Assembly: GCF_032884065.1 (NCBI RefSeq) | Contig: NC_088872.1 | Span: 310,001 to 374,000 of the forward strand | Length of the DNA: 64,000 nt | From: Artemia franciscana | Taxonomy: Eukaryota > Arthropoda > Branchiopoda > Anostraca > Artemiidae | Reading direction: 5' to 3' | Notes under the pieces: model-generated | What the model saw: the letters and a program-made list of their open reading frames with translations, nothing else | Told to the model about the DNA's origin: nothing | The model's database searches: none | Made by a program: the position numbers and the translations under genes | In this document: positions 1 through 64,000 of the stretch, piece by piece | Position numbering within the stretch: the first letter of the stretch is position 1 | Layout of the letters: each line of letters begins with the position of its first letter

Positions 1-1560
1 AGGGGTTTAGTTGCCCTCCACTTTTGACTATTACAAAGGGCACTAACCCTCTCAATTTGGAACTAGTGTTTTTTGAAGCCCCTACGACAACAAATAGTCA
101 TCTCTAAATTAATTCAGATATAATCATAACCTTAGACACATTTCGGGAAAATAAAAAGTATTGAGGGTATCCAACCTCCAATGACGCTGAATCTCAAAAA
201 TGACGCTAAAACGTCTGATTAGTAATCAAAAGAGCCCCCTTCGAAATTTATGCGATCACTCTTTCTATAAAAACCTTACACGCCCCCAGGGCATAACCTA
301 CAACACTTTCCTTAAGGGCACTAAGGGGGAGGGGTTGCCATCCTTCAACGGATAATTTATGGACCTTTCAACTACGTTGAACGAAATGGCTATCTTAAAA
401 TTTTGATTGGGTGTGTTAGGGGAATTGGTGAGTGTGGAAGGGGGGTTAGTGGCCCTCCAATCCCTTTCACCTATTAAAATGGACATTAGACCTTTCAATG
501 TCCAATCTAACGAGCTCTTTCCGAAGTTTTTACGACAACAAATAGCCATCTCAAAATTTCTATCAGATGCATTTCAGGAAAATACGAGGTGGAGGGGTGT
601 CCACCTCCTTAAGTTTCTACGATAACAAATGGCCATCTCAAAGTTTCTATCAGATACATTTCCAAAAAATACGAGGTGGGGGGGGTAGAGGTATCTACCC
701 ACCGATTGCTCTGAATCATAAAAAGGACCCTAGAACTTCTGATTACCAATCGAATGGGTCCTTTTTCAAAGTTTATACGATCACGCTTTCTATCCTTACC
801 TTATATGTCCCTAGGGCACAGCTTACAACCTTTACCATGTGGGCAGTGGGGGTTGTCTTCCTCAAAGACATACTCTCCGGGCCTTTCAACTATGTTTATT
901 AAAATGGTAATCTCAAAATGTTGCTTCGGTGCGTTTGGGGAGATAGTAGGCGTGGGAAGTGGGCGGTTAGTCACCCTCCAATCACTTTGACTATTAAAAA
1001 GGACACCAGCTCTTTCAATTTCCAACCGAATCTGCCTTTTTTGATTTTTTTTTTAACGACAGCCAATAGCTATCTCAAAATTTCTTTCAGATTTATTTCA
1101 GGAAAATGTGAAATGTGAGGGGCATATCCACAATCCCATCACTCTGGATCTCAAAAAGGGCACCAAAACTTCTGATCAGCAATCTAATGAACTCCCTCCG
1201 AAGTTTATACGATCACCATTTCTAATTAAACCTTGTATGCCCCCAGGACACAACTTACAATCCTTCCCTCAAGAGCCCTTGGGGGGGGGGGGGTTGTCAT
1301 CATCAAAGATATAATTGACAGACCTTCAAACTACGTTGAACAAAATGGCTATCGCAAAATTTTGGTTGGCTGTGTTTAGGGAAATGCTGGACGTGGGAGA
1401 GGTGTTTGTTGCCCTCCAATCACTTTTGACTATTAAAAAAGGCACAAGCCCTTCGGTGCATTTGATTTTCAATCGAATGTACCCTTTTTAAAGTTCCTAC
1501 TACGATTTCTTCGATAAGAAGTCCCCTGGGCTGAAACAAAACTAAATAAATAATAAATAA
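1..1560 (+). repeat. Degenerate tandem G-run-rich repeat (composite family, partial copy)
   Basis: Units of roughly 450-520 bp recur with the same order of landmarks. These are a G-run, then 'AATGGCTATCTTAAAATTTT' or a variant (near 385, 905 and 1345), then a short AT-rich step, then 'GCCCTCCAATC' and 'GAAGTTT.TACGA'. The same landmarks recur at 46150-47690 and 56400-58230, so this is one end of a larger repeat family cut by the window edge. The short ORFs here run through the repeats in several frames and have no protein character. I see no gene. Confidence 0.7.
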
Positions 1561-2789
1561 TGATATATTATAGGCAGCGCAATAGAGCTTCCTATGACTT
1601 AGTCCAATCATTTTGCTTTTTTAGTCAGCCTGAGTAAAGAATGAAGTGGGCACAGTGAATTACTTATTCATCGTTTAATATTTTTTTTTCCACCGAGACA
1701 TTTCGAACAGAAGGAGTTGTTGTAGAAACTTCGGAAACCCACCCTCAAACACACCTTTCCCCCAAAAGACATTCAATCAAATTTTTAAATAGCCATCTTG
1801 TTTGGCATAGTTGAAAGGTCCAATATATATTTCTCTGGAGGTAAGACACCCCACCTACAGCCCTTGGGGCATGGGCTGTATCGTTTAATGCAGCTCATTA
1901 CTTCTCTCTGAAAAACTTGCTTTGTGGTAAAAGTTTTTTTTTTTCAATCCATTCCTTAAAGAGAGATGTTAAAACCTACAACGACTAGAAATTATACCAT
2001 ACGTGAGAGGGACTGAGCAAGTTGCTACCTCAACTACCTGCTCATCGCTCTTTACCATAGAGGTTAGCTTTCACTTTACTAGAATTAATTCTTATTATCA
2101 AACCTGTAATTTCATCCTAACTGTGGAAGGGAGACGAATGCCTTGTAATATAAAAGGTGAATAAAGCATTTGGAATAACAATCTGATTCTACCTTGTGAA
2201 TTATGTCACATTTTAGTACATGACAAGTTAAGCTTTACTGGGAGAAGAATGGAAAAGGTGGGAGGTAGAGAGCCTTACACATCTCGTGTAAAATATTTAT
2301 CAAATCAGTCTTCCTTCTCTTGCTACATATCAAACACATTCCTTTCAATCGTGTGTTGCTAAGTTAAATAAAGCTGCTGCAAAAAAAAAAAAAAAAAATA
2401 CAAGGGAAAAAGGTACACAACAATTGAATTTGCATCTTAAAGGGGCAAAATCTATTTATGTTTCTGAATCTTTTGATGTGCTAACAGATTGATGAGAATC
2501 CTGAGAAAATCAGAACCTTAAATCAGAACCTTAAAATCAGAGCCTGGATGCACACAGATCATAATCTGTGCAATAGCATAGAGTTAATAAGGAGTAATAT
2601 GACTCCCATGCATTCCCCTCCACCCTTGTCGAGTCATATTGAACGGATGATTGTTAGAAGCTGAAACAGGGGCTACTCGATCACAACAGCTAATATCTAG
2701 TCCTTTTTAGTAACAAATGTGTACCCAAAGAGTAAGGGTAACTCATAAGATTGGAAACTGCCGCTAGTGTCGACAAGCAAACATAAACA
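1561..2789. other. Unassigned low-complexity and unique stretch
   Basis: I see no coding exon or recognisable element. There is an A-run near 2381-2398 and otherwise ordinary AT-rich sequence. Around 1690-1900 there are scattered landmarks of the same repeat family (for example 'CTTGGGGCATGGGCTG'), so part is probably decayed repeat. Confidence 0.5.
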
Positions 2790-4735
2790 CCATCGAGTGT
2801 TCGGTGAAGCTTGGCATTTCCTCAAGCTTTTTCTCGTTTTTATGGCACTTGGTATTAACCAAGTGACATATAGCGATCGGAAATTCTATCGGTCTGTCTG
2901 TCGGTCCTGGTTTTGCTACTTTAGGCACTTCCAGGTAAGCGAGGACGATGAATTTGGCAGGTGTATCAGGGACTGGACCAGATTAAATTAAAAAGAGTCG
3001 TTTTCCCCGTTTGACCATCTGGGGGAGGGCGGATTGGGGGGCCCGGTAAATCGAAAAAATATAGAAAAAATAAAGTATTTTTAACATACGGACGGTTGAT
3101 AAGATCTTAATAAAATTTGATTTTTGGAAGGATAATGTGTCTCAGAGCTGTAATTTTAAATCCCGACCGGATCTGGTGACATTTGAGTGGAGTTGGGAGG
3201 GGAAAACCTAAAATCTTGGAAAGCACTTAGAGTGGAGGGATCGGGATGAAACTTGGTGGGTAGAATAAGCAAATATTGTAGATACGTGATTGACATAACC
3301 GAAACGGATCCGCTCTCTTTGGGGTAGTTGGGGGGGTAGTTCTGAAAAATTAGAAAAATGAGGTATTTTTAACTTACGAACGGGTGATCGGATCTCAATG
3401 GAATTTTATATTTAGAAGAATATCGTGCCTAAAAGCTCTTATTTTAAATTCCGACCAGATCTGGTGACATTGGGGGGAGTTTGGGGGAGCCTAAAATCAT
3501 GGAAAACACTAAGATTGGAGGGTTCGGGATGAAGCTTGGTGTGAAATATAAGCAGAAGTCTTAGATACGTGATTTGCATAATTGGAACGGATCCGCTCTA
3601 ATGGGGGGGGGGGGGGGTAATTTTGAAGAATTTTAAAAAATGATGTGTTTTTAACTTACGAAGGAGTGATCAGATCTTCCTGAAACTTGATATTTAGAAG
3701 GACCTCGTAACTCAAATCTCTTATTTTAAATCTCAACCGGATCCAGCGTCATTGGGGGGGGGGGGATATCTAAGAAAATACTTAAAGCGGAGAGATCAGG
3801 ATGAAACTGGATGGGAAGAATAAAAACCTGTCTAAAATACATGACTGACATAACCGGACCGAATCTGCTCTCTTTGGTGGAGTTGGGGGAGGGGGCCTGG
3901 TAATTTGGAAAAATAAGGTACTTGTAGCTTACGAAAGAGTGACCAGATCTTAATGAAATTTGATAATTAGAAGGATCTTATACTTTAAAACTCTAATTTT
4001 AAATTCCGACCAGATCCTGTGACATCGGGGGGAGCTGGAGGGGGAAACTGGAATTCTTGGAAAACGTGAAAATCGGGGTGTTTTATATTACGAAAAGGTG
4101 ATCGGATCTTAATGAAATTTGATACTTAGAAGGAATTCATGTCTCAGAGCTCTTATTTCAAATCCCGACCAGATCTTTTGACATTGGGGGTAGTTGGAGG
4201 GGGAAATCTTAGAAAACACTTGGAGTGGAGGAATCAGGATGAAGCTTGGTGGATAGAATAAGCAAATGTCCTTGATACGTGATTGACGTAACCGTACTGG
4301 ATTCGCTCTCTTTTGGGGAGTTGGGGGGTAGGGGTTCAGTGATTTGGTGAATTTGGTGCTTCTGGACGTTCTAGAACGATGAAAATTGGTTGGTGTGTCA
4401 GGGAGCTGCACAAATTGACTTGATAAGGTCGTTTTCTTAGATTTGACCATCTGGGGGGCTAAAGGGAGAGGAAATATTAGAAAAAATTAGGTATTTATAA
4501 GTTACGAGCGGGTGATCGGATCTTAATGAAATTTGATATATAGAAGGACACCGTGACTCATAGCTCTTATTTTAAATCCTGAACTCATTAAGCCTCTGAT
4601 TTTCCTTTTAAATCAATCTATTGATTCTTAGAATTTTATTAGAGCTCATACCATGTAAGCTCTTGGCTCTTAGCTTCTTGTCTCGTGACAAGTGCCATAT
4701 GAGCTCTTAGCTCTTTTTCTGTGAGGAACTGAGAT
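2790..4735 (+). repeat. 1.9-kb element with ~300-bp tandem units (copy 1)
   Basis: The order is: a head with a short inverted repeat (CACTTGG..CCAAGTG near 2848) and a GTCTGTCTGTCGGTC stretch near 2893; then about five degenerate units of roughly 300 bp, each with 'GATCGGATCTTAATGAAATT', 'AGAGCTCTTATTTTAAAT', 'GATCTGGTGACATTGGGGGG' and 'GGATCCGCTCTCTTTGG'; then a tail with GAGCTC/AGCTCTTAGCTC motifs near 4630-4720. The same head, unit array and tail occur reversed at 16745-18665, so this is a discrete repeated element and not a local satellite. No coding capacity is visible. Boundaries are approximate. Confidence 0.8.
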
Positions 4736-5066
4736 CAGACACACATCGCTACCCAAATTTTACTGATTGTACTAATCAATTAATTGCTCTTATTATTACA
4801 CCGAAGATATGGCAAGTGTCTCCAAACTCTAGATGTCTTTGATACTTTCTTTTGTCTACACTAGAGCCAGTTCCCAATCTTATAAGCTAGCTATGCTCTT
4901 TGCCTATATCCATGGCATTGGACCAGTAGATTTGCTATAGATTTGCTTTATTCTGTGACTTTCTATTTGAATTTACCTCAATTTTCCTTCAGAAGTTGAA
5001 AACATATATACAAATGATCATAGGCCAGTTTTTGATACTGCGAATACATTTTTATTTCTTAAGCAG

Positions 5067-5193
5067 GAAGAAAGTTCTTTGGCTAGTTCTTCCAGTGTAT
5101 CTGCAAAACTTGAACTAGTCTTAGAAGAAGAAGAAGAAGAAGAGGTTGATGCCGACCCACTTAAGCTGGATTCAACTACTAGAAAGAACGAAG
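5067..5193 (+). CDS. Candidate internal exon, acidic Ser/Glu-rich segment
   Basis: A pyrimidine-rich tract ending in AAGCAG is followed by 127 nt open in one frame only (phase 0 in, phase 1 out) and then a GTATGT donor at 5194. The predicted 42 residues begin EESSLASSSSVSAKLELV, continue with seven Glu, and end near TTRKNE. The other two forward frames hit stops within 55 nt. Codon use is balanced and the flanks are AT-rich, as expected of an internal exon. No partner exon could be identified, so the gene and function are unknown. It may be a chance exon around a (GAA)n tract. Confidence 0.35.
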
Positions 5194-5439
5194 GTATGTT
5201 TTGAACCAAAGAATTTATTGGTGTTTGGTTCCTATCATGACAAAATATAATGCGAGATCAAAAGTTAAAATGGTTATTCAACTGAAATATAGTTATATAT
5301 TCAATATATTGAAACTGTGTTTTTTTTAGGTAGCTCTGAATACCATTAATATCAACTTAGTACATGTATGATATAGCACCAACCTAATACAAAATTTCAC
5401 ATTTTTCTAGGTAGGAGGAAAATTTTTTTTAACTAAACT

Positions 5440-5792
5440 ATCTTTCGCCTGGAGTTTTGGGGGAGGGGGTCATTTTATATCCAAAGACATAGTTATCAGG
5501 CCTTTCAACTATGATAAACAACATGGCTATCTCAAAATTTTGATAAGACGATGTTGGCAGAAATAGGGTTAGTAAGGGGGCCTAGTTCCCTCCAATATTT
5601 TTGGTCACTCAAGAAGGGTAATAAAACTTCTAATTTCTGTTCAAATGACTCCTCTCCCAGTATTCTGGGTATTGGTTCGTAACGATTGTCCCCTAGGAAA
5701 CACACAAAAAAAATTAATAAAAGTGCATCCATGATCTTTCTTCTGAAAAAAAAAATAAAAAAAAAAAAAATCAAAATTCCATATTTCAGTCC
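5440..5792 (+). repeat. Fragment of the Helitron-like family, plus orientation
   Basis: Landmarks of the inner and 3' part of the 53623-56073 element appear in the same orientation: 'CAAAGACATAGTTAT', 'AACATGGCTATCTCAAAATT', a CCTCCAAT/GTCACT step, 'CCCCTAGGAAA', and an A-rich tract before 'AAAATTCCATATTT'. It stops near 5790, where the sequence switches to the same family in the opposite orientation. Confidence 0.55.
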
Positions 5793-6862
5793 CCGTGGGT
5801 GGGGCTACAAGTTACAAACTTTGACCAGTGCTTACATATAGAAATGGTTAATGGGAAGTGTACAGACGTTTTCAGGGGGATTTTTTGGTTGAAAGGAAAG
5901 GTTTACAAGAGGGGGATATGTTTGGAGAACTTTCCATCGAGGAATTTGTCATGGGGGAAGAAAATTTCCATGAAGGGAGTGCAGGATTTTCTAGCATTAT
6001 TAAAAAAAACAATGAAAACATAAATATGAAAGTTTTTTAACTGGAAGTAAGGAGCAGCATTAAAACTTAAAACGAACAGAAATTATAACGCATATGAGGG
6101 GCTCACCTCCTCCTAATACCTCGTTCTTTACGTAAAGTATTTTTAGTGATTTGAACTATTTATTCTACGGCTTTTGTGATTCAGGGGTCATTCTTAATGA
6201 ATTGGGACAAAATTTAATCTTAGTGTAAAGAGCGAGGTACTGACGAGGGGGCGAACCCCTCGTATATATAATAAAAACATGAGATTACGAAAGTTCGTTA
6301 CGTAAACTAATTTATAAGTTACGTTTATCTTTTACTAATAAAAACATTCGTAAAAAAATCAAAAATTCTAGTTGTCTTTTTAAGTAACCAAAAAGTCGCA
6401 GGGCAACTAGGCTTCCTCCATCGTTTCCTTTTTCTCAAAATAATTCGATCAAAACTATGAGAAAGCCATTTACCCATAAAAAAATTAACTTGCAAATTTC
6501 GTGTTAATTATTCCTCTGCGGAGAGCCAAAATCAAACATGCATTGATTCAAAAACGTTCAGAAATTAAACAAAAAAAAACAAGTTTTTTTAGCTGAAAGT
6601 AAGGAGCGACATTAGAACTTAAAACGAACAGAAATTAATTCGTGTATGAAAGGGGCTGCTTCCTCATCAACGCCCCGCTCTTTACGCAAAAGTTTTTTAC
6701 TGTTTTAAAAAGCAGAGTTGAGAGAAAAAGTCAAACTTTAGCGTAAAGAGCGGGGCGTTGATGAGGAAGCAGCCCCTTCCATATACGAATTAATTTCTGT
6801 TCGTTTTAAGTTCTAATGTCGCTCCTTACTTTCAGCTAAAAAAACTTGTTTTTTTTATTTAA
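5793..6862 (-). mobile_element. Helitron-like repeat, 3'-truncated copy
   Basis: Read on the minus strand this is the 5' two-thirds of the family. It starts at TTAAATAAAAAAAACAAG (minus-strand start at 6862) and carries the long terminal palindrome (about 6567-6862, arms of about 125 nt, loop about 45 nt). Next come the second hairpin region (GCGAGGTACTGACGAGGGGG near 6230) and the part ending at 'CCCCGTGGGTGGGGC'. The 3' terminal hairpin is missing. No protein is encoded. Confidence 0.75.
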
Positions 6863-8200
6863 TTGCAGACAAGGCCTTCAAATTTCCATAATAGGATTCC
6901 CTTATATGCTGAATCTGATGGTGTGATTTTCTTTGAAATTCTTTGATTTTTAGGATTTTTCACCCCTTTTTCGATAATCAGGCCAATTTTCTCAGGCTCG
7001 TAGCCTTTTATTGATAACACTAAACAGAACGACTATGATATATATGGAATCCGCATATTAAGTTGATTCTTTTGTTATGTACTTATTGGTATCAAAATTC
7101 CGTTTTTTAAAGTTTCCATTACTATTCAGCCGCGTTGCTTCTTGCTTACAGTTCGTTAAAGTAAATAAGTGAGTATAGTTACCGGCAAAATCGCAAAAAT
7201 GTGGTATAGTTCCTGAATCAGTATGAGACGGCAAATTTGTCTCATCCGGCAGTTTGTTTCAACGCATTTATCAACCTTTGGTTACTATCTGCAATGGCTC
7301 ACTCTTTACTAGGTTACAGCTACTGCTGTAACTATAATAATATTGGGTTAAATCAGAACTGACTTACGGATCATAAAAAATAAAATAAAAAATTATCATC
7401 GATGTTGCCTCAGTAGTGTCCACTTCATTGTATTATATAGGAAAAAATATGTTTGTTCACTGCAAGGGCAAGACGACATGAAAAACTTTACGAATATCAA
7501 TTTGACTCTTAGACTTATCGACTTAGACATATGAAATGTGTCTAATTAAAGTCAAATAGCAGTCAATTTGTGAATAATTCTTTTGACAGTATGATTTCTA
7601 CATAAAATTTTATATTATGTTCTAGTGGAAAGATGGATCTTTAATTGCCATCTACTAAAATATAATAAGCACATTTCCACCTTTTGATCACTCTTGGTAT
7701 AAACAGTTGATACAAAACCGTGATTCTAATTAGTTTTTATTTATACTAAGAGAAAAGTTTACCCTGGAGTTGTTTACCTTGGAGGCTATGCAAAATAGCA
7801 TTTTAGAAAGTTTTTAACCTCTCGCGTATCTCAAAAAGTATTATCATTATCATTTTAGTCCTTGCTAAGTTTGTTGTTTAACAATACAATATGATAGAAT
7901 TGAAACTTCCATACTGTGAAACCTTGAAACCACTGAAAAAGAAGTGTCAGACTTGGGAAATTCGGTGGTTTGATTCAAGTCAAGTTTACATCTTTTTTGT
8001 GGCGGTAATTTTTCAATATTCTAGTTGAAAATAGCGACGAAATATCTACAGAAATAATTTCCACTGTCTTGAAATTTTCCCTATTGTCTCTACGTTGTAT
8101 TTGTTTGTCCAGTTAAATATATTTCTGCAAATAAATTTGGCTGGTCATTTAAAACCGACTAAACTTTACGTAAATAAAGCTATCAAATCAAATTGTCTTG
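6863..8200. other. Intergenic, no feature seen
   Basis: AT-rich sequence with stops in all frames and no splice-bounded open segment that I could support. A short piece near 6900-7150 has weak similarity to the inner part of the Helitron-like family (TTCTTTGATTTTTAGGATTTT, then GGCTCGTAGCC). Confidence 0.5.
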
Positions 8201-9946
8201 TTATATAAAATAAGAAAACTAGATTTTCTAAATGAAAGTAAGGAGCATCATTAAAACTTAAAACGAACAGAAATTACTCCGTACATGAAAGGGGCTTTTC
8301 CTCCTCAACGCCCCGCTCTTTACGCTAAAGTTTGACTCTTTCTCTTAACTCTATTTCTAAAACAGTAAGAAACTTTAGCGTAAAGAGCGGGGCGTTGAGG
8401 AGCAAAAGCCCCTTTCATATACGGAGTAATTTCTGTTCGTTTCAAGTTTTAATGATGATCCTTACTTTCATTTGAAATATCAGGTTTTTTTTTATTTAAT
8501 TTCTGAACGTTTTTGAATTAATGCATGTTTGATTTTGACTCTCCGCAAATAGATTATTAAAATGAAATCTGCATATTAATTCTGTTTTTGGATAAATGGC
8601 TTTCTCTTAATTTAGATAAGACAATTTTGATAAATAAAGGGTGAATAAGGAGGCCTAGTTTCTCCAATTTTTCGGTTACTTAAAAAGGCAACTAGAACTT
8701 TTAATTTTTAACCAACGTTTTTCTTAGTAAAAAATTTACGTAACTTAAGAATTAACTTACGTAACAAACTTTTATATTCTTATATTTTTATTATTTATAT
8801 GAGGGGGTTTGTACCCTCGTTCATACCTCGCTCTTTACACTAAATCGTAAGTTTTGTCCCAATTCTTTAAGAATGACCCCTGAATCAGAAAGGCCGTAGA
8901 ATAAATAGTTGAAATTACTAAAAATACTTTAGCATAAAGAGCGAGGTATTTATCTCCTCCTAAATACCTTGCTCTTTATGCTAAAATATTTTTAGAGCCC
9001 CTCATATGCATAATAATCTCTGTTCGTTTTAAGTTTCAATGCTACTACTTACTTTCAATTGAAAAAACTTTTTCATGTTTATTTTTTGAATTGAATTTTT
9101 TTAGTAATGCTAGAAAATCCTGCGCCTTTTCATTGAATTTCTCTTCCCTCATGACATATTCCTCCAAAGAAAGCTCCTCCCACATAGCCCCCTCCTCTCA
9201 ACCCCATACCCCGAACCAAAAAATCCTCCTGAAAACGTCTCTACACTTCCCAATAACTATTACTGTATGTAAACACTGGTCTAAGTTTGTAACTTGCAGC
9301 CCCTCCCCCAGGGACTGTAGGGGAGTAAGTCATTCCCAAAGACATAGTTCTTAAGGTTTTCGACTATGTGGAACCAAATGCATATTTCAAAATTTTGATC
9401 CGTTGACTCTGGGAAAAAAATGAGCGTGGGAGGGGCCTAGGTGCCCTCCAATTTTTTTGATCACTTAAAATGGGCATTAGAACTTTTCATTTCCGTTAGA
9501 ATGAGCCTTCTTGAGACATTCTAGGACCACTTGGTCGATACGATGACCCCTGGAAAAAAAAAAACAAAAAAAAAACAAACAAACAAACGCGTATCCGTGA
9601 TTTGTCTTCTGGCAAAAAATACAAAATTCCACATTTTTGTAGATAGGAGCTTGAAATTTTTGTTTTATGGTTCTCTGATACGCCGAATGCGATGGTGTGA
9701 TTTTCGTTAATATTCTATGACTTTTAGGGGGTGGTTTTCCCTATTTTCCAAAATAAGGCAAATTTTCTCTGGCTCGTAACTTTTGATGACAAAGACTAAA
9801 CTTGATAAAACTTATATATTTCGAAATCAGCATGAAAATTGTATTCTTTTGATGTATCTTTTAGTATCAAAATTCTGTTTGTTACAGTTTTGTTTGCTAT
9901 TGAGCCGGGTCGCTCCTTACCACAGTTCGTTACCACTAACTGTTTG
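8201..9946 (+). mobile_element. Helitron-like repeat, near full-length copy
   Basis: It begins with a diverged family start (TTATATAAAATAAG) and the long palindrome (about 8222-8475, inner arms CCCCGCTCTTTACGCTAAAG and its complement). A second perfect-looking hairpin lies at 8919-8996 (CTAAAAATACTTTAGC..., 8-nt loop TCTCCTCC). It ends with the 3' hairpin CAGTTCGTTACCACTAACTG and TTTGA. The family layout matches 48384-50088. It has no ORF with protein character, so it is non-autonomous. Confidence 0.8.
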
Positions 9947-10650
9947 ATTATTATCAAACTTCTATTCCTTAGAGTTTCAGCATCTATTGACCCTGGCTGC
10001 TCTTTAATTACTAACAATAAGATAGTATGAGACCCATTGGTAAAAATACTTGCATTAGAAGCAGTCGTTTGAGAGGTTTATTCTCTGTATTTGGTTATTT
10101 TCGCTTGTTTTTATTTTGTCTGTATTATTTAATTGTATTATTTAATACAGTTAAATGTTTCATCATTATGATTTCTCCTAGTCCAGATTACGTTTCTGAT
10201 CTTTCAATTAAATATAACTGTGGATGATTAGTTTTCGGGCCTAGATTAGTTTAAATCTAAAGGAATCTCGCCTTTTAATATTTTATAGAACCAACAATTA
10301 CTATACATGGACACACGAAATTTGTTCTTATAGGATCCTAAATAAATGTACAAATCAATTACGGTGTAAAGTACGGTGACGGATTAATATTCAACATTTA
10401 GTCAACATATTAAAGCGTTTCTTCACAGTCAGATTGAATTTTTATTTAATCTACAAGGGTCTATGCTTGAGATATTTTAGAGGGTGAACCTAAAGATATC
10501 CATTACTTTTGTTCATTTTAAAAAAGACTACGAACATATTGTACTAAATTTACGAGTTTTAGTTTTTATGGGACGTCAACGATTAGTAGTTCTTCTAGCT
10601 GTGTACTCAGAGTTAAGTGTCACGTCTGTGATTTATTATTAAGCTAAATC
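9947..10650. other. Intergenic between repeat and gene A 3' side
   Basis: Ordinary AT-rich sequence. The short plus-strand open stretch at 10027-10227 has no recognisable features and is not called. Confidence 0.5.
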
Positions 10651-10654
10651 TCTC

Positions 10655-10722
<68 letters not shown>

Positions 10723-10725
10723 TCT

Positions 10726-10759
<34 letters not shown>

Positions 10760-10794
10760 ATCTCTCTCTCTCTCTCTCTCTCTCCTCCTCTCTC

Positions 10795-10835
<41 letters not shown>
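10651..10835. repeat. (TC)n microsatellite, ~185 bp
   Basis: Nearly uninterrupted CT dinucleotides with a few CTCC or CATC breaks, lying about 200 bp beyond the stop codon of gene A. The minus-strand ORF reading as Arg/Glu repeats is an artefact of this array. Confidence 0.95.
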
Positions 10836-10838
<3 letters not shown>

Positions 10839-11030
10839 AGAGATCTCTTGTGATACTTGAGTATTTTGTAATTGCCATAAGTCCCTTATTGTTGTTTAGA
10901 GAATTGGTAGAAATACGCATAAAATACTATGTATATTATATAAAATTATTCTAACAAAGAAGCAACAAAATATTTTCCTTATAACAGCCAACAGCAGCGG
11001 TAACACGAGACATTTGACAGCCTCTCCAGT

Positions 11031-12301
11031 TTATCCATAAAAGCCACCATAGCCGCCATAGCCACCATAGCCTCCATATCCTCCAAGGCCATATCCACCG
11101 TATCCGTAATATGGATAGCCGAAGCCATATCCTCCGTAAAATCTGCCTTTCTCATCTCTCTTTTGATTGTTTCCTAAATGGATATAAAAGAATTCAGTCT
11201 GATTATGGTAACTTTACAAGCACTGTAGAGAAGCAGCAAAAGTTGTCATTTCTCTTGTTATTGTATTGGAAGTTTCACCAGAAGTGCGTATTTTTTTTTT
11301 GCTCTACTAATATTTTCTTGAAGTCTTAAAAGTCTTTCCAACTAACACTCTTTCTAAGATAATTTAAATTCCTTTTAAAATATGTTATACTACCCCTTTT
11401 TTAAAGTTTAACAAGAAAGGTTTTCTTCTGTTTTATATTTTCCAAATATTCCCTGGTGGTTGGGCCCAAATGTCGGCTTACTGGTAGGATCTTTAAAAAG
11501 ACAATTTTTCGTAATTGTCACCCACATTTTGAGTAACCGAAAAAAAAAGGATGTTGTTTTTTATTTAAATTTTTTTGTTTAATATTCCACGAATGTTCCT
11601 TTTTATTATGTATTCTTATTCAATTTTTACGTCATAATAAAAATTTCTTACTTTTACTTTTGGCAAAATTAAACGAAAGTTCATTACAGTGAAGATGACT
11701 TTTGGGGAACTATACAAAATAATGTGTGTAAAATTGTACACATTGAGATAGCTTAGGATGGGAAGGACTCTAAATTCTTATTTGTAAGTGCCTAGCACGT
11801 GAAATAGTTCTGTATACTCAGCCGAGAAACAAAAACTGATGATAAAAGGGCAATTGATTTCTACTGCAATTTAAGCTATTTCAAAAACATAGTTATTTAC
11901 CGTATGGAGAGTTTAAACTGAAGCTTATAGCAGCGATGTATACTTGTTAGGGAAGAAATAAATTCAAAAAATACATGTAAAATTAAAAACATGTGGACAT
12001 CTTTGGAGTAAATATGTAAGTAAGAATGACAGCACTAGACCCTTAAGGTCCTAACCAGTAGTGCTGATCTCTGTTTCGAGGCCCTTCAGCCGGTCTTCTG
12101 GGATGGGAGAGGGCTGATTCAAGACACCCTCTCAATTTAAATACACATACTTTAAACCCAAGTTACTGCTCAGGACTGTTCCATATTTTGTCCAGACAGT
12201 TAAATATGACCACAACACAACTTTTCAATGAGAGGCAATTTTGAAAATACGGGCTCTAAATTATTTAAAATAACACGTGTGGAAACTGAAAGAAACTGCC
12301 G

Positions 12302-12353
<52 letters not shown>

Positions 12354-15300
12354 GAGCAAGATTAATCTTCTTAAATGACAATAAAGAGAAACATTAAAAT
12401 TTAAACATGGACGTAATTATTTTGTAATTATAGGGTTACCTACTCTTCAGTTCCAAACTCTCTGCAACAAACTTCTGCAATAGTTTGTGCAATGCTCTAA
12501 TGCTTATGCGTTTTCAAAGGTAATTTTGCCGTCTAAAATTTTTTATTTAACTTTTTGTCGGTGTATGTTGGGAGAGACGACCAAAGGAAACAAAAAATTT
12601 ACAATATACATGGGCCCTTTTTTGCCTTGAAAATTAAGGATGTGAAACCGAAAGCAAGGAGCAACATTTAAACTTAAAATGAAGAGAACCTCGTCATATA
12701 AGGCATAACTTCTGTAGTTTAATATTGCTCCTTACTTTCAGTTGGAAAAAATGTTTTTTTTTTATTTAATAGAGTCAGAAATTATTTGCTTAGGAATCTC
12801 TCTGGATTTCTGGCCTGCACCATAACCCACCATTACTAAATACAATTATTCGTCACTAAACATAAGTTCACGAGAAATCAAGTAAAGAGAGCGGTATTAC
12901 AGACTAAGTTGCTTTTAGGAATGAAGCCGCCAATGTCTAGCTTTAATTTCTCTGAAAATGGGAAGTTAGATTTTAGATTATATAGTTATGGACATTGAAA
13001 TAAATTAACACGCGACCTGTTTTCAAAATAAAATACGCGTCCTGTTTTCTCTCAAAAATAAAAAAGTCATTATTTTTGAAGATAGGAGTCTGAAACCTTA
13101 TTCATAAGGTTTTCAGATACGCTGAATCTGACGGTGTGATTTTAATTTAGATCTGTTGATAGTTTTGGGGTATTTCTTCCTTTTTTAGAAACCAGGCAAT
13201 TTTTGTCAAGTTTTTAGACTTTAAATGAGTAAAACTAGTGTATTTTAATGTTCGGAAATCAGTTTAAAACCGATTTCTGTATCTATGAATTGTTATGAAA
13301 GTTTTTTTTCTAGAATATTGGTTACTATTGGGCCAGATTGCTCCTTAATTATAGTTCGTTACCGTCAACTATTTAAACAAGGAATAGAACGCACACACAT
13401 GCAGTGTAAAAAGACAAGAACAGTGTTTAAATTTCTAGTTGGAGATTTGTTAGTTGGAAAAGTAAAATTAAAATTTAGAAAGTTGAAAAAAAATTTACAA
13501 CTTCTAATGATGGTGAATCACCAATAATAAAAAATCGTACTAAAATTTACACCCCTTTCTGCTTAAAAAAACAATTTGTCATATCTTTTAATATTATATT
13601 ATTATAACAATATCTTTTAATATATTATTATATCTTTTCGGCTTAAGAAAAAACAATTTATAAGTAACGTTTATTATCATCAGCGTTTTTGTAGGTTCTT
13701 TTTTTGCTGTCGGTTGATTTGTAAATGAAAACTGAAGCAGTTAAAAGTTAGGTGGCAACTTTGTTTACGGGCAAATTCAGAAATTAATCAAGATCTTAGA
13801 CTATTGATCATGGTTATTCGAGAATCAGGTATCTACAACCCATGTTCATTGGTTATGTAACTGATTCCTTACTTTCATCAGAGCCTTGTCTTCTTTCTGC
13901 AAAATCATCAAATTGTAATGTTCCAAAGGCTCCTGCTTCTCTTGGTCTGGCAGCAGTGAAACTGACTAGGCACATGAAGAGGACGCAAATAACCTGAAAA
14001 GGAGTAATTTGATTATGTTATTCATTATTTTCAACATTCACGTTTTGTATACACATTATATAACACATTCAGGCGAAAATTAACCTCAAAGTAAATATAA
14101 TCAATTTTATGACGGTAGTGAATAAATTTTGATAATTTTGATAAGTTTTGATAATTTTATATTTATGAAATTAGAAAAGTGAAAAAATTTCAAATGTATT
14201 TTTTTTTGTATTTTGATTTCTCCCGTTTTATCGCAAAACTATATGTCACGAAATTTGTAACAGCAAAGAGGTCATAATGTGTCTTTAGCAGCTGGAGGCT
14301 TATTAATCAAGATTGGCAAGGAATGATTGCTTAGGAAATCGGAAGTCTCGTTAAACCTAAGAAATTACATCTTAGTTTTGGAATCGACCGTATCCAGGAT
14401 GGTCTTTGAGAGGGGGGCTTACAAAAGAATTTTGGGCGGGGGGATTTTACGAAAAAACTTTAAAACTTTGCTGAAATTCATTTTTGGTACGTTTTTTTGT
14501 CAGATAAATATATCGGGGGGGGGGGGGTATCAATGACCTTACCCCCTGGATACGGTCTTCAGCATACTACATAAGATGTATCTACGTGAGATACACCCAA
14601 AAAAATTCTGGTATGACCAATGTATACGAGCCAACATGGAATATGAGACAAGGAATTTGCAATTTTGCAGGAAACACTATATTATATGAGCAACAATATT
14701 ACAATAGTACAGGGGTTTAAATCCATTAAATATTTGGGATTCTGTTGAATTAGAATAATATTAATAAATTGAAGTGCATGAATCTACTATTTTTAGTAAA
14801 ATAGAAATTACTTGGATTTAAACTAATCTGAAAACCAATGGTTTTGTATAGTTTGTGAAGATGTTAGCCAATGCATTCTTTTGTAAAGTCGGTGGGTATC
14901 TGGGGCCTAAAAAACCTTTCTAGGCCCGTATTTTTGAAGATTCTATTACTGGGATGATATATCAACCATCAAAGGATCATAAATTTAACTTATGATATCC
15001 TTACATTAGGAGGACTTTATTGGGTTGATCCGTGATCAGCCCTACAACTTGGAAGCTGATGGGGGTGAAAGTTCCTGTTTCATCGTGGAAATATCACTTG
15101 ATATGCTGAATATTTGCATAATAATACTTTAGATGCACTAAACAAGCTCTTTTTGTGAAGGGTTGTACTGCAAAATTCAAATTGAATGAAAAAAATGTCT
15201 AATTTTTTGGGAACGGAGCGGAAATTGGCAAGTGTTTTAGCCTTGTACATAGTAATAATAACTTTGGGCTTGGTACTGAAAAAAAAATTTCAAAACCAAC

Positions 15301-15638
15301 TTTCAACAAAATATAAACAAAATTGTAAACGCGAAACAGTTTAGTATTTCAAGCAAAACTAAAAAGAATAAAATTCTTTTGCCCTTAAAAAAAATTTATA
15401 ATTGATTTCAATTGCTTTGGGTGTTTAAGTTGCCGTTTTTAGGAAGTTGAAGCAAAATGATAAGGTTTAGAGTAAAGAACAGGAAATTGAGGAAGGGCAA
15501 GTACGGCAACATTCCCCATAAAAAGAAAATTACCTATTTCCTTTAAGTTCTACTGCCACTTGGTAGTTTCATTAGAAAAATACATTTTTTTATTTAATAA
15601 ATTAAAAGAACGCTTACCATTGAAGTCAAAACCTTCAT
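11031..15638 (-). CDS. Gene A: secreted Gly/Tyr-rich peptide precursor, 94 aa
   Basis: Three exons join at GT-AG introns: 15618-15638 (MKVLTSM), 13873-13993 (40 codons plus 1 nt) and 11031-11173 (143 nt to TAA). The product has a signal peptide (residues 1-22, core VICVLFMCLVSF, likely cut after TAA before RPRE). A charged stretch with Arg-Arg at 41-42 follows, then NNQKRDEKGRF, and a tail of about 35 residues rich in GGYGGYG. The start is chosen because it supplies Met-Lys plus the first part of the signal peptide, and gene B has the same 21-nt first exon. Function is not known. Gly/Tyr-rich secreted peptides in arthropods and nematodes include cuticle components and antimicrobial peptides, so either is possible. 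The Arg-Arg-Gln-Gly site could be a proprotein cleavage site (inference). Introns are 1.6 and 2.7 kb. No AATAAA is seen downstream. Confidence 0.88.
12306..12349 (+). repeat. Poly-T run, 44 nt, in intron 2 of gene A
   Basis: An uninterrupted T homopolymer on the plus strand, which is poly-A in the sense of gene A. Confidence 0.95.
12615..13377 (+). mobile_element. Old, diverged copy of the Helitron-like family
   Basis: Family landmarks in order are: AAGCAAGGAGCAACATTTAA, half of the palindrome near 12630-12770, 'TTTTTGAAGATAGGAGTCTG', 'CGCTGAATCTGACGGTGTGA', and the worn 3' end (GCTCCTTAATTATAGTTCGT then a decayed hairpin). It sits in intron 2 of gene A, antisense to the gene. Heavy divergence suggests it is older than the copies in the LINE. 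Confidence 0.6.
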
Positions 15639-15683
15639 TTTACAGTTTTAAGTTCTGTTTTTCACCACTGCACAATTTCAATC

Positions 15684-15716
15684 TGATATCTTCTTGCAGA
15701 TTTTCAATGCTTATAT
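15684..15716 (-). promoter_or_regulatory. Core promoter of gene A (TATA and initiator)
   Basis: On the minus strand CAGCAGATATAAG contains a TATA box (15715-15710). Thirty-one nt from the first T of TATAAG lies the A of TCAGAT (15686-15681), matching an arthropod TCAG-type initiator. The 46-nt leader from there to the ATG (15638) aligns along its length with the leader of gene B, including TCAGATT, TGGTGAAAAA and AAATGAAG. The same box spacing in a diverged paralogue makes this stronger than a lone TATA match. Confidence 0.75.
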
Positions 15717-16744
15717 CTGCTGATAATAGCCTTTGCATAATCTTCAATCAAGGTCTTTTAAAACAACTGTAGTTGAATCTTAAATCAAAACAATTTCTTT
15801 TTCTCTTATATTTGTGGTTAAAGCAATTGCAGCAAAATAGCAAATACCAACCAAAGTTGATATTATAACTGAAATTTTTAAAAATAAATAAAAGATATAT
15901 ACACAATGACATAATCTTCATTTAATTATGAATCAGTAATACTATCTCGTATCATTTTCGTTCTTTAATTGCAAATTAATGTCATGTCATTTATACAATT
16001 TAATTGTGAAAACAAATCTCCTTGAATTTTGAAGAAGAACTTTATATTGACCAAATAAGGCAGCATATTGAAACAAAAAGGGACCATTGGAGTCATTATT
16101 GTCCAAATAATTCCTATAAGGAGTTAATCCCCTATTTTGATAATCATAGAAAAAATTGTAAATTAGTTTGTGTATCATTATTTTTTTTTTTTTTTTTTAG
16201 TTCTACGCTACTAAAGGGGCACTAGAACGTTGTCGAGATCCGTTTAAGTGCTCTTTAAGAAGCAACTGAATGCAGGTTACCTCGTTCTATATATCTTTGT
16301 TTAAATTGGCATTGTAAAGTGTCATAGGCTATGAAAAGGTTTAAAAAGTTCATTAATGTGTGATTCAGGACTAGGCTACTATCTATTTCTGTTTTGACAG
16401 CGAGACTTGATTGCGAACTGCTCTCGTTAAACAAGAATAAAAACTGTAGGATTAGAATCGTGGCAGTTGGTACTCTTTAAACAGAGGACAACAATCCCCC
16501 ATCTCAAAAACTTCCACCTTTTCTAAATATTAAAATACGTTCATATTGTGCCTAAAGTCATTTTTAAACGTAACAGGTAAAAATCACTTGTTTTTGTGAT
16601 GAGTGTTAATATGTTGTGCGCTAGAGCCATAGATACTATTTTTGATTTCAGTTGCTACCAATCTAATTAAATTTGTAGTTTTATTTAGAGATTTTTCCAT
16701 AGAATATAGTACCATCCATCTTTTCCGTTTCATAATTATAGCAG
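15717..16744. other. Intergenic upstream of gene A
   Basis: AT-rich, no exon or element recognised. It could hold upstream control sequence for gene A. A T-run lies at 16180-16198. Confidence 0.5.
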
Positions 16745-18665
16745 CAGCTACAACCTAGAAACAAGAGCTAAGAGCTCATATGGCACTTGTGACGAGGTCG
16801 GAAGAGCCAAGAGCTCATATTTTATGAGCTTTAGCTAACTTCTAAGAATCAAGGGATTGACTTAAAAGGAAAATCAGAGGCTTAAAGCCGGTCGGGATTT
16901 AAAATAACTGAGTCACGAAGCCCTTCTAAATATCAAAATTCATTACGATCCGATCACCCACTCGTAAGTTATAAATATCTAATTTTTTCAAATTTTTCCT
17001 CTCCCTTCAGCCCCCCCCCCCCGATAGTCGAATCGTGGATTTGTTCAGATTTCGGACACGCCTATCAATCTTCACCGCCCTAGCACGTTCAGAAGCTCCA
17101 AACTCGCCAAAGCACTGAACCCGACCCCCCTAACTCTCCCAAAGAGAGTGGATCTATTACGGTTATGTCAATTACGTATCTACGAAATTTATTTATTCTA
17201 CCCACCAAGTTTCATCCCGATTTATCCACTCTAAGCGTTTTCCAAGATTTCCTGTCCCCCCCCCCCAAATCCCCCCAATTTCAACATATCAATGTCAACA
17301 TAGGATTTGAAATAAGAACTCTGAGACAAGAGTTCCTTCTAAATATCAAATTTCATTAAGATCTGGTCAACCGTTCTTAAGTTAAAAATACCTCAATCTT
17401 TCTAATTTTTCCAAATGAACACCCCCCAGCTCCCCAAAAGAGAACGGATCCCTTCCAGTCAGGTCAATCATATATCTATAATTTTTGCTTATTCTTCCCA
17501 TCAAGTTTCATCCCGATCTCTCCATTCTAAGTGTTTTCCAAGATTTTTGTTTCCCCCCTCCTGCCACCTATGTCCCCGAATCCGATTCGAATTAAAAGTG
17601 GAGCGTCTGAGACATAATATCCTTCTACATATCAAGTTTCATTAAGATCCTAACACCCCTCAATTTTCGCGTTTTCCGAGAATTCCGGTTTGCCCCTCCG
17701 ACTCCCCTAATGTTACCAGATATGGTCGGGATTGAAAATTAAAGCTCTAAGGCACAAGATCCCTCTAAATTTATTTCACTAAGATCAACCATTCGTAAGT
17801 TTACAAATACCTCATTTTTTCTAATTTTTCGGATTACTCCCCCCCCCCTGACTCCACCAAAGAGAGTGCATCTGTTCTTGTTATGTCTGTCACGTATCTT
17901 GGACTTGTGCTTATTCTTCCCACCAAGTTTCATACTGATCTCTCCACTTTAAGCGTTTTCCAAGATTTCCGGTCCCCCCAAACCCTCCCCTCCCCAATGA
18001 AGCTGGATTCGGTCAGGATTTAAAATAACAGATCTTGGTTGCGAGGTCCTTCCAAAAATGAAATTTCATTAAGATTCGATCTCTCTTTCGTAAGTTTAAT
18101 TTTCTTAGTTTTTCAGAATTAACCCCTCTCCCCCCCCCACAACTCTCCCAAATAGAATGGATCCGTTCCGGTTATGTCAATCACGTATCTAGGACTTAAG
18201 CTTATTTTTCCCAACAAATTTCATCCCGATCCCTCACTCTAAGCGTTTTCCAAGATTTTAGGTCCCCCCAACTCCCCCTAATGTTACCGGATTCGGTCAG
18301 GATTTAAAATAAGAGCTCTGAGACACTATATCCTTCTAAATATCAAATTTAATTAATATCCGATCACCAGTTGGTAAGTTAAAAATACCTCCTTTTTCTG
18401 ATTTTTCTGATTTTACCGTCGCCCCCCCCCCTCAGATGGTCGAATCGAGGAAATAATAATTATTAGTTTAATTTGGTCTGGTTCCTGATACGTCTGCAAA
18501 ACTTAATCGTCCTAGCTTACCTGGATGTGCCTAAACTAGCAAAACCGGGACAGACAGACTGACAGACAGACCGACAGACCGACCAACAGACTGACAGAAT
18601 CTGCGATCACTATACGTCACTTGGTAGATACTAAGTGCACAAAAAGAAAAATCGACTCTTTGTAA
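16745..18665 (-). repeat. 1.9-kb element with ~300-bp tandem units (copy 2)
   Basis: The reverse-oriented counterpart of 2790-4735. The tail GAGCTC/AGAGCTAAGAGCTCATA lies near 16765-16830, then about five units with CCCCCC runs and 'AAATTTCATTAAGATC'. The head has the GTCTGTC-type tract (here as complement, GACAGACAGACCGACAG near 18555) and the CACTTGGTAGATACTAAGTG inverted repeat near 18618. Open reading in some units is accidental and repeats with the unit. Confidence 0.8.
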
Positions 18666-19513
18666 CGGAAGTTTAGAAAACAAACCTTCAGAGTAATTAT
18701 TTCATATAATTCTATTTGAGCAGGAGTATTTTTTCTTGATATCTATGTAAGATATCCTTGATATCTCGAGTCTTTGTTTTGGCAAAAACTTTAAACGTTA
18801 TTTTGAAAAGTTATTTTTGATATGTTTGTCAATATCTGTTATCTATTTCAAATCAAAAACAAAGACAATTTATATAAAGAGAGACAAAGAAAATAAATCT
18901 TTTGGTTACTGTATTTGCATTATCTACCCCTTATTTAAAATATGGCTTTCCAGACAAGCTTTCTTCTATATTTAAATATTTAAATATCCTATATTTTAAA
19001 TTAGGCCACCCATTTGGTGGCTTAGAAAAATTTCATAGACTTTTTTGATTAATATTCTTTTTTAATCTTCCCATTGACCATAATGGTAAAAATATCTTCT
19101 GCCACCCATTGTATAATTTTAATTACCCCCCCCCCCCCTATTTTAGGTTTTATTCCTAACTGTTAGACATAAAATAGCATAATTCATTTAAAGTGTTTGC
19201 AAAGAAGTGAAAGGAAAAGTAGATCGTTAGTTTTAAATGATTTGGGTATAAGCATTTCAATATAAAAAACTTAATACGTAATGAAGTTTAAACAATTATT
19301 ACAGTATGAATTCTATAATAATTTGGATTATTGTGTGTGGCAAAGTAATTAATTAATCATTACAGGGTATGTATTAAAAAAAACTAGCTAATTCAAGCGT
19401 CTGGTGCTATGATTTATTTTGAAACAAATAGGACATGGTATTGGAAAAGAGTTTGAAAGGAATTTGTTGTAAATATAAAAAACAAACTTGCAAGCATTGA
19501 ACATAAAAAAAAA
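18666..19513. other. Intergenic, no gene seen
   Basis: AT-rich. A C-run lies near 19126-19138. It ends at the A-rich target (AACATAAAAAAAAA) of the next insertion. Confidence 0.5.
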
Positions 19514-21185
19514 TCAAACAGTTCGTGGTAACAAACTGTAGTCAGGGCAACCCGGCTCAATAGCAACCAAAACTCTAAAAAAGGGGATATTAATTCCAAT
19601 AGTTACATCAAAAGAATCGCATTTTCAGTCTGATTTTACATATATAAGTTTCATCAAGTTTAATCTTACCGATCAAAAGTTGCGAGCCTGAGAGAATTCG
19701 CCTTATCTTAGAAAACCGGGAGAAACGTCCCCTAAAAGTCATTGAATCTTAACAAAAATTTTACTATCAATCACATTACTATAAAATGTGAAATTTTGCA
19801 TATTTGCCAGAAGACAGATCACGGATTGATGTTTATTTGTCTTTTTTTTCCAAGGGTGATCATATTGACCCAGTGTTGCTACAATGTCGCGAGAGGGCTG
19901 ATTATAACGAAAATTAAGAGTTCTAGAGTTCTAGTGTTGAACATTTTGTTCAACATAGTCAAAAAGCTTAATAATTATGTCTTTCGAGACGAATTTATCC
20001 CTCACAGTCCCCAGGGGAGACTGTGGTATTAAAAGTTCTAATGCCCTTTATAAGTGACAAAAAACATTGGAGGGCACATAGGCCACCTCCCAAGCTCCTT
20101 TTTTCCCAAAGTCACCGGATTAAAATTCTGAGATAGCCATTTTGTTCAACATTGTCAATAACCAACATACTGAAATGCTTATTGGGAAGTGTACAGACGT
20201 TTTCAGAGGGACATTTTCGTGTTGAAGGGGGGGTGGTTGGGGAAAGGGACTACGTGGGGGGATCCATGGAGTAATTTATTATGAGGGAAGAGAATTTTCA
20301 TGAAGGGGCTGCAGAATTTTCTAGCATTATTAAAAAAAAAACAATGAGAAAATAAAAAATTAAAAAATTTCAGGTGGAAGTGAGAAGCAGAATTAAAATC
20401 TAGGAAGAACAGAAATTATTACGAAAATAAGAGGTTTGATATCCTCCAAAACACCTCGCTCTTTACGCTAATTTTTTTAAAGTATTTTCAATCATATATT
20501 TTACAACCCTTGTGATTCAGGGCTTATTCTTAAAGATTTGGGGAAAAGTTCAAGCTTTAGTGTAAAGAGCAAAATATTTACGGGGAGGCGAACCCTCTCA
20601 GATACATAATAAAAATCCCCAAATAAATAAGTTATTTACTTAAGTTACTTCGTAAGGTACTTATGTTTATTACTAGCAAAGATGTTTAAAAAAAATCTAG
20701 TTATATTTTTAAGTAACAAAAAATTGGAGGGCGACTAGGCCTCCTCTCCCATCCCTTTTTTTATCAAAATCATCCGATCAAAACTATGAAAAAGCCATGT
20801 AGCACAAAAATATAATATACTAAGTTTACTTTATTTATTGATTTGCGGTGAGTCAAAATCAAAACATGTATTAATTCAAAAACGTTCAGAAATTAAACAA
20901 AAAAATTTTTTTAGCTGCAAGTAAGGAGCGACATTAAAACTTAAAACGAATAGAAATTATTCCGTATATGAAAGGGGTTGTCCCCTCCTCAACGCCTCGC
21001 TCTTTCCGCTAAAGTTTTTATTGTTTTAAAAAGTAGAGTTCTGAGAGAGAGTCGAACTTTAGCGCAAAGAGCCAGGCTTTGAAGAGGGGACAACCCCTTT
21101 CATATACGGAATAATTTCTGTTCGTTTTAAGTTTTAATGTCGCTCCATACTTGCAGTTATATATAAACTTGTTTTTTTTATTTAA
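19514..21185 (-). mobile_element. Helitron-like repeat, full-length copy
   Basis: On the plus strand it starts TCAAACAGTTCGTGGTAAC (3' terminal hairpin reversed) and ends TTTTTTTATTTAA. The flanks are A at 19513 and T at 21186, so again it lies between A and T. The palindrome occupies about 20895-21185, with inner arms around CGCCTCGCTCTTTCCGCTAAAG and its worn complement. The second hairpin lies near 20440-20590. No coding capacity. Confidence 0.82.
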
Positions 21186-22945
21186 TAGCTTTTTAGATCC
21201 ATTTTTGTTATTTTGTGTCACCTACAAGAATTGCATCTGGGGCTTTTAATAGCCGCACCTCCCTTACTGCACTACTAGTAGGATGGGTATCTCTGTGCCA
21301 AGTTTAAAAAACAAATGCCATTTATTGGCCATGGTATTTGGCTCTGGCTTGGTTCTTGCGGGTATTCAGTGCCGGGTATATGTTTGAAATTTTCCTTTTT
21401 AGTGTGTCTTTTTATTCTATTTTTCTGGGACCCACCATTCCTGGTATATTAGCCTTGGGTAGAGGGGGTAAATAATTTGTCTTATTTTTCAAATTTATCT
21501 TTAAATAAATCTACTATCTGCTAAAATGATAGCTATTTTCAAATAGCTGAAAACTATTTGTAGTTTTTCTAATGAGGCTCTCCAGTCGAAATTTCTTGTT
21601 TAGTTTATGCTGTAAGGAGCCTAAGTTTCTTGTAAACTAGGTTCTAGCTTCTGCTGCAATTTTTAAGTGAAAAAACGACGGAAGGCACAACAAAGACACA
21701 CATTTTCACAGAAATACAAAAAAAAAACAAAAAAACAGATAGATTTGGCACCATCTAAGAAAAAAAAATTAAAACCAGGGCGCTAGTGTGTAACGCCTTA
21801 GCATTCATTGTCAGGAGAGTAGCCTATTCGACTTTAGCGTTTAGTTATATTAGTTATATTCAATTATAATATATAATTTTAATTATATTAATATATATTA
21901 TATTAATATATATAATTATATAATTATCAATTATAATTATATTATATAATTAGTTATATTCAAATGATTACTTCTAGTGCAAGATAACTGTATTTATAAA
22001 ATAAGAACTTGGTGGAACTTTTCATGATGGGAGATTGCAAACCTCTGGTTAAGAGTTTTCAATATTTCAACTGAAGTTATTTGGATGGTATATTTATAAT
22101 ACTTATTGGCCGTCATTGTGAGTGGTTTCCAAACCGTTTTAAGAATTCCTCAGAATTTTTGTCGCTATTAAATCTTAGCATTAAGACTCAAATGACATTT
22201 GTTACTCCTGAATCGAGTTATATATTTTTCTCATTGGTAGTTTATTTTTCAAAGACATTATTCAATTTCAAATTACTACGGCAGCTTGTAAAATTTTGGA
22301 GAGGTATCCGAGTTTAGAAATCGTAATTTGGAAGTTTAGAATATTACAAAACACGGATTATAATTATGCGCTTGTTATGCTAATCAGTCTTTCTCCTCAA
22401 GGACAGGTATCTCGCCATTTTGTATTCCCATTAGTACTTTTTGAAGGGAAGGTATGAGTGAAGGGAATTATAAGTATGAGTTTATTACAAATCATAGGAA
22501 TGCGAGCATTAACTTTATATAAGCCTTTAAAAAGCTCTCTAAGTTGTTTTAGCCTCTCCACTTCAAACAAAAAAATTGATAAACAGTCTAGAACCTGATT
22601 TTATTGAAAATTAAAAAATTGGTCACTGGAACCTCCATTTGAGCATTTTGGACGATTTTGGTCAATTTAACAGTGCGGATACAGAACAGAATTATGTAAC
22701 AAATCCTATTAATTTGTTTTCACTATCAACTATTACTATTGCTTTTGCAATCGATGTTCCTGAGGCAACTTTAAATAAAACGTTTGTCTCACTAGACTGT
22801 TGTTTTGCTGTTTTTTTTTTTCAATTAAGTTTTCAACTTAAGGTTACAACCAGACGTGGTTTGCAATATATTTTGATACTAAATTACGCAGCAGCTAGCC
22901 GACAAGTCCTTGGTTAACGATCATGTGATGGCTGCCACCAGCAAA
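21186..22945. other. Intergenic upstream of gene B, with AT-rich palindromic block
   Basis: A block at about 21843-21965 is almost pure A/T with nested inverted motifs (TTATATTAATATATAATT types). The rest is unremarkable. The open stretch at 22639-22917 lacks an ATG and recognisable protein character. Control sequence for gene B probably lies at the right end. Confidence 0.5.
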
Positions 22946-22980
22946 TATAAAGAATGAAACATATCAGAAGAAATTCAGAT
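22946..22980 (+). promoter_or_regulatory. Core promoter of gene B (TATA and initiator)
   Basis: CAGCAAATATAAAG carries TATAAAG at 22946-22952. The A of the initiator TCAGAT (22975-22980) is at 22977, 31 nt from the first T. The 47-nt leader to the ATG at 23024 is homologous to that of gene A. TATA context, spacing, initiator and leader are all conserved between the two genes. Confidence 0.78.
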
Positions 22981-23023
22981 TAAAACTGTTAACTGGTGAA
23001 AAAAGAAAACTTTAAATTATAGA

Positions 23024-30691
<7,668 letters not shown>

Positions 30692-30754
30692 ACAAAAAGT
30701 ATTATGGAATAATTATGAATTTTCTGTTAATTGTTTGTTAACCTAATTTTATAT

Positions 30755-30760
30755 AATAAA
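30755..30760 (+). terminator. Poly(A) signal AATAAA of gene B
   Basis: A canonical hexamer 64 nt after the stop codon. Genes A and C keep the surrounding AATTTTATA context but lack the exact hexamer. Confidence 0.65.
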
Positions 30761-30974
30761 CATATATATTTTTTTCATTTCACACGCACTTTCACCATTA
30801 TCTAAACATACCATAGGGATTTATGGAAATTACAAAAATTCACAGTTTAACCTACTATGAAAATATAGCATAGTATATGTACCTTTAGTTTCGGCATTTT
30901 CTACAACTCTGAAAATTCTGAGAAACACTGTATTGGTAGAATTTCTCAAAAACCAAATAGAGTACGTGTATGTA

Positions 30975-31915
30975 TTTTAACAGAAATATAGATGAAATCT
31001 ATCAGACTATCCATGTACATGAAGGAGCTAGTGTATTCAACAAAACCGAAAATATTAATAACAGAAATCTGGTATTGGAGGTCATCCAAAAGAATTTTAA
31101 GTTTCCCTGCCTGTCCATAATAAAATAAAAAATAAAAGTGCAGTGAAAGAAATACATATATATTTTACATAGAAATACATATACATACAATACAATAAAT
31201 TTTAGAGGATAATAAACGTGTAGTGAAAGATTTCACTACACTGATGTCTTATTTTATTTATTTCGTGCCAAAAATCTACAAATGTATTTTTCCAGAAATA
31301 CAGATTAAATCTATAAGACTATCCATGCACATGAAGAAGCAAGTATTTTCAACAAAACTGAAAGTATAAAAAGAGAAATCTGGTATAAACAAATATGTTA
31401 AAAGAACCTAATATTAATAACACTGACTCCAAATATATAAAGTTCAGTCAGTCAGTTTTCAATGATTAATCATATTTTTAACATAAGAAAATTCGTGCAA
31501 TGAAATAATGAGACACATCTACGAAAGTGGGGGCGATCTAGACGGAAATCTAGTCACCAAATTAAACAAGTCTAATAAACCTTTACTAGTGGTTTCACGC
31601 CCAAATATTAAAAAAGAATATATTCTCAAAAAAATGCTTCGAACATGAATACATTTATCAATTGTATTAAAAAAGGGTGATTGTGTAAAACTAATGTATT
31701 TAGATACTAGAAAGGGGATATCCAAAAGTATTTTTAGTTCTTTGGCCTGTCCATAATAAAAAAAATAAAAATAAAAGTGCAGTGAAAGAAATACATATAT
31801 ACATTTTAAATAGAAATGCATATACGATACAATACATTTCAGAGTGTAAAAAAGTGTAGTGAAAGATATTACTAATCTGATATCTTATATTTGTCATTTT
31901 GTGCCCAAAATCTAC
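30975..31915 (+). repeat. Imperfect tandem duplication, two units
   Basis: Unit 1 (about 30975-31285) and unit 2 (about 31290-31915) share, in order, ACTATCCATG.ACATGAAG, AACAAAAC.GAAA.TAT, CCTGTCCATAATAAAA, AAAAGTGCAGTGAAAGAAAT and GTGTAGTGAAAGAT. Unit 2 is longer because of about 300 extra bases near 31390-31690. Open stretches on the minus strand follow the duplication and have no protein character. Confidence 0.7.
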
Positions 31916-33120
31916 ATATTTTGGGTTTAAGTTTAATATTCTTTCGGTAACTGTTCGGTAACAGCCTGTCGTTTAAGACCTTTTCAAGCTCTAGGTTTTG
32001 AGAGGTGATAAAAGGTGATAATGCACTCTTCTCTCATCTATATTAATTTAAAAGGAAAGTTTTTTTTTAATAGAAGTAAGAAGCAACATGAAAACCTAAA
32101 AGAAACGGAAAATATTTCCATTATTTCCCTTCTTCATCCCTCGTTCTTCCTACTAAACTCCTAAAATACTTTTTATTCAAAGGTTTTTGCGTTTCAAGAG
32201 TTGTCCTTAAGTAGCTGTGAAAAAAATGCCGTTAACCCTTTCCCTAAAAAGTTCAGATGTAATTGAAATGTTTATTCAAAAAATTTATGTTTCCCAAGTC
32301 AGTTTTTCTGGAAAGAACATAAGAAAATGTTTTTGTTGTTCATGATTCAAATAATGGGATGAAATTTTAGCAATAGAAAATGAATAAATCTAATTTAAAT
32401 TCCAAGCTGGCAATCTTATAAGTAACTGATGTACCCATCCGTGTAATCCGGGCTATAATTTTGATACTCTCACTGGTAACTAGTTATTTGTTCAACGGGG
32501 ACCAGGGAAAAGCCATACTAAGTAATACATTCCTACAGCTATGTTGCAAAGTAGGCTCTTGGTACATCTTTCTATGCAATCCAATGAAGCTCTACCCCTG
32601 TTAATTCATTCAACAATTATAAGATCTTAAATTACAATGTTTTGAAACATTAGTTAGTTGAATAATCAACAAGTACAAAAATACGAAAATAATCGACAAG
32701 TTATGGTTGAACAAGAGTGAAGATTTAATTAGCACCAGTTTGTTATTCATCTGTGCCGAATGCTAGCTTCTGAGAAAGAGGCTTTAAGGCTAAGGCTAAG
32801 GCTAAGTCTTTAAGACTAAGGTTAGGTCAACAGGAGCATCCGTAAAAAAGAAAATACCATCGCTACAAACGAATTATACTGGCCATAGATTGGAAAGGCG
32901 AACAAATAGGTTCTATAATTAATTCATAATGGTTTGTCCAGAAAACAAAAGGTAGCTATCCTTTACAGCTGTGCTTGAAATAGAAAAAATTATACCTGAA
33001 AATGCTGGAACAGCTGAGATGTAGATGAATATATAGAAAAAGTCAAAGTTTGTTGGTTCAACCATTGAATTTTAAGACCAAGGAATAATGTTTAGCAAGT
33101 AGGCTAAGAGGTAGCACGTT
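31916..33120. other. Intergenic, no gene seen
   Basis: Near 32055-32250 there is a worn trace of the Helitron-like family start (GAAGTAAGAAGCAACATGAA, CCCTCGTTCTTCCTACTAAA). The rest is unassigned. A short GGCTAAGGCTAAGGCTAAG run lies near 32787. Confidence 0.5.
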
Positions 33121-33325
33121 ACAATATTTCTAATCTGTTAAAAGTTTTTGAGCCATAATTGATAACAGGGGCAGGTTAATAGAATCATTTCTATTAAGAA
33201 AAGAAAATTTTTGGCCCATCTCAGATGTCGCATGTTCATACAAACCTAATTTAATATGTTTTATCTTCACGGAGATCTACCTGATTCAAAAAATAACTTG
33301 AATCAAAAATAAATAAACTATAGCC

Positions 33326-33426
<101 letters not shown>

Positions 33427-33644
33427 AAAATATAAATAAATAAATAACTGAATTAAAAATAATAATAGATAAATAAAAATATAAAAGAAAAATAGTAATG
33501 ACAGATCCAGTCTATATCACTCTTTAATACTTAACTAACTCCCCCTAACTAACTAGCAAGTAAAAGTGAAAATTGAAACGTTTTCAGATCATAGTGTTGT
33601 TTGAGTCAATTTTTTTTACAGATTTACCTCGTCGATGAAGCCAC

Positions 33645-33821
33645 ATGAAAATGGCCAAGTTCGATGTATTTTTACCGATTAACATCCGCTCGAAGTTTCT
33701 TGATGAGCTTTGGACCAATGATAATGAAGAGGCGACAATTATTACCATCCAGCTGGCCCAGATTTTGTTTTTTTCCAACGGTTGCAAAATTTCTAGTCTA
33801 TTAAAAGCTATTGGACCATAA
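33645..33821 (+). CDS. Possible small ORF or exon, 58 aa
   Basis: It runs ATG AAA ATG GCC to TAA, with the second ATG in a good context (GAAAATGG). The product begins MKMAKFDVFLPINIRSKFLD and continues with an acidic WTNDNEEAT and a hydrophobic IITIQLAQILFF part. Composition looks more protein-like than most ORFs in this window. A pyrimidine-rich tract and ACAG lie 24 nt upstream (near 33612-33621), so it could be an exon start. No homologue is recognised and the minus strand is open too, so support is weak. Confidence 0.22.
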   Translation: MKMAKFDVFLPINIRSKFLDELWTNDNEEATIITIQLAQILFFSNGCKISSLLKAIGP

Positions 33822-33850
33822 TTGATAGCAGGGGCAGGTTAATAGAATCA

Positions 33851-34374
33851 TCTAAAATAAGATATAGTGAAACAAGCCGATAGAAAAGGGTTAAAACGGA
33901 GGAAGCCTAGTTAGTTCGCAGCTAGGGAAGAAGTAGAGCCAACGAGATCATAAAAAAGGTACAATTAAACGCCTTTATACATGGGTTCCCGAAGAAACTA
34001 TTTAGACTAGCTCTTTAGTACAGACCTAAGCCTCTGAGAAACGCTGTAGCTCTTGTTAAGATAGAAATTCAGACAGATAAAGAAATGAAAAACCTAGCTC
34101 ATACGTCATGTGATGCAGCCCATTAACGGGAGACGTCATTAAAACAACTACAAATTCATATAGGTGAAATGTAAATAGGGCCATAAATAAGTCAAATTGA
34201 AAAAGACAAAATAATCAACAGAGTATCAACAGAAAAAGTGCCATTTGCTATGTTTTTATAAGCCAAATCAATATGCATTTATTTTCTGCACCAGGGTTAG
34301 AGAGTTACTCTTTCACCGTTACTGAGAAAGGGTCATCATATTTTAGTTTTGTTTAAGTTTTTTTTTTTTTTCAG
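33851..34374. other. Intergenic, no gene seen
   Basis: AT-rich. It ends in a 16-nt T-rich tract and CAG acceptor just before 34375. Confidence 0.5.
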
Positions 34375-34650
34375 TTTATTGTGCACTGAGGCTAATTAAG
34401 CGGAGATCTTGACCACCGAAATGTTTGCACAATTTTCAATTTTTTCACTGGTTGTTTATTGTCCTTGTTCTTCCTTTCTTTGCTACTTTGTGTTTTGATA
34501 CAAGAAGAAAGCTTCAGTTGCGCTAGAGTAAACATGTTTCAACCACAATGTATACAAAATTTGGAAAGCCATAGGCCAGCTAATAGGTGGAAGGCACAAG
34601 CAACAAATTGTCTTCCAGGAACGGGGAAAGGTCGAAGCTGTGATGAAAAA
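34375..34650 (+). CDS. Candidate exon: open segment with hydrophobic then Cys-containing part
   Basis: A strong polypyrimidine tract and TTTCAG precede it. One frame is open from about 34396, through a hydrophobic run (LLSLFFLSLLLCVLIQ), to a segment with Cys at SFSCARV, QPQCIQN, TNCLPG and RSCDE, ending at a GTAGGT donor-like site near 34651. The layout resembles a signal peptide plus a small Cys-rich domain, but there is no in-frame ATG before the hydrophobic run (only TTG). The first ATG in frame lies after it, so an upstream exon would be needed. The family is not recognised. Confidence 0.3.
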
Positions 34651-34796
34651 CCAAGTAGGTGATGTCACTCAAGGATAGTGAAACACGCTGCTGTAGAATC
34701 GTGAGTAGGACTAGAAAATTTTTGGTCTAACAATAGTGAATATTCAAACGGAGAAAGCAGATCCATGAGAGTCACCAGACATGCATCGTTTTCTAT

Positions 34797-34932
34797 ACAG
34801 CTTAGAATGTTGTGATTCTTAAAATTTTAGTGATCTACCCATTCTACGATGTCTTAAGAATGGGTGTTTCAATACAACTTAGAATATTGCGATTCTGAAA
34901 ATTTTAGTGGTCTACCCATTCTACGATGTCTT
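34797..34932 (+). repeat. Tandem duplication, ~60-bp unit, period 76
   Basis: 34797-34856 and 34873-34932 share CTTAGAAT.TTG.GATTCT, AAAATTTTAGTG.TCTACCC and ATTCTACGATGTCTT. The second unit is abutted directly by the tail of the minus-strand retroelement at 34933. Confidence 0.75.
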
Positions 34933-35160
34933 TTAGTAGTAGTATTAATTTATTATCCAAAAGAAATAACAGAGACAAAATCAATCGGTAGCACACCAAA
35001 AGCGTCACTTGCGAGGGTGAGCTACTAACAAAAAAGAACAAAAAATAGAAGAGAAACAAAACTAGACCTACGTTGCCTGAGCAACGTGAAGTGTTGCGGC
35101 AACCTTTGTCCGGCATCGCCGAATAAAGTGTTGCAAGAGTAACACTTTGTTTTTGTTTTG
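34933..35160 (-). mobile_element. Retroelement 3' fragment with (TAC)n tail
   Basis: Read on the minus strand it ends TTGGATAATAAATTAATACT followed by further ACT units, that is an AATAAA and a short trinucleotide tail, abutting CTACGATGTCTT. Upstream are small hairpins (CGTTGCTCAGGCAACG, GTTGCCGCAACACTT). No coding sequence is present. Membership in the LINE at 36.5-43.7 kb could not be shown. Confidence 0.45.
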
Positions 35161-36499
35161 TTTTTTTTTGCTATCGGTTAAACGCTGAAGTTGTCAGCCT
35201 ATCGAAGCGTTTAAAACGTCATGTTCAAAGAAGAACGCGATCAGTAATCAAATGATCAAAGGCTATTCCTCAGCGTTGAAAAAACAAAAATAACAAAAGA
35301 AGGAACTAAATTGACTTTGCAGCCAGTTGAACTTTATCCTTTTCAATCATAGACTTCGAGACGGATCAAGACTTGGAACAATATCTTATATAATCTAGTT
35401 GGTATTATAAAGCTATCCGTAACTTTTCAGGATCAACATACCATAGATGACACTCTATTAGTTATTACGAAACTGCCTCGTTGTTTTACGTTATCGTTTG
35501 TACCCATTGCGTAAACACTTAATTCTAGGTTACAGTGAGTTAGGGTAGGCTACACCAACTAGCAAAAGTTACAAACCCCTCTTCACTAAAGATGCTTGTA
35601 GCCTAACAGACGATTATTACTTACAAGTCCCATACATGTCTTACCACTGGAACCAACTCGGTCTTATCATCAAATACACTGGAAACAAATAATAGGTACA
35701 CCAAATAGCAAAATTTTAAAACTCCTCAATGCCGAAGATGATTATGAGCTAACAGCTGACCTTTCCTTAGCTTCCCCTCGTGGTTTCAGTGTGTACGCTA
35801 CTTCTGAAGTTGTCAACCCCTTAAAACTTTCAAACTAGTATATCTCATTTTTGTGTCGAATGTACTATGATGAGCTCATCAAGAGCTATCGATTGCCGAC
35901 GAAAAAAGAATTCTATTTGTCTTAGTTCAAAAGTTGATTTTTTTTTGCCGTAGGCCAACTTTCTAACGTCACCACTTAGAAAGGAGCAAAGGATAAGCTT
36001 CAATTTCTATAGCAATGACAAAACTTATAAAGTTTAAGAGGTACATCTGATAACATTTCTCTACCTCAATCCCAAGTCAAAAAAAAAATGATAAACCCAG
36101 CGAAAATCACGGCAGCACTTTCGGACCCCTGGGAAAATGCCGCTTTTTTGCTTCTGTAAATTTTTCTATTTGTCACTCAAAGAAGATATATTGGCTATGG
36201 GGCCAGGTAACTGCCACATAAACACTTATAAATTTTAGTCCATCTTCAATTTGAAAGTGGTGCCTGCCTGCTTGCCTGCTAGAACGGAGCTTTCCACTCG
36301 AAAGCAGAAAGATGGTTTGATGAAACGAAAGCTTGGCTGCACAACTTCAGATACTCCTCTCCGACATAGGCTATTTAACTCCACTTCACTTCATACACCA
36401 TAGGCTCTGGCTCGTGGACAAGCAAAAACCATCCTTTTTGGCCCCAGGCAAGAGTTCTGCGGAGCTTTCCAAAATGTAATGCCATATTCATCAATCCGG
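35161..36499. other. Intergenic, no gene seen
   Basis: Less AT-rich than average (for example 36120-36480), but with stops in all frames and no splice-bounded exon that I can support. It could be decayed retroelement 3' sequence. Confidence 0.4.
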
Positions 36500-36809
36500 C
36501 TTGAGGTCCACACTTTCCGTAAAAACCGCACAGGTTAAACCCTTACCAGTTTCCAGGAAGAAGCCGATATCGGCAGCATTGGAAAAAAAAAAAACGGGAA
36601 AAAACCAAATTGTTGCTCTCGCAACACAATAATAAAAACAAAGAACAAAAAAAGACAATGAGTTGGTCTATAACAAGCAAAAAGGTGAAACCATGTACCG
36701 AGAAAAAAAACTTACATAAATAATTCATACACAATAAACAACATAATATTTTGATCCCGAAACAAGAAAAAACAATAAAAAATTATTGCCAATATTAAAT
36801 CCATCAATC

Positions 36810-39800
36810 TCAATCTATTTCAAAGGTATACCTACCGAGTAACCCCACACGCAGCTCGGTTTTGAATTGATTAATGGGCAATTCTTTGGTACTTAAAACA
36901 AGATTATTCCACAGTTTAGCCCCTTTATAAATAACTAAAAAAGAAGTCTTACTTGAAACTAGGCGAGGAACCTCAATATCTCCACTTGTTCGAGTTCTGT
37001 GACCATGAACATTAGATCTTTCCCGAAAAATTCCTGTAAAATATTCTGGAACACACCCATCATAATACTTATACATAAAAACCAGTGTATAAAAATCACG
37101 CAATCTGGCTGCAGGCACTCTATTAATCATACTGTAAATTGACCTAACCAAATCCCGGTTCCCTATTCCACAAATTGATCTGATGGCATTATTCTGCAGT
37201 ACGCGGATTGGACGAAGTATTGAGGGGAATGTCCCAAGCCATACTAACGAACAATACAAAATATACGGATGAATCAGAGAAAAATATAATAACCGTAAAA
37301 CATTTGAAGGAAAAAAGTGTTTTAACTTACGGATAATCCCTAAATTCCGCGATAGTACTCTACTTATAGCTTTTACATGATACTTAAATGATAAAATATC
37401 GTCAATAATAATCCCAAGGTACTTAACGCAACTTGACCCTTAATAATGCCCTTCGGTGAAGCTATTTCCTTAATCCAAGGATAATAATTGGGGAATCGTG
37501 AAAATATAACAAAATTTGACTTATTTATATTTAGGTCAAGCCGGCTTATCAAACAGTTCGTGGTAACGAACTGTAGTAAGGAGCGACCCGGCTCAATAGT
37601 AACCAAAACTCTAAAAAATGGAATTTTGATACCAATAGCTACATCAAAAGAATCGCATTTTAATGCTGGTTTTAAATATATAAGTTTCATCAAGTTTAGT
37701 CTTACCCATCAAAAGTTACGAGCCTGAGAAAATTTGCGTTATTTTAGAAAATAGGGGGAAACACCCCCTAAAAGTCATGGAATCTTAACGAAAATCACAC
37801 CATCAGATTCAGCGTATCAGAGAACCCTACTGTAGAAGTTTCGAGCTCCTATCTACAAAAATGTGGAATTTTGCATTTTTTGCCACAAGGCAGATCACGG
37901 ATGCGTGTTTATTTTTTTCTTTTTATTTTTTTGTTTTTTTTTTCTTTTTCCCAGGGGTGATCGTATCGACCCAGTTGTCCTAGAATGTTGCAAGAGGGCT
38001 CATTCTAACGGAAATGAAAAGTTCTAGTGCCCTTTCTAAGTGACTAAAAAAATTGGAGGGCACCTAGGCCCCCTCCCACGCTAATTATTTTACCAAAGTC
38101 AACGAATCAAAATTCTGAGATAGCCATTTTATTCAGCATAGTCGAAAAACCTTATAACTATGTCTTTGGGGACGACTTACTCCCCCACAGTCCCCGTGGG
38201 AGGGGCAACAAGTTACAAACTTTGACCAGTGCTTACATATAGTAATGGTTATTGGGAAGTGTACAGGCGTTTTCAGGAGGATTTTTTTTGGTTGGGGGAG
38301 GGGTTGAGAAGAGAGGGATATTCTGTGGGAACTTTTCATCGATAGTTTGTCATGGGGGAAGAAAATCTCCATGAAGGGAGCGCAGGATTTACTAGCATTA
38401 TTAAAAAAAAAAAACAATGAAAAAATAAATATGAAAAAGTTCTTTCAGCTGGAAGTAAGGAGCAGCATTAAAACTTAAAACAAACAGAAATTATTACCCA
38501 TTTGAGGGGCTCACCTCCTCCTAATACCTCGCTCTTTACGCTAAAGTATTTTTAGTAATTTCAACTATTTATTCTACGGCTTTTGTGATTCTGGGGTCAT
38601 TCTTAATGAATTGGGACAAAATTTAAGCTTTAGTGTTAAGAGCGAGGATCTGACAAGGGGGCGAACCCCCTCATATATGTAATAAAAATATGAGAATACA
38701 AAAGTTCTTTACGTAAGCTAATTTATAAGTTACGTAGATCTTTTACTAATAAAAATATTCGTAAAAAATTAAAAATTCTAGTTGCCTTTTTAATTAACCA
38801 AAAAATTGGAGGGCAACTAGGCTTCCTCCCCCGCTCTTTTTTTCTCAAAATCATTCGATCAAAATTATGAGAAAGCCATTTAGCCAAAAAAAAAAATGCA
38901 AATTTTGTTTTAATTATTCCTCTGCGGAGAGCCAAAATCAAAACATGCATTGATTCAAAAACGTCCAGAAATTAAATAAAAAAAAAGTTTTTTTAACTAA
39001 AAGTAAGGAGCGACATTAAAACTTAAAACGACCAGAAATTACTTCGTATATGAAAGAGGCTGCTTCCTCATCAACGCCTCGCTCTTTACGCTAAAGTTTG
39101 ACTCTTTCTCTCAATTCTTCTTTTTAAAACAGTAAAAAACTTTAGCGTAAAGAGCGGGGCGTTGATGAGGAAGCAGCCTCTTTCATATACGAAGTAATTT
39201 CTGGTCGTTTTAAGTTTTAATGTCGCTCCTTACTTTTAGTTAAAAAAAACTTGTTTTTTTTATTTAATCTTCAACCAAAGACATGTCATAGTCATTGCTT
39301 CATTAATTGTTGAAGTAAGTTGTTGTTCAGTTGAAGCAACACACATCAATGTCGCATCGTCAGCAAATAAGGGTGTAGTGATCCTGGATCCCGAAGGTGC
39401 AGGATCAACTAGATCCCTAATTCTAGAAGTAGTTGCAACAGCATTTGGCAGATCATTAATAAAAATCAAAAAAAGAGTAGGACCTAACACAGTGCCCTGG
39501 GGGATATCAAATTTAACAAGATTTTGACTTGAAGAAAATCCATTAATGTGAACATACTGCTCTCTATTTTTGAGGTAATCACAAAGCAAAGCCAAAGTAG
39601 CCCCTCTTAGTCCGTAAAATTCACATTTTCGAAGTAGTAATTGGTGGTCAACAGTGTAAAATGCCTTAATCAAATCAAGAAACAGACCAGCTACTCTAGG
39701 CTTATTGTCAAGAGCTCCATTGATTACCGAAGTTACATATGATAATGCCATCTTTGTGGTCCCCCTTCCTGAATCCAAATTGAATTGGATTTAACAGCTT

Positions 39801-41656
39801 ATGCAGTTTCAAATGATCATAAACTCTAGTGTTAATACACTTTTCTAGCACACGAGAAATAACAGGTAAGACCGAGATAGGCCGATAATTTCCAAGATCA
39901 TTTTTATTACCACCTTTATTATTACCGCCTTTTTTATTACCTAAGATTACAGGGGTAATATTAGCAATTTTCAAGCAATCAGGAAACGTTCCCCGTTTCA
40001 AGCACAAATTAATGAGAGAAGTAAGAACATCTGCAACTTAAGGAAACGCTATTTTTAACACCAGAAGATTGAGTGAATCGCTACCTGCCGATGTATTTTT
40101 CATCCCAAGAAAAATTTTCTCTACTTCATCACGAGAGAAGGGTTTCATATACATAGAAATATCAATTGGGGTCTTCATAAAAAAAACTCTAAGGAAGGAT
40201 CATCATCAGAAGATACAATACGGGAAGATAAATTTACGCCAATATTAGCAAAATATGTAGAAACCGCATCACATATCTCTTCTGGTTTCTTCGTTGGCAG
40301 GCCATTCTGCATTACTACTTCATCGGGAATAATAGAGTTTTCTGTCGATTTCACACTTTTAATTATTTTCCAAGTTTTTGCAGGGTTACCACAAGTCTCA
40401 GTTAATTTATTTATGACATATTTTTTTTTACATTTCTCAGTAATTTCTTCAGGGCATTCCTATAAATTTTATAAATTCTTAAGCAAATCGGATCATTCCC
40501 TTTATTTAAGGAATTCTTATAAAGTTGATCTCTTTTATTAATACAACGCAACAAGTTAGGTGACATCCATGGTTTCTTAGGATTATTTTTCCTTGATGGC
40601 GAACGAACCATTATACATGTTTTTGTCACTAGGCAAATCAATTTGTTAGAAAATCTTTGAAAACTCGTATTTATATGATCCATAAGATCGACAAAATTAT
40701 TCTAATCGACTTCTGCAATTGCCTGCTTAAATTTTTGAAGGTTACTCTGGCTAAACACATGCATTGGACTCTTAGGAATTATTGGTGCTGGCTTTTGGGG
40801 AATACAGAGATCAAATCTTGTTGAAATCCCAAAATGATCTGATACATCAGTAATAATAACTCTTGGAACTGAAAAAAACAAATTGAAAAAATATTGTCAA
40901 TAAGCTTAGATGATGAAGTGGTTACTCGTGTGCATATATTAACAGTTGGAAATAAACCATTGGACATACAAAGCTGCAAAAAATCCATAAAAACACTCGT
41001 ATCAAGCTCATGAAGATCAATATTAAAATCCCCGAGCATCATAAATGGATGTGAACCAGTTGCTATTTTCTCCAGCTGCTTATCCGGAAGATCCATAAAG
41101 ATGGGTATGGAACCAGAAGGCAGCCTATACAATATAATAACAAATGCATCTTTAGGTTTCAGCCTAAGCTGAAGAATAAATGGTTCAAAAACCATTTCCT
41201 GATATACTACTATGTCATTTCTTACCAAAACCTCAATATCACTTCGAATATATGCACCGTTTCCTCCATGTTGTCTAAACTGTCGATTCCTATTGTAAAA
41301 TTTTTACCCTGGAATATTTAAAAGAGCGGAGTTGTGGTCATTCATCCAGGTTTCAGTAAGACCGATAACCTGAAAAACCGAAAGATCACATAATTCATTT
41401 AAAAAATTAAACGCAGAATTTAGCCCCTTGGCAATTAATATGAAAACATTGAGGCCTCTCGCATCACCATACTCAGATTGAATTCCATCTTTAAACAAAT
41501 ATTTGGAACTAATAGAATTATAGTGTTCTGCTACCCCAATGTCATAACTCCGATGCAGCTGCTCCGTAAATACACCCTAAAATCTACATTCGAAGCTTCC
41601 AGAATATTAAGACGGCTAATACTTCGGGAACCACGATAATAATTATTCATTGTCAT
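36810..41656 (-). pseudogene. LINE ORF2 (endonuclease and reverse transcriptase), broken
   Basis: A start near 41656/41650 (MTMNNYYRGSRSISRLN) precedes the endonuclease: GLTETWMND (41.36 kb), LGDFNIDL (near 41.03 kb), TRVTTSSSKLIDNIF and ITDVSDHFGIS (near 40.85 kb, reached by a frameshift). RT parts are: PSRKNNPKKPWMSPNLL (40.6 kb), NYRPISVLPVISRVLEK (39.9 kb), QFGFRKG, LDLIKAFYTVDH (usual DLSKAFDTVDH, so Asp to Tyr), IPQGTVLGPTLFLIFINDLP, FADDAT (39.37 kb), then after the insertion SRLDLNINKSNFVIF and, in another frame, VKYLGIIIDDILSF running to the C-terminal part with the stop at 36810. Stops occur near 40038 and 40707. The protein would copy the element's RNA into DNA at the nick in the nucleus. 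Confidence 0.88.
37549..39267 (-). mobile_element. Helitron-like repeat inserted in LINE ORF2
   Basis: On the plus strand it starts TCAAACAGTTCGTGGTAACG and ends TTTTTTTTATTTAA, 1719 bp. The flanks are A (37548) and T (39268). Joining them gives TGG TTG AAG ATA AGC CGG on the minus strand, which restores the ORF2 frame from W-L-K-I to S-R-L-D-L-N exactly. The palindrome lies at about 38970-39267 and the second hairpin near 38500-38660. No target-site duplication beyond an ambiguous AT. Confidence 0.92.
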
Positions 41657-41979
41657 TAAATTTAAAAAAAAAACTCGGTACAGGGTTTCAAAAACAGACA
41701 CAAAAAAGAAAAACAAATTGAAAAACAAAAAAAATCCACTTCAAAATACTAATAAGAAAAAGAACAGGCGAAGAAAATATTGCATGTAACCCATCCATGT
41801 ATAAAGCTCAAGCTCCTAACGCAACGGCTAACAAATTAATAATAAACACAAACCCCGACATCATAAGATCACTAAAAAACTAACTTAACAAAACTTCAAT
41901 AAGACTTAATCAACCAAAATACACAAATTACGGTGCCAACAGACCCTTTGCATTATACCAAAGCACTTTAGTTACAGTG

Positions 41980-43603
41980 TTATTTTTTTACACAAATAAC
42001 AAGGGTTAAGGTAGGGGGTACCCAGCATTCCACTCCTTTATCGACTAGACATTTATGGATACCCAGGAGTTCCTTGCGCACAATACACGCACGAGGGGTA
42101 ACATCATCACCAATAAAAACATTCTTATAAATGCTGAACTGTTTCCCTTAAGTTGTTTCGCATTTTTCAAAAGAGAAAATCAAACCTGTTTATTGTCCAC
42201 TTTAATTTTAACAAACTTTTTAGAACACTGAACAATACTAAAAGACCACAAATTTCCACTATCCAATGACAATCCATGCACCAACACATCCGAAATCAGA
42301 GACTCGGCATCCTCGATAGGTACTTCATTTAAGCCCCAAAATAATAAGTTGCACATTTTATTGCGATTTTCTTCAATAAAAAATTGGTTGACTACTGAAT
42401 TCAGTTCCTCATTACATTTATTAATTAGCTCCGATTGGCCCTCCACAATATTATTCAAAACCAGAAGTTCAGGTTTAACTGTTGCAAGTTCATTCTCAAG
42501 CACATTATTTTTATTTTCTATCGATGTAACACGATTGGTCACTGCACTTATATCAGATTTTATCTCCAAGACATTATGTTGGAGTGCCTCAATGTTTGTA
42601 TTAAGGGACTGCACCATTTCCAGAATTTTAATAGTATTCTCAGCCAATTTATTCTCTGACAATCAGTGAGAACGCTACCGTCAGAATTATTCGTCGAATC
42701 AAACAGCTCGTGGTAACGAACTGTAGTAAGGAGCGACCCGGCTCAATAGTAATCGAAACTCAAAAAAATGGAGTTTTGATACCAATAGTTACATCAAAAG
42801 AATCGCATTTTAATGCTAATTTTAAATATATAAGTTTCATCAAGATTAGTCTTATTCATCAAAAGTTACGAGCCTGAGAAAATTTGCCTCATTTTAGAAA
42901 ATAGGGAGAAACACCCCCTAAAAATCACACGATCTTAACGAAAATCACACCATCAGATTCAGCGTATCAGAGAATCCTACTGTAGAAGTTTCAAGACCCT
43001 ATCTATAAAAATGTGGAATTTCGCATTTTTTGCCAGAAGACAAATCACGGATGCGTGTTTATTTGTTTTTTTTCCCAAGGGTGATCGTATTGACACAGTG
43101 GTCCTAGAATGTCGCGAAAAGGCTTATTCTAACGGAAATTCAAAGTTCTAGTGCCCTTTTCAAGTGACCAAAAAATTGGAGGGCACCTAGGCCCCCTCCC
43201 ACGCTCATTTTTTCCCCAAAGTCACCGGATCAAAATTCTGATATAGCCATTTTATTCACAATAGTCGAAAAACCTAATAACTATGTCTTTTGGGACGACT
43301 TACTCCCCTGCAGTCCCCATGGGAGGGGCTGCAATTCACAAACTGTTTTTTATTTACTTTTTATTTACAGTTTCTTACTGTTTTAAAAAGTAGAGTTAAG
43401 AGAAAGAGTCAAACTTTAGCGTAAAGAGCGGGGCTTTGAGGAGGAAAAGCCCCTTTCATATATGGAGTAATTTCGTTCGTTTTAAGTTTTAATGTTGCTC
43501 CTTACTTTCATTAAAAAACTTGTCTTTTTTTTGTTTAATTCATCACAGGGTCCAATAAGTCTGCTTCAATTCGGTTACGTTTACCGCTGCCTTTCTTTCC
43601 CAT
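41980..43603 (-). pseudogene. LINE ORF1 (coiled-coil, nucleic-acid-binding type), broken
   Basis: It starts at ATG 43603 with MGKKGSGKRNRIEADLLDPV, interrupted at 43538-42699 by a Helitron-like copy, then continues MNSTNNSDGSVLTD. A one-base frameshift near 42663 leads to LSENKLAENTIKILEM and a coiled coil (heptad-like Leu/Ile/Val over about 80 residues). An RRM-like MCNLLFWGLNEVPIEDAE follows. A second frameshift near 42150 reaches the C-terminal block VFIGDDVTPRACIVRKELLG, stop near 41980. This fits LINE ORF1p, which coats the RNA and chaperones the nucleic acid. Confidence 0.8.
42699..43538 (-). mobile_element. Helitron-like repeat inserted in LINE ORF1, internally deleted
   Basis: 840 bp, starting TCAAACAGCTCGTGGTAACG and ending TTTTTTTTGTTTAA on the plus strand. 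It sits between A (42698) and T (43539). Removing it joins GTG ATG AAT TCG ACG in frame. It keeps the 3' region and only one arm of the 5' palindrome (about 43375-43500); most of the middle of the family is gone. Confidence 0.9.
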
Positions 43604-43700
43604 AGTAATGGTATGAAAATAAGACTATTCGCCTACCTTTATATAAACTATATTTATGCTTACCCACGCTAGTTCCAGCGTGCAATGTACATATGCATTA

Positions 43701-44384
43701 AAAGGGCACGCCTCACATCCAAATAAATAGCTTTCTTAAAACAGAAATCGGTGGCCAAAAATTACAGGAAACTCCTTCTTATCCAATTATCAATGAAAGT
43801 TATTTCATGCTATCACGAGTATTCACAGAGTCAAAAACATTACATAGGATTCGCTGCGTTAGATTAAATGCAGTGAAACAAGTTCACTCATTGACTGCTG
43901 AATAGGAACTGAAAGATTAACTGAAATCTTAAGATTAAGCGTTTGAAAAATCTCGCTTGACTTATCGAAAAAAAAAGTTAACTTCAGGAGAAGAAATTTC
44001 CAAGTAATGTACAAAAACGACTCAAATTTCATAATAGTTTTGCATTGGTTAGTCTTACTTTGGTAGAATTAGGAGGACAAAAATTGTTATCGGGAAAATG
44101 TATGCAAGCAGCTAGATTTTCACTGTGTTTCAATAGTGGATGCACTCCAAAAACGTTGTATTGTATGGGATTAAACTAAAAAACTTTTTACATAAAATAA
44201 GTGTTTCAAAAAAAGTAAAAACATTAAGCCTAGAATGAGCAAAAATAAACTCAAATAATCTTCCAAACATATAACTACCACAAATAGCTATCAATAAATA
44301 AATGAAACTCATAACGAACAGAAATCACGATAAATAGCCGACGCAAACTTAAAGCTAGCAAATATTTCAAAAGTAGAGCTGATT
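43701..44384. other. Sequence upstream of the LINE, no gene seen
   Basis: Probably LINE leader and then unique AT-rich DNA. The exact LINE 5' end is not defined. Confidence 0.4.
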
Positions 44385-47300
44385 CCTTTAGAGCTTCTCA
44401 AGACAAGAACTCAATTTGCACTTCACTGAAAAAAAAAGAAAAGATGACCATGGATTGTAGGTTTAACATACATTTACTAATATTTATTCCCTAAATTTTA
44501 ATAGATTTTATTTACTGAAGTAAAAAAAAACTGAAAACATTTAAAATATATTTTGTTTTTTAGTAAAGTGCAAACTATGCTCAGTTATTGAGAAGCTATG
44601 GAGGCTGTCAGATCTAAACATTTTAATTTTTGCTCTTTTTGAGCTTCACTCGGTTATTTATTCTAATTTTTATTTGGTTTGAGTTTCATTTATGATTTGT
44701 GGTGATTTATGGTAGTTTTACGGTTGGAAGGCTATTTGACTTTATTTCTGCTAATTTTTGGCTAAGGGAAGCTCTTTACTTTTATTTGAAAAGTTCTTTA
44801 ACTAATCTCTGACCGTTTTATTGACTTAGTCTTTTTTATGGAAAAAAACAACATTTTATTTTCCTTTTCTATTAGAAGCCAAAGTTCAGATTGCTATTTG
44901 TATGTTGGAAAAAATTTTCAGCAATTTTAATCCTGACACAAATAGTATTTTTAATTTGAGTTTATACCTCCTCAAGTTGACTTAAAAATAAAACTTAATA
45001 TTATTCACAAAAAAGTCGATGGATACACTTACACCCTTTTCCTTTATTGAAATTGTTAGCACAGAAGTAGCAATAGTAGTAGCCATGAAAGTTTCAAATT
45101 TATACCCCAGTCGTTCTCGATATATCGCAGAGGTGTCTCATTGGGAACTGTGTACTTAGCGCCATTTGATTTAGTTATAGAGCAACGTTTAGCTTCAGAG
45201 CGTAATAGTTTTAGAGCCAATTGGATAATTGGGGGGAGCTGACATATCCAATATTCCTAGAGATATAGCTACTGAATTGTTGTACTATGCTGAAGAGAAT
45301 GACTTTCTCAAAATTTTGATTGGATATTTTTGGAAAATGGATGGGCTTGGGAGGAGGTCACTTACCCACCATCGCTTTTCACTCTTTAAAATGGCACTAG
45401 AAATATTAATCTGAATTCAAATTAGCTACTTTAAAAGTTTCAATGATATTTTTAGTCATTATAGAGTGACATTGCATACGACATTGCTTATTTCCCTTTA
45501 AATGCCTGCGTGCATTTAGCTTTTGTTTTATCAACCCCCCTCCCTTAAACGCTCCCTAGAAGTCTCACCTTAATACCCTTAGCGTCATTAGCCACAATAA
45601 CGGTAGTGGTAGTATTATTAGCATGTTTATCGCCTTCTGCTGATTTGAAAGTCCTTCTCATCAAGTCCTGGAAGTTTCAACATAAGTAGCAGGAGCTGTA
45701 GTAAATGTAGTGGCGGTAATAGTATTAATAGTAGAATGCACATATTGCCTTTTGGTCAAATGATCTCCCTCTTTAAGCATTTTCTGAAAGTTCCAACTTA
45801 ATGCTCAAATTGATTTTTAAGATGTGCTCTTTTTACAATATGTATGCACATAGTGTCTTTTGATTTACTTCAAATTTTCCCTCAATGTTTTAAATTTAGT
45901 TCTGTAGTTGTAAGAGTAGTATGGTATAGTATGGTATAGTTGTAATAGTAGTAGTATTGTATGGACGCAGTAGTAGTCGATATAGATGTAATAGTAGCAA
46001 TAGCTGACAAATATTTCCTTTTTGGTAAATTGATCATCTCCCTTATTATTTCCTAAAAGTTTCAAATTAATATTGCTAAGTAATTCCTGATTTACACCCT
46101 TTTGACAGCCCATATACACATAACGTGTTCTGATCTAGCTCAACACTCCCTCAACTTTCTCTGAAAAGCTCACCCGGAGGCTCTTTGTCTTTATGGAAAA
46201 GCCGAACTGGGATAGGTTAAAACATGCACAAATCATAGCCCTTCTTCTGGGGGCTGTGAGGGGGTTGACGTCCCCAAAGGCATAATTACAGGATCTTGCA
46301 GTGATGCAGGTAAGTAGACATCTCAAAAATTTGATGGGACGCTTGTTTTGGAAAATGATGGTCATGGGAGGGAGGAAGCTGGTAAGACTTAATTCACTTT
46401 TGACTTTTAAAAGATCACTTATAATTTCCGATTAAATGAGCCCAATACAAAATTTATACGACCACTTATTAAATTTAAACATTTTATGCATTCAGAGTAT
46501 AATTTAAAACGCTTGTCCCGAGGCTCTGAGGGGTTATTTCAGCCCTTAAAGCCTCTTTATTTGATCTTTAGACTATTTTGAACAAAATGGCTATATAAAA
46601 ATTTCTATTGGATGCATTTGGGGAAAAGAAGAAGTGGGATAGTGTTAGTTGCCCTCCTACTACTTTGGACTCCTAAAAAGGACACCATAACCTCTTATTT
46701 CCAATTGAATTATCCACTTCAGAAGTTTATACGACCATCCCCTCCATAATAACCTTAAATGTTAACAATGGGCAGCTAATACAACTTATAGTGCTTGCCT
46801 TGAAACCCATGGGGAGGAGAGTATCATTCCCAAAGACATAATTACTAGACCTTTAAAACATGCTTATCAAAATGGCTATCTCAAAACTTTGATTGTATGT
46901 TTTTAGGGAAATCATGGGTGGAGGAGGAGGACTGTTTTTCCTCTAATCATTTTCGACTATTAAAAAGTGCAATGTAGCTTTCAATTTTCGATCCAGTAAG
47001 CTCCCTCCGAAGTTTATACTACCAATTCATCTTTAAAACGTCATATATCACCGGGGCATAACTCACAACCCTCGCCTGGGGGACTATGGAGGGTTTTAAT
47101 CTTCAAAGACATAATTACTGGACCTTTTAACTACGCTGAACAAAATAGATATTTCGAAATTCTGATTGGATATATTTGGTTAAATGCTAGGCGTGATGGG
47201 CGTTTTTTGAAAAATGACTGTCTCAAAATTTATAACAGATGTATTTTGGGAAAATAAGACGATTAGGGGGGAGGAGGTAGCTACCCTCCAATCACTTTGA

Positions 47301-47690
47301 CTCTTAGAAAGGGCACTATAACTTCTGATAATCAATCCAGTGAACCCCTCCTGATATTTAAACGACCACCCTTTCTATAGAATTCTTAGATGCCCTCAGG
47401 ACATAACTTACAACCCTTGTCCTAAGGTTTGTAGGGATGGTTGAACCGTCATGCTCAAAATTTCCGGATATTTCAACCACGCTGAAAAAAATTCTATCTT
47501 AAAATTTTAATTGGATGTGTTTGGGGAAATATTGTGCGTGGAGGGGGGTGCCATCCGGTTACTTTCGACTCTTAAAAACGGCACTAGCCCTTTAGCCCCT
47601 TTCGAAGTCTTGCAACAACTTTTTCTGTACGAAGTGCTCAGTTCTAAAAAGAAAATAAAACCAAAAATTAAATAAAACAAAAATGATATG
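44385..47690 (+). repeat. Composite tandem-unit repeat, copy I
   Basis: Three zones occur in order: about 700 bp of low-copy sequence (44385-45100); TAG/TAA-trinucleotide-rich units with 'AAAGTTTCAACTTAAT' and 'TTGCCTTTTGGTCAA' words (45050-46150); and G-run units with 'AATGGCTATCT.AAAATTT' (46150-47690). The same three zones in the same order occur at 51285-58230. A TATTGCCTTTTGGTCAAATG near 45745 is the undisrupted counterpart of the site at 53622/56074. No gene is present; short ORFs follow the units. Confidence 0.7.
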
Positions 47691-48049
47691 GGGTACACAT
47701 TTTTCTTTACTTAGGCAGCGTTTAATAAAGAAATCGTCCCGACGATTTAATAAAGAAGGATTTAGTGGGTAGTGTTTTTTATTAATGATAATAAGAAAGT
47801 AATACCCGTTCCATATCATAGTCACATCTATCCAATTGAAAGCCAAATGTCATGAATGATATGGCAATTTTCTTGAAATTAGCGTCATACATGTATATAA
47901 AAAGTGAGAAATTAAAATTTTAAGAAATTAGTTTCAAGAGTTTGCACCAACAGCAATTTGTGTCCAATTGTTCTCTACAGTTGTGCTCTACAAACTTTTG
48001 TCAGATTCCTCTCCCAGACAGAAAAATTGCTGTTCTAAGTTTCAAGCTT

Positions 48050-48108
48050 TTATCGTTTAAAAAAGTAGCCTAATGCTAAACTTGATGAAATCCACATAAA
48101 ATTCGATT

Positions 48109-48169
<61 letters not shown>

Positions 48170-48280
48170 ACAATATTTTGTTTTCTAGAATTTCGGTTAC
48201 TATTGTTCAGGGTAACTCCTTATTTACAGTTCGATACCACAAACTGTTGAATACTTTACCCAACAAGTAATATTGTATTT
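48050..48280 (+). mobile_element. Old 3' end of the Helitron-like family, split by (TA)n
   Basis: It has the family 3' words: AAACTTGATGAAATCCACAT, then (TA)n at 48111-48166, then GAATTTCGGTTACTATTG, CTCCTTATTTACAGTTCG and a hairpin remnant ending at CTGTTGAA. The (TA)n has expanded at the ATATATTT found in other copies, which shows how these arrays can arise. Confidence 0.6.
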
Positions 48281-48383
48281 TCTGTATCTGATCAAAATGT
48301 CCACTTTTTTCAGGCTTCAAAACTAGTGTTCTTAAATCACTTTAATTTATTTGACTATTTAATGTAGTTGATTATATTTAATA

Positions 48384-50088
48384 TTAAATAAAAAAAGCTA
48401 GTTTCTTTTAGCTGAAAGTAAGGAGCAATATTAAAACTTAAAACGAACAGAAATTACTCGGTATATGAAATGGGTTGTCCCCTCTGCAATCCCTCGCTCT
48501 TTACGCTAAAGTTTTTAATTGTTTTAAAAAGTAGAACTGTGGCAAAGAGTTCAACTTTACGTAAAGAGCGAGGGATTGCGGAGAGGACAACCCATTTCAT
48601 ATACGGAGTAATTTCTGTTCGTTTTAAGTTTTAATGTCGCTCCTTACATTCAGTTAAAAAAAAATAGTTTTTTTTTTGTTTAATTTCTGAACGTTTTTGG
48701 ATTAATGCATGTTTGATTTTGGCTCTCCGCCCTTAAATTATTAAAATAAAATGTGCATATTAATTCTTTTTTTGGATAAATGGCTTTCTCTTAGTTTTGA
48801 TCATACGATTTTGAGAAATAAGGGGTTGGGAAGGAGGCCTAATTGCCCTACAATTTTTCGGTTACTTAAAAAGGCAAACAGAACTTTTAATTTTTAACGA
48901 ACGTTTTTATTACTAAGAAATATACGTAACTTAAGAATTAACTTACGTAACAAACTTTTATATTCTTATATTTTTATTATTTATATGAGGGTGTTTATCC
49001 CCTCGTTAATGCCTCGCTCTGTAGGCTAAATCTTAATTTTTGTCCAAATTCTTTAAGATTGACACCTAAATCAGAAAGGCCGTAGAATAAATAGTTGAAA
49101 TTACTAAAAATACTTTAGCATAAAGAGCGAGGTATTTATCTCCTCAAAAATACCTCGCTCTTTATGCTAAAGTATTTTTAGAACCCCTCATATGCGTAAT
49201 AATCTGTTCGTTTTAAGTTTTAATGCTACTCCTTACTTTCAATTGAAAAAACCTTTTCATGTTTATTTTTTCGTTTTTGTATAGTAATTCTAGAAAATTC
49301 CGCGCCCTTTTCATTGAATTTCTCTTCCCCCATGACATATTCCTCCAAGGAAAGATCCTCCCACATAGCCCCCTCCCCTCAAACTCGCCCCCAAACCCAA
49401 AAAAATCCCCCTGAAAACGTCTGTACACTTACCAATAACCATTACTGTATGTAAACACTGATCAAAGTTTGTAACTTGCAGCCCCTTCCCAAGGAACTAT
49501 GGGAGAGTAAGTCATCCCCAAAGAATGGTTATTATGGTTTTCGACTATGTGGAACAAAATGGATATATCGAAACTTTGATTCTTTGACTTTGGGAAAAAA
49601 ATGATAGTGGGAGGGGGCCTAGGTGCCCTTCAATTTTTTTAGTCATTTAAAAAGGGCACTATAACTTTTCATTTCCGTTATAATGAGCCCTCTTACAACA
49701 TTCTAGGAACACTTGGTCGATACTTTGACCCCTGGAGGAAAAACAAAACAAAAAAAACAAATAAACACGCACCCGTGATCTGTCTTCTGGCAAAAAAACC
49801 AAATTCCACATTTTTGTACATAGGAGCTTTGAATTTTTGTTATAGGGCTCTCTGATACGCTGAATACGATGATGTGATTTTTGTTAAGATTCTATGACTT
49901 TTAAGGGGTGCTTCCTCCTATTTTCCAAAATAAGGTAAATTTTCTCAGGCTCGTAACTTTTGATGACAAAGACTAAATTTGATAAAACTTATATATTGAA
50001 AATCAGTATGAAAACCCGATTTTTAGAGTTTCGTTTAGTATTGAGCCTGGTTGCTCCTTACTACACTTCGTTACCACGAACTGTTTGA
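48384..50088 (+). mobile_element. Helitron-like repeat, full-length copy
   Basis: It starts TTAAATAAAAAAAGCTAG and ends CCACGAACTGTTTGA, 1705 bp. The 5' palindrome is at 48384-48690, with tips AATCCCTCGCTCTTTACGC and its complement. The second hairpin is at 49106-49183. The preceding base is A; the following base is C (usually T), probably a point change. No ORF with protein character. Confidence 0.85.
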
Positions 50089-50451
50089 CAATACAACAAA
50101 AAGACGTCTCTAAGTATCTTGATTTTAAAAGAAAAATTCTAGCACTTGAAAAACTCGGCTTTACCTCAGTCTTAATGTATTGGGTATCATTTTCATTTGT
50201 AGACAGCTTAAAATTTAATACCCTAAGCGGTTTTTCTTATGGGTAGTGCAGAACATACCCAGAATGCTTCATAGTTATTTAAATTGTGGTTTACCATATG
50301 CTTGAATTCTTTTTACTGGTGTGAATTATATTTTCAATTGAAATAGTTTTCTCCTTTTATTCCCTCAGAAGACTCAAAGCCATTATAGAATTGGAGTAAA
50401 ATATTAAACTAACAAGAAAAAAGAATTTTAGCTCGTTTTTTTATTTAGAAA
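50089..50451. other. Short unique stretch between two repeats
   Basis: AT-rich with no feature seen. Confidence 0.5.
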
Positions 50452-50884
50452 ATTAAAAAAAAGTATTTTTTAACTGTAAGTAAGGAGTGACATTAAAACT
50501 TAAAACGAACAGAAATTATTCCGTATATGAAATGGGTTGTCCCCTCCTCAACGCCCCCTTCTTTACGCTAAAGTTTGACTCTTTGTCACAACTCTTCTTT
50601 TTAAAACAATAAAAAAAACTTTTAAGGGGATTTTCCACAATTTTCTAAAATACGGTAAATTTAGGGGGTGTTTTCACCTATTTTCTAAAATAGGGCAAAT
50701 TTTTTTCAGTCTCGTAACTTTTGATCGGTAAGACTAAACTTGATAAGACTTATATATTTAAAATTAGCATTAAAATGCAATTCTTTTGATGTAACTATTG
50801 GTATCAAAACTCCGTTTTTTAGAGTTTTGGTTACTATTAAGCCTGGTTGCTCCTTACTACAGTTTGTTACCACGAACTGTTTGA
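50452..50884 (+). mobile_element. Minimal Helitron-like copy, ~430 bp
   Basis: It has only one arm of the 5' palindrome (through CTTTACGCTAAAGTTTGACTC) and then jumps to the 3' region (GGGGGTGTTTTCACCTATTT to CACGAACTGTTTGA). A short stretch around TAAAATACGGTAAATTTAGG is duplicated at the junction. This is MITE-sized and shows which parts can be lost. Confidence 0.8.
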
Positions 50885-51284
50885 TATTCCATATTGCTGT
50901 GATTTTAACAGGTATTTAATAAAAGATCAATTAGAAACACTCGGATAAGGCTGGCATGAAATGCTTGGCCTTAATTCTGGCTAATAGATTCAATAGTTAT
51001 ATCAATTAAACATTATTACCATTTTGCATCAATAACTGGTGTCAAGAGAAACAGTATAATTACAATTTGCAAATTTCAGGTAAGCTGGTTTGAATACTGT
51101 TAATACACCCATACAATGTTTTCATATCATCTACTTTTTTGTGTTTGTACATTATTTACTGCTCAATGTTTCGGCACTCCATTCTGCAAAGTTTTCTACC
51201 CTTGAGTATATGTTCTTCTGTATACTTACAGACCAAACCGAAGAGTGGTCAACGATTAAAGTAGCCCACATTCCTCAAAATTGA
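50885..51284. other. Unique stretch, no gene supported
   Basis: An open stretch at 51090-51284 lacks splice support and recognisable features. Confidence 0.45.
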
Positions 51285-53622
51285 AATGTGCTTCAAGGGC
51301 TAGAACACAGAACCAGACCAAAACACTTTGCCGAAAAAACAAAAAAAAAACAAATGATCGTGCATTGTCAGTTTAATTGACATATACTGATATTCATTAT
51401 TAAAAGTTCAATAATTTTTTAATTGTGAAAGTAAATAAAGTGAAATTATTTCAAACGTGTTTTGTTTTCAGTAAGTGCAAATTGTGTTCTAGTCTTGAGA
51501 AAGCATGTGAGTTATAAGCCTTAGTCATGTTAATTTTTGTTCGTTTTTAGTTTAACTCGGCTGTTTATTGTAATTTCTGTTCATTTTGAGTTTCATTTAT
51601 TTATTGATAGTGATTTGTGGTATTTTTACGCTTGGAAATTTATTTAACCATGGTTTTGCTCATTTTTAGCTTAATGGAGCTCTTTACTTTTCTTCGAAAA
51701 ACTTGTTTCGTGGGAAGTTTTTTTTTTTTTTAATTAATCTCTGTTCGTTTTTATTGACATACCATTTTTCATAGAAAATACTATTTTAAATCTTTTCAGT
51801 TTTTTTTTCTATCAAAGTCCATAGTATGGGCTGCTATTTGTAACTTGGAAAAATTTTCTCAGCAATTTTTAATCCTGACACAAATAGTATTTTTAAATTT
51901 AATTTTATAGTTTCTAAAGTTGACCTGAAAAATAATACTTAATATCATCCCCAAAAGATTATATCTGTGCTTTTTGACAACCTGCATATATTTACACTCT
52001 TTTTATTTATTTAAATTGTAAAAGCAGAGGTAGTAATACTTGTATCCCCAAAAGTTCCATCTTAATACCCCCAGTCGTTCTCGATATATTACTGAGGTGT
52101 CTTATTGGCAACCATAACTACAATACCTTTTGATTTTTTTAAATGGAATATTTAGTTTTAAACTATAATGAGCCAACTGTTTACAATTTGACATGCCTAA
52201 TACCCCTAAAGACATAGTTGCTGGACCATTCTACTATACTGAACATAATGGCTGTCTCAAAATTTTAACTGGATGCGTTTGGAAAATGAATGAGCTTGAG
52301 AAAAAGGTCGCTTGCCTTCCAATCTCTTGTTACTCTTGGCACTAGAACTTTAAATTTTGGATTGAATTAACTCCCTTAAAAGTTTCAAGGATATTTCTAG
52401 CTATTACAGAGTGGTGCCTTTTTTGATATTACTTAAATGCCCTTTTGAAACCCTGCATGCATACAGTTTTTTCCTTTAATTGAAACTCCTAAACGTTCCC
52501 TAAAAGTTTCATCTTAATACCTTTAGCTTCATCAGTCTTATTAGCTGTAGTGGCAGTAATAAAAGTATACATATAATGCCTTCTGGCTAGTTAAAAATTT
52601 CTGACAGCTTACCCTTAAATGTCTAAGTAAATAGTATAAGTTATTCTTCAGATAATACTTCTATTTTTTTTTATTCAGTTCAACATCCGCCTAAATATTC
52701 CTTAAGAACTTCACCTTAATACCCTGAGCTTGCGCAGTAGCAATAGTTGTTGCAGCATTAGTAGCAGTATGTACCAAGCACCTTTGGTTTCTTCAATGCA
52801 CCTCTGACACCTCCAACACACTCGCTGAAAGTTACAGCGTTCCTGAAAGTTACAAATTCGAGTATTCCAGAAGCATTTCTGATGCGTCTGCTTGACAACC
52901 TGTGTGGGCGTAATGTGTTTCGATTTAGTTTCATACAGTTTCTACATATCCGAAATGTTTTGTCTTAATATCCGTAGTTTTAATGGCTAGAAAGAATTTT
53001 AGTAGCCTAAACTTTAGTGGTAGTAGTAGCAATAGAAGTAGTAATAATAGCAATAGTAGTAGTAGTGTCAGTAAAAGCAGTTGCATGACAATACAAATAT
53101 TTTCCTTTGGCTAGTTCAACATCTATCACAACAACCCCTGTTAGTTTCAACTTCACACACTGAACTGTTGCAAAGGTATTGCTGTTGCACCCTTTTAACA
53201 ACCTGCATACAGAGGGTGGGTTCTAATTCAGTTCATCTTTTCTCCTCGAAATGTCTTCAAATATTTACCATTAATGCCCTTAGCCATAGTTGTAATAATA
53301 GTCATAATAGTAGTATTGATATAACTAGTAATAATATATTACTACTAGAAGCAGTAGTATTAACTAATTCTCTTTTGGTCAGTTGGACATCCCTCTCATC
53401 AAGTTCTAAAAGTTTCAACTTAATAAAACTAGGCATTGCTATGAAACTGCTGATATGTCTTTTTGATAACCTGCATGTTCATACACCTCTTGAAGTTTCC
53501 ATCTCAATGCTCTTAGCCCTACAAGCTCTTAGCCCTAGAAATTGAAGTAATGCTAGCAGTAGGAAATCTAGCAGTAAAAGTAGCATTAGCAGTAGTGTGC
53601 GAAATATTGCCTTTTGGTGAGA
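51285..53622 (+). repeat. Composite tandem-unit repeat, copy II, first part
   Basis: This parallels 44385-46150. It has the same low-copy lead (GTGTTTTGTTTTCAGTAAGT near 51460, GTTTTTAGTTTAACTCGGCT) and then TAG-rich units (52500-53620) with CTTTTGACAACCTGCAT and AAAGTTTCAACTTAAT words. It is interrupted at 53622 by the next element and resumes at 56074. Confidence 0.7.
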
Positions 53623-56073
53623 TTAAATAAAAAAAACTAGTTTTTTTAACTGAAAGTAAGGAGCGACATTAAAACTTAAAACGAACAGAAATTACTCCGT
53701 ATATGAAATGGGTTGTCCCCTCCGCAATCCCTCGCTCTTTGCGCTAAAGTTTTTAATTGTTTTAAAAAATAGAATTGCGGCAAAGAGTCAAACCTTAGCG
53801 CAAAGAGCGAGGGATTGCGGAGGGGACAACCCATTTCATATACGGAGTAATTTCTGTTCGTTTTAAGTTTTAATGTCACTCCTTACGTTCAGTTAAAAAA
53901 ACTAGTTTTTTTTTATTTAATTTCTGAACGTTTTTGAGTTAATGCATGTTTGATTTTGGCTCTCCGCCCATGAATTATTGAAATAAAATTTGTATTTTAA
54001 TTTTTTTTGGCTAAATGGCTTTCTCTTAGTTTTGATCAGACCATTTTGAGAAATAAGGGGTGGAGAAGGAGGCCTAGCTGCCCTCCAGTTTTTCGGTTAC
54101 TTAAAAGGCTACTAGAACTTTTAATTTTTAACGAACGTTTTTATTAGTAAAAAACATACGTAACTTAAAAATTAACTTACATAACGAACTTTTATATTCT
54201 TATATTTTTATTATGTGTACGAGGAGGTTTGTATCCTCGTTACTACCTCGCTCTTTACACTAAATCGTAAGTTTTGTCCCAATTCTTTAAGAATGACCCC
54301 TGAATCAAAAAGGCCGTAGAATAAATAGTTGAAATTACTAAAAATATTTTAGCATAAAGAGCGAGGTATTTATCTCCTCCTAAATACCTCGCTCTTTATG
54401 CTAAAGTATTTTTAGAACCCCTCATATGCGTAATAATCTCTGTTCGTTTTAAATTTAAATGCTATTCCTTACTTTCAATTGAAAAAACGTTTTCATGTTT
54501 ATTTTTTCATTGTTTTTTTATAGTAATGCTAGAAAATCCTGCGCCCTTTTCATTGAATTTTTCTTCCCCCATGACATATTCCTCCAAGGAAAGATCCTCC
54601 CACACAGCCCCCTCCCATCAACCTCACCCCCCAAACCAAAAAATTCCCCTGAAAACGTCTGTACAATTCCCAATAACCATTACTATATGTAAACACTGGT
54701 CAAAGTTTGTAACTTGCAGCCCCTCCCCCAGGGATTGTGGGGGAGTAAGTCATTCCCAAAGACATAGGTATTATGGTTTTCGACTATGCGGAACAAAATG
54801 GCTATCTCAAAATTTTAATCCGTTGACTTTTGGAAAAAAATTAGCGTGGGAGGGGGCCTAGGTGCCCTCTAATTTTTTTGATCACTTAAAAAGGGCACTA
54901 GAACTTTTCATTTCCATAAGAATGAGCCCTCTTGCGACACTCTAAGACCACTTGGTCGATACGATGACCCCTGGGGAAAAGAAAGAAAATAAAAACAAAC
55001 AAATAAACACGCACCCGTGATTTGTCTTCTGGCAAAAAAATACGAAATTCCACATTTGTTTAGATAGGAGCTTGAAATTTTTGCTATAGGGTTCTCTGAT
55101 ATGCCGAATGCGATGGTGTGATTTTCGTTAAGATTCTATGACATTTAAGGGATGTTTCCCCCTTTTTTCCAAAATAAGGCAAATTTTCTCAGGCTCTTAA
55201 CTTTTGATGACAAAGACTAAATTAATTGAAACTTATATATTTAGAATCAGCGTGAAAATTCAATTCTTTTGATGTATCTTTTAGCATCAAAATTTGCAGA
55301 AGTTAACTCCTTTGCAGAAGTTAGGCTCAAAATTGGAAAAGGATTTTGAAAACGTCTGTACACTTCCCAATAACCATTATTATATGTAAACACTGGTCGA
55401 AGTTTGTAACTTGCAGCCCCTCCCCTAGGGACTGTGGGGGAGTAATTCATCCCCAAAGACATAGTTATTATGATTTTCGACTATGTTGAACAAAATGGCT
55501 ATCTGAAAATTTTTATCCGTTGACTTTGGGATAAAAATGAGCGTGGGAGGGGGCCTAGATGCCCTCCAATTTTTTTGGTCACTTAAAAAGGGCACTAGAA
55601 CTTTTCATTTCCGTTATAATGAGCCCTCTTGCGACATTCTAGGACTACTTGGTCGATACGATGACCCCTGGGGAAAAGAAAAAAAACAAAAAAAAAACAA
55701 AACAAACAAATAAACACGCACCCGTGATTTGTCTTCTGGCAAAAAATACAAAATTCCACATTTTTGTAGATAGGAGCTTGAAACTGCTACAGTAGGGTTC
55801 TCTGATACGCTGAATCTGATGGTCTCATTTTCGTTAAGATCGTACGACTTTTAGGGGGTGTTTCCCCCTATTTTTCTAAATAAGGCAAATTTTCTCAGGC
55901 TCGTAACTTTTGATGGGTAAGACTAAACTTGATGAAACTTATATATTTAAAATCAGCATTAAAATGCGATTCTTTTAATGTAGCTATTGATATCAAAATT
56001 CAATTTTTTAGAGTTTTGGTTACTATTGAGCCGGATCACTCCTTACTACAGTTCGTTACCACGAACTGTTTGA
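53623..56073 (+). mobile_element. Helitron-like repeat, longest copy, with internal duplication
   Basis: 2451 bp. It starts TTAAATAAAAAAAACTAG; the 5' palindrome runs 53623-53925. A hairpin with 35-bp stem and 8-nt loop lies at 54338-54415. It ends CACGAACTGTTTGA. An internal part of about 690 bp is present twice (from near 54655 and from near 55349), which explains the extra length over other copies. It sits between A and T in the composite repeat, whose uninterrupted form is near 45745. No transposase is encoded. Confidence 0.9.
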
Positions 56074-58230
56074 TGATCTTCCTCTTTAAGTATTCTCTGA
56101 AAGTTTCAACTTAATGCCCAAATCAATTTTTAAGATACGCTATTTTTACAATGTGAATGTGCATAGCGTCTTTTGATTTAGTTAAATTTCCTCTTAATAC
56201 TGTAAATGGAATTGTTTGGTAATAGTAGTGGTGATAGTAGTGGTAATAGTGGTAATAGTAGTGGTGGTAATTGTAGCAATGCTGATAGCATGTAAATATT
56301 GATTTTTTGATCACTTCCTGAATTTTCCAAACTAATATACTCACTAACCCCTGTTGATAATCCATATCCACATAACATGTTTTATTTAGTTCAACATCCC
56401 TCAAAATTCTCTAAAAGGATCGCTGAATACCCTACATCTTGTTGAAAATTAAAGTTCAAGCATGCATACCTTTTAATAAGATATACTATTTGTAAACAAT
56501 GAACGAATTTGGTAACTTACAGCCCCTTTCCTTAGGACTGTGGAGAGGTTGATGTCGCCAATACTGGATCTTTCAGGAATGCTGAAAAAATAGCTCTCTT
56601 AAAATTTCGATTGGAGATGTTTTGGGGAATGAAAGTCTACGGGGTGGGGCTGACATCCCTCTTTTCACTTTTGACTCTTAAAAAGGGCACTAAAACTTGC
56701 GAATCTCAATCAAATGAGATCCCTCCGATCCAAAGTTTTTTGCAACTGCCCGTTCCAGAAAAACATATATGCCCCAGGCATAACTTACAACCCTTGCCTA
56801 TGAGCTCTGGGGGATTGCATCCATCTTAAAGACACTTCTATATGATTTTATGATCCCACAATTTCAATTTATTATGTTTCAGGAAAAGAGGATGTCAGGG
56901 AGGGTGGCTAATTCCTCTCCATTACGTTTGACTTATAAAATGGAACTAGAACTATACATTTCAATCAAATTAATTTCACATGACAAACCCATCTATAAGA
57001 ACCTTACATGCCCTTGGGGCATAGCTTACTAGCAGACTCCGTTACTCCGTTACTAGCAGTATCCGTATTACTAGCACAATATCCGTTACTAGCAGACTCT
57101 GGGGAATTCTTTCCAGTCCCCTGGACTCTGGGGGATTTTGTCCACCCAAAGGCCTTATTACATCATATTTGGGATACTTTCGGACAAATGGCTATCTCAA
57201 AATGTTCGTCGGTTGTATTTGTGGAAAATAAAACTTAGTGGGGGAGCTGTCCCCAAATACTTTGAATCTTGGGAATAAGAGCTTCTAATTCCCAATCAAA
57301 TGAAGCCCCTCCAGAGTTTATACGACCACCCTTTACGTAAAATCCTTAACAGCCCTCGGGGCATAAATTATAACCCTTGCGCTGAGGGCTCTGGGGGGAG
57401 TGTCATTCCCAAAGACATAATTTTCAAACTTTTCAACTACGCTGAATAAAATGGGTATCTCAAAACTTGTTTTGGAAACTGATAGGTACAAGGGTGGGGG
57501 GGGGGGGCTTCGTGCCCTCCGATCACTTTTGACTATTTAAAAGGCCCTTTCAATTTTTAATTGATTATGCCTTTTTTGAAGTTTCTACCATAACAAATGA
57601 CAGTCTCAAAATTTTTTTTAGATGTATTTTGTGAAAATATGATGTGAGGGAGGGGGATTCCCAACCTCCCATTGCTTTGAATCTCAAAAAGGGCACTAGC
57701 ACTTGTGATTACCAACCCAGCGAGCCTCTGTGAAGTCTATACGACCACCCTTTCTATAAAATCCTTAGAAGGATCCAGGGTATAATTAAAAACCCTTGCC
57801 TTGAGAGGAGCAGTTGGGGGGTCATCCTCGAAGATATGATTTTTGGACCATTTAACGACGCTGAACAAAATGGTAACCTCAAAATTTTGATTGGATCTGT
57901 TTGGGGAAATTGTGGGTGTTTGAGGGGGCTAGTTTCTCTCCAATTACTTATGATAACTATTAAAAGGGGCAGTAGCCCTTTCCATTTCCAATCAAATGAG
58001 TCTTTTTAGAAGTTTCTTCCAGAAAAATGGGCAACTCAAATTTTCTATAATTTGCAGCTCGGAAAAATACGAGGTGTGGGAGGAGTATCCACTCTTCGAT
58101 CACTCTGAATCTTAAGAAGTGTAGTGGAACTTCTGACTACCAATCTAAAGTTTATGCGATCACTCTTTCTAGATAAATTTTATATGCCCCAGGGGATAAT
58201 TTACTAATAAAAACCAGTATTAAATTTTGA
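56074..58230 (+). repeat. Composite tandem-unit repeat, copy II, second part
   Basis: It continues GATCTTCCTCTTTAAGTATT in register with 45760 onward, includes GTGGTAATAGTAG repeats (56218-56280), and moves to G-run units with AATGGCTATCTCAAAA words until about 58200. A local GTTACTAGCAG repeat is at 57030-57095. No gene. Confidence 0.7.
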
Positions 58231-58489
58231 CCCTCCTGATGAGTCCAACTTTGAATCTATTCAGGGAAATTTCAAGACATCATTTACTGTTACTGCATTT
58301 AAAGCTCAAAAATTGACACAAGACCTCGACGTGTTATCTTATACCCGTGCCGTATTATAGTCACACTTGTCGATAAAATCAAAATCACGCACGACTAAAG
58401 CACCAATTAAGTTCACCATTCGTAGTTTCTCGAGTTGAAATTGTTCAACATTCAAGAATAAATTTCTTGACTGATCAATCAGAGTCAAG

Positions 58490-59200
58490 TTTTAATTCAT
58501 GGCTTACCCATCATAGGTTATGAGTCTGAGAAAATTGGCCTGATTTTTTTAAACAAGGGGGAAACACCACCTAAAAGTCATAGAATCTTAATGAAAATCA
58601 ACAGACCAGATTCAGCGTATCAGAGAACTCTTCTGTACAGGTAGTTCTGTGGGTATTCAAGCTCCTAGACGAAAAAATGACAAATTTTGAATTTTTTGCC
58701 AGAGGAAAGATCACGGATGTGTGTTTATTTTATTTTATTTTTTTGCTCCCAGAGCTGATCGATACAATCCCAAGAGTCCTAGAATATCAGAAAAGGGTTC
58801 TTGAGAACCAAAATTAAAGTTTTTAGTGTCCTTTTAAAGTGACCAAAAATTTGAGGGCAACCAGGCACCCTCCCACGCGTTTTTTCCACGAAATCGTCCG
58901 ATCAAAACTTTGAGACAATGATTTTGTTTAGTATAGTTGAAAGACGGGATAACTATGCATTTGGAGATATCTTGACCCCCCACAGCCCCTGAAGAAAGGT
59001 CTTTGAGTTACAACATTTGTCTATTGTTTACGTATAGTATGTGTGATTGGGAAGTATGCGTACATTTTTTGGGTAGGAGAGAATTTTCCGCCGGTGGGAT
59101 TTTTCACGAGGATAATTTTCTATGGAGTGGTAAGTTTTCAGGGAGTGAATTTTTCAGGCAAAATTTTACACTAGGAAACTTGACTTTTTCGTATAGAATC
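58490..59200 (-). mobile_element. Old 3'-truncated copy of the Helitron-like family
   Basis: Reversed family landmarks: CTTACCCATCATAGGTTATG, GGGGGAAACACCACCTAAAA, CAGATTCAGCGTATCAGAGA, GATCACGGATGTGTGTTTAT, and a G-rich inner part near 59090. The terminal hairpin is missing. Confidence 0.6.
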
Positions 59201-59891
<691 letters not shown>

Positions 59892-60217
59892 CGGAAAAAT
59901 AATAAAGATCTATTTTATTTCCTTTTTTAAGAGACATTTTATGAATTTTTGCCAGATTAAATAATTTGTTGAATATTTTGAGTATTTTGGAATATATTCA
60001 GATGAAATTTACATATCTTATGTAGTATTGTCTCTGAGTTGGTGAAAATTCAAACTTTTATGGTAATTAAAGTAATTATAAATCCCTAATTATATATGTG
60101 CCTACGAAATTACTATAAAAGTGCCTACAAAATAAAACATACACGTATTTATACTATAAAATTATTTTGACAGAGAAGTAGCAGAAAGTTCATAAATATC
60201 TCATAATGTTTCATAGT

Positions 60218-63066
60218 TTAGAAATATCCCACATAGGGTCCATATACGTAGCCATAATATGGATGCCATGGGTAGATGCCTCCAAAGTATCTGGCTTTCT
60301 CGTCTTTCTTTAGTTTGTTTCCTAAATGAAAAGAAAAAAGCGATATAATTATAGCTTAAAAGCTTATGTTTCTATTGCCACTTTCTAAGAATTTTTTGCG
60401 TCTGATGTTGCTTTTTTAATGCTATTGATTTAACGCTCCTTAGAATTGACAACTATTGTTTGATTACCCAGCAAGGCTTTATTTAGGGGGGCTAGGGGTT
60501 TGAACCTCCATTTCCCCAAAATTTTTGTTTAGCTCGTAAAGAAGTAACAAAAATGAACATAAACAAATTTTGATGCATTTTTAAAAGTTATTTCTTGCAA
60601 GAAAAGGACAGGAAAAAAAATTTTGTAAAGCACACCCCGAAAAAAGTTTCTTTTCTAAAACACCCCCCTAAAAAATCTTGGATACAGCCCTGTTATTCAA
60701 ACATATTCTTAATATTAGTTATCAAAGTTTGTGCTTTTTTTGTCTTTTTCTTATAGTCACAGTACGGTTTATAGACATTTTTAAAAGTAATAGATTCTTA
60801 TCAAAACATAAGTTACAATAAGATTATAAATATTCTGTAACTAGAGAGTGTAAGTAGAAGTTTATCTCTACAAGCCTGACTTTGGAGGAGGGAGGATAGG
60901 AAAATATATGTCTTCCATTGTAAATACCTGGACATATCCAGGGAAGGACCTGAATTAAAACCAAATAGTTATGTTTATCAAGCCATGGCTAAATGTAGAA
61001 AAAGCCAAGACAGATAGTCTGATTGAGTGAGAGGCAAATCTGGCATAAGCTCTTATTAGGATTGTATAAAATAATTTTTAGTTCGTTTGTTAATAGATAA
61101 GTCTATCTATCATCAGTCCATGTGACATTCCTAGGGCTGAACTAAGGTAGATAAAGTCAAAATGAGGAATAAATTTGAGAAAAAAATTATTTTTGAATTA
61201 GTTTGAATTAATATTGTTATATGTTTAATAAAATGATGAATAATGAGGGTAGGGTGACATCCCTAGATACTAGACTTGAGCACGTTTATTTAATTATTTT
61301 TAATTGTTGTGATTTAGTGATGGTGGGAGATGGTGTGGACTTTGATTTGAATTTCAAGGACGAAGTGGTAAGTAAAAATAACACAAAATTATTTAATTGG
61401 ATTTCTTGTTTTTTTTAGGAAAAGACGCTTTACTTGGTATTTATTTTTGTTTTAAACCCTATGTAACGGGCCATGGAGACTTATAGGGGTAGAGAGTTAT
61501 TGTGTCATAGAGCCTATAGTTTTCCAAGTGTTTGGCTAAATTGTACGAGTAAACGGCGGGAGAATGACTCTATTATTGGACCAATATTTTTTTTTTTTTT
61601 TTGCTTTTAGATACTTTTAGAACGGCGGGAATGCCCGGGCGGCGTTTTGAGCTAGATTTTCAGGCAGATTGACCCACAATTTAAATTTGGGTCATCCATT
61701 AGATTGCCTAAAATTAGAGGTAAACAAGGCTTGCCTACCTATGGTCTTAGACAGGTTGACCAAGAATTTAGAATTGTGAGAGGACATTTCATTTGCGTGG
61801 AACGACAGGTAAACAAGCGCACAAAGCCAGGTTGAAGAATATTTTTTAAATCACACCTTGAAAAAATTCCTTTCTAAATCACCCCCCCCCCCTAAAAATC
61901 TTGGATACGGTCCTGCTATTTAAACACATTCCAAATATTAATGAACAAAATTTGTGCTTTTTTGTGTTTGCCTCATAGTCACATTTTAGTTTATAGACAC
62001 TTTTAAAACTAATAGATTTTTACTAAAATATAAGTTATAATAAGATTATGACTATTCTGCATCTAGAGAGCGTAAGTAGACGTTTGTCACTGAAAACCTG
62101 ACTTTGGAGGGGAGAAGATAGAAAAATAAATGTGTCTTCCATTGTAAATACCTAGACATCTCCGGGGAAGGACCTGATCAAGAAACCCTGTGTATACCAA
62201 TATGCCTGTATCTAAAGCACCAATCGCATGGCTCAACTCCAAGTGCCCGTGCTGAGTAAGTTAAAAAACATGAATGTTTTATTCTTTTTTTAAAATATTT
62301 TTTTAATGTGAAAAGTTAAACATATAACTTTTCGAAACAACGAGCTTTTAAGAATGGGGTTTGAAAATAGGAGAAGATTAAATTAGACAAAACCGCCTAT
62401 TCAATCTTTCTCGAAGACTTATTTCTTATCTGTAAGAAATTGAAAACGTTCACACAACCCTTGACGTATGATCAGGAAACCGACTACAATAATTATATAT
62501 TTTAACACGTACATTGCATGATAAAAAGAATAATAACTGAAATTTGTATTTGGAAAAATTGTGCGTATCAATGAAAGACTTGGGGAAACAAAAGTCTTTG
62601 ATACATTTTCAAGTTTGTAAAAAATCTTGAATTCAGTAGGTAATGTAGTTGTTCCAAGTGTAAAAATTTTTTGTCAGTCTGCTACCAGGTGAATACATCT
62701 GATTTGTGTTTCTTATCATCAGCTATTGACAGACTATCACCATTTACTTGTTGTTTTGGGAGTTCTTTGTGGTTTCCAGTAGATTGTAAATAGATTATCT
62801 ACTTTTTGGGCAATTAAAAAGTAGATGGTATCGTTGGTTATATAGAAAGTGTATGATTTGAATTCTTATTAAAATCCTGAATGTTTTAGAATCACCAATG
62901 TGTAGCCCTCTACATACAAACTAACAAATGGCACTGATGCCTTACCTTGTTCAGAGCCTTTTCTTCTGGCTGTTAAGTCATCCCATTGTTCAGTTTTATA
63001 GCCTTCAACCCCTCTTGGGCGGCCGGCAGAAAAACTGAATAAGCAAATTAATGTGACACAAACGAC
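60218..63066 (-). CDS. Gene C: secreted Tyr-rich peptide precursor, partial (exons 2-3)
   Basis: Exon 2 is 62946-63066 (acceptor TTTTTCAG, donor GTAAGG; 121 nt) and exon 3 is 60218-60321 (acceptor CATTTAG, stop TAA; 104 nt). Exon 2 encodes VVCVTLICLFSFSAGRPRGV, the rest of a signal peptide, then Arg-Arg at the equivalent of residues 41-42, followed by Lys-Gly where A and B have Gln-Gly. Exon 3 gives GNKLKKDEKARYFGG and a short Tyr/Pro tail (PWHPYYGYVYGPY) with far less Gly than A or B. Total would be about 81 aa with a 21-nt first exon as in A and B. That exon is not in the 930 bp left in the window, so it lies beyond the edge. Intron 2 (2.6 kb) carries a 300-bp direct duplication and a retroelement tail. 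Confidence 0.82.
60600..62190 (-). repeat. Direct duplication of ~340 bp within intron 2 of gene C
   Basis: 60600-60960 and 61845-62190 align along their length. Shared words are AAAAATCTTGGATAC, TTTGTGCTTTTTT, ATAAGATTATGA (or A), GTAAGTAGA.GTTT, CTGACTTTGGAGG, CCATTGTAAATACCT and GGGAAGGACCTGA. The copies are separated by about 900 bp that includes the tail at 61390-61505. The order suggests a segment copied with an insertion. Confidence 0.75.
61390..61505 (+). mobile_element. Retroelement 3' segment (relative of 26985-27085)
   Basis: It shares TTGGATTTCTTGTTTTTTTT, TTTGGTATTTATTTTTG and TATGTAACGGGCCATGGAG with 26985-27085 but lacks the TGAAC tail here. Confidence 0.5.
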
Positions 63067-63479
63067 CTGAAAAAGTGCAAATTCCTAAAGTATACAAAAT
63101 AAAATTTTATCGGCCATATTCTATTTTAAATATGTGAACAAATAAACATAGACACGGAAACTATCCTCAAAGTTAATATTATTAACTATGGAGCGAGAGT
63201 AGTAGACTAATTAAACAGATACGTCTTTTGGATATTATAGATATATAAACACCGCGATCATGGGTACAGGATCGCGGTCATGGGTACAGGTTTGCTGGAG
63301 TAGTTAGGGTTCACCATATAAGCCAGATCACTTAATTCTATTTTTTCTTGAGCAGTGTGGGGCCAGGTTCAGCCGTGGGGAATAAGAAGAGAATAAAAAT
63401 TTCGCTTTGGCAACTGTCCCACTTTGGCAATTTTCCAAAAACTGTTTTAGTCATTTTTTTTTTCTGTTTTACTGAAAAT
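63067..63479. other. Start of intron 1 of gene C region
   Basis: No exon 1 of the expected form (a 21-nt coding part starting ATGAAG and followed by GTAAG on the minus strand) is visible. A short tandem (GATCATGGGTACAGGATCGCG) lies near 63255-63290. Confidence 0.45.
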
Positions 63480-63950
63480 ATTCTTGCGTATTAATAAATT
63501 GGAGGTGCTAAGACTTTTGATCTACGATCAAATGAACCCTCTTCCAAGTTTATACGATCAACTGTTCAATATGACTAACCCTGGAAAAAAGATAATGAAC
63601 CCGCATCCACGATCTATCTTCCAGCAAATATACTTAATTCCGCATTTCTATAAACAGAAGTTTGAAACCTCTACAGTAGAATCTTCTTGTATCCTGAACT
63701 TGATGAAGTGATTTGCTTCAGATAACTTGATGTTTTGGGGGTGTTTCTCACCTTATTTAAAAATTGGTCAAAATTTCTCAAGCTCCTAACTTTTGATGGG
63801 CACCATTAAATTGGATGAAATTATATATTTTGAATAATCATCAAAATTTGATTGTTGTAATGTATCTATTATTATCAAGTCTCTGCTTCTTATAGTTTCG
63901 GTTACTATTGAGCCACATCGCTCCTTACTTACATTTTGTCACCGCGAACT
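63480..63950 (+). mobile_element. Old 3' part of the Helitron-like family
   Basis: It has the family words GGAAAAAAGATAATGAACCC, CGATCTATCTTCCAGCAAAT, GTTTGAAACCTCTACAGTAG, TTTTGGGGGTGTTTCTCACC and GTTACTATTGAGCCACATCG, ending at a hairpin remnant (TTTGTCACCGCGAACTG). It is strongly diverged and sits in the presumed intron 1 of gene C. Confidence 0.6.
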
Positions 63951-64000
63951 GTAAGAAAAACAATTCTTAGCTTGAAAAATAGGGTTAAAAACTAGTGATG

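Follow-up and report, generated by a model that had tools for sequence, protein, structure and literature searches.

Two base-exact insertions of a non-coding, probably Helitron-like element family in a decayed LINE of Artemia franciscana

The window, a stretch of 64,000 nucleotides of the Artemia franciscana contig NC_088872.1, contains a decayed LINE copy which is split by two copies (E1 and E2) of one repeat family. The features of this locus are as follows.

36810..43681 (limits approximate), reverse strand: decayed host LINE copy, split by E1 and E2, traced by profile matches and sister copies
37549..39267, forward strand: element copy 1 (E1), 1719 nt, with A 37548 on the left and T 39268 on the right
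37553..37574, forward strand: 5' hairpin of E1 (9-bp stem, 4-nt loop, element nt 5-26)
37575..37587, forward strand: 5' copy of the asymmetric inverted repeat AGTAAGGAGCGAC (element nt 27-39)
38972..39267, forward strand: palindrome of ~297 bp with 90% arms, ending in the E1 3' terminus
39222..39234, reverse strand: 3' copy of the asymmetric inverted repeat in E1, 33 nt from the 3' end
42699..43538, forward strand: element copy 2 (E2), an internally shorter version of 840 nt, with A 42698 on the left and T 43539 on the right
42703..42724, forward strand: 5' hairpin of E2, in which a single-base difference disrupts one pair
43494..43506, reverse strand: 3' inverted-repeat copy in E2, 32 nt from the 3' end

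Within the host LINE, the RVT_1 profile (PF00078) was matched at 39260-39778 (E 1.5e-12) and again, right at the cut-off, at 39708-40007, and a match to Exo_endo_phos at 40779-41228 was weak and below the cut-off. No LINE family was matched by the parts 36810-37259 and 42180-42662.

The sequence-only reading had placed both elements to the base between an A and a T and had claimed that their removal leaves the frames of the LINE intact. The coordinates and the flanking bases proved exact, and once E1 and E2 were taken out both frames were open across the joins, as TCLWLKISRLDLNINK at site 1 (under E1, join inside the I codon) and as EADLLDPVMNSTNNSDG at site 2 (under E2, join inside the N codon). 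Frame integrity holds locally at the joins; beyond them, the pieces of the window LINE fall in different frames. Since E1 and E2 both have a length divisible by three and the LINE has decayed, the open frames alone prove little, and the joins might be taken for an artefact of reading or assembly or for a chance agreement of frames in decayed DNA. The sister LINE copies elsewhere in the genome, which were checked for other bases at the joins, speak against this explanation. At site 1 the join was uninterrupted in 39/39 sisters, all reading TTA|T (40 genome matches, one being the window itself, with the 39 sisters coming as 29 and 10 from two readings); in the sister L015 three nucleotides are missing slightly to the left of the join (projected gap -3), the join itself being intact. 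At site 2 the join was uninterrupted in 35 of 36 sisters (41 rows, comprising the 36 sisters, the window, a second L066 row and three rows ending before the join). Here the gap was 0 in 34 of the 36, L084 has an extra A 3-4 bases right of its intact join, and in the 36th sister (L066/L079) the very dinucleotide that received E2 holds another element of this family. An artefact or chance agreement is thereby refuted and has a negligible probability. The same peptide was open through the join in 27/39 sisters at site 1 and 25/36 at site 2, according to a motif search in which the remaining sisters pool two causes, an absent motif and a nearby stop. The joined sequence predicted for site 2, GATGAATTCGAC, was present in 25 of the 36 sisters. 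The one predicted for site 1, GAAGATAAGC, was present in 0 of 39 because the window flank carries a point difference, 36 of the 39 sisters reading GAAGATAAAC. These results confirmed that two base-exact insertions into an older LINE are real and well supported.

The family of E1 and E2 is non-coding, usually ~1.7 kb long, and has the ends TCAAACAGTTCG...ATTTAA. It is abundant (1866 first-look genome candidates for the first 352 bp), and young copies are alike at 96.5-98.7% over 640 nt. The window itself holds further copies.

8206..9947, reverse strand: further copy with an altered 3' end (TTTTA|TATAAC)
19514..21185, forward strand: diverged further copy
48384..50088, reverse strand: further copy with G on the left flank and T on the right flank
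53623..56073, reverse strand: further copy, internally duplicated (E1 positions 1-727, then 74-1719)

The dinucleotide TC was found at 43 of the 47 listed 5' ends (E1 being listed twice), the exceptions being L047, L050 at 1607, and the window copies at 13376 and 48251. The first 42 nt of E1, folded as DNA, reached -9.4 kcal/mol (z -3.9; 0/200 shuffles equally stable), and the 5' hairpin of E2 had a z of -1.5, with 14/200 shuffles equally stable. In stability, a short 3' hairpin did not stand out from shuffles in E1 (z -0.8) and did so only weakly in E2 (z -1.5). Directly behind the 5' hairpin lies the asymmetric inverted repeat, 26 nt inside the 5' end, with its partner 32-35 nt inside the 3' end. 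Its 13 nt in E1 were reached by 0/500 shuffles; in E2, 10 nt match the 5' copy of that element exactly, which 4/500 shuffles reach. Among 16 copies tested the repeat measured 13 nt in ten and 9-12 nt in four, and it was not found in the other two (L004 and the window copy at 19514). The large palindrome ends at the 3' end or at most 6 nt from it in 19/21 copies; it is shifted in L052 and missing from E2. Searches with the exact 21-base terminal pattern in viral_contigs, with Rfam over the window at the gathering threshold, and with the element terminal sequences as text in the literature gave no match.

Target preference was assessed from the flanks of the family copies. The left-flank base in 41 copies was A in 31, T in five, G in five (two of these rows having common flanks) and C in none; the right-flank base was T in 39/39, where L047, first scored as G, was counted as T after its 3' register had been set. 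Among 12 copies added later, no 3' end was found for two (L133, L136). The counts leave out L006, L042 and L044, whose 3' end is broken or was not found, L010 and L030, where it lies beyond the locus, the window copies at 7173, 9947, 13376, 48251, 50884 and 63956 (ends altered or unchecked), second copies within loci (e.g. L041 at 451, L045 at 1006/1640, L050 at 1607, L054 at 195), and the copies in L079, L107, L142 and L144. A on the left is strongly preferred, and T on the right is apparently obligatory. The earlier description as a precise A/T insertion stands as to precision, and the A on the left is a preference, T and G also being seen. For two insertions beside other left bases, empty sites were available: that of the T|T insertion L003, which lies in a copy of the same family, was matched in 38 rows from 36 distinct places with adjoining flanks and gap 0, and that of the G|T insertion L039/L043 lies in the window.

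35339..35454, forward strand: empty site matching the L039/L043 insertion (G 35398 / T 35399), gap 0

Taken alone, E1 and E2 could be read as a cut-and-paste MITE, mobilised by a DDE transposase, with a 2-bp AT/TA target duplication, as AT stands on both sides of each. However, the element end AA was kept in 8/8 rows with G or T on the left (right junction AA|T), and therefore this A belongs to the element. The T|T and G|T insertions with their matching empty sites exclude an AT duplication, and the inset position of the inverted repeat also argues against a MITE. With a 2-bp duplication this explanation is refuted, and a cut-and-paste origin as a whole is very unlikely. The claim of the sequence-only reading that no duplication accompanies insertion was borne out, as none of 2 bp or more occurs at the empty sites, including those examined for duplications above 2 bp at other insertions; its reservation of an ambiguous AT had to be dropped. 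At most a single T is concerned, which can be assigned neither to the element nor to the target, so that a 1-bp T duplication is formally possible. As to an insertion hot spot, which was rejected, the site-2 flank joined to the element start has three exact matches genome-wide, one of them L066, and eight further loci picked from these matches (two exact, six with one mismatch) gave no LINE match. The eight letters that the right flank of L130 shares with site 1 were considered a chance match.

Comparison with described systems placed the family near Helitron2 and HINE elements. Helitron2, as described by Bao and Jurka (2013) in passages of PMC3627910, has an asymmetric inverted repeat of 8-15 bp whose 5' copy lies 0-2 bp from the end as part of a hairpin. 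The E1/E2 family shares the 5' T, the 5' hairpin and the repeat length, as well as the absence of a duplication seen in families such as Helitron-1N1_CRe, and its 3' repeat is likewise inside the 3' end (32-35 nt, against ~20-30 bp in Helitron2). It differs in the position of the 5' repeat, behind the hairpin, and in its target, A (T, G)|T instead of between TTTT and T/C in Chlamydomonas; a 3' palindrome of ~297 bp is not mentioned for Helitron2 in these passages. FoHeli1 and FoHeli2 of Fusarium, in the part of PMC5148889 concerned with them, also start with TCA, have a 5' hairpin, an inverted repeat (12-bp) and an AT-rich 3' end (ATTTT, against ATTTAA here), and reportedly insert between TNAT and T; unlike E1 and E2 they are autonomous, ~5-6 kb long, and their inverted repeat overlaps the hairpins. 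Joined 3'-5' ends have been reported for FoHeli as well. HINE/DINE-1/Helentron elements, according to passages of PMC4067079 and, for the oyster Cg_HINE, PMC7492417, are likewise non-coding, of high copy number, and provided with a 3' palindrome, subterminal inverted repeats of 11-15 bp and unmodified empty sites. In the same passages, however, the repeat of mite HINE is set in by 2-4 nt at the 5' end and by 38-60 bp at the 3' end, the HINE target is TT or T-rich (T on the left in only 5/41 copies here), the palindrome measures 5-10 bp and central tandem repeats are common. Canonical Helitrons (Helitron1), as far as PMC5148889 describes them in these parts, share the 5' TC and, with most copies, the A|T insertion; their CTRR 3' end, preceded at 10-12 nt by a hairpin, and their strict A|T are absent here. 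A canonical identity of E1 and E2 was rejected on the 3' end ATTTAA, which lacks CTRR. The family resembles Helitron2/HINE elements and fits no named subgroup exactly.

We consider it probable that E1 and E2 are Helitron-like elements of the rolling-circle type and are non-autonomous. The exact ends, the lack of a duplication of 2 bp or more and the rolling-circle-like behaviour agree with what had been expected from the two copies. An HUH Rep-helicase from another element would nick the element at its 5' TC; the displaced single strand, with the 3' structure serving as terminator, would then be joined to a target nick immediately before a T, preferably after A. In this scheme the rolling circle and the enzyme are both inferred. 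As an alternative, the family might move without RepHel, either as a single-strand element with a different HUH enzyme (Replitron-like or IS200/IS605-like Y1) or with the help of a recombinase. A Y1-type mechanism would also fit the hairpins near the ends and the exact joining next to an invariant base. Replitrons, however, which are described from algae and plants, have short direct terminal repeats and duplications of 2-8 bp according to passages of PMC10741241, whereas the empty sites of the E1/E2 family show no such duplication and its ends (TCAAAC/TTTAA), compared by eye, no direct repeats. Such an origin is improbable.

Going beyond the Helitron-like assignment, the family might tentatively, and rather doubtfully, be regarded as a separate brine-shrimp lineage with hybrid ends. 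It would combine a 5' TC and an A|T preference like those of canonical Helitrons, the 5' hairpin and a displaced asymmetric inverted repeat with a palindrome of ~300 bp that carries the 3' terminus twice and would act as a very large terminator for its own, still unfound RepHel; its local target preference would be so marked that one LINE dinucleotide was hit on two independent occasions. Rolling-circle transposons make up 8.81% of the Artemia franciscana genome (PMC11492255), and their structure is without description in the passages of that source and related listings consulted. The exact ends, the many empty sites and the measured target rule provide a basis for annotating the family and finding its partner, and the palindrome at the 3' end and the displaced inverted repeat are relevant to the way in which elements of this sort define their termini.

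A search for the enzyme source with the RepHel protein P0001 (tblastn) matched RepHel nowhere in the window, E1 and E2 included, and P0001 had no match in viral_contigs. In the loci examined, the only good matches were tail fragments of RepHel, in L041 and L053, that represent nested copies of a relative of canonical Helitrons; the repeat-rich N-terminus of P0001 was also matched in L079. RepHel frames are abundant in the genome (best 150 of 7436 candidates), one of them carrying PF14214 and PIF1, and no RepHel element with the ends of this family was found in the genome regions examined. The canonical Helitron family read in this genome ends in a hairpin with a 10-bp stem followed by CTAG, and two copies of the E1/E2 family contain, nested within them, a shorter relative of that canonical family. 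The two canonical Helitron copies read were ruled out as partner by common ends, as their ends differ. If the partner were canonical after all, cross-mobilisation between Helitron classes would be suggested. A 2446-aa open frame (C4112) contains DUF6570 and a C-terminal endonuclease domain and is a candidate Helentron-type protein, present in the genome besides canonical Helitrons. The endonuclease of L143 gave 0 matches against PDB sequences. The ends of the E1/E2 family were not found beside the DUF6570 frame C6 in the stretches examined. At the DUF6570 locus C10, an element head at 1765356 (146 nt common, left base T) runs on into an abundant repeat, with no recognisable passage into the protein gene in the part of the surroundings read. 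Finally, in the part of the surroundings of C4112 that was read, a copy of the E1/E2 family lies upstream in the opposite orientation.

Two copies of a non-coding, Helitron-like element family are inserted in one decayed LINE copy, which lies on the minus strand:

37549-39267 (+), element copy E1, 1719 nt, at site 1 of the LINE
42699-43538 (+), element copy E2, 840 nt, at site 2 of the LINE

Both copies start with TCAAACAG and terminate in TTTAA, and each is preceded by an A and followed by a T. As the sequence-only reading had named, the LINE frames are open across both joins after removal of E1 and E2; the site 1 join sits within the I codon of WLKISRLDLN, that of site 2 within the N codon of DPVMNST. 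RVT_1 matches two ORF pieces of this LINE. Since both element lengths are divisible by three and frameshifts occur elsewhere in the LINE, the open frames by themselves are weak evidence.

Sister copies of the LINE were searched for in the genome (1.27 Gb, 6468 contigs) with queries drawn from one side of each insertion only, so that nothing was presupposed about the opposite side of the join. In this genome the window occupies C10:310001-374000. For site 1, the best 40 of 481 candidates were scored; one was the window itself and the other 39 were all read. For site 2, the best 40 of 162 candidates gave 41 rows, comprising the window, a second row of locus L066, three copies ending before the join and 36 copies that were read. 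The join was uninterrupted in all 39 sister copies at site 1 (in one, L015, 3 nt are missing a few bases left of it) and showed a gap of 0 in 34 of 36 at site 2, where a further copy (L084) carries one extra A next to an intact join and another (L066/L079) is occupied by an element. The empty-site string predicted for site 2, GATGAATTCGAC, was present in 25 of the 36 copies. That predicted for site 1, GAAGATAAGC, occurred in none of the 39, because 36 of them carry GAAGATAAAC. The sister copies thus give strong independent support to the exact insertion that had been observed; the strict A/T rule attached to it was too narrow, as A is preferred on the left but not required.

This preference was observed in 41 copies of the family (29 with both ends read and 12 additional left ends), representing at most 40 events since L039 and L043 have their flanks in common. 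The left flanking base was A in 31, T in 5, G in 5 and C in none; with A preceding T at a frequency of 0.29 in the window, a count of 31 in 41 has a probability of about 1e-9. The right flanking base was T in 28 of 29 copies as scored, or 29 of 29 with L047 in register, and in 10/10 of the later copies, the right end having been read for 10 of those 12. L003 is a T|T insertion into another copy of the family itself, and both flanks adjoin with gap 0 in 38 rows (36 distinct places). L039/L043 is a G|T insertion with an empty counterpart within the window at 35398|35399. The 3' junction stays AA|T in all 8 rows having G or T on the left, and therefore the A at the join belongs to the element. 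A 2-bp target duplication is excluded; the junctions may reflect a 1-bp T duplication or none at all, both of which fit.

The element occupying site 2 in the sister copy is full-length (1737 nt; L079:3066-4802, contig C16) and lies at the identical LINE A|T as E2. It is 86.7% alike to E2 across the first 640 nt, and the similarity of the LINE flanks is 93.6% and 93.2%. Gene conversion may be the source of the shared position. In a FastTree analysis of 37 copies, the L066/L079 element clustered with the window copies at 9947 and 50088 and the L030 and L045 copies (support 1.0), and E2 fell outside a clade of support 0.998 containing this element; E2 is 89.6-91.7% alike to the young subfamily. 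From these sequence comparisons we read the two elements as members of different subfamilies, inserted independently at one LINE dinucleotide. On this reading, site 2 looks like a preferred insertion spot, in the single case found. About 0.004 coincidences would be expected among 36 copies (base rate 2 insertions per 82,195 LINE bases), a rough figure made after the fact and built on two events.

A 5' hairpin of 9 bp is formed by element nt 5-26 (z -3.9 in E1; one pair broken and z -1.5 in E2). An asymmetric inverted repeat follows, in which AGTAAGGAGCGAC (nt 27-39) has its inverted counterpart 32-35 nt before the 3' end. It was exact over 13 nt in 10 of the 16 copies tested, spanned 9-12 nt in four and was not found in two; the weaker matches of E2, window 56073 and L003, three of those four, were equalled by 4 to 14 of 500 shuffles. 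The stability of a short 3' hairpin was not clearly above shuffles. Of 21 copies tested, 19 have their last ~297 bp arranged as a palindrome with arms 82-93% alike (window 38972-39267 in E1), flush with the 3' end in 16 and at most 6 nt off in 3; it is displaced in L052 and absent from E2. This palindrome is the 3' terminus of the element twice, head to head. A degenerate extra inverted copy of the 3' end lies inside the element at about position 862.

The A. franciscana genome is reported to contain 8.81% Helitrons and 12.75% LINEs in the part of PMC11492255 available. Of the general features of rolling-circle transposons, the family shares those that were testable, and the earlier assignment needs the addition that it is not a canonical Helitron, as the CTRR end is missing. 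The asymmetric repeat is Helitron2-like, whereas the 5' repeat spacing and the lack of a TT target differ from the Helitron2 and HINE definitions, as given in the available portions of PMC3627910, PMC5148889, PMC4067079 and PMC7492417. Because repeat spacing, TT target and CTRR end all disagree, the family was placed in no named subgroup; we call it Helitron-like, nearest to Helitron2 as so defined. No earlier description was found in the accessible parts of the literature searched.

Among candidate enzyme sources, a PF14214 profile search of the genome (best 150 of 7436 candidates scored) led to two canonical Helitrons, L106:2524-8232 and L107:2483-8191, 99.8% alike over 5709 bp and both terminating in a canonical hairpin and CTAG. 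In the one that was read, RepHel is encoded by an open frame of 1654 aa containing PF14214, PIF1 and Pif1_2B; the N-terminus of this frame carries a short amino-acid repeat (STPRs match), and many similar frames are among the PF14214 matches listed. A shorter relative with tandem repeats is nested at the same place in the family copies of L041 (clean A|T) and L053 (one base different). This insert is a canonical Helitron whose ends differ from those of its host element. DUF6570 marks a second type of protein (47 matches among 59 scored in the genome). On contig C4112, one 2446-aa open frame combines DUF6570 with a C-terminal Exo_endo_phos domain. Coordinates place the DUF6570 and endonuclease matches on a common strand, separated by about 4 kb at seven loci (C4112, C11, three on C3, C16, C116) and by less at four (C15, two on C19, C20); at C4112 and the ten further loci DUF6570 precedes the endonuclease domain on the same strand. 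As a fused endonuclease is described as the hallmark of Helentrons in the available part of PMC5148889, the C4112 frame is a candidate Helentron-type protein of A. franciscana.

The family is numerous, with 1866 first-look candidates and 2666 genome matches to a 28-base junction pattern (at most 3 mismatches), figures that count candidates and pattern matches rather than copies. Long AT-type microsatellites occupy 22946-23534 and 29956-30374 of the window (repeat families D1 and I11; TA-rich frames). Locus L144 matches E1 over the first ~146 nt only and then continues into an abundant repeat (L144:957-2348), which is ~98% alike at most of the 40 places scored and has tandem units of ~240 bp.
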